Assembly (NCBI RefSeq): GCF_964204645.1
Contig: NC_134032.1
Span: forward strand, 15,679,775-15,743,774
Length of the DNA: 64,000 nt
Source of the DNA: Tubulanus polymorphus
Taxonomy: Eukaryota; Nemertea; Palaeonemertea; Tubulaniformes; Tubulanidae
Direction: 5' to 3'
Numbering within the stretch: position 1 is the first letter of the stretch; each line of letters begins with the position of its first letter. Below, one piece after another: positions 1-64,000 of the stretch. Position numbers and translations under genes: made by a program. Under the pieces are notes generated by a model. It was not told where the DNA came from. It saw only the letters and a list, made by a program, of their open reading frames with translations, and searched no databases.

Positions 1-463
1 AACTTTTACTTCAGACCAGTCAATTTAAGACCAGTTTAAACTCATTTTAGTTCTATAACCAATCTAACAATCTAAGACCAGTCTAAACTCATTTTAGTTC
101 TATTACCAATCTAACAACTTAAGATCAGTCTCAACTCATTCTAAATTTGCATTCGAAACTACTTAAATTTAGATAGTTTGTGACATGATACTAACGATTG
201 TAACGAGCAGTCAAAAGATTTTGCCGAAAGAAACGACCATAAGTCGACCATCTAAATTCCAATTGGGCAAATATTTTGGGCTGCTGCATTCGCAGTTTGA
301 GTCCATAAACAAATTATCAGAACCAAACATCAAAAACTATCAGATTTTGTCTACGGACAGATGGATTGATGGATGGACAAAAAGTGAACGTAATAATTTT
401 AGTCCCAAAAAAGCATGAATTAGTTAGAACTCTAAAATGCATGATGAATGTTTAATCACTTAC
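1..463. repeat. Dispersed ACCAGTCTAAACTC-type repeat copies
   Basis: The left edge carries degenerate copies of a dispersed repeat with the words AGACCAGTCTAAACTCAT, TTTTAGTTCTAT and CCAATCTAACAACTTAAG. Further copies lie at about 545-720, 12240-12330, 28600-28690 and, reversed, 56560-56660. No protein-coding signal is seen apart from random short ORFs. Confidence 0.6.
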
Positions 464-3400
464 AGCTGACGGTCCTGGTATTGGTGATGGATTCTGTAAA
501 GATAAAATAAAACAAAATATTAGATGGATATTCATGAATGCATGTATCACTGATTCAAACTAAACTCATTTCAGTTCTATAACCAATCTAACAACTTAAG
601 ACCAGTCTAAACTCGATTTTAAGTTTGCATTCGAAACTACTTAAAGACCAGTCAATTTTAGACCAGTTTAAACTCATTTTAGTTCTATTACCAATCTAAC
701 AACTTAAGACCAGTCATAGATGATTGTTAGATTTTATTTGTAGAGGTCATTGTCATCTAATGAGTACATACAAATAATTATTTTGAGACACTGATTATTT
801 TTTTTGAGACACTTGATTTAAACAGATAATCATTTTAATAAAACCAAACAGCACTGATACGAGACCCTGTGATATAGCACTTAATTTAAATGGTTAAATT
901 TTAATTCAAATTCAAATTTACTAATGGCTTATTAGAGAATAATTGTAACTTACACCATGTGTTTCCTCGATAAGGCTTTCTGACAGTGGAAACTGAAAAT
1001 ACAATCAAAGTCATAATGTTAAAAAACAGGAACAAATTATAACCATTATGCGATTTCTATAGTGTAAGCAAATTATTTATGGTACATTGGTATTGATGGT
1101 ACACGGGTATTGATGGTACACGGGGAGTGATGGTACACAGGTAGCGATGGTACACGGGGATTGATGGTACACGGGTAGTGATGGTACACTGGTAGCGATG
1201 GTACACGGGGATTGATGGTACACTGGTAGTGATGGTACACTGGTAGCGATGGTACATGGGTATTGATGGTACACTGTTAATGATGGTACACTGGTAGCGA
1301 TGGTACACAGGTATTGATGGTACACTGGTAGCGATGGTACACGGGTGGTGATGGTACACTGTTAATGATGGTACACTGGTAGCGATGGTTCACTGATGGT
1401 GATGGTACACGGGTATTTATGGTACATTGGTAATGATGGTACACGGGTATTGACATGGGATGGGATGATACACTGGTGGTGATGGTACACGGGTATTGAT
1501 GGTACACTGGTAGCGATGGTACACGGGTATTGATGGTACACGGGTGGTGATAGTACACTGATGGTGATGGTACATGGGTATTGATGGTACACGGGTGGTG
1601 ATGGTACACGGGTATTGATGGTACACGGGTGGCGATGGTACACGGGTGGCGATGGTACACTGGTGGTGATAGTACACTGATGGTGATGGTACACTGATGG
1701 TGATGGTACATATGGATAGTGATGGTACACGAGTGGTGATGGTACACGGACGGGTATTGATGGTACACGGGTGGTGATGGTACACGGACGGGTATTGATG
1801 GTACACGAGTGGTGATGGTACACGGACGGGTATTGATGGTACACGAGTGGTGATGGTACACGGACGGGTATTGATGGTACACGGGTGGTGATAGTACACT
1901 GGTAGCGATGGTACACGGGTGGTGATGGTACACGGGTATTGATGGTACACTGGTGGTGATGGTACACGGGTATTGATGGTACACTGGTGGTGATGGATAG
2001 GGAGGCGTGTGAGGTCAGGGGTTTGAATGATATTGAAATAATTTTACTTACGAGGCGCACAGCACAAGGAGGCTTATCCTAGAAAAGACAACAACAAAAA
2101 TATAATTAGTCAAATTCGCTAAGGGCTGAATTTTAAAAAATTGTGGTAAAATAATAAGCTTCATTAGTTCAAGACGGTGCTGGTCTTAAACATATTCAAG
2201 GAGAGTAAAGTATTCAGAAATAGATAGATTTTGTCTAAAGAAATGGCCATCAGTTGACCATCTTAACCCTTTCAGTGTAGAACCACTATAGTGGTATGAT
2301 CGAATCATTCGTTTCACAGACTTCGCGCAGTTCGGAAGAGTATTTGAGTAAGACGACAGAAAAAAAGTAACAACTGTTAAGTATTATGCCTGCTGCAAGT
2401 TGTCCTTGCCTTAAATGATTTAGGCCTAACTACTGATGAAATACATCACATCAGAACCACATTTGCAGTTGCAGTTGCAGTGAAGATGCGTGTTGAGGCT
2501 GGTGCTGGTCACTGGACGATGACCAGCGGTCAGATGATCGAGTCATTCGTTGCATAGACTTTTCACAGAGAGGGACAGAAAATGTTACAACTTTAAGTAT
2601 TATGCCTCATCACATATCAGCACCACAGTTCCAATGCCAGTAAAGGTTCATGTTGATTGGTCGTGGTTGGTACGGGTTACTGGACAATGACCAGCGGTCA
2701 ACTGATCAAAACATTCGTTTCACAGCCTGGTAATGGCTTGCCAATTATACTTTCCCTTTTTTACAAAATTATCTGATTCTGTTTTTGCAGTATCTAGATA
2801 CCTCTGATTCAGATTGTTTTACTGTTTGGAACTAGTGATCATACAGCTTTGCCATATAAGAAAAAGTTTTTCATAACTAAATAAGCTTCTTCCAAAATAT
2901 AATTTCATCAGTCATAAAAAATTATTGCAATTTATGCTAATTAGCTAATTAATTATGTGTAATGCCTGATTTTTCCTAAAACTACATTAAAAAATCTGGA
3001 GGAGTGGTTCAATCTCCTCACTTCTACTACTGCTATTACTAAATGCTACTAGAATTTATCTTCTAACTCACTTTCATCTTTTCATCTTCTAACTCACTTT
3101 CCAATTGTGACGACGCTTCAAAGTGACTGTCGGAATCAGGGACGATATCATTTATCACATTCTGTAACATTAGTCATTTACCGGACCCTGGCATCGTGAA
3201 AAAATACCTTTTTTCCGCGAAACTTTGAATGAATAGGAACCTATCGACATTTTTATTGCTCCGGAAAAACCCGGAAGTCTATGATGTATTTCCGCAGTGG
3301 GATTCCCTGTCTTAACTGAAGCAAACAGAGATCAGCCGCTTGAAAACCCGGGTATCGTAAGTCACCGATCGGCGACTTCGACCGTGAGATTACATGCGCT

Positions 3401-3483
3401 CTGAATTACCATGAAAGCAGTAAATTTGAACTTACCTTTTTGTATGGACTTTTTCTTGAAGTTTTTTTCTTAGCTTTAGGCAT
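464..3483 (-). CDS. Unrecognised microexon gene, N-terminal part (4 exons seen)
   Basis: Four short minus-strand segments look like consecutive in-frame exons: 3436-3483 (48 nt), 2052-2078 (27 nt), 954-992 (39 nt) and 464-493 (30 nt). Each is preceded by a pyrimidine-rich AG and followed by a GTAAGT-type donor, and each length is a multiple of three, so all join in phase 0. The first begins with ATG directly after the acceptor (CTAG|ATG) and encodes MPKAKKKTSRKSPYKK, a strongly basic start resembling a nuclear localisation signal. Then come DKPPCAVRL, FPLSESLIEETHG and NPSPIPGPSA, the last Pro/Ser-rich. No stop is reached, so the gene continues beyond the left edge, and a 5' noncoding exon probably lies above 3485. 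A 17-bp minisatellite fills the 954-2052 interval. I do not recognise the family. Chance alignment of splice-like words is possible, but four equal-phase exons with strong donors argue against it. Confidence 0.45.
1077..1995. repeat. Minisatellite, 17-bp unit
   Basis: About 54 copies of a unit near GATGGTACACGGGTATT, with variable last bases (TATT, TGGT, AGCG). Long open frames on the minus strand (Tyr-His-Gln/Pro-Cys-Thr-Ile repeats) arise only because the unit lacks stops; 17 is not a multiple of three, so three units make one coding period. It sits in an intron of the microexon gene model. Not coding. Confidence 0.95.
2455..2735. repeat. Dispersed GACCAGCGGTCA repeat, two direct copies
   Basis: Two related stretches (about 2490-2570 and 2650-2730) share TGGTCACTGGAC, ATGACCAGCGGTCA and CATTCGTT. 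A third copy in inverted orientation lies at about 7105-7175 (AACGAATGATTCGATAAG, TGACCGCTGGTCACTGTCC). This is a short interspersed element of unknown type. Confidence 0.6.
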
Positions 3484-3985
3484 CTAGAAAAATAAATGAA
3501 ATTATTCAATCATTTCAAATTACAATATTTTCAGACATGAGTTATGTGCAGTTCAGCCAACTATTCCCCTATGTGGTGCACAAGTACACTAGGGGTCCTC
3601 CAGGGACACCATGCCCTGTTGAAAAGTGGTTTGAAATGCTCAACAAATTCAATATTCAACGCCCCCTGGTGAATCCATACTAAAACCAATGATCTTGAAA
3701 CTCGCAGCAATCGTCAAACATGTCATGAGCTACGATTTTGCGATTGATTGCGGTTGAGATGCTTATCCCCCGGACACCCAGCACCAGTACTTGGACGCCT
3801 GATCATAAGGAGTTGGTCTCTTTATGATTACTGTATTCTGGGGATTCAAATAACTCAGGGACCTACGCGATTGTGTCTCCGAGTCGCAACCGACCTACGC
3901 AATTGTGTCTCCCAGTTGCAACTGACCTACACGACTGGCAGAAACTAGTACGATAACCACACTGAAACGTGGTGAACGGATAATA

Positions 3986-4266
3986 AGATAAAAACCCACT
4001 ATCTACAGAATAAAAGAATTTAAAATCAAGAATCTATTTATTCGAACAATTTGAAATATATAATAAACACGACGTTTCGACCTCACCCTAGAGATCCTCG
4101 TCAGGTGTCTTACGATGATCTCTAGGGTGGGATCAGGTGTCATCACCCGACGATGATTTCTAGTGTGAGATCGAAACGTTGTGTATTTTACATATTTCAA
4201 ATAGTTCGAATAAATAAATTCTTGATTTTAAATTCTTTTAATCTGTAAATAGTGGATTTTTATCTT
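3986..4266. mobile_element. Head-to-head pair of CTGACGA...GAAACG repeat elements
   Basis: Two copies of one element face each other. The left arm read on the minus strand gives CTGACGA, then GATCTCTAGGGTGAGGTC, then GAAACGTCGTG, then an AT-rich tail ending AAATTCTTTTA and GTGGGTTTTTATC. The right arm gives the same order on the plus strand, with CCGACGA in place of CTGACGA. Single copies occur at 15985-16115 (+) and 25215-25330 (-), and a tandem pair at 40435-40920. The CTGANGA ... GAAAC words with a complementary segment between resemble a hammerhead ribozyme core, as found in termini of Penelope-like retroelements. Assignment is inference. Confidence 0.55.
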
Positions 4267-4269
4267 TTT

Positions 4270-7200
4270 TGGCAGAAACTAGTTGCATATCGTTTAGTCA
4301 CGTAACGTAACGCCTACCTATGACTATTCCCGGGTTAAGACACCAAATTTTCCAGGGTGAGATCATTCAACGGCGGCCATTTTGAAAACGTGTGGAGGGT
4401 GCTGGCACCTGTGGACCAGGACAACAACAAAAAACTAACGAAACGAAACGACGAAATCGAAAAAAATTAAGAAATCAACACTAATTCATATTTTTCTTCA
4501 ACCAGAATTTACTATTTCCACAATTATTATGGAAAACATGAAGATTTGAAATATATGTTGGAAAACCATCGAAAATAAAAATTTTTGTTTCGTTTTGTAA
4601 GTTTTATCTAGGGTTTTGTAGGTCACCTTGTCTATCACGCTACATGTATGCAATACAGAGAAATGGCCGCCAATGGCCGAATTTGCGGAGAAATTAATTA
4701 ATTTCTCAAAAAAAGTCGATTCATCGCTCGAAACAAACATAAAATCGGATTATTTCGAAAGGTACCTGTGTTAGTTTCTGAATTAAGCCATTAATTGTGG
4801 ACTGAAGTCGATATAGAAGAAAGTATATTTTTGAAGTGTTACTTTTTTCAACCGTGTTTTGGTCCTTGTCAACCCTAACGTTGGTATAAGCCCATCCGAT
4901 TATAAAAAGCTTACCACCAACGATAAGGTAACTAACTAAGCAAGGGCGAGGCATAACATAACACTTTTTTTCTCTTTTTTTTCTTTCCTGTAGATCTCTA
5001 TACTTGGCTTACGACAAGATAGCTATATCCATAAAAAATTCAAATAGCTCCAATCTTATTGAAAGAAAGCTTGTTGGAATGGGGAGGGCTCAAATAACAA
5101 TATGCTTTTTAAATTTTTGAATTATCTTCAGTAGTTTTCGAGATATCGCAAATTGAAGTTTGAAAATTTGAGCGAAAAGTGTCTTCATGTTTCAATACAC
5201 AAAAACTGTGATCTAAGAAGGCAATATTTCATGTAAACAAACTTCAATATCTCTTAAACTAAAAGAGATAGACTAGAAATTTAAAGAGCAATAAACTCAT
5301 AGCACTTTCAGGTGACAGTTGAAAGACCCAAAATTGTTATCTGATTCCAAATGCCTATGGTTTCCATGGAAACCAGCCGAAAAATGGTAAAATAATGAAA
5401 ATATCGATGTTAGATCAAAAGTTATGATGTAGAAAGGGGATAGAATAACTAGTTATCAATAGTTTATGTTTGCCCTAAGTTTATCTAGGAATATCTATTA
5501 TTATATAGATTATTATTATTAGGTTTCCATGGTAACGGCAAGAAAAAATGTGAAATATTGAGAAATATTGATATGATTTCAAATGAAATTATTTTTTTCA
5601 CTACATGATTTTTGAAATGAATAAACATGATTATCAAGGCCTGTCAGTTAGATCTATAGCCATAGGCTCCTATTGCAAATTGATTTAAATATACCAATTT
5701 TATATATTATTTGCTAAATGAATTTTAGTTAAGAAAAGCAGAAAATTAGGCTTGGCCTAGCTCAAAACGCTGAAATTTGAAATATTCATGATATCATAAT
5801 AAAATCAATCAGTTTAGAAACATAAACCAAGCAATAGTAATAATACTACTAATAATAACTAAATAATAATCCATTTGTTTTGTTTTGAGCTAAATTTCAA
5901 CAATATTTTATATATATTTCAATTTTGCTGCTTTTGGAAAATCGGGAGCCTCATTGTCCCATCACGCTCCTCTATTTTTGCCCGTCACAAGCCTCAATTC
6001 ATCCCATTAGACGCCTCCCTCTTTCAACAGCCGCTTTACCGACGGGAGCGTAGTGGCGATCCACGCGCAAAAAAAATCCGCGCGCCGATCATTTCGCTAA
6101 ATCTGTCCTAATATTCAGAAATATAGTGATGAATAATTATGAATCGGAAAATAAATACAATAATTCACCGCTAGACCGATGAATAATTGTTGAATATTGA
6201 TCTCATCACGAGCAGCGCAGCGCGTAGTCATTCAATAACAAGTGCCGGCCGCCATTTTGTATCGCTCGCTTCAACGCAAAACTTAGACATCGACTTTTCC
6301 GGCAGCGATCGCTCAGCCCCGACACGAAATAAAATCATGCGGTCTTCAGCATTTGAATTTTATGATCCTAAACCTTTTGATTCCTGATGATTCGTCGCTT
6401 ATTCCGGGTCCTAAGCTGACGAATTTTGCTCTTGAAAAAGGTTATTTTTTGATTTCTATTTTCTTCGACTAAAATGCGGATTTATACACTAAACCAACCC
6501 CCAAGTGATAAAGATCGATCTTATTGGTTGATTCCAAATGATTTTAGCTCATTTGCATTGATAGACAGGTTTTATGAATGATTTTACTACGCTATGTCAA
6601 AACGCGTAGTAAAAACGCGCATCACACTTTTCCTAATCAATAATGGTCGTCACAATCGATAGTGGCGCCCCGCGCGGACATGAACATACCTAGACAAGAC
6701 TTAAAAGTTCCAACATACTAACATCGATTTCACTTAGGTTCACACGTAGTCGATTAACTGAACCCACGTTTGCCCTGATAGCATCAAAAGCGAATGCTAT
6801 TTAACCTTGGCCTGACGCAATATGGCCGCCCATTTGACCTTGGCAAACAATAAATATGGCCGCCCGTCTGGAGACATGGCTAAAAATTTTCCACCAGCAA
6901 ATGTATTAAAATGATAAATCATGACCAAGTATATGTGATATCTAATCATTACTAACTGGAGCTAGGAGCTGATCTAATGTGTTTTTCATCAGTTTTAGTT
7001 AATCATATCATTCATATTTAATTAGGCCTCTATACATCTGTATGATACTTACGATAACAGCGTACTTTTTCTGCTATAATTTTCACGTCTTCTCAAATAA
7101 AGTTCTGTGAAACGAATGATTCGATAAGCTGACCGCTGGTCACTGTCCAGTGACCAGCACCAGCCTCAACCAATCAACACGCGTATTCATACATTTCCCA

Positions 7201-8775
7201 TTCAAAACCAGAAATGCAGATCACCAAAGCGGAAGTAGTACCTGTAGACTGGTTACCGGTCTGTAGGTGGCGCAGAATTTTACTAGACTGGTTACCTGTC
7301 CCATTCTAATAGACTTCATCCACCTTCCGCGGGTTTTACAGATCCAATCAGATTTCAGTATTTCATCACGTGAACAATGTAACATGGCCGCCTACATTGT
7401 GTCTCGATTTACGTTCCATGGACCTCTTTAAAGTCATTTTTTATACCAATGAAGAAAGAAATTCCATTAAAACTGCCAGGTAACGCTTCTGCAGGCTTTT
7501 GTTAAGCGTGTGGTACCAAAAATATCGGTATTCAATTCAGGATGGCTGCGTGACAGCGCCGTCAAAATCTACCGGTCGTCAAACAGCAATTTGGACTGTA
7601 GTGCCGTGGATGGAAACAACAATACATACAATACTAACTATACCACTACTGACATACTGAACCTTGCAGCAGAGGCTACTTGTTTGTTCACTCGAGGCGA
7701 TTGATTGATTGTTCTTAATGTGACGTTGGACATCAGCAGTTGATCCAGTGAAAATAATGACATCAACAAGGTAACTTCACCTACTACTTACTTCGTAAAA
7801 ATGTGAACATTGAATATGAGTGCTATTTCACAAACACTATATTGATTATCTTTTGTAGATTATTGTGAGCGTTTTAGTGATGATTTTGTGAGTCACAACT
7901 CGTAGGATGTTTTAAGAAATTGAAGTAATGCGTATCAAATTAGCTCAACTTAAAAGAATAGATTGCAATGCATCAAGGTAAGTTTGAAAAATGGATTCTG
8001 AACCATTAATTTGTAAAATCAATCCAGGTTTAATTGTAAGTTTGATATGTGTTTTAATTTCAGAATGATAACATCATGCAGTAATTGAAGAGAATAAAGA
8101 ATCAGCACTAGCTGTCATGAAATGAGATTCCAAATAACAGGCGGTGAAACTCCTTGATTCTGATAAACTCGTCATCATCAGTTACATCAGCAAGCGCCGC
8201 TGCGCCAAGATGTTGTGTACTGTATTTCTCCACTGCTCACGATCTGCTAAACTGATGAGGTTAGCGAGCCTTCTATTTGAATTGTGATTGGATTATCTGT
8301 CTGGTCGAGACATGGTCTTTATGATTCTAAAGACACTATCATTCAAATCAGGGATATCAGGATCGTCCCAATTTGTCGATGAAAAAAAAACTACTGTTCT
8401 ATGTCATGAAATACGTAGTGTCATTGTTTATTCTCTTGTCAGGGGCTGAACAAGATTTTGTACCAGAAGTGAACAATAAATATTGAATTCAGTGAAAAAT
8501 AATTGGTCGTGATGAATTTTATAATCGATTTCTAGCAAAGTCAACATTGACATTGTGTGGTCCATGAGGAGAGAGGATATTGCGAATTTCCAGTGTGATC
8601 TGAGTATCTTGTCTTGACCAAGTCTCTTAATTTGACTGTCCCAACTTGCTATCTGTATCAGGAAATCAGTAGGCTGAGGTGGATCCAAATATCTGATCTA
8701 ACAAAGCACTAAGGAGTTCAGCAATTGTAAACTTTATTCAGATACTAAATATAGTCATTTTACAACACTGTATTA
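4270..8775. other. Intergenic, no gene seen
   Basis: AT-rich DNA with no ORF of recognisable similarity on either strand. It contains the inverted copy of the GACCAGCGGTCA repeat (7105-7175) and several short GC-richer islands (about 5940-6110 and 6190-6330) whose open frames show no family features. No tRNA or convincing splice-flanked exon was found by eye. Confidence 0.5.
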
Positions 8776-9552
8776 AAACATCAATTCACTACTCGTTTGA
8801 TGGCGCTATTCAGAACCGGAAATTGTAACCTAAATCCGCCATGTTCTAGTTCATTTGCGATAAAAATCTCTCGTTTCAAGTTTTTAGTTGGCGATATTTT
8901 ACTTACTATACATAAGCACGCACAATCCTTTAAGTATGATATCTTGGCAATGTGTTGAATTCGATAAAACCTCACTTTGAACGCTAAAGATCACTAGAAA
9001 TGTGAAAAAACTACCAAAAATCACAAATTTAGCGATGACGCTCGAAGCAGCTAACGGAAGTAATGACTGGTGCCGGGTGTCATCACTTTGTTGTTGAGTT
9101 CAAGACTCTAAGGTGAATTCATTGCAGGCTACACCATAAATATGAAATAATATTACGAAATAAAATTGATGTTAGAAGGACTACACTCGTAGATTCATAA
9201 TAAAAATATGAAAACTACAAGGACTCGAACCAACAATCGAAATTGGGCCGTCAAGTGCTGCCACCATGTGATACCTGGCAACCAGTCTTCACATCTTCAG
9301 CCGTTGCAAAATGTTTTTTAATAATTTTAGGACACTTATAGTGATTTCTAGCCTTTGCAGTGAGGTTTTATCATATCCAACGTAACGGTAGGATAACATA
9401 TTAAAAGGATTACACGTAACGATGTATAGTAAGTAAAATATCGCTTATTGAAAACTTGAAGCGAGAGATTTTCATTGCCAATGAACTAGAGCATGGAGGA
9501 TTTAGGTTCCAATTTCCGGTTCTGACTAGCGCCATCAAACGAGTAATTCAAG
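8776..9552. mobile_element. Large foldback (inverted-repeat) element
   Basis: The left arm (about 8776-9010) and right arm (about 9320-9552) are imperfect reverse complements over roughly 230 bp. The outer ends read ACTCGTTTGATGGCGCTA on the left and TAGCGCCATCAAACGAGT on the right. Inner parts also match, for example GATCACTAGAAATG against ATAGTGATTTCTAG. The loop of about 300 bp contains a degenerate box B word (GACTCGAACC). No transposase is present, so this is a non-autonomous foldback element or an inverted duplication. Confidence 0.75.
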
Positions 9553-9934
9553 AACTTGAATTTGTCGATATCCCGTATTGAAGATAAAGACCGGCAACCA
9601 GTCTATTACTTACAATTGATCACCCTCGCTTGCCAGGGTCTAATTGCCGCTCGCCGGAGCTCATGCCATTTCAGTCCCTGGCCGCAAACCCCTTATTGGT
9701 CTATGCAACTTGATGCGTTGCTGGAAGTTGAAGGATTCGTGTGCGTTGCTGGAAGTTGGAGGATTCGTGTGCGTTGCTGGTGCTTGGAGAACTATTATGC
9801 GTGCATGTTTAGTTCTAAGTCAGTTTTTTTTCAATTCTTGTGAATTCTTAAGAAATTTAATCAAGAAATTTGATATTCGTTTAATATGTATTGTGTTCCT
9901 TCGATTTACTGATGTTGTTAACCTTGTTCACCCT

Positions 9935-10140
9935 GTTGACGCCCTGTTCATCCTATCCTCTATTCAGCATCAGGACCACTCTAAATCAGCATCAGTTATT
10001 TCTGGGTTCGAACCCAGAAAACGCCTGTACATCCTCTATACAACATCAGGACCACTCGGAATCAGCATCAGTAATTACTGAGTTCGAACCCGGGACACCC
10101 CTGTGCATCCTCTATACAGCATCAGGACCACTCTGCATCA
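9935..10140. repeat. Short tandem repeat with box B-like words, ~80-bp unit
   Basis: Three consecutive copies contain CAGCATCAGGACCACTC and GTTCGAACCC. A fourth, degenerate copy lies at about 10605-10680. The GTTCGAACCC word matches a tRNA-type internal B box, so the unit is probably derived from a tRNA-related SINE. Confidence 0.65.
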
Positions 10141-10757
10141 TTACTTATTATATTTAAAAAACCAGTTCTATTTTTTTATTCCGGTAGATGGCATATTTGA
10201 CAATGTGGTCAATATCGATTACTGTTGTCAAGCATAGAATTTCTGTTTGTAGTTCAGTGAAATTCTAATAGATGGAGCAAATAGAGAATCATCATCCAAA
10301 AGTGGCAAGTGGGTTCGAGTCATACTGGCTGCTTACGGTGTTCGGGCAACACTTCAAAGGCTGAGGTCCCGTCGTGAGGTTAAATGAATGAACCATTCGA
10401 GCTAGTTGGGAAACCAACACCCACACGAAGTAAAGCCAAACAAACAACGATGTCAGTAATACTAGAACATACTCGACGCATTTTTTAACATTTCAACGAA
10501 AAACAAAACATGAATGTCCATCACTTTTGGTAACGGCTCATAGAATAGAAGCCTTACAAACAAAACAAAACAAACATCCACAATTACCCGGTTCGAACCT
10601 AAATACATCATCTATTCAGCATCAGGCTTCGAACCCGTGACATCTCTGTACATCATCAGCACCACTCTGAATCGGTTTCGTAACTCTCCGTGTAACAGGT
10701 TCCCGTTAAACGGTGTCACGGTTCTAAAATCGAATCAAATTAAAATTGGTTTTATGT
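10141..10757. other. Downstream flank of the transporter gene, repeat-rich
   Basis: No gene seen. It holds tRNA-like SINE fragments (around 10310-10330 and 10590-10650, with GGTTCGAG or GTTCGAACC words) and probably the 3' untranslated region of the minus-strand transporter gene that ends at 10758. Confidence 0.4.
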
Positions 10758-13700
10758 TCACGTGATACTCCGTAGCCGCGACCTTGGCATTGGACTGATG
10801 GTGCCCTGTTGTAGATGTTGTTGTTGTTGTTGAGAGTCGTTGTCTTTACGCTTCCAACGGACGACGTTTAACGCGTATAAATGCCACTTGTCCGGTATCA
10901 TCACCAACACGTATGAGATGACGATGAGAACAATAGCCGATACTCGCATCGGTTTCTCAAGCGCTTTACCGTGTTCGGTGCTCCCTTTCTGCCAGATCGA
11001 TTCGGCTACTTTAGAATAGAAATAAATAAATCATTACAATATTTATTTTACTTACATTTCACACTAGTTTTTTAAATATTTTGTATTCTTATTCAACTAT
11101 GTAACTTCTTATTATAATTTAAATCGTAGATAAGATATTATTATCATTATTATTATTATTATTATCGATATAAAATGGTAAGTACAGTAGACTCCGTCCG
11201 AGTCGGATAACCGTTCAACTCGCCGATGCTTGTCGTAATATTTTTGTGGGAACACTTGTCTAGAAATACATAACATCCGACTCGGATATCGGTCCCGATA
11301 TGATCCGACTTGAGCGGAGTCCAAATACAAAAGTGACCGTCTAATTCTATAAGAAGACAAAACCCACAGGATGTTCCGGAGGAGGGGACGATCATACTTA
11401 CTAGCTGAGAATGGTATCGCCAACAGTAAACCGATGTTTATGAATACCTGATAAGTATATTTCAGTCCCAAATGAGTCAGCATTACAAAAACTACAAGAG
11501 CAAAACAAACACGATATTAAATTTGCAGGGATATTATACGAATGCATTATGTGCCTTGATTTTCGTAAGTAAAAAAAGGTTTTATCCCGAGTTTGTAACT
11601 TGGAATAAACCTCAACATCTTTTTAGTGAATAATATGTCCCCAGGACGCCAACTATTATTCCTGATATGTCATTAAGAATTGCTGAACGCCCTAGGCGCG
11701 CACATACCGATCGATGATACCGATGTACCAGTAAGGTAATACCAAAACGTCACGTTCCGGAAGTTCAGCGGTTCGGCGTTCGTGAAATATAAAATCGTTA
11801 ATAACGGCCACATCGTTACAATGTTGAATACGGCTGGAATAAAAAAAAACCAGATACATTCATATATTGCTGATACACGAGCAGATAATACCAGAGGAAG
11901 ACCCATGGGATCCGCGGCCTCGGAACTCGAAACGTTTCGATTCACTGGCCGTGGATTTAGTTGGAGCAAATTTTTAGAATTGATATCGTGTTTTGTGTTT
12001 TATTTTGTTCTAGTATGTGCAAATTAGGCTCCACCGCGGCCAGGGCCCAGTTGCACAGTCGTGACTTACGTCCAAAAGTGGTCTTAAATCTTAGGACTGG
12101 TCTTAAGTTTAATTTAGTTGGTCTTAGACAAGTCTTAAATCTAAGCCATGACTATGAAACTGGCCCCAGGAGTCTAACGTTAACATCAGGTTCAAATTAT
12201 TTGGATGACGCGTCTTCTAGGGCAGGGCCCAGTAGCACGGTCATTGGCCTATACCTAAGACCAGTCTAAGACCATCTTAGTTCTACAGCCCAACTTACAA
12301 CTTAAAACCAGTCTTAAGATTTAAGACCATTCACTTTTTGACTCACTTTTTGACTTACGTAAATCACGACTGTGCAACTGGGCTCAGTGGTTTGTACTGT
12401 GGTAGAGTCTGGCGATGTAGCCACCGAGGTCGAACCCGGCCCCTGCTCAGGTAAGATGAGGTCAGATTAAACTTACCGATACACGATAAGAAGAGCATTA
12501 GTTGTACGTTTGAAGCGTCGCCCATTAGTCGCTTAAAGAGAACCTAGCGTAAATTGAATTAAAAAAAACATCACGAATGTAAGTTTCAGAAGTATCGGAC
12601 GTCTATTCTTCATAAATCAGAGACTCTCTTACTACACGTTATATCATTTACGCCCTGCTCCCCCCCCCCTCCCCCACTGAGTACACACACCTTGATGGTT
12701 GCTGAACCAGCAGTTCCTGTAACGGCCATTACTACCCCACCCATAGATGTCGCTGGTACCAAACCGTCCAAATACGCCATCAATACCACTCCACTGATAG
12801 AAAATATCACGGCGACTATCTGTAAATGAAAACATAGTATCAGATATATCAGAGAGCTTGACGGGGAGTGTGAGAGACGGGGAGAGGGGAGAGGGGAGAG
12901 GGGAGAAGAGAGGGGTGGTACTCTTGCAAGCAGCATTAATTAAGAAAGATTCCGGATTCTGTGTGAAATTGATTTCTGTCGATTTTGTATCGAATGACAA
13001 ATTGTTCCATTAGACAATTCCAAATATTTTGCTACATTACGTTCGGTTACTATAGCAACAGCAAAACGCGGGTAAATATTATTACATCCGCGTCGGCGTT
13101 ATACCGGTCGCGGTAGGCCGGGTGTGCGCGCCGGTGTGTACGCCCGTGTGCGTCGACGTGGCTTCAATTACGCGGTCATCATTTATTGAAACAAAAACTA
13201 AAGCGGCGATAAACTAACGTCTTATCGGACCGGTACCATGGCAACGAGAAATTAATAAACAGCGGTGCGTATGTAGGCGAACTGACTGAGAGGGGTGAAC
13301 TGAGGGGGGCAGGGGGTGAACTGAAGGGGGCAGGGGGTGAACTGAGGGGGAAGGGGGTGAACTGAGGGGGGCAGGGGGTAAACTGAGGGGGCAGGGGGTA
13401 AACTGAGGGGGAGGGGTGGAGGGGAATTGAAGGCTGCTGGGGAGAGCGAACTTGGGATAGAGCGGAACATGGCTGACGCTGGAAGTAAAGGCAAAATCAA
13501 TTCAATTTCAATTGAGTTAATCGATCAGTCTATAAAAACCGGCCCCAGCTAGATAGGTTTTAATACTGACCCGTATAGCGAGGAATTTTTTCTGTAGTAT
13601 AATCCAACTGAGCAGATACACAAAACTAGGACTGCAGATGTAGAGTATAATGACGTCGAGCGGTATGATTATAGTTAAAGCTCGTATGAACAAATAATTC

Positions 13701-16700
13701 GAAACAAACCATAAAAACGTGAACAGACTACAGCGAAATAGAATGGTCTTACTGCGCAGGCGCAGATCGGCCGGTCCGAATAATTTCATATCCTCCCTAG
13801 AAAAAGAAAAAATCATGAACCATTTTAAACATTTATCGGATGATGAAACGTTTTAGTTTATAACAAATCGGATCGATAGGTTTTAGATATAGACAAAAAG
13901 TACACAATATTGCGACACAGGGATAAACAGAGTGATCGCTTACCTTGTCGCTGTATTGTGTATCGTTATAACTGAACAATAAATCATATTTTGAAAATGG
14001 CTCGTAGAATTGAAAGTTGAAACATTTTAAACTGAATCTCTTAGACGTAGGGTAATGTCTATTTCAACTTGACTTGAGAGCATTCCTGGTGGCCCAGTTC
14101 GGTCGGTTTTGGTGGTACATACCCGATAAAGGTCAAGTTGAAATAGACATTAGTTACCTTGTCGCTATATCGTTATTACTGTATAATAAATCATATTTTG
14201 AAAATGGCTCAAAGAATTGAGAGTTGAGACGTTAAAACTATCTATTAATTTTTTCTTCTAATTGTGGGTTTATCAATCAGCCACTTGTCCACGGAAACCA
14301 AAGTAGATAAAGACACAAGTAGGTATTCAATGATATCGATGATAATCATAAGATAAAACATTATGCTATAACACAGTAGTTATCATAATCTTTATCATCG
14401 AAATCTCTGCGATTTTTAAAAATGAAATTTTCCTGAGCAAATTACGCACTCTCGATTTAACCTCAATCCAACTCCATTAGCTTCAGGTAGGTTATAAATA
14501 AAGTTTATCTAATATTAAATATAGCCGCGAACCATTTTCAAATTCAGCCGCGGATTTAAACTCGCTTTGAACTGTTACAATGTCTAGCGGTCTATGTTGT
14601 GTGTATTGTATTGTGCCAGTAGATTAAATCTAATAGCGCGAATAAACGGTTACCTGGGAATTCTATCTTTGCCGATTAAAGAAGGGCTGGGCCGACGTAA
14701 CCGGATTGGTATTAATACATTATCATGTACACGCGTAACACCGCGTGCAAACTTTATGATGATAATAATTTATTTATTTAGTTTATTTTCTAACAGTATC
14801 GATGTTAATTCTAAACGTCATCTTCAGAGGAAACTCTGAAATTCTGGTTCCTCTGAAGATGACGTTAAGAATTAACTTCGAAATTGTTAGGAAGTAAACT
14901 GTTTCTACAAGATCTACTGGGTTTTTTATTCGATGACTGGGTTATACTGGACTAGACTATTGAACTATACTGGACTGGACTGGACTGGACTGGACTAGAC
15001 TATTGGACTATACTGGTCTGAATGCTACTGGAATATACAGGACTGGGCTATACTGGACTGGACTATTGGACTATACTGGACTAGACTGGACTATACTGGA
15101 CTAGACTATTGGACTATACTGGACTAGACTATTGGACTATACTGGACTAGACTATTGGACCACTGGTCTGAACGCTACTGGAATATACAGGACTAGACTA
15201 TACTGGGCCGGACTATTGGATTATAGTGGACTGGACTGGACTGGACTGGACTGGACTGGACTAGACTGGACTGGACTATACTTACTGGACTATATCCCTT
15301 ATCGACAGTTGACCTCGTTTGTAGATCCAGCGTGCACCTGCTGATAGCGGGTAAAATACGACCATCCCCGACAAGGAAAAATATACGATAAAAAATGGAG
15401 CCATACAGTCCGTTTCAATAAACGTGAGCCACATGAATTGTGTTGACGAGACTAGAGTTATTCCGATTACGATCATAAATATTCCTCCCAGAATGCACCG
15501 CTGTATCCGGTCGGTGACGCAGTATTTCGCGGCCGATGATGACCCCCACAATGGAGGTTCGGAGGTCCCATCTGTGGAAGATAAAAACGAAAGAAAAATA
15601 AATTCGGTGATCGTCATCAAATACTTTGAACCGTAATAGAACTAGGCCTTCTCTGTACGCGTGCGCTCACTTCTCTCATACGAACCAAAGTTTGTATGTT
15701 TTTATTTTTTTATTCATTTTTTTTAAATTTTTTCAATTTTGATTCTAATTTTTTTTTTTTGGATTTCGTATGAATATTAATCGTGAACCAAAATAAAAGT
15801 CCATCCATTCAAACCATCAAAGAACATGTCTGAACGCGCGCGTTTAAACGATAATTTTCAATCGAGTAACCCCTTATACAGAGTAAAGAACAACGAATTG
15901 TTGTTATCTAGTTCCGGATTGTGATGATGTTCGTTTAGACGTTTTATTTGTTCATGAAGATCACTTTAAGAAAGAAAGTAGGAAACATTTGGGACACCTG
16001 ACGCTGATCTCTAGTGTGAGATCGAAACGTCGTGTTTTTACATTTTAGAAATAAATTCTCGATTTTAAATTCTTTTAACATTGTACATAGTGGGTTTTTA
16101 TCCTATTATTTAGGAGTGTTTTTCTTATTTTTTTCTGTAGTGTATGAGAGGCTATTCGAAATTTCTCAGATTCCGTTGAAGAGAGAACGAGAGACTAAAG
16201 AGTTCTCGGTGAAGGTTTAGAGATAGGCGTGGTGTAAGTGTCACTACTAAAGTGGCGGTCTTCAAACGCGTACACAGGAAGCCTTGACGGGCAATCCTCA
16301 TCAGTAACTATGGTTACAGAAATTGTCGGATTGACGAAAGTCCTGTTGCTATTAATAAATCGTCTTGATATAAAATTGCTTCTGGTATAAAATTATTTGA
16401 AATTATCGACTTTCAACAATGCGAGGAACGACTTTTCGAGCAGTCCCGATTTAGGTATAAATGAATCGATAATCTGTGCTGGTCCTTTAAAGATCTGTAT
16501 CAGGTATCTCCCACTAAAACTGATCGAGCTATCAATTTACGAAAAAAAATGAATAAGAAATCTATGTTTTAGTTAGGCTGCCCGTCAAAAATCATGTCGG
16601 TCATCTTTTCAACACCTGTATAATCTACCAGTACTCCACCAGAACTGATTATTAGGTTATTGTTCGAAATTTAAACAGAATTTTCCGCGCAAAATGAACA

Positions 16701-17203
16701 CGCAGATGATCCGACGATTAGCTTAAAAACGAAACGAAATGTAACCAGAAAAAAGGTTTGAACTATCGAGTGAAAATATATATTCGATTATCAAAATCCA
16801 TGATCTAAGACATTCTGCGCATGATTGTACAACCAGGATGGCCGAGTGGTTAAGGCGTTGGACTTAAGTTCCAATGGACGAATGTCCGCGTGGGTTCGAA
16901 CCCCACTCCTGGTAGATATTTTAACTGTGTCCCTAATGTAAAAATCATTTTACCTTCTTTTGTAACGGAAACTTGTGAGGTCGGTCTCGAATATAACAAA
17001 TCGGTCCTCGATTTTTGGACTTGTGATTTTGGCTTGGCTCCAACAACTGCAGCAGTTGTGTGGCCCGAAACCGCGTCGGCATCTGTGGTCACAATAGCCG
17101 GTATAGCGGGAGAAAACCGGGTCGGACTTCGGCCGTTACGAAAATCCACGAAGTTGCTCATCATGAATATATCCCTGTTCGAAGAGGCGCTTGATTTTGA
17201 CAT
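10758..17203 (-). CDS. SLC35F3/SLC35F4-like multi-spanning membrane transporter
   Basis: Eight phase-compatible coding exons: 16954-17203, 15286-15571, 13571-13796, 12691-12819, 12477-12543, 11729-11833, 11402-11491 and 10758-11008 (stop TGA). Together they are 1404 nt, 467 residues, close to the usual family length. After an 82-residue Ser-rich cytosolic start, about ten membrane segments follow. Family-like landmarks are SPSFVYLLSWIILQKKFLAI (exon 3), IVAVIFSISGVVLMAY (exon 4), VLFKRLMGD (exon 5), YQVFINIGLLLAIPFSA (exon 7) and VSAIVLIVISYVLVMIP (exon 8), matching the SLC35F3/F4 drug/metabolite transporter group. SLC35F3 has been linked to thiamine transport; the substrate here is unknown. 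The tail holds a QQQQQHLQQ run. Start: the first in-frame ATG, at 17203. The exon 2 donor lies inside an ACTGG repeat array, and intron 1 carries a tRNA gene on the other strand. The splice model is by eye. Confidence 0.88.
12042..12388. mobile_element. MITE-like element, GGGCCCAGTTGCAC termini
   Basis: The left end reads GGGCCCAGTTGCACAGTCGT and the right end is its reverse complement with few changes (ACGACTGTGCAACTGGGC), giving terminal inverted repeats of about 28 bp. A second left-like terminus at about 12227 (GGGCCCAGTAGCACGGTCAT) suggests a nested copy. The interior is built from AGACCAGTCTTAAATC-like words. It lies upstream of exon 5 within intron 5 territory of the transporter gene. 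A related copy is at about 28690-28830. No coding capacity. Confidence 0.7.
12395..12445 (+). repeat. tRNA-derived SINE fragment
   Basis: TGGTAGAGTCTGG (A box-like) is followed about 25 bp later by GAGGTCGAACCCGG (B box-like). The spacing is too short for a full tRNA, and no acceptor stem closes. Probably a SINE remnant. Confidence 0.45.
13280..13430. repeat. G-rich minisatellite, ~20-bp unit
   Basis: About seven copies of GTGAACTGAGGGGGCAGGG-like units, in the intron between transporter exons 3 and 4. A second G-rich run (GGGGAGAGGGGAGAGGG) is at 12855-12910. Confidence 0.85.
14047..14160. mobile_element. Short MITE, TAATGTCTATTTCAACTTGAC termini
   Basis: Near-perfect terminal inverted repeats: AATGTCTATTTCAACTTGAC on the left and GTCAAGTTGAAATAGACATT on the right, enclosing GGTCGGTTTTGGTGGTACAT. 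Related termini occur at about 22080-22190 and in the large foldback element at 34486-34990. Located in an intron of the transporter gene. Confidence 0.75.
14815..14880. repeat. Hairpin with CCTCTGAAGATGACGTTA arms
   Basis: Inverted repeat: TAACGTCATCTTCAGAGG-like left arm (one extra base, AAACGTCATC) against CCTCTGAAGATGACGTTAAG, about 17 bp apart, flanked by TTAATTCT/AGAATTAA. The CTGAAGATGAC word recurs in the 69-bp arrays at 31.1 and 41.5 kb, so this is probably a head-to-head remnant of a related element. Confidence 0.6.
14935..15292. repeat. ACTGG pentanucleotide array
   Basis: Degenerate (ACTGG)n array with higher-order pieces (TATTGGACTATACTGGACTA). Its right end overlaps the 3' end of transporter exon 2: the donor CCA|GTAAGT (exon end 15286) is embedded in the array sequence. 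Confidence 0.9.
15985..16115 (+). mobile_element. CTGANGA...GAAACG repeat element, single copy
   Basis: CTGACGCTGATCTCTAGTG, then TGAGATCGAAACGTCGTG, then an AT-rich tail with GATTTTAAATTCTTTTAAC and GTGGGTTTTTATC, the same order as in the 4.0-kb pair. The core is CTGACGC rather than CTGACGA. Lies in transporter intron 1. Confidence 0.6.
16832..16914 (+). tRNA. tRNA-Leu (anticodon TAA), copy 1
   Basis: Acceptor strands ACCAGGA and TCCTGGT pair. The A box region is TGGCCGAGTGGTTAAGGC, the anticodon arm TTGGACTTAAGTTCCAA (loop CTTAAGT, anticodon TAA), the long class II variable arm TGGACGAATGTCC, and the B box GGTTCGAACCC. There is no intron and no encoded CCA, as in eukaryotic nuclear genes. 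It lies inside intron 1 of the minus-strand transporter, in the opposite orientation. A byte-identical copy is 1.5 kb downstream. Confidence 0.95.
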
Positions 17204-17273
17204 GCTGCCGTGATCCCTTCTCGAAGCCAACGTCGACTCGCGCCTCTAAGACGACATCGACTATAAATTAACT

Positions 17274-17281
17274 TGACGTCA
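17274..17281. promoter_or_regulatory. CRE-like palindrome upstream of the transporter start
   Basis: TGACGTCA, a perfect CREB/ATF consensus, lies 71 bp upstream of the transporter ATG (minus strand), next to a (CCGT)n stretch at 17288-17304. Promoter function is inferred from position only. Confidence 0.4.
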
Positions 17282-17796
17282 CAAGGCCGTCCGTCCGTCC
17301 GTCCGGGACTTTTAGGTAAACACTTTTTACGACAAATCGAACTACAAAATCGATTAGGCCAACTTCCGCACATCGAAACAAAAACAGACGTATAAAATCA
17401 TTTTCAAAACCGACCGGAAATTAATAACAGGTGCGAGAATAACTCCGCGGTTGTCGTGGTGACCGTTTAAAACGGTTCGAATTGTTGAGATTTTAATGCC
17501 TTCAAAATCGACACGAATTTCTATGATTTCTGCTTCGTTGAGACAGTTCCAGCTGTGTGCTTCTGCTCGGTTTAGTGTTCGACAGTTTATTATCGTTTCC
17601 TCTCGTTTGACAGACGAGAATAATTAATCCGCGGGATAAATACCTGTTTCCCGGTAAGCGATCGATCAGCTGCTGCTGCTGCTACCGCATTGGTGTGATC
17701 CGCGGCATCAATCACCTAAACCCTGGCTCGTCGGTAGGCCTACGTACGACTCTAATTCTACATCCAGATAAAACGATGACTGGCTGTGGCTCTGTG

Positions 17797-17848
17797 ATAC
17801 CGCTGCTGCTGCTGCCGCCGCCGCCGCTGCTGCTGCTGCTGCTGCTGT
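17797..17848. repeat. CTG/CCG trinucleotide repeat
   Basis: Interrupted (CTG)n(CCG)n(CTG)n about 600 bp upstream of the transporter start. A shorter CTG run is at 17675-17685. No coding context. Confidence 0.9.
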
Positions 17849-18244
17849 TGTTCGCTGATTATTGAAACAAATTTTGTCAAGTGCAGATCAATTATCGCTA
17901 CGGGACAGGACTCAATAGCGGCGACAAAACCGATCACAATTAATGAGTTCACGCACTGTGTCTGGCTGTCTGCCTGTACTGCGCTAGTTTTAATCAACCT
18001 GTCTCTCTCTCTCTAATCACAGTGAATGTAGATGGAAGTCGGAAACAAGCCGTGCAGGTTCCAAGTAGTGTCTCCCGTTAAAATTCAACACGTTTATGGT
18101 TAAATCATTGAAAATGAACTTATTTCTAAGTTAACTGGTTAAGGGCCAATAGAATTTGATAAAACCGTTTGGTTCGGTTTGCGATACTGGATCGGGTCAA
18201 TCGATGTGGAACGCTCATAACAAGAACATGAAAGGATGATTTTT

Positions 18245-18420
18245 ACCAGAAAAAGAAGCTTGAATTCTATCGAGTGAAAATATGAATTCGATTATCAAAA
18301 TTCATAATCTGAGACATTGTGCACGTTACTGTACAACCAGGATGGCCGAGTGGTTAAGGCGTTGGACTTAAGTTCCAATGGACGAATGTCCGCGTGGGTT
18401 CGAACCCCACTCCTGGTAGA
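18245..18420. repeat. Duplicated segment carrying the second tRNA-Leu
   Basis: About 90 bp upstream of both tRNA-Leu genes (from about 16745 and 18250) is related: ATCGAGTGAAAATAT, TTCGATTATCAAAAT, GAGACATT/AAGACATT. This shows a segmental duplication of about 170 bp, not independent tRNA insertion. The flank has diverged while the tRNA is unchanged. Confidence 0.8.
18336..18418 (+). tRNA. tRNA-Leu (anticodon TAA), copy 2
   Basis: Sequence identical over all 83 nt to the gene at 16832-16914, with the same cloverleaf elements (loop CTTAAGT, variable arm TGGACGAATGTCC, B box GGTTCGAACCC). It is intergenic, upstream of the transporter gene. A short T run follows within 15 bp, as a Pol III terminator would. 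Confidence 0.95.
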
Positions 18421-19785
18421 GCTTTTACACATTTTCTTTCGGGACTGTAGATCTTTTTTTGAGAAATTGGACCCTAGGGGTTAACTTAATTACCAAGGAG
18501 AATGACAGAGGGCGTGACCATAATATCCGGAAAGACTGGATACACCCATCATTACAATACAGCGACTACAGATTATAACAATGCTGGTGATAATAGTAAC
18601 TTGATATACGACCTTGCTAATTGAAAATGTATAGACTTACTTCTACACCCCCTCCCCTCCCGCAATTATCAACTTCCATCCACAGCTCCAATGTCTGTTG
18701 GCCATAGTTCAAGAAAATAACTACTTGAAAAGAACGACCTGGAGAAAAAGACCACTCGGAATCAGAGCAATGACCCAACGGATAACGGCCCAACGTAAAT
18801 TAGTAACTAAAGGGAAATATTTTACTACTCGATCTCAATCAAAAGTGCGGGATTTTGGCACCGTCAGTATTTGGGGGCAGATCCAGTGACCACTGACTTG
18901 TACAAGTCCATGGCAAGTGCTCATTTCACTGCCGAGGTTGCGTCTATACATATTGCCTCTTTGGGCATCAAATATTGCGTCCTTAGGGCGTGACAAGTTC
19001 ATCACACCCCCGGCTTCAACCAACCGAGAAAAGGTGGATTCGGAGAAGATGGCGCAAGCGTACTTCGAACTATTCTCACCTGAATCTAGACGGTTATTAT
19101 TTTTTCCGATTCTGCAGTGGTCCTCGATATGTTGCGCATATAAGTTGAAGGTCACTTGCCAGCGGTCGTCTGGTCGTTGCTATGGTTACCGGATAACACT
19201 TCTACGATTATGCCTTGCTTGTTGTTAATCAGACGTGGGGATGGGAATCTAAGCTAATTACATCTCGATGAAGAGACTATCGCCGTGTAATTAGTTTGAG
19301 AAAGTAATTAATTGATTAATTAGTCGGAGTCACGTGATACGTATCACGTAAGAATAGCGTATTTATAGACAGGTAGCGATCCCCTTGGGTTACTTTTCGG
19401 CGATCAGTTTTTGGATGTTAATAAAATTCAATTTTTAATCCATTTAAATTAAGAATCTGTTAGTTAAGCACTGAACACGCGTGAAGTGTGGACGATCAGT
19501 TTTTGAAAGTGAGCTGATAAAATGTCTAATATCTGGTGTTTGTAGTTCATTTTCGATTGAAAATGTCTTTGGTGAAGTTCTGAACACGCGTGAAGTGTGG
19601 ACAATCAGTTTTTGAAAGCGCGCTGATAAAACCTGTCTTCGTTCACCTCATTTGCATATTTGCATATTTAATCAATTCACTACAAAATCACTAGATCTAT
19701 TTCAATAACATTTTATTGACACATGTAACATCAACAGCAACGAAAACAGAAAACATTATTTTTAACAAGAAAGAATATTTCAAGA
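18419..19785. other. Intergenic, no gene seen
   Basis: Between the tRNA-Leu copy and the PITP 3' side. Two direct copies of a word set with CTGAACACGCGTGAAGTGTG and ATCAGTTTTTGAAAG lie at about 19470-19525 and 19575-19630. No exon with family features was found. Confidence 0.4.
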
Positions 19786-19789
19786 CTCA

Positions 19790-20360
19790 GTTCCACAGAG
19801 CTGAGGTTCAACTGTTGAGTTAACTCACAACTGTGGAACTGGATCCTGAGTTAAGAGTTAACTCTGGACTACCAACTGTGGAACTGGATCCTGAGTTCAG
19901 GGTTAACTCTGAACTCACAACTGTGGAACTGGATCCTGAGTTCACAGTTAACTCTGAACTCACAACTGTGGAACTGGATCCTGAGTTCACAGTTAACTCT
20001 GAACTCACAACTGTGGAACTGGATCCTGAGTTCACAGCTAACTCTGAACTCACAACTGTGGAACTGGATCTTGAGTTCACAGCTAACTCTAAACTCACAA
20101 CTGTGGAACTGGATCCTGAGTTCAGAGTTAACTCTAACTCTCAACTGTGGAACTGGATTCTGAGTTCAGAGTTAACTCTAACTCACAACTGTGGAACTGG
20201 ATCCTGAGTTCACAGTTAACTCTAACTCACACAACTGTGGAACTGGATCTTGAGTTCACAGCTAACTCTAACTCACAACTGTGGAACTGGATCCTGAGTT
20301 CACAGCTAACTCTGAACTCACAACTGTGGAACTGGATTCTGAGTTCAGAGTTAACAACTG
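19790..20360. repeat. 45-bp minisatellite, CAACTGTGGAACTGGATCC family
   Basis: About twelve copies of a 45-bp unit containing CAACTGTGGAACTGGATCC and TTCACAGTTAACTCTG. Because 45 is divisible by three, long spurious frames exist on both strands. It belongs to a dispersed word family also seen at 35708-36265, 42965-43352, 51005-51595 and 57335-57445. Confidence 0.95.
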
Positions 20361-20594
20361 AGAAACTGGTTCAAGGAATATAATCCCAGATAAATCCGAG
20401 TGATGAATATCGTCTCAAGGAAATATTTCGGACTCCGTTTGTCCTTATAGTGTGGCATTTTATCCTATCCTAAAACACGAATCCAGGGAATCAATGCGTT
20501 TAGAGTTCACAAATTGTCTTTAACCGTTTATCCTGTTCATCCTTTATCTATGACAAGAAAATGCATTTTTTCCATTTTGGAAGGATTTTGTTGG

Positions 20595-23500
20595 TCATTG
20601 TTCCATGGTTCCTTGCACTGCACCGCTCTGCCTTATCTGGAAATAAAACAAATAAATACAAGGTAGTTATCGTTCTTTCAATGTCAAATCTATCAGATTT
20701 TTGAAGCACTAACAAGAGCGATACTTCCGCTGAATTCACAAACTAATACCAACTAATGGCCTGAAGAAAGTTACTATCAAGGAAAGGGCCAACTGTCTGG
20801 AGGACCAGTACAACCGCTACGTGTTAGAGTAGAAATTAATTTGAATTTGATTGACTTCGCTACAAGGAGTGATCGCGATCGCCCGACTGCAGGGAGTGAT
20901 CGCGATCGCCTGACTGCAAGGAGTGATCGCGATCGCCTGACTGCAGGGAGTGATCATGATCGCCTGACTGCAAGGAGTGATCGCGATCGCCTGACTGCAA
21001 GGAGTGATCGTGATCGCCTGACTACAGGGCGTGATCGCGATCGCCTGACTGCAAGGAGTGATCGCGATCGCCTGACTGCAGGTAGTGATCGCGATCGCCT
21101 GACTGCAAGGAGTGATCGCGATCGCCCGACTGCAGGGAGTGATCGCGATCGCCTGACTGCAAGGAGTGATCGCGATCGCCTGACTGCAGGGAGTGATCAT
21201 GATCGCCTGACTGCAAGGAGTGATCGCGATTGCCTGACTGCAAGGAGTGATCGCTTGACTCAAAGATCGCCTGACTCCAAGGAGCCATTGCCTGAGCCCA
21301 GGGAGCGATATCCGGACTCAAAGGAGCGATCGCCGATTGCGAAGGCATGAACAACTGACAGACAAGGTCACGTTATTCCTAGAAGAGATTTGAATACATT
21401 ATCATCCATTTTACCTCGTCGAGTTGCTGTTTAGTTTCAGCCTCAAATTGCCGGACCTCTTCCATCGTCAGGTCCGTCCACTCGTCCGTCCAGCAATGTA
21501 GTCTTCGAAAAAACGCCAGGAATATTCGAGTTGTTACCTGCGTTTAAAGATGAAAACGAAATTAAATAATCGAAATTATTGATTTCTCTGAGTATTTTGG
21601 ATGAAAAGTCGATCTCGACACTACCCATAATACCTCTGCTTTGAGTGTTGCTACAATACCACATTGTTGAACAAAATAATTTCACTCAACAATAGCGTAT
21701 CATAGCAACGAGCCGGAGGTATCACGGGACTTATTTTCCGGCCGTTTTTTTTTCAAAATTCAAAACAAACCGCTCCAACCGCCGAGAAACGCGTGTCCTG
21801 CCTTCCCCCCTCGCTGTATACTGACCCGTTTTAGAATCTGCTCAGCTCGATTCTGTAAACCCCACCATTTGAATCGTATTGAGACCAATTTATACACGCA
21901 CATCGTTTCACAAGACTCCTAGAAAAAAAAACGAAATCGGAATTCATTTCTTCCAATGAATTTCGTGTTTAACTGTTAAGTCGAGAATATTCGTAGAGCA
22001 TCCGTATGTTATTAACCGGGTTTAGAATAAATGCAATGAGACGATCAATACTTTACAGGTGTAATCAATTCGGTCAACCGCTAGTGCTTTTTTCTGGTCC
22101 TAATAAGACTTTTATCAGGTGTGGACCAAAAACGAGCTAGTCCACCTGGTGTGTTCCAAGTCAAGTTGAAATAGACATTAGTCACTCATTCACCTGATGA
22201 AGCTATTATACAATATTAGCTAAAACTCGTACGTCAAATAAAAAAAGTAGTCATACCTTTGTAGTACTACTCATCCATGTTGCATTTGTAAAGTCGAGGC
22301 ACTCAATTTTGCCAGTAAACAGTTAAACTATGTTGTAAATTATCGAAATGTTTCATGATTTTTCTCAACTCACCTCCCAGCCGTTCTGTAAAGGCCCACG
22401 TCCCGTTTTCGCTGACTTGTATATATTCGGGTCCTCATCCGGCTTGTAGTCCTGTGAATACACATTCAACAAATCAAATAATCGATTTTAGGCTTAGATC
22501 TATTTTTCAAAGATTGAAGAGGCAATTGCCACAATTTCAACCCTAAGTTCGAAGTTAACAGAAAACCTCGAGGAATCGTTTTATTTTCTAACTATATCAA
22601 TCGACAATGAATTCAGTTTAACCACATAGTTCACTCAAGTCAAAATTTCACTGAGAACCTTTTAGTGTTCAGTTTTTTTTTTTATTACGATTACGGTGAT
22701 ATATCGCTATCGCGACCCCTGGTGGTGGTGGTACACGCGAGCTCGTAGTACGCGCAGTATACGGAGCGCCGCGAACCGACCACTCTCAGGACTGGGTGAA
22801 GTTAGAATTATTGGTCTATGAAACCAGCCTGTAACGCTTTTTAACGGGTCTATAAACTGGGACGGTCGGTTCTATCGTTGGAACGGGGACCATGAGGCTC
22901 CAGGGGCGGATGCAGGGGCATGTTGTGACCATGTCGACCAATAAAAAGGGCATATATTCTTAATTTAGGGTGGAAAGGTGTATCAGCAAAATTTTTGAAA
23001 TTTTACTATTATTTTAGAGCTTTCTGGGCATCTCTGAGAGGCATTTAATCAAGAAACATAGGTTATATATTTAGGAAAAATATCTTCTGTTTATCTCGGG
23101 TGGTAACAACGGCAAATTATGATACAGAGAGAAAAAGTAAAAATGCACTAAAGAATTCCGACCGTGTCGGGCAACACGGTCGACACGGGCTAAATCCGCC
23201 CCTGGGCCCCTTCGGTTTAAACTGTTACCAGACTTTCTGCTTGAAAAATTAATAATTCTTAAGAAATTTACTTGTGCATCGATTAATGAGTTGTCCGCTA
23301 TATCTAAGTGTATAACTTCTCTGCGTTTGAGTTCATCAGCCGGGAGGTTGTGGGCCTACAAAAGAAAATTGATAAATAAATCGACTTTTATTCATTTTTG
23401 AGATCGATTTACTTTTGTATTAAGAACGAATTCGTGTTTTCTTTTATCATACAAAATTATTTCCAAATTTGAAAAAAAAATCGCGCGGAAATTTTGATTT

Positions 23501-25492
23501 ATTTTCGCACGAACTCAACCGGAAACGGATATAGTTAAATACATGAGCTTCGCGCACGCGCACTTACGTTTTCCCTAGTTCCGTCGTCTGCGTCGAAATG
23601 ATACGTCTCGATACGATACATAAAATCATCGTTCATAAAATTGTTCTGCAAAAGAAAAAAAAGGGAATTCGTACCCGACTGAAACCGACGCCATATTGTT
23701 GGTCGATTGAGTTTAAATCTTGAGTCGAAATAGTTCAGTTTCAATTCTTTTGATTCTAGGGTCATGATTTTTAAATAGTAATGTACAGGGTAGATAGGCG
23801 ACCGACCGGAAACAAATTCTAAGCTCAACAGAATTGTGAAACAAAGTATCAATTCTTAGCTTTAAATGATACCTATTTAACACAATGAAAGGTTACGCAA
23901 TAAAGCGATCAAATTGTGATTTATTTGTTATTTTCATTTTTAACTGACCGTTATATCAGTTTTACAATACGGATAGGCGTTCCAGGATTTTTCGTCCACG
24001 TCCAGATAGTCATTGGGCGTCAAATAGCGCACAAACGCAGGAAGTTTCCTGTGAAATACAAACGAGATAACATGCAACACGTGGGTTTCAACAAGCCGAG
24101 ATCATAATCCCATCGATCATTTATTGCAACCTGCTTTTAAAATACAAGTGCTATTAGAAGTTTTGTTATAACAGTTTTATTATTCTTGTCACCTATAGTC
24201 ATGTAATATTGATTTAAAAGACAATAAACAACATTTGAATTGAATTGGATTGCAACACGAACATCGACTTGTCACTTCGATCAGTGTTGACAAGAATCAG
24301 GACAGAGTCCCGGAAGACCGCTTCTCTTCTCCCCTTCCCTCGGAAAGCCCAGGGGCCAGTTGCTCAAACATTGGTTAAAGATAACCAGTGGATAAATACC
24401 ATAGTAACAATGATATTTCAATATTGTCAACGAGTCAGCTATCCACTGGTTAACTCTAACCAACTTTTGAGCAACTTGTTTCCCCATCTGGTCCCAATGT
24501 ACGTACTCAGATAGGTGGATCTTTTTGTCAACGAGTCAGCTATCCACTGGTTAACTCTAACCAACTTTTTATACGTACTCAGATAGGTGGATCTTTTTAC
24601 GTGTAAACTGTCCACTATTAAACCCGTCCGGTAAGTCGTGTTCGTCTGAACCAGTAAACGGTATATTCTCCACGTATTCGATTCCTTCTCCTCCCCCCGT
24701 TTCTGTTTTACTCGATCGTGATATCGCGTAAAGCCTAGCGATTTTATGCTGCAAAAATAAACAGCGAGTCTCTATATATATGAATCAGTTGAGAATCATC
24801 GCAATATCCGCGATAAAACGATGAGATCCGACAATGAATGAACGAATCTAAAAAGTTTATTCAAAAAAATTGGTAATATTTCGGATGGTTGCTACCACAC
24901 CCTTATTCAGTCTGAAATCACTTGCAAAAAAAACACACTGAGTCTCTATATATTAGTTAAAGATGCGCCGAAAATTTCGATATCTGAATGAAAATTATAG
25001 TTGTTAGTTTATAATGAACTACATACCTCATCAACAGTCATTGGTAAGCGTATCCGGCTGATGTAAAAGATTTAAAAAGAAAAAACAAAACACATTTAAA
25101 AAACCATTTCATCCAGAAAGCGATTCGTACTTTATCTAAAAGCGTTAGTTTTATTCGTGTACTATAAATCATGACTTATTGATAACTATAAGAACCTAAT
25201 ATGTACAGATAAGAAATTTCAAAAATCGAGAATTTCATTTAATCAAAAATTCAAAATGACACGAAGACATTTCGACTCTCTATAGATCATCGTCAGGCGT
25301 CATTTCAATTTTTGATTGAATTAATTCTTGATTTTTTTAGTTGGCTTCACATTTTAGTTTGGTTGTGTGCTATTGACTTATGACTTACTATTCTAGTATC
25401 ATCGAAGGCTGTTGTTTGTCCGGGTTTTGAGACTCCGTCGATTCATCTGACGACGACGAATTGAAATCGAAAATTCTCGGAAGAAACGGCAT
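20595..25492 (-). CDS. Class I phosphatidylinositol transfer protein (PITP)
   Basis: Ten phase-consistent exons: 25389-25492, 25027-25057, 24579-24748, 23949-24048, 23568-23645, 23272-23355, 22374-22451, 21826-21918, 21415-21537 and 20595-20636 (stop TGA). Total 903 nt, 300 residues. The family exchanges phosphatidylinositol and phosphatidylcholine between membranes in the cytosol. Landmarks in order: [10 protein letters not shown], the [14 protein letters not shown] loop, [11 protein letters not shown] (the conserved Thr and Lys that bind the inositol headgroup), [18 protein letters not shown], the [11 protein letters not shown] stretch, the membrane-inserting double Trp in [27 protein letters not shown] and the short tail [13 protein letters not shown]. 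The first ATG gives a roughly 30-residue Ser/Asp/Glu-rich extension absent from typical PITPs. A second ATG at 25402 in the same exon would give 270 residues, the usual length. Splice joins were inferred by eye. Confidence 0.92.
20866..21262. repeat. 27-bp minisatellite carrying GCGATCGC palindromes
   Basis: About 15 copies of AAGGAGTGATCGCGATCGCC+TGACTGC in PITP intron 9. Each unit holds an 8-bp palindrome, and variants (ATCATGATCG, ATCGTGATCG) differ in the palindrome core. The unit length is a multiple of three, so long spurious frames appear on both strands. Confidence 0.95.
24352..24482. mobile_element. Foldback MITE, CCAGTTGCTCAAA termini
   Basis: Left arm CCAGTTGCTCAAACATTGGT with TAACCAGTGGATA. 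Right arm TATCCACTGGTTAACTCTAA with CCAACTTTTGAGCAACTT. The arms are reverse complements of about 40 bp. A relative is at 30837-30972. The right arm has been copied again at about 24523-24568, next to PITP exon 3. Confidence 0.7.
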
Positions 25493-25561
25493 TTTTTTTT
25501 GCTTATGGAATCTTCATAAAAAATGTCTTTAAATCGTTCACACAATGTTTCATACGACAGA

Positions 25562-26055
25562 GTTTAAACTCTCGCTGCTCCTAGTGACAGGGTTTAAACT
25601 CGCTGCTCCAACTGACAGGATTTAAACTCGCTGCTCCTAGTGACAAGGTTTAAACTCTCTGCTCCTACTGACAGGATTTAAACTCGCTGCTCCAACTGAC
25701 AGGGTTTAAACTCACTGCTCCTAGTGACAGGGTTTAAACTCGCTGCTCCAACTGACAGGGTTTAAACTCGCTGCTCCAACTGACAGGGTTTAAACTCGCT
25801 GCTCCTAGTGAAAGGGTTTAAACTCGCTGCTCCTAGTGAAAGGGTTTAAACTCGCTGCTCCTAGTGACAGGGTTTAAACTCGCTGCTCCAACTGACAGGG
25901 TTTAAACTCGCTGCTCCTAGTGAAAGGGTTTAAACTCACTGCTCCTAGTGAAAGGGTTTAAACTCGCTGCTCCTAGTGAAAGGGTGTAAACTCGCTGCTC
26001 CTAGTGAAAGGGTTTAAACTCGCTGCTCCTAGCGAAAGGGTTTAAACTCACTGCT
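25562..26055. repeat. 28-bp minisatellite upstream of the PITP start
   Basis: About 17 copies of GTTTAAACTCGCTGCTCCTA+GTGACAGG with alternation between TCCTAGTGA and TCCAACTGA variants. Each unit contains the palindrome GTTTAAAC. The array begins about 70 bp upstream of the PITP ATG, in the presumptive promoter or 5' untranslated region. Confidence 0.95.
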
Positions 26056-27060
26056 CCCGTTGGCCGTATGTATTCACGATCCAATTGCCCGCATGCACAA
26101 TAAACCGCTGTTAAGATATGTGGTTTATAATGTGGATATTAAATACACACTGTCGTTCTCTAAGTTGTTTAATGTATAGCGGTATATAATATATATATAT
26201 ATATATACACATTGACAAAATATCTACTGTCGCTCACATTGTAGTTCTTTGAATTAAGAACAGTTTGTAGTCGTAGAACGCTTATAGCCTTTGGATGAGG
26301 GGCGCTTCCGAGTCCGAGCTGTCCACAATGGACCTAGCCGGTTTGCCAGAGAGGAAATGAAGTAGATAGTAATTGATTTTGATAACTCAATATATTTGAA
26401 ATAACTTAATAATTGATTTCCTAAAATTATTTTTTGTGAATTTATTTCGTTTTCATATTCCTGCTTGGAATACGAGTATCAATCTTCGAGTTCGAGTTCA
26501 ATTTTATTTCACGGACAAACAGTAAACAGAGATAAAAAATAAGGAGAATTTATGAATAAGCGACGAAATTCAAGGCCCAGTTTCACGAAAAAGTTTAAGC
26601 CAAAAACGGTTAAGTTTGAATTGTTGTCCTCATTGAAAATATGAAGTAACCATTAGCGACTACGCCAAAAATTTGAGTAAAACATTTTTTGTGAAACTGG
26701 GCCCTGATGAACGATCAATAGTTATAAAAATGGTCATTACATCGATGGTTGATCCGTTAGATCTTGACCGTCAGGTGCTGCCCCTATATAAAATAGTAGC
26801 GGTGAATACGTGAACCATCTCGACAAGGCAATTTTCCTACTGTGGCATGCGGGTAATAGGTTAGTTCACGTATTCGCCGTCTACGATGTGTATAGAGGCA
26901 GCACTTGACGGTTAAGATTTCAAACGCGTTGAGCTTCAATTTGAGTTTGATAGAGCAAGTTTGTTCGCTGATAATGGCATTAAAAAGAAAGGGCATTATA
27001 ACGAACTTAAACTGAGCCGTAACTTAATTCTAAAAGTGGTCTTAACAACCGATCACCCAG
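26056..27060. other. Intergenic, foldback elements only
   Basis: No gene seen. It contains an (AT)n run near 26188, an inverted pair of GGGCCCAGTTTCAC termini (GGCCCAGTTTCACGAAAAAG at 26572 and TTTTGTGAAACTGGGCCC ending about 26704) and the MITE at 26759-26914. Confidence 0.5.
26759..26914. mobile_element. MITE, CTTGACCGTCAGGTGCTGCC termini
   Basis: Terminal inverted repeats: TCTTGACCGTCAGGTGCTGC on the left and GCAGCACTTGACGGTTAAGA on the right, continuing inward as CGTGAACCATCTCG-like and AGTTCACG arms. A related terminus (GGCCGTCAAGTGCTGCC) occurs at about 9247. No coding capacity. Confidence 0.75.
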
Positions 27061-27064
27061 TCCT

Positions 27065-27595
27065 GTTTGTCTCCACCAGTGAACTCCGTCACTCTACGAT
27101 CTTAGTTAACTCAACTGTGGTACATCAGACACTGAGGTTCTTGGTGAACCCCTTTAGTTCACCCAGTCCTAGAAGTGGTTGCATCTACAGTGATCTCCGT
27201 CACTCTACGGTCCTAGTGAACCCAACTGTGGTACATCAGACACTAAGGTTCTTGATGAACCCCTTCAGTTCACTCAGTCCTGGAAGTGTTTGTCTCCACA
27301 GTGATCTCCGTCACTCTACGATCCTAGTGAACCCAACCGTGGTACATCAGACACTAAGGTTCTTGATGAACCCCTTCAGTTCACCCAGTCCTGGAAGTGT
27401 TTGTCTCCACACTGATCTCCGTCACTCTACGATCCTAGTGAACCCAACCGTGGTATATCAGACGCTAAGGTTCTTCATGAACCCCTTCAGTTCACACAGT
27501 CCTGGAAGTGTTTGTCTCCACACTGATCTCCGTCAATCTACGGTCCTAGTGAACCCAACTCTGGTATATCAGACACTAAGGTTCTTGGTGATGTT
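27065..27595. repeat. ~111-bp tandem repeat, 5 copies
   Basis: Units carry CTCCGTCACTCTACG, CTAGTGAACCCAAC, GTACATCAGACACTAAGG and GAACCCCTTCAGTTCAC. The period of 111 keeps a plus-strand frame open for 221 codons (26961-27626). That frame lacks a recognised family, and its substitutions do not look protein-constrained, so I call it a repeat. Confidence 0.85.
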
Positions 27596-28689
27596 ACGGG
27601 AAGGTACAGTTCCTCCGATCCCGTAGGTCCTTTCCAACAGGTCGTCGCTATTATCCTAATTACAGTCAATTGCCGATATACTGCCCTCTCATATACCGCC
27701 ACCCTCGCCTACCACCAGGTTTTCTCAATGTACATCTCTATACAAATACATAGTAAAACATCCCCGCTATACCGCCATACTCTCTGTACCACAAAAAAAT
27801 CGTTCTGCAGCGATGTGGGCGATATATCTGTATCTAATATTTACCCGAATCATTTAAAAAACAAATGAAGTGAAACAAATTTCGAAAGAGTCATTTAACA
27901 ATTTTATTTTGTTATTTTACCGTTAGTAATATTATTATTATCGTTATTATGATAAAAAGTGAACACATACAAGAACAAACGGATGTATTATACTTTAATA
28001 GAACGCGCGAACACGAGAGAGATCGGAAACAATTTCATTTGCATAATTATATATTCACCAACCAATGGGAAGAGAGATAGAGAGTGAGAACATACAGAAT
28101 GTGTGACGACTTATGTGAGAAAATCGATAAATGTATATATTCAAATAGCGGAAGAATTCGAGGAAATTTGATTACATTATAATATGCAAAACAGCCGTGT
28201 GTCAATATTAACCAATCGGATGTATGTGTGTTTTAATTTATGTTGATATATGCAAAATTATTTTTTAGATGACCAACCGCGCCTGAATCATAGCGAAGTA
28301 TTTTTAGATGGCCTTAAAATGGTCTTAACTCGAATTGGAATCTTGATACAACAATCAGACAAAGTGACCATTCGAAAATATCCTTCCCTCAACACGGGCT
28401 TAAAATACAGATAATAAGATCTTTGAAGACTCGATTTTTTAACAACTTTGAAATGCGTCAAACGGCATGCGCGAATAATTACATCTTGACAATTCTTGTT
28501 TCCATAATAAATAGAAAGGAATTCACGAATGGTAAAGTTAACATACAAATCAACATAAACCCAAGCTGCCGTGTTGCCCAGCCATAGCCCAAATGTTAGA
28601 AAAGTCTAAGGTCGAAAACAAATCTAACAACTTAACACCAGTTTCCAGAGATCTAAGACCACTTTTGGACTTAAGTCTCGACTTTGGAA

Positions 28690-28830
28690 CCGGCTTAGGG
28701 CCCAGTTGCATAGCGATGACTTGAGTCCAAAGGTGGTCTTAAATCTTAGAAAACTAGTGCTAGATTCGCTGAATTACTTAAGTTGGTATTGAATCTAAAC
28801 CACGACTGTGCAACGAGACACAACAGCTGT
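28690..28830. mobile_element. MITE-like copy, GGGCCCAGTTGCA family
   Basis: TAGGGCCCAGTTGCATAGCG on the left and ACGACTGTGCAAC on the right, with an interior of TGGTCTTAAATCTTAG, as in the element at 12042-12388. The right end is degraded. Confidence 0.55.
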
Positions 28831-28989
28831 TTCTATTACTTAATTCATATGACGTCACATAGGATGATATGCCTTCGGGTCGATGCCGTCGGGTTCGAGT
28901 CCCTAAAATATATCAATTGGTGACAATATGATTTTTTTAACCTGGGCCATCCCTGAGGCAGGGCTGACTTGATGAAATGCTACCGCCAG

Positions 28990-29095
28990 CTGCGCTTCTG
29001 CTATTCCGGGATTCGAACCCGGTGGCATCGCGAGACTCTGTCTTGGACTGTCGAATGCACGGTATAACCACCAAATAAAGACCCCTAGGTCCAAT
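28990..29095 (-). repeat. tRNA-derived SINE with perfect B box
   Basis: On the minus strand, TGGTGGTTATACCG (A box-like) is followed by GACAGAGTCTCGCGATGCCA and then GGGTTCGAATCCCGG (perfect B box, 11 of 11). No foldable acceptor stem or anticodon arm is evident, so SINE or tRNA pseudogene. The segment from GACAGAGTCTC to the B box is the same as the unit of the 47.7-kb array. Confidence 0.6.
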
Positions 29096-29746
29096 CAATC
29101 AGAATGCGATAAAAATCGAAAACAAATTCAATTTTCGCTGATTATTTTTGACGGTTGACAACAGTCGATATTTCAATTCGAATTTAGTATCGCTGGTGAT
29201 CATATTCTTTTTGAAAGACCACGTGATCGTCAACATTAAGATAAACACAGAACAATAAGCGGGAACGACGACCTCTCAAGAATCCGCTAGGTGCCGCTGA
29301 ATACATTTTCCACAGCGTCCCCTTAGCAAGCGTTAAACGATAAGCCCGTGCCATTTTCGAAAAATGTTTAAAGCTTAACCCCAATCGTGAAAAATGTTTT
29401 CCTCAATTATAGGCCTACCCACAAGATCTAGTGTCTATCGCTTGCGGTAGATGGCGCTGTGCAGAAGATGCTTAATAGTTGGTTTAAGTTTAAGTGATCA
29501 ATGTCATGGTGACAATTGAAATTGCATTATTACCACGGTATTCGTCCATCCGTCAACTCTAGACACTCTGCTTTGAAATTAGTAGATTTTCAATAAGTTG
29601 ATAAAGTTTATTCTTAACCCACAACTGTGGAGCTTAGCCCAGACTACTAGCGATGCCTGGTGGATTTTTGAGGAGTCAGCATTCTTCCCGTTTTGCGTTT
29701 GTAGTTAAATATAAAAAAAAATATTATTGTCCTACAATGATCCGGA

Positions 29747-29852
29747 GCCAGTTCCGCAGTTTATAGATCCGCGGCCAGTTCCGCAGTTTATAGATCCGCG
29801 GCCAGTTCCGCAGTTTATGGATCTTCGGCCAGTTCCGCAGTTTATAGATCTA
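29747..29852. repeat. ~27-bp tandem repeat
   Basis: Four copies of GCGGCCAGTTCCGCAGTTTA+TAGATCC in intergenic DNA. Confidence 0.85.
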
Positions 29853-30414
29853 TAAACTCTGTAGCGTGAAATCTGAACCCAAAACCGTGGAATAGGGTCA
29901 TATATACTACCGTCTATTCATTTTCATCTGGCATCGATTTTTTGGGGGATATTTCTCTCGATAACATGTACCTTAAATTGGTATCAATGCGCGACCAGTG
30001 AAACCATCGTATCATCACCAAATTGAGGCGTGTCTTACAGAAATATGCCCCAAAAAATCGATGTCATACAAAAAAAACAATAGACTTTAATCATAATTTA
30101 CAATTATTTAGAAAAACCAGCAGTCTTAATTAATCGGTGACAATTAATAATAAAATTACACAATTATTATAATTATATAATACAGAATGAGAAAAATAAA
30201 TTATCATATTCAATTCTTTAAATTTGTAATTACCGGAGGCTTAAATTATCATTATTATTATTACTTTTTTTTAGAAAAACCAACCGCGCTAACGACCCCG
30301 TATCAGAGGCAATACGATGAGAAATATCTAAATGATCACGACACCAAAAACGTGGATACACTGCAACAACATTCATCTTTAAAGAGCTTTATATATATAT
30401 ATATATGTATATAT

Positions 30415-30560
<146 letters not shown>

Positions 30561-30836
30561 TATATATTCGAACCTGATTCATTTCCAAGATTCACCCCCG
30601 AGCACATTCATGCATGCAATAAACAAGTTGAGGTCACACTTCCCATTTCACGGGGGGGGGGGGGATGTCAACATAAGATAAATCGAATAAATAAAATCCT
30701 ACAATAGGAACGAGTATGATATGTTTCCTTTGGATAGTATCCTGAAGATGACTATTTCCAATACAGTAAAAACACTAATATAGTCATCTCCAGTATTACT
30801 GAAATTATAACTAATTCATGAAAAGTGTATAAAATC

Positions 30837-30972
30837 CTGGGCCAGCAGTTGCTCAAAATTTGGTTAGAGTTAACCAGTTGATAATGAGTTGACATAGTGA
30901 CAGTTTAAAGTCCGTTGTTACTGTGATATCCGCCAGTTTCCTTTAACTAAATTTTCAGCAACTGGCTCCACA
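30837..30972. mobile_element. Foldback MITE, second copy of CAGTTGCTCAAA family
   Basis: GGGCCAGCAGTTGCTCAAAA with TTAGAGTTAACCAGTTGAT on the left, and TTTAACTAAATTTTCAGCAACTGG on the right (only the first bases shown matter: the CAGCAACTGG end mirrors CCAGTTGCT). Same family as 24352-24482, more diverged. Confidence 0.6.
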
Positions 30973-31074
30973 ACAAAAATACAAAAATTAATACGTAAAC
31001 ATTTTATTACTTGATTAGTCTTTTTGTTCCGGGCTGTGCAAATATGTCTCAGACTTATTATCAGCTATTTTAAA

Positions 31075-32113
31075 GATTGTCTGAAGATGACTATCAGGAT
31101 AAAGTCGAAACGTTGAATAAACTACACTAGCTCAAGGAATACAGTATTTCTGAAGATGACTATTAGGATATAGTCGAAACGTTGAATAAACTACACTAGC
31201 TCAAGGAATACAGTATTCCCGAAGATGACTATTAGGATATAGTCGAAACGTTGAATAAACTACACTAGCTCAAGGAATACAGTATTCCTGAAGATGACTA
31301 TTAGGATAAAGTCGAAACATTTAATAAACTACACTAGCTCAGGGAATACAGTATTCCCGAAGATGACTATTTATAGGATATAGTCGAAACGTTAAATAAA
31401 CTACACTAGCTCAAGGAATACAGTATTCCTGAAGATGACTATTAGGATATAGTCGAAACGTTGAATAAACTACACTAGCTCAAAGAATACAGTATTCCTG
31501 AAGATGACTATTAGGAAAAAGTCGAAACGTTGAATAAACTACACTAGCTCAAGGAATACAGTATTCCTGAAGATGACTATCAGGATATAGTCGAAACGTT
31601 GAATAAACTACACTAGCTCAAAGAATACAGTATTCCTGAAATGACTATTAGGATTAAGTCGAAACGTTGAATAAACTACACTAGCTCAAGGAATACAGTA
31701 TTTCTGAAGATGACTATTAGGATAAAGTCGAAACGTTGAATAAACTACACTAGCTCAAAGAATACAGTATTCCTGAAATGACTATTAGGATTAAGTCGAA
31801 ACGTTGAATAAACTACACTAGCTCAAGGAATACAGTATTCCCGAAGATGACTATTAGGATATAGTCGAAACGTTGAATAAACTACACTAGCTCAAGGAAT
31901 ACAGTATTCCTGAAGATGACTATTAGGATATAGTCAAAACGTTGAATAAACTACACTAGCTCAAGGAATACAGTATTTCCGAAGATGACTATTAGGATAT
32001 AGTCAAAACGTTGAATAAACTACACTAGCTCAAGGAATACAGTATTCCTGAAGATGACTATTAGGATTAAGTCGAAACGTTGAATAAACTACACTAGCTC
32101 AAGGAAACATTTC
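31075..32113. repeat. 69-bp tandem array 1, hammerhead-like core
   Basis: About 15 copies of a 69-bp unit. In unit order: GGAATACAGTATTCC (self-complementary), CTGAAGA, T, GACT-ATTAGGATAA-AGTC (complementary ends), GAAACGTTGAATAAA, CTACACTAGCTCAA. Two copies, 136 bp apart (near 31637 and 31773), share the same deletion (CTGAAATGAC) and GGATTAAG variant, showing a two-unit higher-order duplication. The array ends at CTCAAGGAAACATTTC. Intergenic, between the PITP and calmodulin-like genes. Confidence 0.92.
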
Positions 32114-33399
32114 TTTTCTTTCCAATTGTGGGATTCTATGTTACCTTTACAACGGGGCGCACAATGTTTCATCAATGGTTATTAAGTTGCAATCTTGCAG
32201 CCATTTTTGTCACGTGACGTGACGCCATATTGGATGCCGTACTAGTGATGATAAGTACGACTAGTTTCTATATCCCCATTTCCCAATTCAAACGGATCAC
32301 ATGACTATCGATTTAATGGATCATTCAATATTCAAATCGCACAACAGTCGCAACCGTTCTTAATTCAACCTTTACAACGGAAAGTGGTAAACCCCCCTTT
32401 TCACACTCAGTCACAATTATTTACTCTAAAATTCCTAAAAAGTAACGACCACCAAGATTTATTTATCAATAAAAAACACATTTCTTTCGAGATTATTTAG
32501 GGTAGACAGAGTATTTGAACACTTATTGATAAAAAATTCTTTAAAAAGCCTTCGACATCCGGCATCAGAGTCGGCAATTCCAAATCTTTTCTAATACGGT
32601 CGGGTGTTATTAACAAATTTTGGACCATGACAAATTTGACGGTAACATCACCATAAACTCCTAAATCTAATAGGTTTAAATGGATCATCGATTTCGTGGA
32701 TATACGATCGAGTGTGAATGGGGTACCGGCACTCACCAGATGGCGCAACGATTCATTTCCGTAGTGAAAATGAGTTCATATTCAATGCGATTTGAACTTG
32801 ATTTGAAGGCTTCTAATACCGAGTCACAAATATACATAAGATTTGCTTCTCATTATCAGTTTATGCTCAATAGACAGCACTGAAAATTGATTGACTTATC
32901 GGAAAAGTCGATTCGAATTTAGATGAAATGAAAAATGTAGGAGAAATTGATGTGCGGTAACCTGTGCCACTAACGACACCTGGGGAATCATCGCGGAAAC
33001 CTCGCTTGCCACAGTAACGGTGCCGTTACCCCCATTCAGATCGATTCGTCGTTTTCTTCAAAGTTCACGATACGATCATAATTACGAAAAGATTTAACCA
33101 TATTTCAAAACCTACATATATTGATTAATTGTGATTAAGTTTAGTAACTTTGTGCAGATTTTAAATCGAATTTCAATGATTTTTAAATCGGCCGCCATTT
33201 ATTAAACAGCCAAACGATGAGCCTAATTATCATATTTAAATGAGCTCTTAATGAATCTAACACTATATGCTAATTGGATAAAATTTTTATAGGGGGAATA
33301 ACCGGACCATTTTCGCATCGACGTTTTAAAATGTTCATTATAAAGCTAGATTGTTAATACCTCACGCGTTAGAGACAGCTAGGAGGAACTCGAAAGTAA

Positions 33400-33666
33400 C
33401 AAGGTCAAGGTCAAGGTCACGACGAGACAGACGGACGAACCGGAATCCCTTGCGCGCGCGCATGCGCGTTGCACTAATCTCGAGAAATCTCGCGCCGCTG
33501 GATACTAAAACAAACACCGATTTGATGTTCATTTAACCATAATGCATCTCTTCACTCTTCCAGCAACCATTAAAGAACCAAGGCTAACATAAGAAAAAAT
33601 GCCAGCATTCATAGCTGGTCACGCACACATCAAATCAAGTCTATTATTTTAGTATATATGACAATA

Positions 33667-33725
<59 letters not shown>

Positions 33726-34030
33726 GTATTTGCATGATTGGATTGTTAGAAGGATAAGTGCGTGAAGAGACAAAAATCGATTGGAACACTCTCTGATTGA
33801 TGACGTCATCAATCATCGCATCCTGTTTGCGTCGTGATATACGTTGACCGGTGACGTCACTTCCTGCGCCGCACACGTATCGCGAAGTAGCTTACGTATT
33901 TTCCGCGTTTTCTCGCGTCCATTTTGAGAAATCGTAGTTACACAGAAGAATCAGGATACGCACGACGCGCGCCTCTTTATTGTGGAGACTGGAATATATA
34001 TTATGCACTTCCGGGAAGTGTCGATGTTCG
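33400..34030. promoter_or_regulatory. Promoter-like GC-rich island with NRF1, CRE and ETS words
   Basis: GCGCATGCGC (NRF1-type palindrome) at 33458-33467, TGACGTCA at 33801-33808 and again at 33852-33859 directly followed by CTTCCTG, and CACTTCCGGGAAGTG near 34006-34020. These are typical of CpG-type promoters of housekeeping genes. I could not assign a transcript: the calmodulin-like gene ends at 34107 on the minus strand, and no convincing first coding exon is visible. An (AT)n tract interrupts the region. Confidence 0.35.
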
Positions 34031-34106
34031 AAGACAAACTGTTGTTGTTTGAAGTCACACAGAATTTAAGGCAACGTTCTCTATGAATTCCATACAGCAG
34101 TTATAA

Positions 34107-37100
34107 CTACTTGCCGGTCATCATTCGAACGAATTCTAGAAGAAAAAAAAGAAATAAACTCATTATTTATTACGCGCACAGATTCTAAAAAAAGAAATAA
34201 CGATTATGATAAAGGATTGGACAAATACAATTAAAAGTTCGTCAAATGATCAGAAATGAACTTATCATTAGAAGTTTGATATGAAGTTTGTTTAAAGAGT
34301 ATTTTGGCTTTAAACTCTGTTCTAGAGAGGAGGACGTTACATCGACGGCGGTAATGAAAGAATTGAATGGAGGTTTCTATGTTTTGTGTTAAAGATTTGC
34401 TGTCATGGTAACCAAGGGTTTTAGAAGATCGAAAACAGCCTCAAGCATAAACAAAACATGGGCCATAAAACATACTGTATAATACATACTAATGTCTGTT
34501 TCAAATTGACTTGAGAGTACCTCAGTTGGCCTAGCTCAGTCAGTTTTGGTAGTACATACCTGATAAAAGTCTTATCAGGACCAGAAAGCATTGGCAGTTG
34601 ATCAAAAACATTGATTTTTGATCCGTTTGAAACTGTATTGAAGGATATCCAAAAAGTCTTCCCTGAAAGGGGTTAAATGAAGAGAAGTGACTCCATGATT
34701 TGAAAGTTTAAAAATATGTTTCCATTTCTACACACCAAACATCGGTTGGTAGGCATGGAAACATATTGTTAAACTTTCAAATCATGGAGTTACTTTTCTT
34801 TATTTAACTTCTTTCAGTGAAGACTTTTTAGAAATCCTTCAATACAGTTTAAAACGGATTAAAAATCAATAGTTAAGGTCAACTGCTAGTGTTTTCTGGT
34901 CCTCATGAGACTTCTATCAGGTATGTACCATCAAAACTGACCGAGCTAGGCCAACTGAGGTGCTTTCAAGTCAGGTTGAAATTTGTCTCCCCAACCGCAG
35001 CTGTGATAGGAGGGGGTTCACTGAGAACCTATTGCGACTGTTCTACTCTCGCTACAGCTGTGAGGGGGAGGGTTCACTGAGAACCTATTGCGATTGTTTT
35101 ACTCACTGCTCTCCCGCTACAGCTGTGAGGGGAGGGGGTTCATCGAGAACCTATTGCGTCTGTTCTACTCCCGCTACAGCTGTGAGGGGAGAGGGTTCAT
35201 CGAGAATTTATTGCGACTGTTCTACTCGCAGCTCTCCCACTACAGCTGTGAGGGGAGGGGGTTCATCGAGAACCTATTGTGACTGTTCTACTCGCTGCTC
35301 TCCCACTATAGCTGTGATAGGAGAGGTTCACCGTGAGCCTATATCGCGTCAGTTCTAGTCACTAGAGATCGATATAATGTTCGAATCAGCTACAATCAAT
35401 CATCGTCTCTCGTTTCAATCAAAAATAGAAAGTAACGACCGCTTAAAGAACAGACGAATTCAGCTTCTATTTCCGTAATAAACAACGTGCACACTCAGTA
35501 TTATTACTGTAGGCACTCGGGTATAGCGTTAATGAGGCGTTTATGTGAAAATTCAATGCAAATGGTCCCGATATAACGATATATCAATAGCAGTTTTATA
35601 GTCACACAAAAATTATATCGTTTTTTTCTGAATGAATCATAACGTGTTAGAAATATTGAGAGAGTTAACATCACAAGAGTCTGTGTTATAGAAACTGGAA
35701 TTACTAGAGAAAGTGTGCAACTGGGTCCAGAAACTAATTGAACCCACACAACTGTGCAACTGGGTCCAGAAACTAATTGAACCCACACAAGTGTGGAACT
35801 GGGTCCAGAAACTAATTGAACCCACACAACTGTGGAACTGGGTCCAGAAACTAATTGAACCCACACAACTGTGGAACTGGGTCCAGAATCTAATTGAACC
35901 CACACAACTGTGGAACTGGGTCCAGACACTAATTGACCCAACACAACTGTGGAACTGGATCCAGAAACTAATTGAACCCACACAACTGTGAGCTGGGTCC
36001 AGAATCTAATTGAACCCACACAACTGTGGAACTGGGTCCAGACACTAATTGACCCAACACAACTGTGGAACTGGATCCTGAGTCAAACTTAACCCACACA
36101 ACTGTGGAACTGGGTCCAGAAACTAATTGAACCCACACAACTGTGGAACTGAATCCTTAGTCAAAATCAACCGACGCAACTGTGTAACTGGGTCGAGAGA
36201 CAAATTAAACACACACAATTGTGGAACTGGATTCAGAGTCAAATTATACCCACACAACTGTGGAACTGTATCAATTATAAACTCACCTTCATAGTTAACC
36301 TGTCCGTCTCCATCAATATCAGCCGCTCTAATCATTTCATCCAACTCATCATCAGTCAGGTTTTCCCCTAATGACGTCATCAGATGACGTAACTCAGCGG
36401 CGCTGATGTAACCATTTCCGTCCTTATCGAACAACCTGTTTATGATCGAGATCACGAGATTACTATAAAAACAGTCGCCTTCTTATTCCATATGTTTCTA
36501 GTAACGTCCACTATAGACGCATTTGGTAAGGATAAGGATAGGGTTATATAGTGGAATTTGGGAAGCAAAACATTTGTCATATTTGAAATAAAAATTGCCC
36601 TTGAAAATTCCTTCAATTCCTAGCAATCCGGGGTCTGACTTTAAAACTGAAGTTATTAGCAGAGAATGTCTTGATAGAGCGGTTATTGTTACTCCACACC
36701 TCTGACTGAACACCTTCTATAAGTGCCAAACAAACTGCGCCAATCACAACTGGTCTATAGTCTAGTGGTGAGCGTAGCTGTTAGGCGCCCCACACAGGTT
36801 CGAAGTCAACTTTTTACCGAATAATTAAGTCACTTTTTTCGACATCAATTTGGATCCTTAAACGCATTACATGATACGATAATCATTTTGTATTTGTTGT
36901 GATTCGGTGAATAGATTATCTACACATGAGAGTAAGATAAAGCGCGCATTGTTAGTTATAACGGGTTAGTCACCACGCCGACCAGACGAACGTAGAAACT
37001 ACGCACAACTAGAGCGGGGGAACTAGGGTTAGGGTTACGAGCGAGCTAGGGGATATTCGTGGGTCGATCGTAGCGATCGGCGGTAGAACTAATTCCAACC

Positions 37101-40100
37101 ACGAGACGCAACTGGTCCCGATCCCATCTTCAGGCTTTTCTAGACTTAACACCAACCAGTCTAAGCCTCGACTGGGCCAGAACTTTGAAACTATAGGTTT
37201 CTTAAGGCATTATATCGAATATTAACGGTCTAACCTCATTATTTGAAAACATTATTTCCTCTAAATGAATATAGACTGATTTGTGTAGCCTTTTAAACAC
37301 ATACTTCACGTCTGATATATAATGCATGAAGTGGACTCTTGTGTATAACTCGAATTCATATAGGTTTAATTGAGAGAGAATGCACATGTCATTATTACCT
37401 GCTACAGTGTAGAATTAGAATCGCTTCCATAATAATATCGGTAATCATAGTTAATGTGTATATCATATAGCGGTAATACGATTGATACAGAAATAGAGTT
37501 TGAGAAATACTGCAGAATTTGGGCAGCTCAACTTCTATCCCGAGTTGGTACCAAATATTGAGTAAAAATTTGCGTAATACGTTTTTCCAATTGAATGTGT
37601 ATTGTTTGTAATTTAATTTTTAATCTTCTTTCCTCCTGTAGTTTGGATTTTTATTTTTTGGCGAAATAAAGACATATTGTTATTATTCTATCATCAAGAT
37701 GCTATCGTGGAGTTGGTCAAAAGAGTTTGTGAAATACAGTAGACTCTGTCTCTTACTGCGGTTAAGTTGAGACTAGTAAAATTCTACCCCGAGTTGGTGT
37801 CAAATGCTGAGTAAGAGTTTGTGAAATACAGTAGACTCTGTCTCTTACTGCGGTAAAGTTGAGACCGGTAAAATTCTACCCCGAGTAGGTGTTAAATGCC
37901 GAGTAAGAGTTTGTGAAATACAGTAGACTCTGTCTCTTACTGCGGTAAAGTTGAGACCGGTAAAATTCTACCCCGAGTTGGTGTCAAATATTGAGTAAGA
38001 GTTTGTGAAATACAGTAGACTCTGTCTCTTACTGCGGTAAAGTTGAAACCGGTAAAATTCTACCCCGAGTTGGTGTCAAATACTGAGTAAGATTTTGTGA
38101 AATACAGTAGACTCTGTCTCTTACTGCGGTAAAGTTGAAACCGGTAAAATTCTACCCCGAGTTGGTGTCAAATACTGAGTAAGAGTTTGTGAAATACAGT
38201 AGACTCTGTTTCTTACTGCGGTAAAGTTAAGACCGGTAAAATTCTACCCCGAGTTGGTGTCAAATACTGAGTAAGAGTTTGTGAAATACAGTAGACTCTG
38301 TCTCTTACTGCGGTAAAGTTAAGACCGGTAAAATTCTACCTCGAGTAGGTGTTAAATACTGAGTAAGAGTTTGTGAAATACAGTAGACTATGTCTCTTAC
38401 TGCGGTAAAGTTGAGACCGGTAAAATTCTACCTCGAGTAGGTGTTAAATACTGAGTAAGAGTTTGTGAAATACAGTAGACTATGTCTCTTACTGCGGTAA
38501 AGTTGAGACCGGTAAAATTCTACCCCGAGTTGGTGTCAAATATTGAGTAAGAGTTTGTGAAATACAGTAGACTCTGTCTCTTACTGCGGTAAAGTTGAGA
38601 CCGGTAAAATTCGGACCCCAAACAGGTGCACTCGGTTAGACCCCAATCGGGATGAACTAACCTGAAAGCTTCCTTTATCTCTTCCTCTCGGTTGCATTCT
38701 TTCTCTTTCCGTACCATCATTTTGAGGAATTCGTCGAAGTCAATTGTGCCGCTATCTAAAAGTACAAACAAAGTCAACGATCCTAGGATTAATGAAACTC
38801 GAATCCACGGCGTCAACCAGATCAATTTTATCAATGTTATAAGTTTATTTCGGGCGCCGCGCGAGGTTTTCGACGCTTTATCGTTAACCCGTTCAGATTC
38901 GTCCCGAAAGATATCATTCACCGTCCGGTGGCTCCCCCTAAGATCGTTAATATATCCAGATTGATTTTGAATCAGTCGCCGCTGCCGAGGTTTTATCGAA
39001 GACATATTATCATCCGGTTTGAAGCGCGCGCTGATTTTCACAAAAGTCTCAAAACGCTAATTTATTATCGGCGGTTCTTAATACGCAGTTTTCATCGCAC
39101 GCACTTCCGTATCCGGTATAGAATAAATCTCGCGAGACTTCGCGTTATTCCCGCGCCATTGCGGTGATCACGGGATTTGGTGGTTTAGTGGAGGGTGATT
39201 ATAACAGCCGTCCGGACCGAGCAGACGACCGTGATGCTCAGTGCGCCTGTGCTGATGGTTACTACACTGTAACACTGTATTCCCCTCCGCGATTTGCTGC
39301 GAGTTTTCATTCGGCCTTCACACCGCGTATCGCATCATCACGTGATACGTTAACGCAATAGATCGCTAGCTTTTTCTCTTTTTTCAAATGATCAATGATT
39401 AAAGCCGTTATTTTTCAAATTTATTTGTATTTATGAAATAGTGCCGTATTTTATACAATATGTCTGTACTTTTTTCTCTGAAGACAAATACAGCTTAAAC
39501 CAAACAATACAGATTGAGGCTCAAAAATAGAGATGACTTCAGTAATGTGACAACTTATCCAAATGATGACTTACACTTAGTAAATTGAATTAGAAATATA
39601 AATTTAGACTCAAAAATAGATATGACTTCAGTAATGTGACGACTTTATCCAAATGATGACTTACACTTAGTAAATTGAATTAGAAATACAAATTGAGACT
39701 CAAAAATAGAGATGACTTCAGTAATGTGACGACTTTATCCAAATGATGACTTACACTTAGTGAATTGGATTAGAAATATAAATTGAGACTCAAAAATAGA
39801 GATGACTTCAGTAATATGACGACTTATCCAAATGATGACTTACACTTAGTGAATTGGATTAGAAATATAAATTGAGACTCAAAAATAGATATGACTTCAG
39901 TAATGTGACGACTTTATCCAAATGATGACTTACATTTTAAATTGAATTAGAAATACAAAATTGGCAGTGGGATGTTGACGCGTTTGAGTACATGCTATGA
40001 TAATCTGTTCATCATTCTCGATAACAATCTGTCAAACAAAATATCATCCGATATAAATTATTCAAATCATGATCACCACCTTCGCGCATGCGTCACTGAG

Positions 40101-43100
40101 CAATTATATCAGTTAGACCCTAGCCTACCGCGCAACACATTTACCAGTATATTCCGTATATAGATCTATAATTCATTGAATTCGCTTTATCCAAATCGGC
40201 CTGGTGGCGATTACCAGAACACGAAATGTCACAATAAATAGCCTATTACATCGTGTTAGTATTTATAATCGATGAAACCATTGATGAAACGTTTTACGTT
40301 CATTTTGTAAAAGATTATACAAAATCCAACGCTGAAAGTAAAAAGTTTCAGAAACGCAGGCGATGTTTCCCTGAGCTTGTACGTAGTTTATTCGACTCAG
40401 ATTAGTGAGTCTTCGGGAATAGTACGATAACCTGTACACTCAAAAGTGGTGAATGGATAATAAGATAAAAGCCCACAATGAACGAATTTAAAAAATTCTA
40501 AACTCGAGAATTTATCTCTAATATGTAAAAAACCACGACGTTTCGATCTCACACTAGATATCATCGTCAGGTGTGAGATATAGACTAAAAGCAGGGGTAT
40601 ATATACAGAGGAGGACAGGTTAATTGAGTAAATTGATGAGTAAGTAAGTAATTAGTGTTTGGCAAGGCCTCCTCCGTATATAAAAACGTGGTGAACGGAT
40701 AATAAGATAAAAATCTACTATGTACAAATTAAAAGAATCAAAATCGGGAATTTATTATTTCAAAAAATCTCTAAAAGATACCGCGACGTTTGGATCTCAA
40801 CCTTGAGATTATCGACAGGTGTGAGATGGTGACTTAAAACGGACGGGAAGAATATGAGGCTATTGTGTAAATTAGCGAGTGAGTAAGTAATTAGTGTTTG
40901 GCAAGGCCTCCTTAGTAAATTATTGACTCATTTAAGAGAACATCGAACGCGGAAATGAGGCCGACTTTCTACTAGCGACACCTGGTGGATCCGAACGCGG
41001 AAATAAGACCGTCTATCTACTAGCGGCACCTGGCGGATCCTCGCCTGCCATACGTGGAATCCTCAATTGCCACACTGCGGGTATCCCATTTACTGATGCG
41101 TCCATGTTTTATCATACCAACCAACGAAAATCGATTACCAAACCTTCTTCCCACTCGAAACAGGCGACGTAACTTAATACAAGAAATTAATTCTCACATC
41201 CCGGAAGAAGAATTAGACTTCGTATACCGGTCACGGGACTCATATACTTATGTCGTATATTGAATGTTTTAGAGACTCATATACGTATGTCGTATATTGA
41301 ATGTCTTATATCCATCGACCGCTGGGTGTTATCACACAGTAAGTGGCGGAACGCTTACAATTGAAATACTCACTGATAACCATATTTACATTGTACTCGT
41401 GTAGTGAAGTTATTTTTGAAGTGTTTGAATTTAAGCGATACCGCCTGTATCTGAACTGTATCCAAACTGTATCCTAACTGTATCTAGATAGTATCTTAAC
41501 TGTATCCATGGAATACAGTATTCCTGAAGATGACTATTAGGATAAAGTCGAAACGTTGAATAAACTACACTAGCTCAAGGAATACAGTATTCCTGAAGAT
41601 GACTATTAGGATAAAGTCGAAACGTTGAATAAACTACACTAGCTCAAGGAATACAGTATTCCTGAAGATGACTATTAGGATATAGTCGAAACGTTGAATA
41701 AACTACATTAGCTCAAGGAATACAGTATTCCTGAAGATGACTATTAGGATAAAGTCGAAACGTTGAATAAACTACACTAGCTCAAGGAATACAGTATTCC
41801 TGAAGATGACTATTAGGATAAAGTCGAAACGTTGAATAAACTACACTAGCTCAAGGAATACAGTATTCCTGAAGATGACTATTAGGATAAAGTCGAAACG
41901 TTGAATAAACTACACTAGCTCAAGGAATACAGTATTCCTGAAGATGACTATTAGGATAAAGTCGAAACGTTGAATAAACTACACTAGCTCAAGGAATACA
42001 GTATTCCTGAAGATGACTATTAGGATTTAGTCGAAACGTTGAATAAACTACACTAGCTCAAGGAATACAGTATTCCTGAAGATGACTATTAGGATTTAGT
42101 CGAAACGTTGAATAAACTACACTAGCTCAAGGAATACAGTATTCCTGAAGATGACTATTAGGATTTAGTCGCAACGTTGAATAAACTACACTAGCTCAAG
42201 GAATACAGTATTCCTGAAGATGACTATTAGGATAAAGTCGAAACGTTGAATAAACTACACTAGCTCAAGGAAACATTTCAGACTCTTTTTATTCTTAGTG
42301 CGCAAGGATTTTCGACATCGTTTTTACAACACGGATTCAGAGAGTGTTTCATCATCGTCATTTCCTTCCCCAAATATCACAGAGATTTAAAAAAAAAACC
42401 AAAACGCATCTTAAAAATCGAAAAGAATTTTCAGTTTTCAGTTGCTCACGATAAATAAATCTTACCATCTTCGTCGACCTCATTTATCATGTCCTGTAAT
42501 TCACCTTCGGTCGGATTCTGACCTAATGACCTCATTACTGTACCCAATTCTTTAGTCGTTATCGATCCGTCGCCATCTTTATCGAACAGCGAGAAAGCTT
42601 CTCTGTATTCTGTGAAATAGAAAAACTGAAATATCAAAATCGAGGGTTCGTTACAACTACACATACGCCATCTGCCGTCGTGTAGGCACATTATGTGTTT
42701 TTATCTTAAAATACGGATTGACCGGGTGATTGACCCCCATTATTCATTTGATTGGTAGATTTCGTTTGATTTATTTTGATTTGGTGTCCCTTTACAAACC
42801 ACACCTGCCGGGAACGAAACAGGGGGTTAGATGTAGAAATCGAAGTACAGATAACGGATGGACGGACACATTGTGTTCATCACTAGGAGACTCAGAAACT
42901 GATGTCGTTCAGTCGTTTCTAAACGAAACAGCATCATTTACAAATTACAATCACTAGTTCTGTACCCTGTTCCACAGTTCAGTTCCACAGTTCAGTTCCA
43001 CAGTTCAGTTCCACAATTCTGTACCCAGTTCCACAGTTCAGTTCCACAATTCTGTACCCTGTTCTTCAGTTCAGTTCCACAGTTCAGTTCCACAATTCTG

Positions 43101-44658
43101 TACCCAGTTCCACAGTTCAGTTCCACAATTCTGTACCCTGTTCCACAGTTCAGTTCCACAATTCTGTACCCAGTTCCACAGTTCAGTTCCACAATTCTGT
43201 ACCCTGTTCCACAGTTCAGTTCCACAATTCTGTACCCAGTTCCACAGTTCTGTTCCACAATTCTGTACCCTGTTCCACAGTTCAGTTCCACAATTCTGTA
43301 CCCTGTTCCACAGTTCAGTTCCACAATTCTGTACCCAGTTCCACAGTTTACTGATTTGAGTAAAAACCTCAGTTCAAGTTAGAACTAGTTTATGAAGCCG
43401 CCCCTGGGAAGCGGTTTCCAATTTTAATGTTGTTGCACTGTCTGTGTACAGCCTACATCGGCAAGCGAGGGATATATATCAGACGGAGTGATTTGTATGC
43501 AGCGGGTGGCTCCGAATATTAATCTCCCGGGCCGAACTACGCACGCTTTTTCGCTCGTTTTCGATGAATATTAATCCGCCGCGATGGCGGTGCACGCCAG
43601 TCTCTCTCCGCACCGACAAATAGCATGACGTCATTCGCACTAACGTATATAATCTGACGTAAACGTGACGTCACAACAAGACTAAGCAATAGATAAAAGG
43701 CAATTACTTTGGGCGAAGTCGATGAATGAGTCCGGGGATGCTCGCCTGGGAATAGGGCCTATACGCCATGGCCCGGTAAGCCCGCGTCACCCAAGGCTCA
43801 ACATGCATGGACCAGGCCCCAGTCCGCCCCATAAGGCGATAACTATTCCTTTTCCCACACCCTGGCAGCAAACTCCTGCACCGCCCGAGATTTCTAGGGC
43901 GGACTGATTGCCGCTAAGTGGGCATGTGAGGCGGAGAGGGGACGTGGGGCGGAGAGGGGATGTGGGGCGGAGAGGGGAGTGAGATGTGGGGTGGAGAGGG
44001 GATGTGGCATGTGAGGTGGAGAGGGAGAGGGATGTGGGGCGGAGAGGGGATGTGGGGCGGAGAGGGGAGTGAGATGTGGGGCGGAGAGGGGATGTGGGGC
44101 GGAGAGGGGAGTGAGATGTGGGGTGAAGAGGGGATGTGGGACGGAGAGGGGATGTGGCATGTGAGGTGGAGAGGGAGAGGGGATGTGGGGTGGAGAGGGG
44201 AGTGAGATGTGGGGTGAAGAGGGGATGTGGGACGGAGAGGGGATGTGGCATGTGAGGTGGAGAGGGAGAGGGGATGTGGGGTGGAGAGGGGAGTGAGATC
44301 ATCCGGCGATATCGTTGATTATATATACACAATGTTGTTAGATACCAGTAACAACTGAATCCGATAATCCAATCAGCACTCTCGTGCATTCTCGTCGTTC
44401 TCAGGCCAAGTCTCGCGAGATTTCAAATTGGTGATTTTTCAACGCGCGTTACAGCAATTATATCACGTGGTATAAACCCGATAGTAAAACAGGCTCTACG
44501 CGCATGCGCATTGATCGTGATTATTCTTTGACCATTAGCTGTAAGGGGATGTGGGAGGGGCTGTTCGTCCTTGGCTCGGATTGTGGGAAGGGAACCCTTC
44601 AAATCATTAAGTACTCACCGGCTATTTCCTCTTCTGAGAAATTCGGAGTTGTAGCCAT
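34107..44658 (-). CDS. Calmodulin-like four-EF-hand calcium sensor
   Basis: Five phase-consistent coding exons: 44619-44658, 42466-42609, 38662-38755, 36287-36435 and 34107-34135 (stop TAG). Total 456 nt, 151 residues against 149 in calmodulin. The four 12-residue calcium loops are intact: [36 protein letters not shown] and [12 protein letters not shown]. The [18 protein letters not shown] and [15 protein letters not shown] stretches are calmodulin hallmarks, and the tail EFVRMMTGK is placed by the 29-nt last exon. Differences from canonical calmodulin: N-terminus [11 protein letters not shown], an acidic central linker with Cys ([11 protein letters not shown]), and Asn in place of the methylated Lys115 (GENLTD for GEKLTD). 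It is therefore a divergent paralogue, not the ubiquitous calmodulin. An acceptor TTTCAG at 44683-44688 marks an upstream noncoding exon. Introns carry the 39-, 92-, 90- and 69-bp arrays. Confidence 0.93.
34486..34990. mobile_element. Large foldback element, ~230-bp arms
   Basis: The left arm (from about 34486, AATGTCTGTTTCAAATTGAC, then CCTCAGTTGGCCTAGCTC) is mirrored by the right arm ending about 34985 (GAGCTAGGCCAACTGAGG, then AAGTCAGGTTGAAATTT). Central arms match as CTCCATGATTTGAAAGTTTA against AAACTTTCAAATCATGGAG. The outer word is the TAATGTCTATTTCAACTTGAC terminus of the MITE at 14047. It sits in intron 4 of the calmodulin-like gene. No transposase. Confidence 0.8.
34990..35345. repeat. 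~60-70-bp tandem repeat, 5 copies
   Basis: Units contain CTACAGCTGTGAGGGGAGGG, GGTTCATCGAGAACCTATTG and GACTGTTCTACTC. Related words occur in antisense order near 47395-47460. In calmodulin-like intron 4. Confidence 0.85.
35708..36265. repeat. 39-bp minisatellite, CAACTGTGGAACTGG family
   Basis: About 14 copies of CCCACACAACTGTGGAACTG + GGTCCAGAAACTAATTGAA. The array stops about 20 bp from the splice donor of calmodulin-like exon 4 (36287). Confidence 0.95.
36746..36815 (+). repeat. tRNA-like SINE head or tRNA pseudogene
   Basis: TATAGTCTAGTGGTGAGCG (A box) and CACAGGTTCGAAGTC (B box with one mismatch) at near-tRNA spacing, but the acceptor stem does not close. In intron 3 of the calmodulin-like gene. 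Confidence 0.45.
37705..38612. repeat. 92-bp tandem array 1
   Basis: About ten copies of a 92-bp unit with TGAGTAAGAGTTTGTGAAAT, ACAGTAGACTCTGTCTCTTA, CTGCGGTAAAGTTGAGACCG and ACCCCGAGTTGGTGTCAAAT. It ends 50 bp from the 3' end of calmodulin-like exon 3 (38662). A second array of the same unit is at 55555-55978, and a lone ACAGTAGACTC word is at 11182. Confidence 0.95.
39506..39960. repeat. 90-bp tandem repeat, 5 copies
   Basis: Units contain GACTCAAAAATAGAGATGAC, TTCAGTAATGTGACGACTTT, CCAAATGATGACTTACACTT and AGTAAATTGAATTAGAAAT. In intron 2 of the calmodulin-like gene. Confidence 0.92.
40435..40920. mobile_element. Tandem pair of CTGACGA...GAAACG elements
   Basis: Two direct copies of about 240 bp, each with GGATAATAAGATAAAA, an AT-rich stretch, CGACGTTTCGATCTCA (or CGACGTTTGGATCTCA), the antisense core TCGTCAGGTGTGAG (or TCGACAGGTGTGAGA) and GAGTAAGTAAGTAATTAGTG with GGCAAGGCCTCCT. 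The minus-strand core is CTGACGA-T-GATATC...GAGATCGAAACG. Same family as 3986-4266 but arranged head to tail. Confidence 0.6.
41511..42278. repeat. 69-bp tandem array 2, hammerhead-like core
   Basis: Eleven copies at exactly 69-bp spacing of the unit described for the 31.1-kb array, much more homogeneous (mainly AAAGTC versus TTAGTC and TATAGTC variants, one GTCGCAACG). It ends at CTCAAGGAAACATTTC, the same end as array 1, after which the flanks differ. Located in intron 2 of the calmodulin-like gene, 190 bp from exon 2. Confidence 0.95.
42965..43352. repeat. 33-bp minisatellite, GTTCCACAGTT family
   Basis: About 11 copies of TTCCACAGTTCAGTTCCACA+ATTCTGTACCCAG in intron 1 of the calmodulin-like gene. 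It shares GTTCCACAGTT with the arrays at 19.8, 35.7 and 51.0 kb, in the opposite sense. Confidence 0.93.
43925..44300. repeat. G-rich minisatellite
   Basis: Units of GATGTGGGGCGGAGAGGGG with insertions of CATGTGAGGTGGAGAGGGA. In intron 1 of the calmodulin-like gene. Spurious Pro/Ser/His-rich frames run on the minus strand. Confidence 0.92.
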
Positions 44659-44682
44659 CGTTTGGTCATTGCGTCGATTACT
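44659..44682 (-). promoter_or_regulatory. 5' leader with overlapping upstream ORF, calmodulin-like gene
   Basis: The leader segment after the acceptor TTTCAG contains an ATG (44669) 11 nt upstream of the main ATG in another frame. It opens a 15-codon ORF that ends with TAG inside coding exon 1, so it overlaps the main start. Overlapping upstream ORFs usually reduce initiation at the main ATG; this is inference from sequence only. Confidence 0.4.
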
Positions 44683-44979
44683 CTGAAATATATAGAAAGA
44701 TGTTTCGTGTTAAATCATCAGTGTTTGTCTCGCAGTGGCAAGCGAGGAACCGCTAGGGCGGCGCTAGTGTCGTTTTTATGGCGTGAATGGCTTCGATGAA
44801 TCATGATTTTTATGTGAAATCGCGGGTTATAATTTCTCAAGGTCAGTTAGCAGCGCGGCAGTGTAGTTGCAGCTGTATAACGAGACCGAAAACGGCAATG
44901 AGTAATGGCACCACGCGTCGCTCCATCTCGATCGGGGCTGCTGTAAACAGCGCCGATCTCTTACAAACTACTGCTGCTG

Positions 44980-45030
44980 CTGCTACCGAGCAGATACAGA
45001 GACAGTGAATGCATTCTCCTCTCCCTCTCA

Positions 45031-45071
<41 letters not shown>

Positions 45072-45185
45072 TGTCTGTCTGTCCCTGTCCCTGTCCCTCT
45101 GTCCATATCCATGTCCCTCTATCCGTGTCCATGTCCCTCAGTCCGTGTCCCTGTCCGTATCCCTGTTCCTATGTCCCTCTCTGTC
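44980..45185. repeat. (CT)n and GTCCCT repeats
   Basis: A pure (CT)n tract at about 45035-45070 followed by imperfect GTCCCT/GTCCAT hexamers. Upstream of the calmodulin-like gene. No coding feature. Confidence 0.9.
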
Positions 45186-45329
45186 TGTTACTGGCTTACT
45201 AATGTAATGATTGCTGGTTACTTTGGTGTCTATCGGGGTTAACTCTATCTATTTAAACTGGATCAAAGTTAATCAACTAACTTTCTAGAAACTAGTGTTT
45301 AATACGTCCATGCTCTGACCAACACTGTT

Positions 45330-45430
45330 GGGAACCTACAGCGACTGTACCATCCTCGCTTGCCAGGGTTTGTTTGCCTCCCGCCGAAGATCACGCCGAC
45401 ACAAACTCTGGCCGCAAACCCCAAACCCTC
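45330..45430. repeat. Dispersed CCTCGCTTGCCAGGG element
   Basis: ACCATCCTCGCTTGCCAGGG, then CCCGCCGAAGATCACGCC, then CTGGCCGCAAACCCC. Homologous copies at 9610-9695 and 47118-47200. The word TCCTCGCTTGCCA also recurs alone near 32997, 41038 and 46730-46765. A short interspersed repeat of unknown origin. Confidence 0.65.
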
Positions 45431-45930
45431 CAGTGATTTATTACATTGCTGAAGATTTCTTTAGAGCGCAGGTTTCTGTATCCATGGTCCTCCATCCTCC
45501 CTTCGGTCTCCCAGCTCGTAGTCACGTCTGAAGCTAGAAAAAACCTCCGAACTGAATAAGTGACGAACCGCAATTGGGCCATCCCGAAATGAAGTTATGT
45601 TAAAGAAGACTTCCGTAACGCAAACAGGCCCCGCTTTCAAATCGAAGGTGACATTATAGTCTAGGGTAGAACCGTTGACTTTTAGGGGACCCCAGGGCCC
45701 CTGCTCCCTGTTCCTCGACCCAGGGCCCCTGTTCCTTGTCTCTGATCAATCCGTACATTGCTGTAACTGTAGCTTTGCGCGGCAGCCTCACTCTCGCCTG
45801 CCACAGCTAGCTCATCGTTTGCGCATTTACATATGAATCGACTCGACGCCAGACGGACATGCTGCTGAGTTATGAATTCAGACATGTTTTGTGATCATCC
45901 TTCTCTTCGAACTAACGGCTTTTTTGAATA

Positions 45931-45931
<1 letters not shown>

Positions 45932-45968
<37 letters not shown>
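45932..45968. repeat. (CA)n microsatellite
   Basis: About 17 uninterrupted CA dinucleotides. Confidence 0.97.
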
Positions 45969-45969
<1 letters not shown>

Positions 45970-47690
45970 CTGCAGACGGCGTCCATTAGAGATTATACCG
46001 TACACACTAATGTAATATGCAATAGAACTTTAAAGCGAGTGTGTGTCATATGATTATAGAATAAATTTATACACATTTATGGAACAGCCAGGGCTTAATA
46101 ATAATATGTGTAGCGCGCTCATGAAGGCTTCAGCTCGCTCCACACAGTGGTAAACTCATACCCTATACGACTCGCCAGACCTGGCTGCAGGTGATCGAGT
46201 TAGGAACTCAGACCCACACTAGCCCGTTTCACATTGCGCACAGTCCGGGCCGGACTGGTGATCCTCGCTTATGCATCTTCATCCGTCAAGGGATTCGAAC
46301 CCACTCTGCTAAAGCCGTTCTCCGAACCCCTCGACCTCACGAGTCGTTGGAGTCGTTACTAGCCGACCAAAATCAGGTCGGGCCAATCACAGCGCTTGTT
46401 ACAAACGACATTAGGCCTCTATGGAATTTCCCGTTAAATGGACCAATCAGCGAACACGTAGCGAATGCGGAAGTATTGTCGCGTGTTGATATATGACGTC
46501 ATGCGCAACAGCGCCAGTAATGGAATCACGCGAGGATGTCGCTAATGGGAAGCCGAAAATCATTTATCCCGCCAGATGGCGCTTCAAACAGTCGGTCATA
46601 CCTTGTAAAGATTTGTTCATTTTTCAAAGAACTTTGAACTGAATTGAAAAGAAGCTCATTCAACTTTGACTGAAATGTAGTGAGAAATTGAACGCGGGCG
46701 ACCGAATTACTACTTGCGAACCTAGCGGATCCTCGCTTGCCATAAGAGGAATCCTCGCTTGCCACAGTGGCGTTGCGAGTTCCCCATCGGACGCCGCGCC
46801 ATATATGTATACGTCGCCGTCGTCGTTCATTTTACGAGGCATCACATTGTTCTAAATGGACCGACATAAATGAGGCGATGCAAACAGGAATATTGGAAAA
46901 ACAATTTACCCAAGAATATAACGGGAATCGGGATTCGGGTGGAGATAATGCCGCCGCTGCTGCTGCCGCCGCTACTGCTGCTGCTGCTGCTGCTGCTGCC
47001 GCTCCTGCTATACCGGGTGTACTCAGCATGCGAAAAACTCTTTTTAAAAGACAGCAATATATACTAGTTGTATACAATTCATCAATATACTAAGCAGCGG
47101 TCAGTGGTTTTAGAGCCCGGATCATCCTCGCTTGCCAGGGTTTGATTGCTTCCCGCCGAAGCTCACGCCAACATAAACCCTGGCTGCAAACCCTCCATAA
47201 GTCTTATACATTGTCCAAAATGTCTTGGGCAGACAGGTTGCCGCAAAGCGACTACCAGTCCAAGCAACAAGCCAATCAGATGCGTTGTCTTTCGTCGGCA
47301 GATTTGTTACGCATCTGATAGGCTAGATATATAGACTGGCGGACGCTCAACGGCAACCTGTCCACCCAAGAATAGAACAGTCACAATGGGTTCTGGGTGA
47401 ACCCACTCCCCTCACAGCTGTAGCGGTAGAGCAGGGAGCAGAACAGACGCATTAGGTCCTAAAACGTGATTTTTGATTGGCTAATAATGACATCATCTAA
47501 GGCCAAATTCGGTTTTCGTGGTCGGAACTATTAATCGAATGCGCTCAATTTCCGAACTATTTTCGGAATATAGAATAGTTCCGGCGACTAACTGAAATTC
47601 GGCGGTTTCACTTAATCCTGACTTAGAGGTAACCGAATTTGACCCAAGCTGCGCGTGCACCCGGTTAGTTTGGCTGGGTTTCGTACCGTG
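45969..47690. other. Intergenic, no gene seen
   Basis: Contains a box B-like word (GGATTCGAACCCAC) near 46293, two TCCTCGCTTGCCA words (46730-46765), a CTG/GCC trinucleotide tract (46950-47010) and the 47118-47200 dispersed repeat. No splice-flanked exon with recognisable family features. Confidence 0.45.
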
Positions 47691-47699
47691 GTTGAGGTT

Positions 47700-48055
47700 A
47701 GCGATGCCATCAGGTTCGAATCCCTGCCGAGGGAGGAACGTGGCAGAGTCTCATGGTTATCAGGTTCGAATCCCCGCCGAGGGAGGAACGTGGCAGAGTC
47801 TCACGATGTAATCCGGTTCGAATCCCTGTCGAGGGAGGAACGTGGCAGAGTCTCACGATGTAATCCGGTTCGAATCCCTGTCGAGGGAGGAACGCGGCAG
47901 AGTTTCACGATGTCATCAGGTTCGAATCCCCGCCGAGGGAGGAACGTGGCAGAGTCTCACGATGTCATCAGGTTCGAATCCCTGCCGAGGGAGGAACGTG
48001 GCAGAGTCTCACGATGTCATCAGGTTCGAATCCCTGCCGAGGGAGGATTAGGGAA
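47700..48055. repeat. 52-bp tandem array derived from a tRNA-type SINE
   Basis: Seven copies of GGTTCGAATCCCTGCCGAGG + GAGGAACGTGGCAGAGTCTC + ACGATGTCATCA. Each unit carries a perfect Pol III B box (GGTTCGAATCC). The stretch GGCAGAGTCTCACGATGTCA before it matches the SINE at 28990-29095 (GACAGAGTCTCGCGATGCCA). A plus-strand frame of 189 codons is spurious. Confidence 0.9.
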
Positions 48056-49305
48056 GCATTGGTCGGGGAGAATTCGAGGCTTTCATCCCCCGAACGCATT
48101 GACACTTAAACGCGGCAGTGTAATACACGGATGGCATATGCCATCAGTAGAGCCTACGCGTACGGCACCAGAGACGTTGGCACATACAGGCAACGAACAA
48201 GCAGGCGGTATCGAGTCTGGCTGATAATGGGCAGGAAATCACTAAGTCATTAACATTGCATATTTAATTCGACAATTCAGAGCAGAATCGTCGAAAACCA
48301 TTTAAATTATGCAACGAACGTTCTATATCATGTGTGTGTTCCGTGTAGATAGATACATGCACCGCGGCCGCGCCGGATCGCGCACTGCAGTACACACACA
48401 ATAATATCGATTTTACTAACGCACACTACGGCGCAGACGCCTCTTCGCGCGACCGACCGAGTCGAAGACCCGGATTCGACATGCTTGATTTGAATATTCA
48501 AATTAGGGGGCGCCAGGGACGAGAAACGGAGTATAACCTTGAGCGCAAGTGACCGGCTGCAGAGGCGTTCTATACTTACGAAACTGAATCTTTGTAAATC
48601 AAAGTAACGCAATAAAATTCGCAATAAACGATTCGTGGAATTTCGAATCCGTTCTGTTTCCGACGTGGAATCGGATTTAGCTAAACCCAATCAGATTTCG
48701 TCAAAATAAGCCTCTAATTTACGGCCATCTTGGATTTTTAGGGTTGTTGCAAGACATATATAGGCAAATGCTCTAATCCGGTGAAATCCAACATGGCCCC
48801 CTAAATAGGAAAAAGTATTTCTAGAAGACTTGACTTGTTGGATTAATCAGCATCTTACGACGACCGAGTTTTACTGTTTTACAGTTTTGAGTTTTACAAA
48901 GCTCGACGGTTATTGGTTGGAATTTGAATCTTGAATTAACTGACTTAAACCGTCGAACCAAACCGGAGACTGTGGAGGAACTGATTCGAACCAAACCGGA
49001 GACTGTGGAGGAACTGATATGAATGAATTAGAGTCAACTCCGAGTTGAAATTAGTAGTTACTTTAAAACTCTATAGATGGCAAATCTCACAACTGAGTTA
49101 CTGTAGAATTTAGGAACTGGATCGTGAAACATTCTCTAACGCCATCGTGTGCCTATAACAAATAGTTTGTTTGAAGCCGGATTCTTTTTCCCGATTAAAC
49201 CATCGATCATAATCGATCAGTCGTTCTGCGGTGCAGTGCGGTGCTGTGCGGTGCGGTGCGGTGTTGACCGTTAGGATTCAAAACCCTCCCCAATGATAGA
49301 GACTA

Positions 49306-49500
49306 GTAGAATCTTTCCCTGCCTCCCTCCCTCCCACTATCCCTTCTCCCTCTCCATCTCTTTCCTCTCTCCCCCTTCCTCTCTCTCCCTCGCACGATCT
49401 CGCTCTCTCTCCACCTCCCTCCCTCCCGCTCCCCCTCTCTCTCCCTCTCTCCCTCCCGCTCCCCCTCTCTCTCCCTCTCTCCCTCCCTCTCTCTCGGCCG
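49306..49500. repeat. CCCTCTCT-type pyrimidine tract
   Basis: Imperfect (CCCTCTCTCT)n with CCTCCCGCTCCCCCTCTCTC blocks. A (GCGGTGC)n-like stretch at 49220-49262 precedes it. Confidence 0.92.
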
Positions 49501-49540
49501 GCGGCGAATCCAACATAATATAAACATACATCCAACTCAC

Positions 49541-49620
49541 TCCCAAACGATTCTTGTAATTGCATTAGACGCGCCCGCAAACGAATTTTCTTCACCCCTT
49601 GAGAGAAATCGAGTGACTGC
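49541..49620 (-). CDS. Candidate internal exon, unknown gene
   Basis: The segment is bounded by TTTAAG at the 5' side and by a strong donor GGGA|GTGAGT. It encodes, in the only open phase, QSLDFSQGVKKIRLRARL then MQLQESFG, a basic helix-like stretch that looks protein-like. A possible partner donor is at 48581 (CAGTTTC|GTAAGTATAG), but the phase and acceptor are unclear. I do not recognise the family, and a single exon cannot be confirmed by eye. Confidence 0.25.
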
Positions 49621-49904
49621 CTTAAAGAATTAATTTATCGTTTGTAGCTGTGTTTCTATTATATCAATAAGCTTCCCTCCTCTGGGTGTATTGCCCTAAT
49701 CGCGCCGTATATACAGCATTGGCTAAAGCATTTATGGACGTCCGTTATATCCATGTACGCGTGTCCCTTAACGATCTCCTCAGTCTATACATTGTGGTCA
49801 TACAACAAAATATCTAATCTTCAATATATTTTTTTGTATCATCCAAAAATCAAAGAATTTTATGAAGTAATGATAAGAGAGCAACAATAATTACTTGAAG
49901 TTTG

Positions 49905-50415
49905 AATACCACGGTACAGGGGTCAGTTACTGAAAGGCTTTCAATACCACGGTACAGGGGTCAGTTACTGAAAGGCTCTCAATACCACGGTACAGGGGTC
50001 AGTTACTGAAAGGCTCTCAATACCACGGTACAGGGGTCAGTTACTGAAAGGCTCTCAATACCACGGTACAGGGGTCAGTTACTGAAAGGCTATCAATACC
50101 ATGGTGCAGGGGTCAGTTACTGAAAGGCAATAGTTTGAATACCACGGTACAGGGGTCAGTTACTAAAAGGCTCTCAATATCACGGTACAGGGGTCAGTTA
50201 CTGAAAGGCTCTCAATACCACGGTACAGGGGTCAGTTACTGATAGGCTATAGTTTGAATACCACGGTACAGGGGTCAGTTACTAAAAGGCTCTCAATATC
50301 ACGGTACAGGGGTCAGTTACTGAAAGGCTATCAATATCACGGTACAGGGGTCAGTTACTGAAAGGCTTTAGTTTGAATACCACGGTACAGGGGTCAGTTA
50401 CTGAAAGGCTATATA
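49905..50415. repeat. 38-bp minisatellite
   Basis: About 13 copies of TCAATACCACGGTACAGGGG + TCAGTTACTGAAAGGCTC. Some copies carry a TAGTTTGAA insertion, so a second unit form exists. Confidence 0.95.
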
Positions 50416-51004
50416 TCTGACGTGGTAAACATTATGAAAATATGAAAATGATTAAAATGCTAATAGTTTAACAGTTTTAATCGGAACCAAATTATTCAAA
50501 CAGCTGGCGTTATGGCAACAATTAAAATGATTTAGATGAAAGCGGCGGTTTCGATAATACCATATTCGTTGTAACAGTGTGTTACGTATAGGAGTTCTCG
50601 GTTCTGGTAATACTAGTCGAAATAGCGCAAAAAAATACCACAATCTGAATTCCCGATCAACCGAACAATTCAATCACGTGACATTTGCGCCTATACGAAG
50701 TTCAAGGTCACGAGGGGACTAGCCGGAAGCGGATATGTGTGCGTATTGATTATTGTGCTAACGAATTCGCAAAATCGACTATAAAAACTATTATTAAAGT
50801 TGTGATACTGTGGCTATAAGCGTTAGAATCGATCCACTTTACTCAAGTATATAGACATCTGTTTAATATGTATATACAAGCTATGAATTGATGGAGGCAC
50901 TGCAGATCGATATTACAGTAAATCTAACAGTTGACTAAGCATATTGCGCCATGTTCAACAACGCGATAGTCCGCCCCCTAAATCCTGGTCCACCCGTTAA
51001 CCCG
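50416..51004. other. Intergenic, no gene seen
   Basis: AT-rich sequence without a recognisable exon or RNA gene. Confidence 0.4.
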
Positions 51005-51600
51005 TCTCCCAGTTGTGAGTAAGAGTTGACTCGGAACTCAGCATCCAGTTCCAAACAGTTGTGAGTTAGAGTTGACTCAGAACTCAGCATCCTGGGTCCG
51101 AGTTCCACAGTTCCGAGTTAAGTTTTGACTCAGAGTTAACTCATCGAAAATGAACTAACTTTAACTCAGAGTTAACTCTAACTCACAACTGTGGAACTGG
51201 ATCCTGTTGAACTCAGGATCCAGTTCCAAATTTGTGAGTTAAAGTTAACTCTGAACTCAGGATCCAGTTCCAAATTTGTGAGTTAAAGTTATCTCTGAAC
51301 TCAGGATCCAGTTCTACAGTTGTGAGTTAGAGTTAACTCTTGAGTCAAATCCGTAACTCACAGGTGAGACTGGATCCTGAGTTCAGAGTTCACTCTTACT
51401 CACAACTGTGGAACTGGATCCTGAGTTCAGAGTTCACTCTAACTCACAGGTGAGACTGGATCCTGAGTTCAGAGTTCACTCTTACTCACAACTGTGAAAC
51501 TGGATCCTGAGTTCAGAGTTCACTCTAACTCACAACTGGATCCTGAGTTAAGAGTTCACTCTTACTCACAACTGTGGAACTGGATCCTGGATACCTTGGT
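51005..51600. repeat. Mixed-orientation CAACTGTGGAACTGGATCC repeats
   Basis: Degenerate units of the 19.8-kb family. The first half is mostly antisense (AACTCAGGATCCAGTTCCA) and the second half sense (ACTGTGGAACTGGATCCTGA), so the array is an inverted pair around about 51180. Confidence 0.88.
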
Positions 51601-53069
51601 AAAATCCAACTAATCAAACCCTTTAGTTTTCATTTCTGGTGTCTTATCACTATAGTTAGTCCACACTATAGTGAATCATAGCGAAAGTATAGAATCATAC
51701 AGACACGGACCCTAATCTAGACCAATCAACACCAATTTTTAGGTTAAAGTAAAAAAGAAATTGTGTCAGATATAACGAATAAATAAAAATGTATCTATAC
51801 GCATATTATCAATAATTACGGGTCGTATTTAATAGCGCACAAACCTAGATATACGTACCTACGTACCCCAGCCCCTAAACATCTAATATATGAGATATAT
51901 ATCGAGATAGATATTCATATAATCTATGTACTATATATAGACATGAAATACAATAATCAATTATTTATACTCACCATTTTTATTGATTTATTCGCCTAAA
52001 TAATGTAAATATGTACATATATATATGTATGTATCATGAAGAATGGTAATACTGATGCTATGTCGTCTGTCAAACTATGTGTTTATATCTGAAGTATATA
52101 TATATATATGTATATATATGTATATATTCCCGGTATTGACGATAATCCAAAGACCGAATCACTCCTGTAAATGTACACCCGATCAACACCGACTCGATGT
52201 GTCACTCCGCACTGCTGCTGCTGCTGCTGCTGATGCTGATGATGCTGGTGCTGGTGCTTCTGCGTGTCTCCGATATCGCCGAAGAGTCGTGTTGCGTGGG
52301 TATCGTATTTTAAACCGGTCGGTATTCGAACTGACAACAAACAGTCGTAACAGAGACGAATTTAACACCCGGCGGTGTTGTGTGTGATGGCGTCCAGCGC
52401 AAAATGCTCCCGGTGAATTTTAAGCAGGACCTCAGAGTCGTTGACAAGTTCTCTCCCTCACACTCACTCTCTCTCTCTCTCTCTTCTCTCTCGGCGCCCG
52501 TCGTCACCAGTCTCTCACTCACCCGTACACAGTAAAGTACAGTCGAGTCGGATCACTCTCTCAGATTCTCGGGGATTAATACGCGTGGCGGCGGAGGCTG
52601 TTTGTGATGATTACGCCTTGAATCCTAACTGAAAATAGTACCTATTTGGACTAGATTCTGTTTCCAGATTAGAATCGATAAAAATTTGCATATAACGTTT
52701 TGAATCAGGGTAAAAGCTGCCTGAGCTTTATCGGGGGAGGGGGTGAGGGGGAGGGGGTGAGGGGATGTAGGGGGTGTTGAATGTCTTCGTTTTCTGTGAG
52801 TAATGTATTGCATCGCTTGGTTACCGGGGAGACGGCCGTGCGTTCTGTCACCAGCAGTAGCAGCAGCAGCAGCAGCAGTATCCACAGTACCAGTGGTTGC
52901 AGCAGCATTGTCATCATCAGTATACCGGGGAATCGGATTATTGATTGTTTGATGAGCAGGCGGTCGGTGGAGGCGGCGGGTGGAGGCGGAGGAGGAGCAG
53001 GAGGAGGAGAATGTGGCCGGTGGATTTTTTGATCCCCTGGATGCGGTGAATAAAGTGTTTCACTTTCTG
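51601..53069. other. Intergenic, simple repeats
   Basis: (TA)n-like tracts at 52015-52130, a CTG/GATGCTG tract at 52212-52258, CT-rich stretches near 52460-52490, a G-rich stretch at 52735-52775 and AGC repeats at 52855-52880. Open frames over these are low-complexity. A cryptic promoter or first exon cannot be excluded near 52300-52560. Confidence 0.45.
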
Positions 53070-53305
53070 GAGATTTCAGCAGATCGAGGCAGGATTCCGG
53101 CAGACCGAGGCAGGGTTCCGGCAGACCGAGGCAGGATTCCGGCAGACCGAGGCAGGATTCTGGCAGACCGAGGCAGGATTCCGGCAGACCGAGGCAGGAT
53201 TCTAGCAGACCGAGGCAGGATTCCGGCAGACCGAGGCAGGATTCCGGCAGACTGAGGCAGGAGTCCGGCAGACTGAGGCAGGATTCCGGCAGACTGAGAC
53301 CATGA
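53070..53305. repeat. 21-bp minisatellite
   Basis: Eleven copies of CAGACCGAGGCAGGATTCCG+G. Unit length divisible by three, so both strands have spurious frames (ADRGRIP and LPESCLG repeats). Confidence 0.95.
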
Positions 53306-55554
53306 TTATCAGTTGGCTCAGACAAAATACAACCCCCTACATTCACGGGTAAACCTCGTGAAACATGTCACGCAACAGTCCAAAAAAAGTCCGAATCTAA
53401 TTTTCATCCTGTCCTCGATTTCTATTTCTAATTCTTGAATCTCGTTATTTCGGGAGAACTAATGACAATTTCATACTTTTCAAGATAAAGATAAAATCTT
53501 TAAAATTCAGTATCGAATTCGACATTTCCAGACATGTTATAACTTCGTTCATTCATATAAGATTTCGTGATTATTTTGACGCTTAGTGGCGCCATTTTAT
53601 TTGCAAATACACGACGACGTTGTAACGAAATGGTGAAAACGAAGAAATAAAACTCTAAACTCTATGAAATAGACGAGGCTCATGCCCTGTACATTGATCT
53701 AAATTCTACTTTTATTGTGCAATTAAGCCTGTGATTCTTACGAATGCACGCACTTGAAACAGCCTAGGGATTTACTGATTATAATTCCGATTGCCTTGAA
53801 GGAGATTCAACCGACTTTGAGTTCAACTAACATTTCAAAAGGAGCATCGTAATGGTGGTGGGTTCAACAGGAGTACCAACTGTCTCCTCGATACGCTCTC
53901 TACGTGAATCCCCCCGCCCCCCCCCCCCACACAGCGGCTGCCATTACAGCGCCTGACAGCCAGTGACAGCTCTTGACGATGGCTTCTGTCCCCTCGATTA
54001 CCAAATGACAATTTCTGAATCTACTTTGAGCCCTGGATTAACAGAACCATACGTACGTATTTTATACCCGAAACGCTGATTCCCGTGAAATATATGTACT
54101 GTTAATTCGGCTCAGTCGACAGCGTATTATGTTCTAGGGGGGGGGGGGCGTTATGGGGCAGAATAGGGGTGCGCTAGAGCTAAACAATAGCAATTCCACA
54201 CTGCAGCTGCACTGAATATACGGTATATAATATATTTGCTGGTTAATTAAATCGGTTATCGTCCCAGAGCTAATCATTCGTGAAATCACACAAACATCGA
54301 TCAATATTATATCGATTGTAAATGGACGTAGTAGGGGGTATCCCTTATTTCCGGATATATATACGTACGAACGACCCATAGTTCTACGGGTCATTTCAGA
54401 ATGAGAATTTGCCGACTCGGAGGAGTTTAAACCCGAATGAATTTGTAAAATGAACTGAGATCGTCAACTCCTAAGAGCGGAACTGGATCCAAGGACACCG
54501 GCCTACACTAAATCTTTTAAACGTATTGTCCCCACGTATTATTCCAAAAAAATATAAATCGAAAAATTTGTATCGCTTTTAGAGCTTAAACCTTACTGTG
54601 AAACTGGGCCCAGGGCTCGAACCTAATACCTCAAGCGTACCAGGCGAACACGCTAACCGCTAGACCATAGACCGGTAGTTACTGATATTTCGTGTAAGTT
54701 TGTCTGTTTTGACCCATCTGAGGCGAGGCAGCCAGCTTGCGACCGATTGAGTGCAGAAACAACCGATGGACAATATTCAATTACTATAGCATTTAGGAGA
54801 AGAGCATGAGTCTAATACTCGAAGTGGGAGAAGGGGAGAGAAGTCCGAGAGGGGGAGAGGGGAGAGGGGAGAGGGGAGAGGGGAGAGGGGAGAGGGGAGA
54901 GGGGAGGGGGCGTTTAAGGCATGAATATCACTCTTTCCTCAAGATATCAAGCCAATAATGAGAACCGTTTCTTTTTTAAAATTCTCAAAACAGCCTTCCA
55001 CACTCCAACTGGTAAGTAGTAGTGGTTTCATAGATAGCTTCGTTTGATTTTCCAAATATTGACATATCTCTGTTTGGTTTGGTCAAATCCACGACAACGT
55101 GATATAATAAAATGGTTTAGATCTAAAACAATTCAGGAATCGATTAGCCAAAGTATTAGAATCGATTGAACCGTCCTCCACGAAGGAAACTTATTCGGAT
55201 ACCTAAAATTTTAGGTCTATCTATTTGGGGTTGATTTTAGATTTTTTTTCAAAATTGCAAAAGTGGTCGAAGATCTCTATGAACCTCTGACTCACTCCAG
55301 ATTTGGGCCTACGTCACTATTGTTTATAAAAAGACCCGATCACGCTTCAAGGCTAAACTATTTTCCTCTTTGAGATGACGCCTATTCATTTCCTGTTCTT
55401 TTATTCGATAGACACAACATCTTCCGCTGCTCTGTCGCTATAGAAATTTTGGGAAATAATTTTGCCTTTGGGTTGTGAAAACTGGGGCAAACTGAGGATT
55501 GTGCCGATTGTTAGAATGCAGTCTGGGCATTATAGCACTTAGTCATGGGTCACA
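53306..55554. other. Intergenic, one SINE and simple repeats
   Basis: A G-run near 54137-54148, a GAGAGGGGA array at 54830-54912 and the tRNA-like SINE at 54600-54685. No gene seen. Confidence 0.45.
54600..54685 (-). repeat. tRNA-derived SINE head
   Basis: On the minus strand, TGGTCTAGCGGTTAGCGTGT (A box), then CGCCTGGTACGC, then AGGTTCGAGCCCTGG (B box). It resembles a tRNA with GTCTAGCGGTTAG but lacks a closing acceptor stem. It continues directly into GGGCCCAGTTTCACAG, the terminal word of the local MITE families, so the word may be part of a SINE tail. Confidence 0.6.
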
Positions 55555-55980
55555 ATAATACTGAGTAAGAGTTTGTGAAATACAGTAGACTCTGTCTCTT
55601 ACTGCGGTAAAGTTGAGACCGGTAAAATTCTACCCTGAGTTGGTGTTAAATACTGAGTAAGAGTTTGTGAAATACAGTAGACTCTGTCTCTTACTGAAGT
55701 TGAAACCGGTAAAATCCTCAATCTCAATTTTCTCAATGATATATGTTTATAGTAGACTCTGTCTCTTACTGCGGTAAAGTTGAGACCGGTAAAATTCTAC
55801 CCCGAGTTGGTGTCAAATACTGAGTAAGAGTTTGTGAAATACAGTAGACTCTGTCTCTTACTGCGGTAAAGTTGAGACCGGTAAAATTCTACCCCTAGTT
55901 GGTGTCAAATACTGAGTAAGAGTTTGTGAAATACAGTAGACTCTGTCTCTTACTGAAGTTGAAACGGGTAAAATTCTCAA
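55555..55980. repeat. 92-bp tandem array 2
   Basis: Five copies, two with internal deletions (CTTACTGAAGTTGAAAC), of the unit seen at 37705-38612. Intergenic. Confidence 0.93.
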
Positions 55981-56309
55981 TCTCAATTATCTCAATACTT
56001 GTAATACAATCTCGCTAGGAACGTGAAATATCGAATTTCCGATAAACGTCGCGGGGTATGACGTTCTTACATTGCATCTGTTGGCGGTGACCTCTCGGCA
56101 GCTGGTCGACCAGAATATCCGGCACGCGCGGGCTTTATTCTTGACTTGCCTTGTATGGGCATCTAGATAATGTATATGACTTCTTGAGAAAGAAAAAAAC
56201 CAGCTGTAACTCTAAAAATAAAACGGGCACGCGTTCAGTTATAATTGGAGTTGTCAAAGTTTTAATCCCGCTATGAAAAGACGACTCGCGTTTGTATGGA
56301 TTGTGCCGA

Positions 56310-56319
56310 TATATAAAGG
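56310..56319 (+). promoter_or_regulatory. TATA box of the small plus-strand gene
   Basis: TATATAAAGG preceded by GTGCCGA and followed about 30 bp downstream by a probable transcription start region near 56340-56350. It is the only good TATA match upstream of the gene starting at 56853. Start site is inferred. Confidence 0.45.
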
Positions 56320-56344
56320 CAGGGTCGCGGGGGTTGATCGGGCA

Positions 56345-56539
56345 GAACAAGATAGTCCAGTCAGCGATCTGTGTGACATGCTGGCAGTCGACACCGAGAC
56401 ACGTAGGACTGGAGAGAGAGAGAGAGAGTGAGAGCGGTATAGGGCTATTTCTTTAGCGGTCTTATAATACGAGTGTTTCTCATAACCTCGACAGGGCTCG
56501 TTCATAACTGGATATATTTACGAGGATAGTATTTATAAG
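56345..56539 (+). other. Probable noncoding first exon
   Basis: Runs from the inferred start below the TATA box to the donor ATAAG|GTAAGA at 56539/56540. The paired acceptor TTGATTTCTAG ends at 56840, just upstream of the coding exon. The left boundary is approximate. Confidence 0.4.
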
Positions 56540-56852
56540 GTAAGACTAGCTTCATTACTTTTGAAGTTGTTAGATTGGCTATAGAACTAAAATGGGTTTA
56601 GACTGGTCTAAAGTTGTTAGATTGGTTATAGAACCGATACGAGTTTAGACTTGTTTTATGACAGCTAATCACTGATCCCTGAGATGGATAGAAGCTTCCA
56701 TCCGAACTGTCAGTAAAACAGATTTTATAATTGTTGTACGTTCATATTGAGGGTTTTTTTCTAAATAGCCATATTGATTTCGGGTGAATCCACCGCGTAA
56801 AGAAAGGGTCCAATTTTTAAGATCGCTTCTTGATTTCTAGATCTGCAAGCCG

Positions 56853-57828
56853 ATGAGTAAAATGACGGAGTCGCCGATTTCTAGGAGCAAGAAATACTCC
56901 AGTGAGAGTTTCTCTTCGCTGATCTCAGAATGCAATCAACTGATGCACAATAGATGGAGCAAGTTGAAACCGGACTCCCCGCCAGAACCGCACAGACCAG
57001 GTCAGTTTATACCAAACCCAAGGGGCCAGTTTTTCAATCATAGCTTATGGACTTAAGCCCAATGGTCTTGGTTCTACAGATTGGCCTTAAATTATCAGAT
57101 TGGTTATTGAACTAAAAAACAGTTAATTTTCGGGTTGTTATTTTTTTTTTTAATTTCTCATATACAGGTCTGCTGCCATCGCGTAAAGAATCCACTACCA
57201 CCAACGCACACGGCGATTATCGGTACAATCCCGCACACGGCGACTACAGCCCATCGGCGACGCACACCACCTCCACAGGAAAATACATCTATCTCGCGTA
57301 CGAAAAAGAGTAAGTATTTTTAGAAATAAAAACCCAGTTTCCAGTTCCACAGTTGTGAGTTAGAGTTAACTCTGAGTTAAAATTAGTTCATTTTCAATGA
57401 GTTAACTCAGGGTCAAATCTTAACTCAGAACTGTGGAACTGGACCCAGTTTAATAGCTATGAGTAACTCTATTAGCTGGATTATATACATCTGTCCAAAT
57501 CTTGCCTGAACTTGAAATTTTGATATTTCAGTTATCTTACATTAGTTTACGTATAAATATATATAATCTCCTTGATTATCTCGGATTAAAGAATATCTAA
57601 TCGTTTTATTACGTGTTAATCCGCGTTGGATTATCTAACACATTAATCCCATCAATGTCAGATGACCTCACTCATAAAATGATTTATTTTATTTTTTATT
57701 TTAGAACGAATAATAACGAATTGGGGACAGCGGAACTGGGAACTCCCTCAGTGGTACCGGGCACTCCTCCATCGGCATCGACTCCGTTGCTGGAGCCAGA
57801 CCTACTCAACAGGAGCACGTCGTTCTAG
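56853..57828 (+). CDS. Unrecognised 137-residue Ser/Thr/Pro-rich protein
   Basis: Three phase-matched exons: 56853-57000, 57168-57309 and 57705-57828 (stop TAG), 414 nt in all. Acceptors are TATACAG and TTTTAG; donors are CCAG|GTCAGT and AAAGA|GTAAGT. The start ATG is the first after an in-frame TAG at 56838. The N-terminus MSKMTESPISRSKKYSSESF is Ser-rich with a basic patch, followed by a possible amphipathic helix (LISECNQLMHNRWSKLK). The middle has two AHGDY motifs and many His/Thr. The tail is Thr/Pro-rich with LGTAELGTPSVVPGTPP and ends RSTSF, fitting a class I PDZ ligand (T-x-F). No signal peptide or membrane segment. I do not recognise the family; it looks intrinsically disordered. A polyadenylation signal lies at 57940. 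Confidence 0.7.
57335..57445. repeat. CAACTGTGGAACTGG-family inverted copy
   Basis: CCAGTTCCACAGTTGTGAGT on the left and AACTCAGAACTGTGGAACTGG on the right, flanking GAGTTAACTC palindromes. A single foldback unit of the family tandemised elsewhere; it may be the ancestral dispersed form. In intron 2 of the small gene. Confidence 0.7.
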
Positions 57829-57939
57829 GAGACTAAAAACACAATCGCGCTTTGTGGAAATATATCATATCTATAATTCGACAATTCTAATATAAAAACA
57901 AACTGTACAAAAATTGATAGTTATCATTATTAATATTAT

Positions 57940-57945
57940 AATAAA
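57940..57945 (+). terminator. Polyadenylation signal
   Basis: AATAAA 112 bp downstream of the stop codon of the gene ending at 57828, in AT-rich DNA. Confidence 0.55.
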
Positions 57946-58222
57946 ATTAGAATATAAACTTACCCGAAAGTGCTAAACTAGTTTTTATATCAGTTTCGTT
58001 CAGGGCTGACCCACATTTTATTTGAATCTGCGGCCCCAGATCTGCTGTATACCCAGCCATCTATTGGAGTTGTCTCAAATCAAGACTGGCCTAAATCAAA
58101 TCCATGTAGAAAGACGCCAAGATGGTAAAAAAGACTTGTACTGACACGTGTTAGACGCAATACACTTGACAGTACCATGTTCAGGATTTTCTAACTTGTT
58201 TCATGGTTGATAACTCCCTAAT

Positions 58223-58414
58223 GGGAGTGAGCCGATCCTGGAGGTACTGCAATACCAGGCCAACTCGTGGCGAAGGCGGAGCAAGCCCCTGACTCTTCAC
58301 CTAGTGCCAAAAATCAGTTTAATATCGAAGCTCCCCGATGGGGAGCGTATCAGATATTAAGCTGATAAGAACAGATACTACACTTTGATCTTAGCCAATA
58401 GGCCGAGAAGCGAT
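58223..58414 (-). ncRNA. U2: U2 spliceosomal snRNA
   Basis: Minus-strand sequence starts ATCGCTTCTCGGCCTATTGG and contains the branch-site pairing element GTAGTA (in ATCAAAGTGTAGTATCTG), the stem-loop CTTATCAGCTTAATATCTGA, the Sm site GATTTTTGG, and the 3' stem-loop GGCCTGGTATTGCAGTACC. Length about 192 nt, as usual. The ATCAAAGTG spelling is that of invertebrate U2 RNAs. U2 pairs with the intron branch point in the major spliceosome. All functional elements look intact, so I expect an active gene; the exact 3' end is approximate. Confidence 0.96.
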
Positions 58415-58435
58415 ACCGTTCAGACTTCGCGATTT

Positions 58436-58443
58436 CTTATATA
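58436..58443 (-). promoter_or_regulatory. TATA-like box upstream of U2
   Basis: TATATAAG on the minus strand, about 22-29 bp upstream of the U2 5' end. Whether a proximal sequence element lies further up (58460-58480) cannot be judged without a species-specific consensus. Confidence 0.4.
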
Positions 58444-58444
58444 C

Positions 58445-59087
58445 GAAAACCCGATCTCTGTGGGGCTAGGTGCCGACTTTGACGCATAGAAACTGACATT
58501 AAATATCTTTATCCGCGGTGTTTAATTTCGTAGAAATATTCGTCTTAAAGAGCAAAAAATTCCCTGAAATATTTGAGGTATTTTTACCGCTTTCGAAATC
58601 AGCGAATGTATTGAAAATTGGGTTTTTAATCCTTTCGTCTAAATTCTCTAAACGACAAATGCATAATTTGGCATTATTCAAATATTGCATTGTGTTCGAG
58701 CTATTCATAAATGCGTTATGAATGAATACAATAATCGATCGATTGAGGCCAAACGATCACAAAGTGCGCTTTACACAGAGCGCCGCGGCAGGCGAGAGCT
58801 ATTACAATGTGTGGTGTACACACACAGTGTAACACAATGTAACTAGTTTCTCCTCGCTGTCCGTCAGATCAGCTGCTGTCTCTATCATAAAACAACCATA
58901 TCCCTGTCATTATATGAAAGCATTGCCTTGAGCCCAGCTCCACGGTTGTGAATTAAATATTTTAAGAGGTTGGATGGATGCAGGCTCCAAACTGCAGATT
59001 GGAATGGTGATAAGCTTTTTTAATCGGTTTATAGGCCTACCCATGTAAAAATACCCGACCATGAAACTAAACCACAGACTAAGGTAG
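58445..59087. other. Intergenic, no gene seen
   Basis: AT-rich, overlapping random frames on both strands at 58499-58721, and a CG-richer stretch near 58760-58800. The U2 promoter presumably lies in the first 100 bp. Confidence 0.4.
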
Positions 59088-59450
59088 CTCCAGACTGCAG
59101 ATTGTGTGAAGGGCTGCAGGTTCCAGACAGCAGATTGTCTGAAGGGGTACAGGTTCCAGAGATTGTCTGAAGGGGTACAGGTTATAGGCTGCAGATTGTC
59201 TGAAGGGGTACAGGTTCCAGAGATTGTCTGAAGGGGTACAGGTTATAGGCTGCAGATTGTCTGAAGGGGTGCAGGTTACAGGCTGTAGATTGTCTGAAGG
59301 GGTACAGGTTACAGGCTGTAGATTGCCTGTAGGGGTGCAGGTTACAGATTGTCTGTAGAAGCCCAGAGTCCCGGCTGCAGATTGTCCGAGGGGTACAGGT
59401 TGCACATTGAGTGGGACAGGCCAAAGCTGCAGATTGTCTCAGGTACGAAG
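59088..59450. repeat. ~33-60-bp tandem repeat
   Basis: Irregular units of GCAGATTGTCTGAAGGGGTA + CAGGTTACAGGCT, with a shorter variant CCAGAGATTGTCTGAAGGGG. No coding evidence. Confidence 0.88.
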
Positions 59451-60589
59451 GTGCAGGCGCCACAGATCTACATCTGTGTGAATCGATAAAACAAAGAAGC
59501 TACAACTTAAACATATATGTTCAGAATACAAAATGGTCTCTATCTATTTATTTGTCCTATCTTAATTTTTTCATGAAGCATTCAATGATACAAGAAAATA
59601 TCATTCCGGAAATTACAAACACGCAATAAAAACAACTCCTCGATTTAATAAATAAACTAGTTCACACACAAATATAGAAAAAATTCATTGATCCAACCTA
59701 AAAGTGTAGTAGTGTGAATTTACTATAATATTTGATTTCAATGCAGATCAATTCAAAAACAATTTTACACCCAGGCGCGTTGGAAGCAATTTTTGATTGC
59801 TGCGGCCAAATGCCGATTTTGGAAAGGTTCTAATTATTGCCGCGGCGAATTTACTTAATTTCTTCAAAAAGGTGGTATTCAAAGAAAAAAAAACGTTATT
59901 CAGTAAATTATTGCAGCGGCTTTCACAGCTGCAGTCACTGCACTTACAACGCCACCGACACCCTATAGACCCTTGATTTACAGACCCCTATCCAGTTTCA
60001 ATGCAACTACATATACTCTGACAATCTAGTATGAAAATATAACAACAGCTCGTAAAAATATCTTATTGAAAATCTCACACATATTTTGTATATTATTGTA
60101 TAAAGCATTAGATAGCGAATTATAGAAATTTCAATACATACAATCAGACATATTATCGGATAAATAATGTATATTTTACCCTAATTTGCATAAATCATGT
60201 CTATTTCATTTGAATTTGCATAAATCATGTACATTAACATCACAGGCGGTTATATACCCAGTTGAACAGTTCGGAAATGTTACACCATTATGGAATGAAA
60301 TTTAACCAATCCCTGTGGGGAACTAGGTCTATTGTGGAATTGTTGTGGAATTGGGTCCACTATGGAACTACTGTGGAATTGGGTCTACTGTGACTGTGAC
60401 TAAACTATATTTTATTTTCCTGTCATTAAGAGAAAAACATTTTTTTCCGTATTCTGTGAGTTCAAGGCCATGCGGAGTGACGAAATGTCCGCTATAAGTT
60501 GCTAGCCGAATAAGCTGGTGATATGTAACAGAGAAGTAATGTTGGCTGTCAGTTTTTAGTTCCCGGATGATTAAAGATGTCTAATCTTT
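59451..60589. other. Intergenic, no gene seen
   Basis: AT-rich. Two direct copies of TTTGCATAAATCATGT lie at about 60187 and 60221. Degenerate TGTGGAATTGGGTC words lie at 60335-60390. TTTATT near 60407 could supply the antisense polyadenylation signal of the cathepsin B gene. Confidence 0.4.
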
Positions 60590-60885
60590 GTCAAAAATGT
60601 TTGTCTAAACCTTTGGAATTGAGGTTTAAACCATCAGAGTTAAAGGTTTAAACCTTTGGGATTGAGGTTCAAACCATCAGAGTTAATGGTCTAAACCTTT
60701 GGGATTGAGGTTCAAACCATCAGAGTTAAAGGTTTAAACCTTTGGGATTGAGGTTCAAACCATCAGAGTTAAAGGTCTAAACCTTTGGGATTGAGGTTCA
60801 AACCATCAGAGTTAAAGGTTTAAACCTTTGGGATTGAAGTTCAAACCATCAGAGTAAAAGGTCTAAACCTTTGGGATACCGGCGC
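60590..60885. repeat. ~43-bp minisatellite overlapping the cathepsin B stop codon
   Basis: Six to seven copies of AAACCATCAGAGTTAAAGGT + TTAAACCTTTGGGATTGAGG. The rightmost unit (GGTCTAAACCTTTGGGATAC) contains, on the minus strand, the last codons and stop of cathepsin B. Confidence 0.9.
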
Positions 60886-63800
60886 AAACTTGACTTTCAA
60901 TTCCGCATTCATCTTTTCCGCGAATAATCTTGAAGAAACCTTGACGAAAATAGAAAATAGAAATTAAGAATCACTTTGCGGTTTTTTTTTTCGGTTTGCT
61001 GTTAATCTTATTTGAAACAACGTCTCTGCTAACATACCTTTATCTCCCCAATCTGGGTTCCATGAGTTGGCGACGAGCCAGTAAGGGGTACCATCTTCAA
61101 CTCCCCATCCGAGTATTTTGATAGCGTGACCTCCGAGTTGACCACCACTAGTGTGCTGATATACACCTATAACATTACATTACAATGAAAACTTAAATTC
61201 TATATTGTAGCCTTCAGTAGTATGTACATTTTAGACATCAGTAGTAAGTACATTGTAGACATCGGTGGTATGTACATTGTAGCAATCAATGGTATGTACA
61301 TTGTAGACATCAGTGGTATGTACATTGTAGCAATCAATGGTATGTACATTGTAGACATCAGTGGTATGTACATTGTAGACATCAATGGTATGTACATTGT
61401 AGACATCAATGGTATGTACATTGTAGACATCAATGGTATGTACATTGTAGACATCAGTGGTATGTACATTGTAGCAATCAATGGTATGTACATTGTAGAC
61501 ATCAGTGGTATGTACATTGTAGCAATCAATGGTATGTACATTGTATTTTTCAGTGGTATACAGTGTTGACTGTACAATGGGATACCGGCAATACTATGGT
61601 GGCTATCCTATTTTGGGTATGATATGGAGTGGTATGGCGTATATTGGGTATGGTTTGCAATAACTAATTCTTACCACTTTTATAACTGGGGAAATCAGCG
61701 TAGACAGTAAAAGCAGCTTCTACCGGACCGTTAGTCATTATTTCGTTCATTATTTGTTGAGGTTCAGATTGTATGCTGTAAACAGTAGCGCCTACAAACA
61801 TATAACAACATAACAAATATAGCTGCAAAGCGGCGATAACGGGTTTTCTGCCTTTCACATGTGATGCGAAGAGATTGAAATGCAAAATAAATAAAACGAC
61901 AACAATTAACATTTCTATTCATCCCTATACTACCACATTTATTAGAAAGCGCCACCTACAGTTGTCAATTCAGTTTACGAGTTAAGATACAATTAATAGG
62001 GATCATTCATTTATTATGTATGCATAAAATTTGAATTTTTCAACCCCCCCTCCCCCTGTACGCAAAATCAGCCATTCTTTCATATACATTAAGCATTACA
62101 GTACGCAATTGCACTGATCCCTCCCCCTCCCCTAATGCGTACGTAATAAATGAATAATACCACAATATTAACGCGAAATAATCTTAAGTCTGAAAATTTT
62201 TCCCTGAACTAGAAGTTTATTCTCAGTTTCAACCATATTGTCCGTTCCCCGAAATAACACAAAGAAAATCAAATCCATTGAAGAGTGTTATTTACATGTA
62301 AAAGTGGACCATGTCATACATACCAAAGTGTTTATCTTTGCGGTAAGGTGTGGTGTAGCTTGTTTCACATTGCTGAATACATTTAGGAGTTGGTAGTTCC
62401 CCTTTACACGCAGGTTTCGGTCCGACTACATGGTGTTCACACGACGGAATCGTATACGGCCGACATCCCTGAAAATAACTCACACTGTCAGTCCTTACCC
62501 CGCCGTAAACAAATCAGATGAACCCGAGCCCCAGTAATATTGCCGTGCCCGTGCCGAATCGGAGAGCAGTGACCAGTCATAATTGAAAGGCCGGGGTTCA
62601 GTAGAAACCAAAAAGCCTTTTCTCAGATAAAGCAGACAAGTCAGTGGACTCTATTGGGGTTCTGGCCTCGGTTTTAGATATTTTTGATAAAAAAAGTCAG
62701 AAAGGTTGCAATATCCTGGGCCTAACTCGATTCAATTTCAAATGAGTTAGTTCCAGGGTTAAAGTTAATACTAGTCTATAAAACAAGCCCCTGGCGTGAG
62801 AAAGTTACACTTACAACAAACTATTGCCGGTCATTTTTTTCTAGAATCACTCAGAAAATGATCCAGTCTTTCAAAATTTTCTCAAGGGCGGACCCCCAAA
62901 CCCCCATTTCAAAATTCCCAGATCAGTCCATGAGAGGAGTTGACTGCGTGTATTTATATTTCAAAGATTTTGCTGTTTTTCGCAGTTGTTTTGTAGGCAT
63001 AGTTTTATCAAGTACGGTAGACTATAATGGCTGACATTCATATCAGCCATTATAGTCTACCGTACTCGAATCAAACTACACCTACGTTTGATCGCATTGA
63101 GTCACGAGTTTCAATTCTCGCGGTCTCGTGGCTATCACGATAATCATAAATCACAAGACTTGACAAATCAGAACGTGATATAGAAAAATAAGATCATTGT
63201 TTTTCACAGAATTATTATCAGCAGACAGCGGTAACCTTCACATGGCCCTCTGATTACTCAGTAAATTGACATATACCGATACGTATAAGAGTATTAAAAT
63301 GGCTGGGGTATAAAACCAAAAAATGTGAAACACTCTGAGCAGCTTCGCTGGATTCAGCGCCATATAATAAATACACTCATTAGAGACCTCAACCGACCAG
63401 GGGCGGATCTATTTTCGGGTATCTGGACCCCTGACTTCTTAATGAGATTCATGCCTTTTTATATCAAATCGAGGCAGAGCTCATCATAAATTTGACACTG
63501 ATCCAATCAGAATATTGCGCCCATTCAAAGTTTTCCTACACCCAGGTTGGAACCTGCTTGAGTGCATGGCTCAACTTCTTTTTTTGTTGTACCCCTGTGC
63601 TTCAATTTCTCTAGATCCAGTCGAAGTCTAAGATGACCCTCAGACACTCGTAGAAGGATTAGAGATGACCGCCTCTTACTCAGTAGCATTGTCAGGACTA
63701 CTGTAAATATTTCACCGGAGTTGACCGGAAAATCAGCTGACAATCGAGGAAATGGTTTAACCAAAAAAATTTCAAACATTATTCACTGATTTGACTCTGA

Positions 63801-63916
63801 TATCGCGTAAGGATGAGAGTGTTTTCGTTACCTGATGACTGTTATATTGACCTCCTGATACAAGTCCAGTATTTTTGAAAAATGACCATGCAGCCTGTGG
63901 GTATCCGCCATTACAA
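60864..63916 (-). CDS. ctsb: Cathepsin B, 3' half (5' end outside window)
   Basis: Five exons on the minus strand: 63832-63916, 62324-62468, 61675-61791, 61038-61166 and about 60864-60939 (stop TAG at 60864). All internal phases agree. Lysosomal papain-family cysteine protease. Landmarks in order: [34 protein letters not shown], the occluding loop with its His pair that gives cathepsin B its dipeptidyl-carboxypeptidase activity; TPKCIQQCE and [37 protein letters not shown] with the catalytic His; [11 protein letters not shown] with the catalytic Asn; and [14 protein letters not shown]. The exon with the catalytic Cys, the propeptide and the signal peptide lie beyond 64000. The tail after AGIP is short. 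By my count the last exon is one base short of a perfect fit; this could be a counting slip or a one-base indel and should be rechecked. Confidence 0.94.
61205..61562. repeat. 24-bp minisatellite
   Basis: About 15 copies of TCAATGGTATGTACATTGTA+GACA with variants (TAGCAA for TAGACA), in a cathepsin B intron between the exons at 61038 and 61675. It starts about 40 bp beyond the exon acceptor. Open on both strands because the unit is a multiple of three. Confidence 0.95.
62469..63831. other. Cathepsin B intron, no nested gene seen
   Basis: Contains a perfect hairpin at 63011-63066 and otherwise unremarkable sequence. The minus-strand frame at 63525-63779 has no recognised features. Confidence 0.5.
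63011..63066. repeat. Perfect 24-bp hairpin
   Basis: AGTACGGTAGACTATAATGG+CTGA and its exact reverse complement, separated by 8 bases (CATTCATA). In a cathepsin B intron. Could be a small foldback insertion or a hairpin RNA source; no flanking target duplication is obvious. Confidence 0.85.
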
Positions 63917-64000
63917 CTAGAAAATGCATATCAGATTATAGAAAACAACTTGAATACGATAAATATAGCCTACCAATCACAGGGCTAATTCTTAGCCTGG

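Follow-up and report, generated by a model that had tools for sequence, protein, structure and literature searches.

The 64,000-nucleotide window of Tubulanus polymorphus DNA analyzed here (taken from contig 8, whose right end lies 0.93-1.0 Mb away, in a genome of 268 Mb and 77 contigs) contains a short tandem repeat whose units resemble the core of a hammerhead ribozyme. This raises the question of whether the motif is indeed a hammerhead and, if so, to which class it belongs, how it came to be multiplied, and whether its transcript could cleave itself. The 69-bp tandem array described in the original prediction is recovered by Tandem Repeats Finder (array 1; 14.9 copies, 94% matches), and the motif order reported for it, CTGAAGA, T, GACT..AGTC, GAAACG, is present. 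The statement that every unit has this core is too strong, as CTGAAGA and GAAA are both intact in only 8 of the 15 units: unit by unit, CTGAAGA is intact in nine, reads CCGAAGA in four and has lost its GA in two, and GAAA is intact in 13. A second array that was absent from the original prediction retains both elements in 10 of its 11 units. The GC content of the 69-bp unit is 35%. When up to two mismatches are allowed, the window contains CTGAAGATGACTAT 29 times, compared with an expectation of 0.63 from shuffled sequence.

Table 1. Positions in the window of the two arrays, the dispersed hammerheads and the parts of one example unit of array 1.
Feature	Position	Strand	Basis
Array 1, 15 units x 69 bp, each with a single minimal PLE-type hammerhead, whole or broken	31081..32106	+	Tandem Repeats Finder, model R1, unit table
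Array 2, 11 units x 69 bp	41510..42272	+	Tandem Repeats Finder, model R1, unit table
Leader remnant 3' of array 1; its end is just beyond the AC-rich stem-loop counterpart	32103..32182	+	Extension against the 167-bp unit leader to position 90/104, score 14, weak
Leader remnant 3' of array 2; it includes the AC-rich stem-loop and ends just beyond it	42269..42354	+	Extension to leader position 82/104, score 49
Dispersed PLE-type hammerhead, family A	15990..16039	+	R1 65 bits (most R1 source copies are family A)
Dispersed PLE-type hammerhead, family A	4063..4112	-	R1 61 bits; descriptor
Inverted partner of the 4063-4112 copy	4139..4188	+	R1 56.9 bits
Dispersed PLE-type hammerhead, family A, near array 2	40529..40578	-	R1 58 bits
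Weaker dispersed PLE-type hammerhead	40776..40826	-	R1 34.4 bits
Weak PLE-type hammerhead	25255..25304	-	R1 26 bits, E 3.4e-5
Stem I 5' strand TATTC, example unit	31424..31428	+	Sequence
Core C3-A9 CTGAAGA, example unit	31429..31435 (31436 = unpaired T)	+	Sequence
Stem II GACTAT/ATAGTC, loop TAGGAT, example unit	31437..31454	+	Covariation, alignment A1, 34 distinct cores
GAAA, CGT, H17 = T, example unit	31455..31462	+	Pattern counts, 3,221 H17 vs 24 G17
Predicted cleavage, example unit	between 31462 and 31463	+	Pattern counts, H17 vs G17
Stem I 3' strand GAATA, example unit	31463..31467	+	Sequence
Palindrome GGAATACAGTATTCC of the 69-bp unit, competing with stem I, example unit	31415..31429	+	Folding; absent from the 167-bp unit

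Each unit reads, in order, TATTC, CTGAAGA, T, GACTAT-TAGGAT-ATAGTC, GAAA, CGT, T and GAATA. In the original prediction, stem I was assigned to GGAATACAGTATTCC, and neither a clean cleavage triplet nor a helix III could be located. That assignment is not supported. Stem I is formed by TATTC, before CTGAAGA, and GAATA, directly after GAAACGTT, giving 5 bp, and because the partner is this downstream GAATA rather than the upstream GGAATAC, the triplet and the third helix can both be found. The predicted triplet is GTT (NUH-type GUU). The monomer does lack stem III, with no loop between A15.1-C and G-U16.1. Since GAA-ACGU-U contains A15.1, U16.1 and H17 without an intervening loop, stem III is possible only as ACGU paired with the ACGU of a second copy; this palindrome, ACGT in the DNA, consists of CGT and the last A of GAAA. 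For neighboring units of a tandem transcript, the stem I and stem III pairings are nested. The self-complementarity noted for GGAATACAGTATTCC is genuine in the 69-bp unit and is absent from a 167-bp sister repeat and from the leader of the related Penelope-like element (PLE), both described below. A type III order with the GGAATACAGTATTCC hairpin as stem I was ruled out, as no U precedes the hairpin and the hairpin is missing from the 167-bp unit and the PLE. In other families of the motif, stem I is ACAC/GTGT, CAC/GTG or CGC/GCG, and some copies are without it.

Judged by its sequence, the motif is well supported as a minimal, stem-III-less type I hammerhead of the kind found in PLEs. Such hammerheads were reportedly described by Cervera and de la Pena in 2014 and by Lunse, Weinberg and Breaker in 2017. 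The available text of two reviews likewise describes PLE hammerheads as minimal type I motifs that lack helix III and may function as dimers (PMC7761336, PMC6155905).

The pattern CTGANGATG-N16-CGAAACGTH has 3,221 genome matches and its reversal none, while the same-spacing core with the forbidden G at position 17 has only 24; these counts include array units and related copies, and the matches are not independent. A pattern with 17 free bases, which is one base off the true spacing, gave 72 matches against none for its reversal, and revealed further stem II families. A descriptor comprising CTGANGA, 0-1 base, a stem II of at least 4 bp and GAAA gave 498 matches in 269,667 fetched bases, compared with 0.4 in mononucleotide shuffles. 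As these loci (34 with arrays, L012-L045, and five of the 167-bp relative, L046-L050) were fetched for the array itself, the evidential weight of this search rests on the other families that it found. Among 47 matches with other loops, array variants included, 40 have a stem I of at least 3 bp exactly 4 nt past GAAA, and its letters differ among several families.

Covariation in stem II was assessed on 34 distinct cores (alignment A1), drawn from 100 listed places of the 3,221-match pattern. Paired bases occupy 91.7% of cells, and the covariation score is 0.721; shuffles give 0.291 +/- 0.029, and sliding never gives more than 0.240. Both measures exceed all 500 shuffles, with the provisos that the search pattern itself fixes the first pair and that relatedness inflates the scores. 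Two of the five measures are not above the shuffles, namely pairs with double changes (5 vs 4.8) and further pair types (10 vs 11.4).

A covariance model, R1, was built from 12 hammerheads of other families, ten of them from a single one (family A) and none from the 69-bp family. These were 12 of the 16 non-window hammerheads of other families, and since three of the four omitted lack most of stem I, the model leans toward intact copies. R1 matches every unit of array 1 (15 of 15, with E from 2.4e-13 to 4.7e-6 under rough calibration) and of array 2 (11 of 11), as well as six further places in the window below E = 1e-4. Rfam, on the other hand, detects no hammerhead in the window at gathering scores, nor at E <= 10 in array 1 or in five loci of the 167-bp repeat. 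The absence of any model hit on monomer or dimer, which had been named beforehand as evidence against the reading, is thus true of Rfam and untrue of a model of PLE-type hammerheads. This exposes a practical gap: Rfam 15 at its gathering thresholds recovers 0 of the 26 window units, and a small, family-specific model recovers all 26. A genome search with RF00163 gave three sub-threshold matches and is uninformative, because 11 of 14 control genomes match too, none above the cut-off. Rfam matches to a group I intron, a snoRNA and a miRNA in array 1 and the 167-bp loci were far below gathering scores and were dismissed. Together, the covariation, the match to an independently built model, the rule against G17 and the identity to a PLE core described below uphold the original reading of the motif as a hammerhead core.

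Several features of the surrounding DNA may be recorded here. The family-A hammerhead copies at 4063-4112 and 4139-4188 form a close, opposed pair, and those at 40529-40578 and 40776-40826 a pair with both members on the minus strand; opposed pairs within ~150 bp recur among the listed genome matches of the core pattern. About 290 bp before array 1, at 30742-30793, CTGAAGATGACTAT is followed 24 bases further by an inverted near-copy, and the two are perhaps a decayed inverted hammerhead fragment. Unrelated minisatellites also abound in the window (95 rows in Tandem Repeats Finder, with some overlap), among them one 92-bp repeat found at both 37721-38612 and 55751-55955. Rfam places two tRNA matches with identical scores of 62.7 bits at 16832-16914 and 18336-18418, ~1.5 kb apart and 83 bases long each against a 71-position model, and a full-length U2 snRNA of 187 bits at 58222-58414 on the minus strand.

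The link to PLEs comes from the coding sequences near related copies. An open frame ~1.6 kb from an array (L031) is a reverse transcriptase piece (RVT_1, E 2.8e-5, 24.4 bits against a cut-off of 29.6), with at least 150 scored genome matches (of 575 candidates), 15 of them in open frames of at least 800 residues. These frames reach 841 residues, and several copies stand in tandem, 2,733-2,866 bp apart. The linked copies are what we take to be PLEs, a name that rests partly on known PLE motifs. In one of them, on contig 12 (L061), the hammerhead core between two PLE ORFs has exactly the sequence found in one of the two common variants of the array unit and is followed by GAATAAACTAC; a GIY-YIG end is encoded upstream of the core (E 2.4e-4, 21.8 bits vs a cut-off of 22.6, the domain being cut by the locus edge), and the next ORF begins downstream. 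The original hint at Penelope-like termini is thereby supported. A second PLE (L062), 69% identical over the reverse transcriptase query, has a different core, GGCTAA/TTAGCC, which also adjoins an array in L034. Hammerheads of stem I and stem II only thus stand beside PLE ORFs at both loci, with the array core in the first and the core of another subfamily in the second; in a third PLE subfamily (L063) no hammerhead was seen. Pfam searches with the N-terminal part of the L061 ORF and with the L062 piece found nothing at E <= 0.1, and the GIY-YIG piece had no PDB match at E <= 0.01.

Beyond the core, the connection to the PLE extends into its leader. With an array flank as the query, tandem repeats mostly of 166-169 bp were found, which among the matches listed lie mainly on contig 8, at 0.19-2.3 Mb. 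The 167-bp unit consists of the 69-bp part and ~98 further bases, and it aligns along its length with the L061 leader, from the hammerhead to the start ATG, with a score of 155 compared with a maximum of 42 in 100 shuffles. Among the additional bases is ACACGGACTCAGAGTGT, which corresponds to ACACGGATATTGTGT of the PLE. Arrays that mix 69-bp and 167-bp units also exist (L048, L050). As identity to the PLE leader is moderate outside the core, the PLE found is a relative of the source and, as the source itself, only a candidate. In one 167-bp array (L046, G000:C8:371800-374300), AGTGGAAA replaces AGTCGAAA in 9 of 11 listed units, a change that breaks the first stem II pair in most of the array.

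The ends of the arrays were examined by extending each array or fragment into the leader, which gave 58 rows, single fragments included. On the 3' side, 37 stop at or before leader position 32, two reach position 104 and 19 stop between; three of these 19 (L021+, L048 and L049) continue past a small gap and are not ends, leaving 16 of 58 usable (leader 40-104). Six of the 16 lie at 44-51, just before the AC-rich stem-loop, eight at 80-91, just after it, and two between. Of 15 family-A copies, one serving as the yardstick, seven stop at 85-91 and seven at 101-126 in their own coordinates, with some of the latter stops falling at small indels. The leader of the autonomous PLE (44 rows) reaches the query end in 27 cases and stops at 154-161 in 13, at 118-120 in two and elsewhere in two; its two end groups flank the stem-loop as well. 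All end groups were drawn after inspection of the data. In the available text on an Anolis PLE, reverse transcription begins at either of two sites at an AC-rich stem-loop, and the sequence separating these sites corresponds to a tail of 30-40 bp that genomic copies may or may not have (PMC11167929). Most array ends that can be located within the leader thus coincide with PLE-like 3' ends.

On the 5' side, 43 rows have three or more units. In 25 of them the start falls within an interval of 18 of the 69 positions, reaching from 16 bases upstream of C3 to one base into the core; a further 13 start elsewhere in the unit (one at a locus edge) and five in 167-type leader. The sequence that 16 family-A copies have in common includes only ~4 bases upstream of C3. 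Short copies thus show a tendency to begin at the hammerhead's 5' edge, a position that differs from the predicted cleavage point. Inspection by eye of array 1 showed no target-site duplication.

The arrays are also unevenly distributed along the chromosomes. BLAST with a three-unit query gave at least 212 matches (497 candidates, 40 scored). Among the matches listed, 37 of 38 array places, both window arrays included, lie within 2.1 Mb of a contig end, compared with 18.8% expected on their nine contigs, and 29 lie within 1 Mb, compared with 8.9% expected. When arrays less than 300 kb apart are merged, 19 of 20 clusters remain near ends. Because the listed matches are ranked by identity, diverged arrays elsewhere may be missed. 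One 69-bp array, at G000:C3:27804115, lies no more than ~4 kb from the end of contig 3 (27,807,848 bases). Perfect-match family-A cores on contigs 1 and 2 are near ends in 16 of 81 cases (13.1% expected, p 0.06). The closest PLE reverse transcriptase copies avoid the ends, with 3 of 49 within 2.1 Mb compared with 19.2% expected, as counted on the best 51 rows among the matches listed, minus two contig-7 rows. In this genome, minisatellites in general may favor chromosome ends, given the 95 rows in the window.

From their sequences, the arrays are well supported as a PLE-type hammerhead and leader turned satellite. The explanation that best accounts for the whole is that they are non-autonomous PLE derivatives, which would have been placed in the manner of PLEs and then grown mainly near chromosome ends, and we hold it to be probable. 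The element would be the hammerhead and leader from between the tandem ORFs of an autonomous PLE, within which the hammerhead segment would have multiplied head to tail into 167-bp units and, in a shorter version, into 69-bp units. Each unit would encode stem I (TATTC/GAATA), CUGAAGA with an unpaired U, stem II, GAAA and the palindromic ACGU, with stem III presumably between two units. As ACGU makes stem III only when two units pair, an array transcript could cleave after GUU as a double hammerhead, and so might shed 69-nt or 167-nt RNAs. New copies would arise through reverse transcription of the PLE type that begins at the leader's AC-rich stem-loop, presumably with the PLE mobilizing them in trans, and the arrays would then have expanded by unequal exchange, predominantly toward the chromosome ends.

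Whether the hammerhead contributes anything to this process is less certain. Across 519 units in 41 locus-and-strand sets, core positions are as variable as the spacer: variation is 0.84% in C3-A9 without N7, 1.06% in G12-A15.1, 0.85% in the spacer and 2.4% in stem III. The units were located by a spacer anchor with at most 6 of 21 mismatches, which slightly favors the spacer; earlier conservation profiles were dropped, as fuzzy anchors misphased the units and a best-match search kept 395 units with near-perfect spacer. The possibility, raised with the original prediction, that mutations ignore the stem II pairing is borne out in part within this family: the fifth pair is lost as A.A in 268 of 519 units, and of 43 changes in the first pair, 28 are C to T and preserve a G-U pair. 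Folding likewise prefers other structures. For the 69-bp dimer, the preferred fold has -33.1 vs -14.3 kcal/mol for the double hammerhead, and for the 167-bp dimer -63.9 vs -49.5 kcal/mol, in nearest-neighbor calculations that exclude tertiary energy. In the 69-bp case, the palindrome of one unit is predicted to pair with that of the next and outcompete the double hammerhead. In a bimolecular prediction, two separate hammerheads do pair through AACGUU/AACGUU.

These observations bear on the strongest alternative, that of a plain minisatellite, in which a PLE leader fragment came to lie near chromosome ends and its 69-bp segment was multiplied by slippage or unequal exchange with the hammerhead as an inert passenger. 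This reading is nested in the preferred explanation, differing from it on function only, and its likelihood falls just short of even. It would explain why the core is no more conserved than the spacer, why 7 of the 15 array 1 units are broken, why the palindrome of the 69-bp unit opposes the ribozyme fold and why the window holds so many unrelated minisatellites (95 rows, some overlapping), and it agrees with the report that hammerhead mutants of a PLE still insert in vitro (PMC11167929, available text). Against it, the core CUGANGA ... GAAA is kept in 466 of 519 units, although homogenization explains that too, and starts near the 5' side of the hammerhead together with PLE-like 3' ends in some arrays suggest that an element insertion was the founding event. 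According to the same available text, the Anolis ribozyme cleaved only in the presence of the PLE protein and is dispensable for insertion in vitro (PMC11167929). Neither the folding predictions nor the lack of visible selection can therefore settle activity. For array 1, we lean slightly toward an inert minisatellite rather than a self-cleaving RNA.

A retrozyme-like cycle, which is also nested in the preferred explanation, would go further: cleavage of double hammerheads would release 69-nt or 167-nt RNAs that circularize and are reverse-transcribed as concatemers by the PLE enzyme into new arrays. In its favor, the units are in tandem and have type I hammerheads, a length of 167 bp falls inside the reported range of 150-450 bp for animal type I hammerhead repeats, whose authors name PLEs as a strong candidate for their mobilization (PMC7229834, available text), and the leader with its stem-loop is common to the 167-bp unit and the co-resident PLE. 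However, the join of the 167-bp unit and many array starts lie upstream of the hammerhead instead of coinciding with the predicted cleavage site, units of 69 nt are shorter than any in the reported range, the monomer has no helix III, and folding favors competing structures, all of which make this cycle unlikely.

A still less likely account attributes the subtelomeric position to telomere-attached, endonuclease-lacking PLEs of the Terminon type (Athena). Relatives attached to telomeres and carrying hammerheads are described in the available text of PMC12477314 and PMC7761336, and the arrays, among the matches listed, are subtelomeric; yet the PLE whose core is identical codes for a GIY-YIG end, and the closest reverse transcriptase copies listed are scarce near contig ends (3 of 49 within 2.1 Mb vs 19.2% expected). 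Mere chance resemblance to a hammerhead core, for which the silence of Rfam might be cited, is scarcely credible in view of the 3,221 pattern matches against none for the reversed pattern and 24 with G17, the covariation, the match to the independent model R1 and the position between PLE ORFs.

Comparison with known systems, as described in the available parts of the sources cited, places the arrays among several of them. Minimal PLE hammerheads are type I without helix III, occur in PLEs and dispersed, and are thought to be dimeric (PMC7761336, PMC6155905); the motif studied here is like them, except that it has been multiplied into 69-bp and 167-bp arrays, those listed being mostly near chromosome ends. 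In PAc, a Poseidon PLE of Anolis carolinensis, an ATG is likewise found at the start of stem II, the copies are likewise in tandem, and an AC-rich stem-loop is associated with two copy ends (PMC11167929). PAc is cut 26 bp on from this ATG, and here the cut is predicted after base 28 counted from its A. The hammerhead ATG opens the ORF in PAc (PMC11167929), whereas in T. polymorphus that frame stops after five codons, so that a later ATG would open the ORF. Animal non-LTR retrozymes share with the arrays tandem repetition, low GC content, a type I hammerhead and no evident coding capacity, but their units are of 150-450 bp with mostly canonical hammerheads (PMC7229834), unlike the minimal PLE form and the unit of down to 69 bp found here. 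By the measure of 150-450-bp units and a canonical type I hammerhead, the arrays fall outside that class, and the 167-bp sister repeat agrees with it in size only. Newt satellite 2 is also a satellite with a type I hammerhead, with a weak helix III and activity as a dimer (PMC6155905); its units are ~330 bp (PMC7229834), and the available text describes no link to a PLE leader. No description of subtelomeric satellites made of PLE leader was recognized in the available text of the literature surveyed, which was mostly non-subscription (including PMC12477314, PMC7761336, PMC6155905, PMC7229834, PMC8490949 and PMC11167929).

PLEs have been put forward as a strong candidate for moving ribozyme repeats, because the two have hammerheads and tandem copies in common and co-exist (PMC7229834, available text). 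One might speculate, though the idea is doubtful, that the arrays represent a link from PLEs to animal retrozymes, with ORF-less leaders giving rise to 167-nt and then 69-nt monomers that cleave as dimers, are moved by PLEs in trans and survive or land preferentially near chromosome ends. In T. polymorphus, a single genome combines a PLE whose frames are uninterrupted, a 167-bp satellite matching the leader of this PLE, a reduced 69-bp form and arrays that mix the two, all with one ribozyme core. With part of the arrays having PLE-like ends, the link between PLEs and ribozyme repeats becomes testable in this genome.
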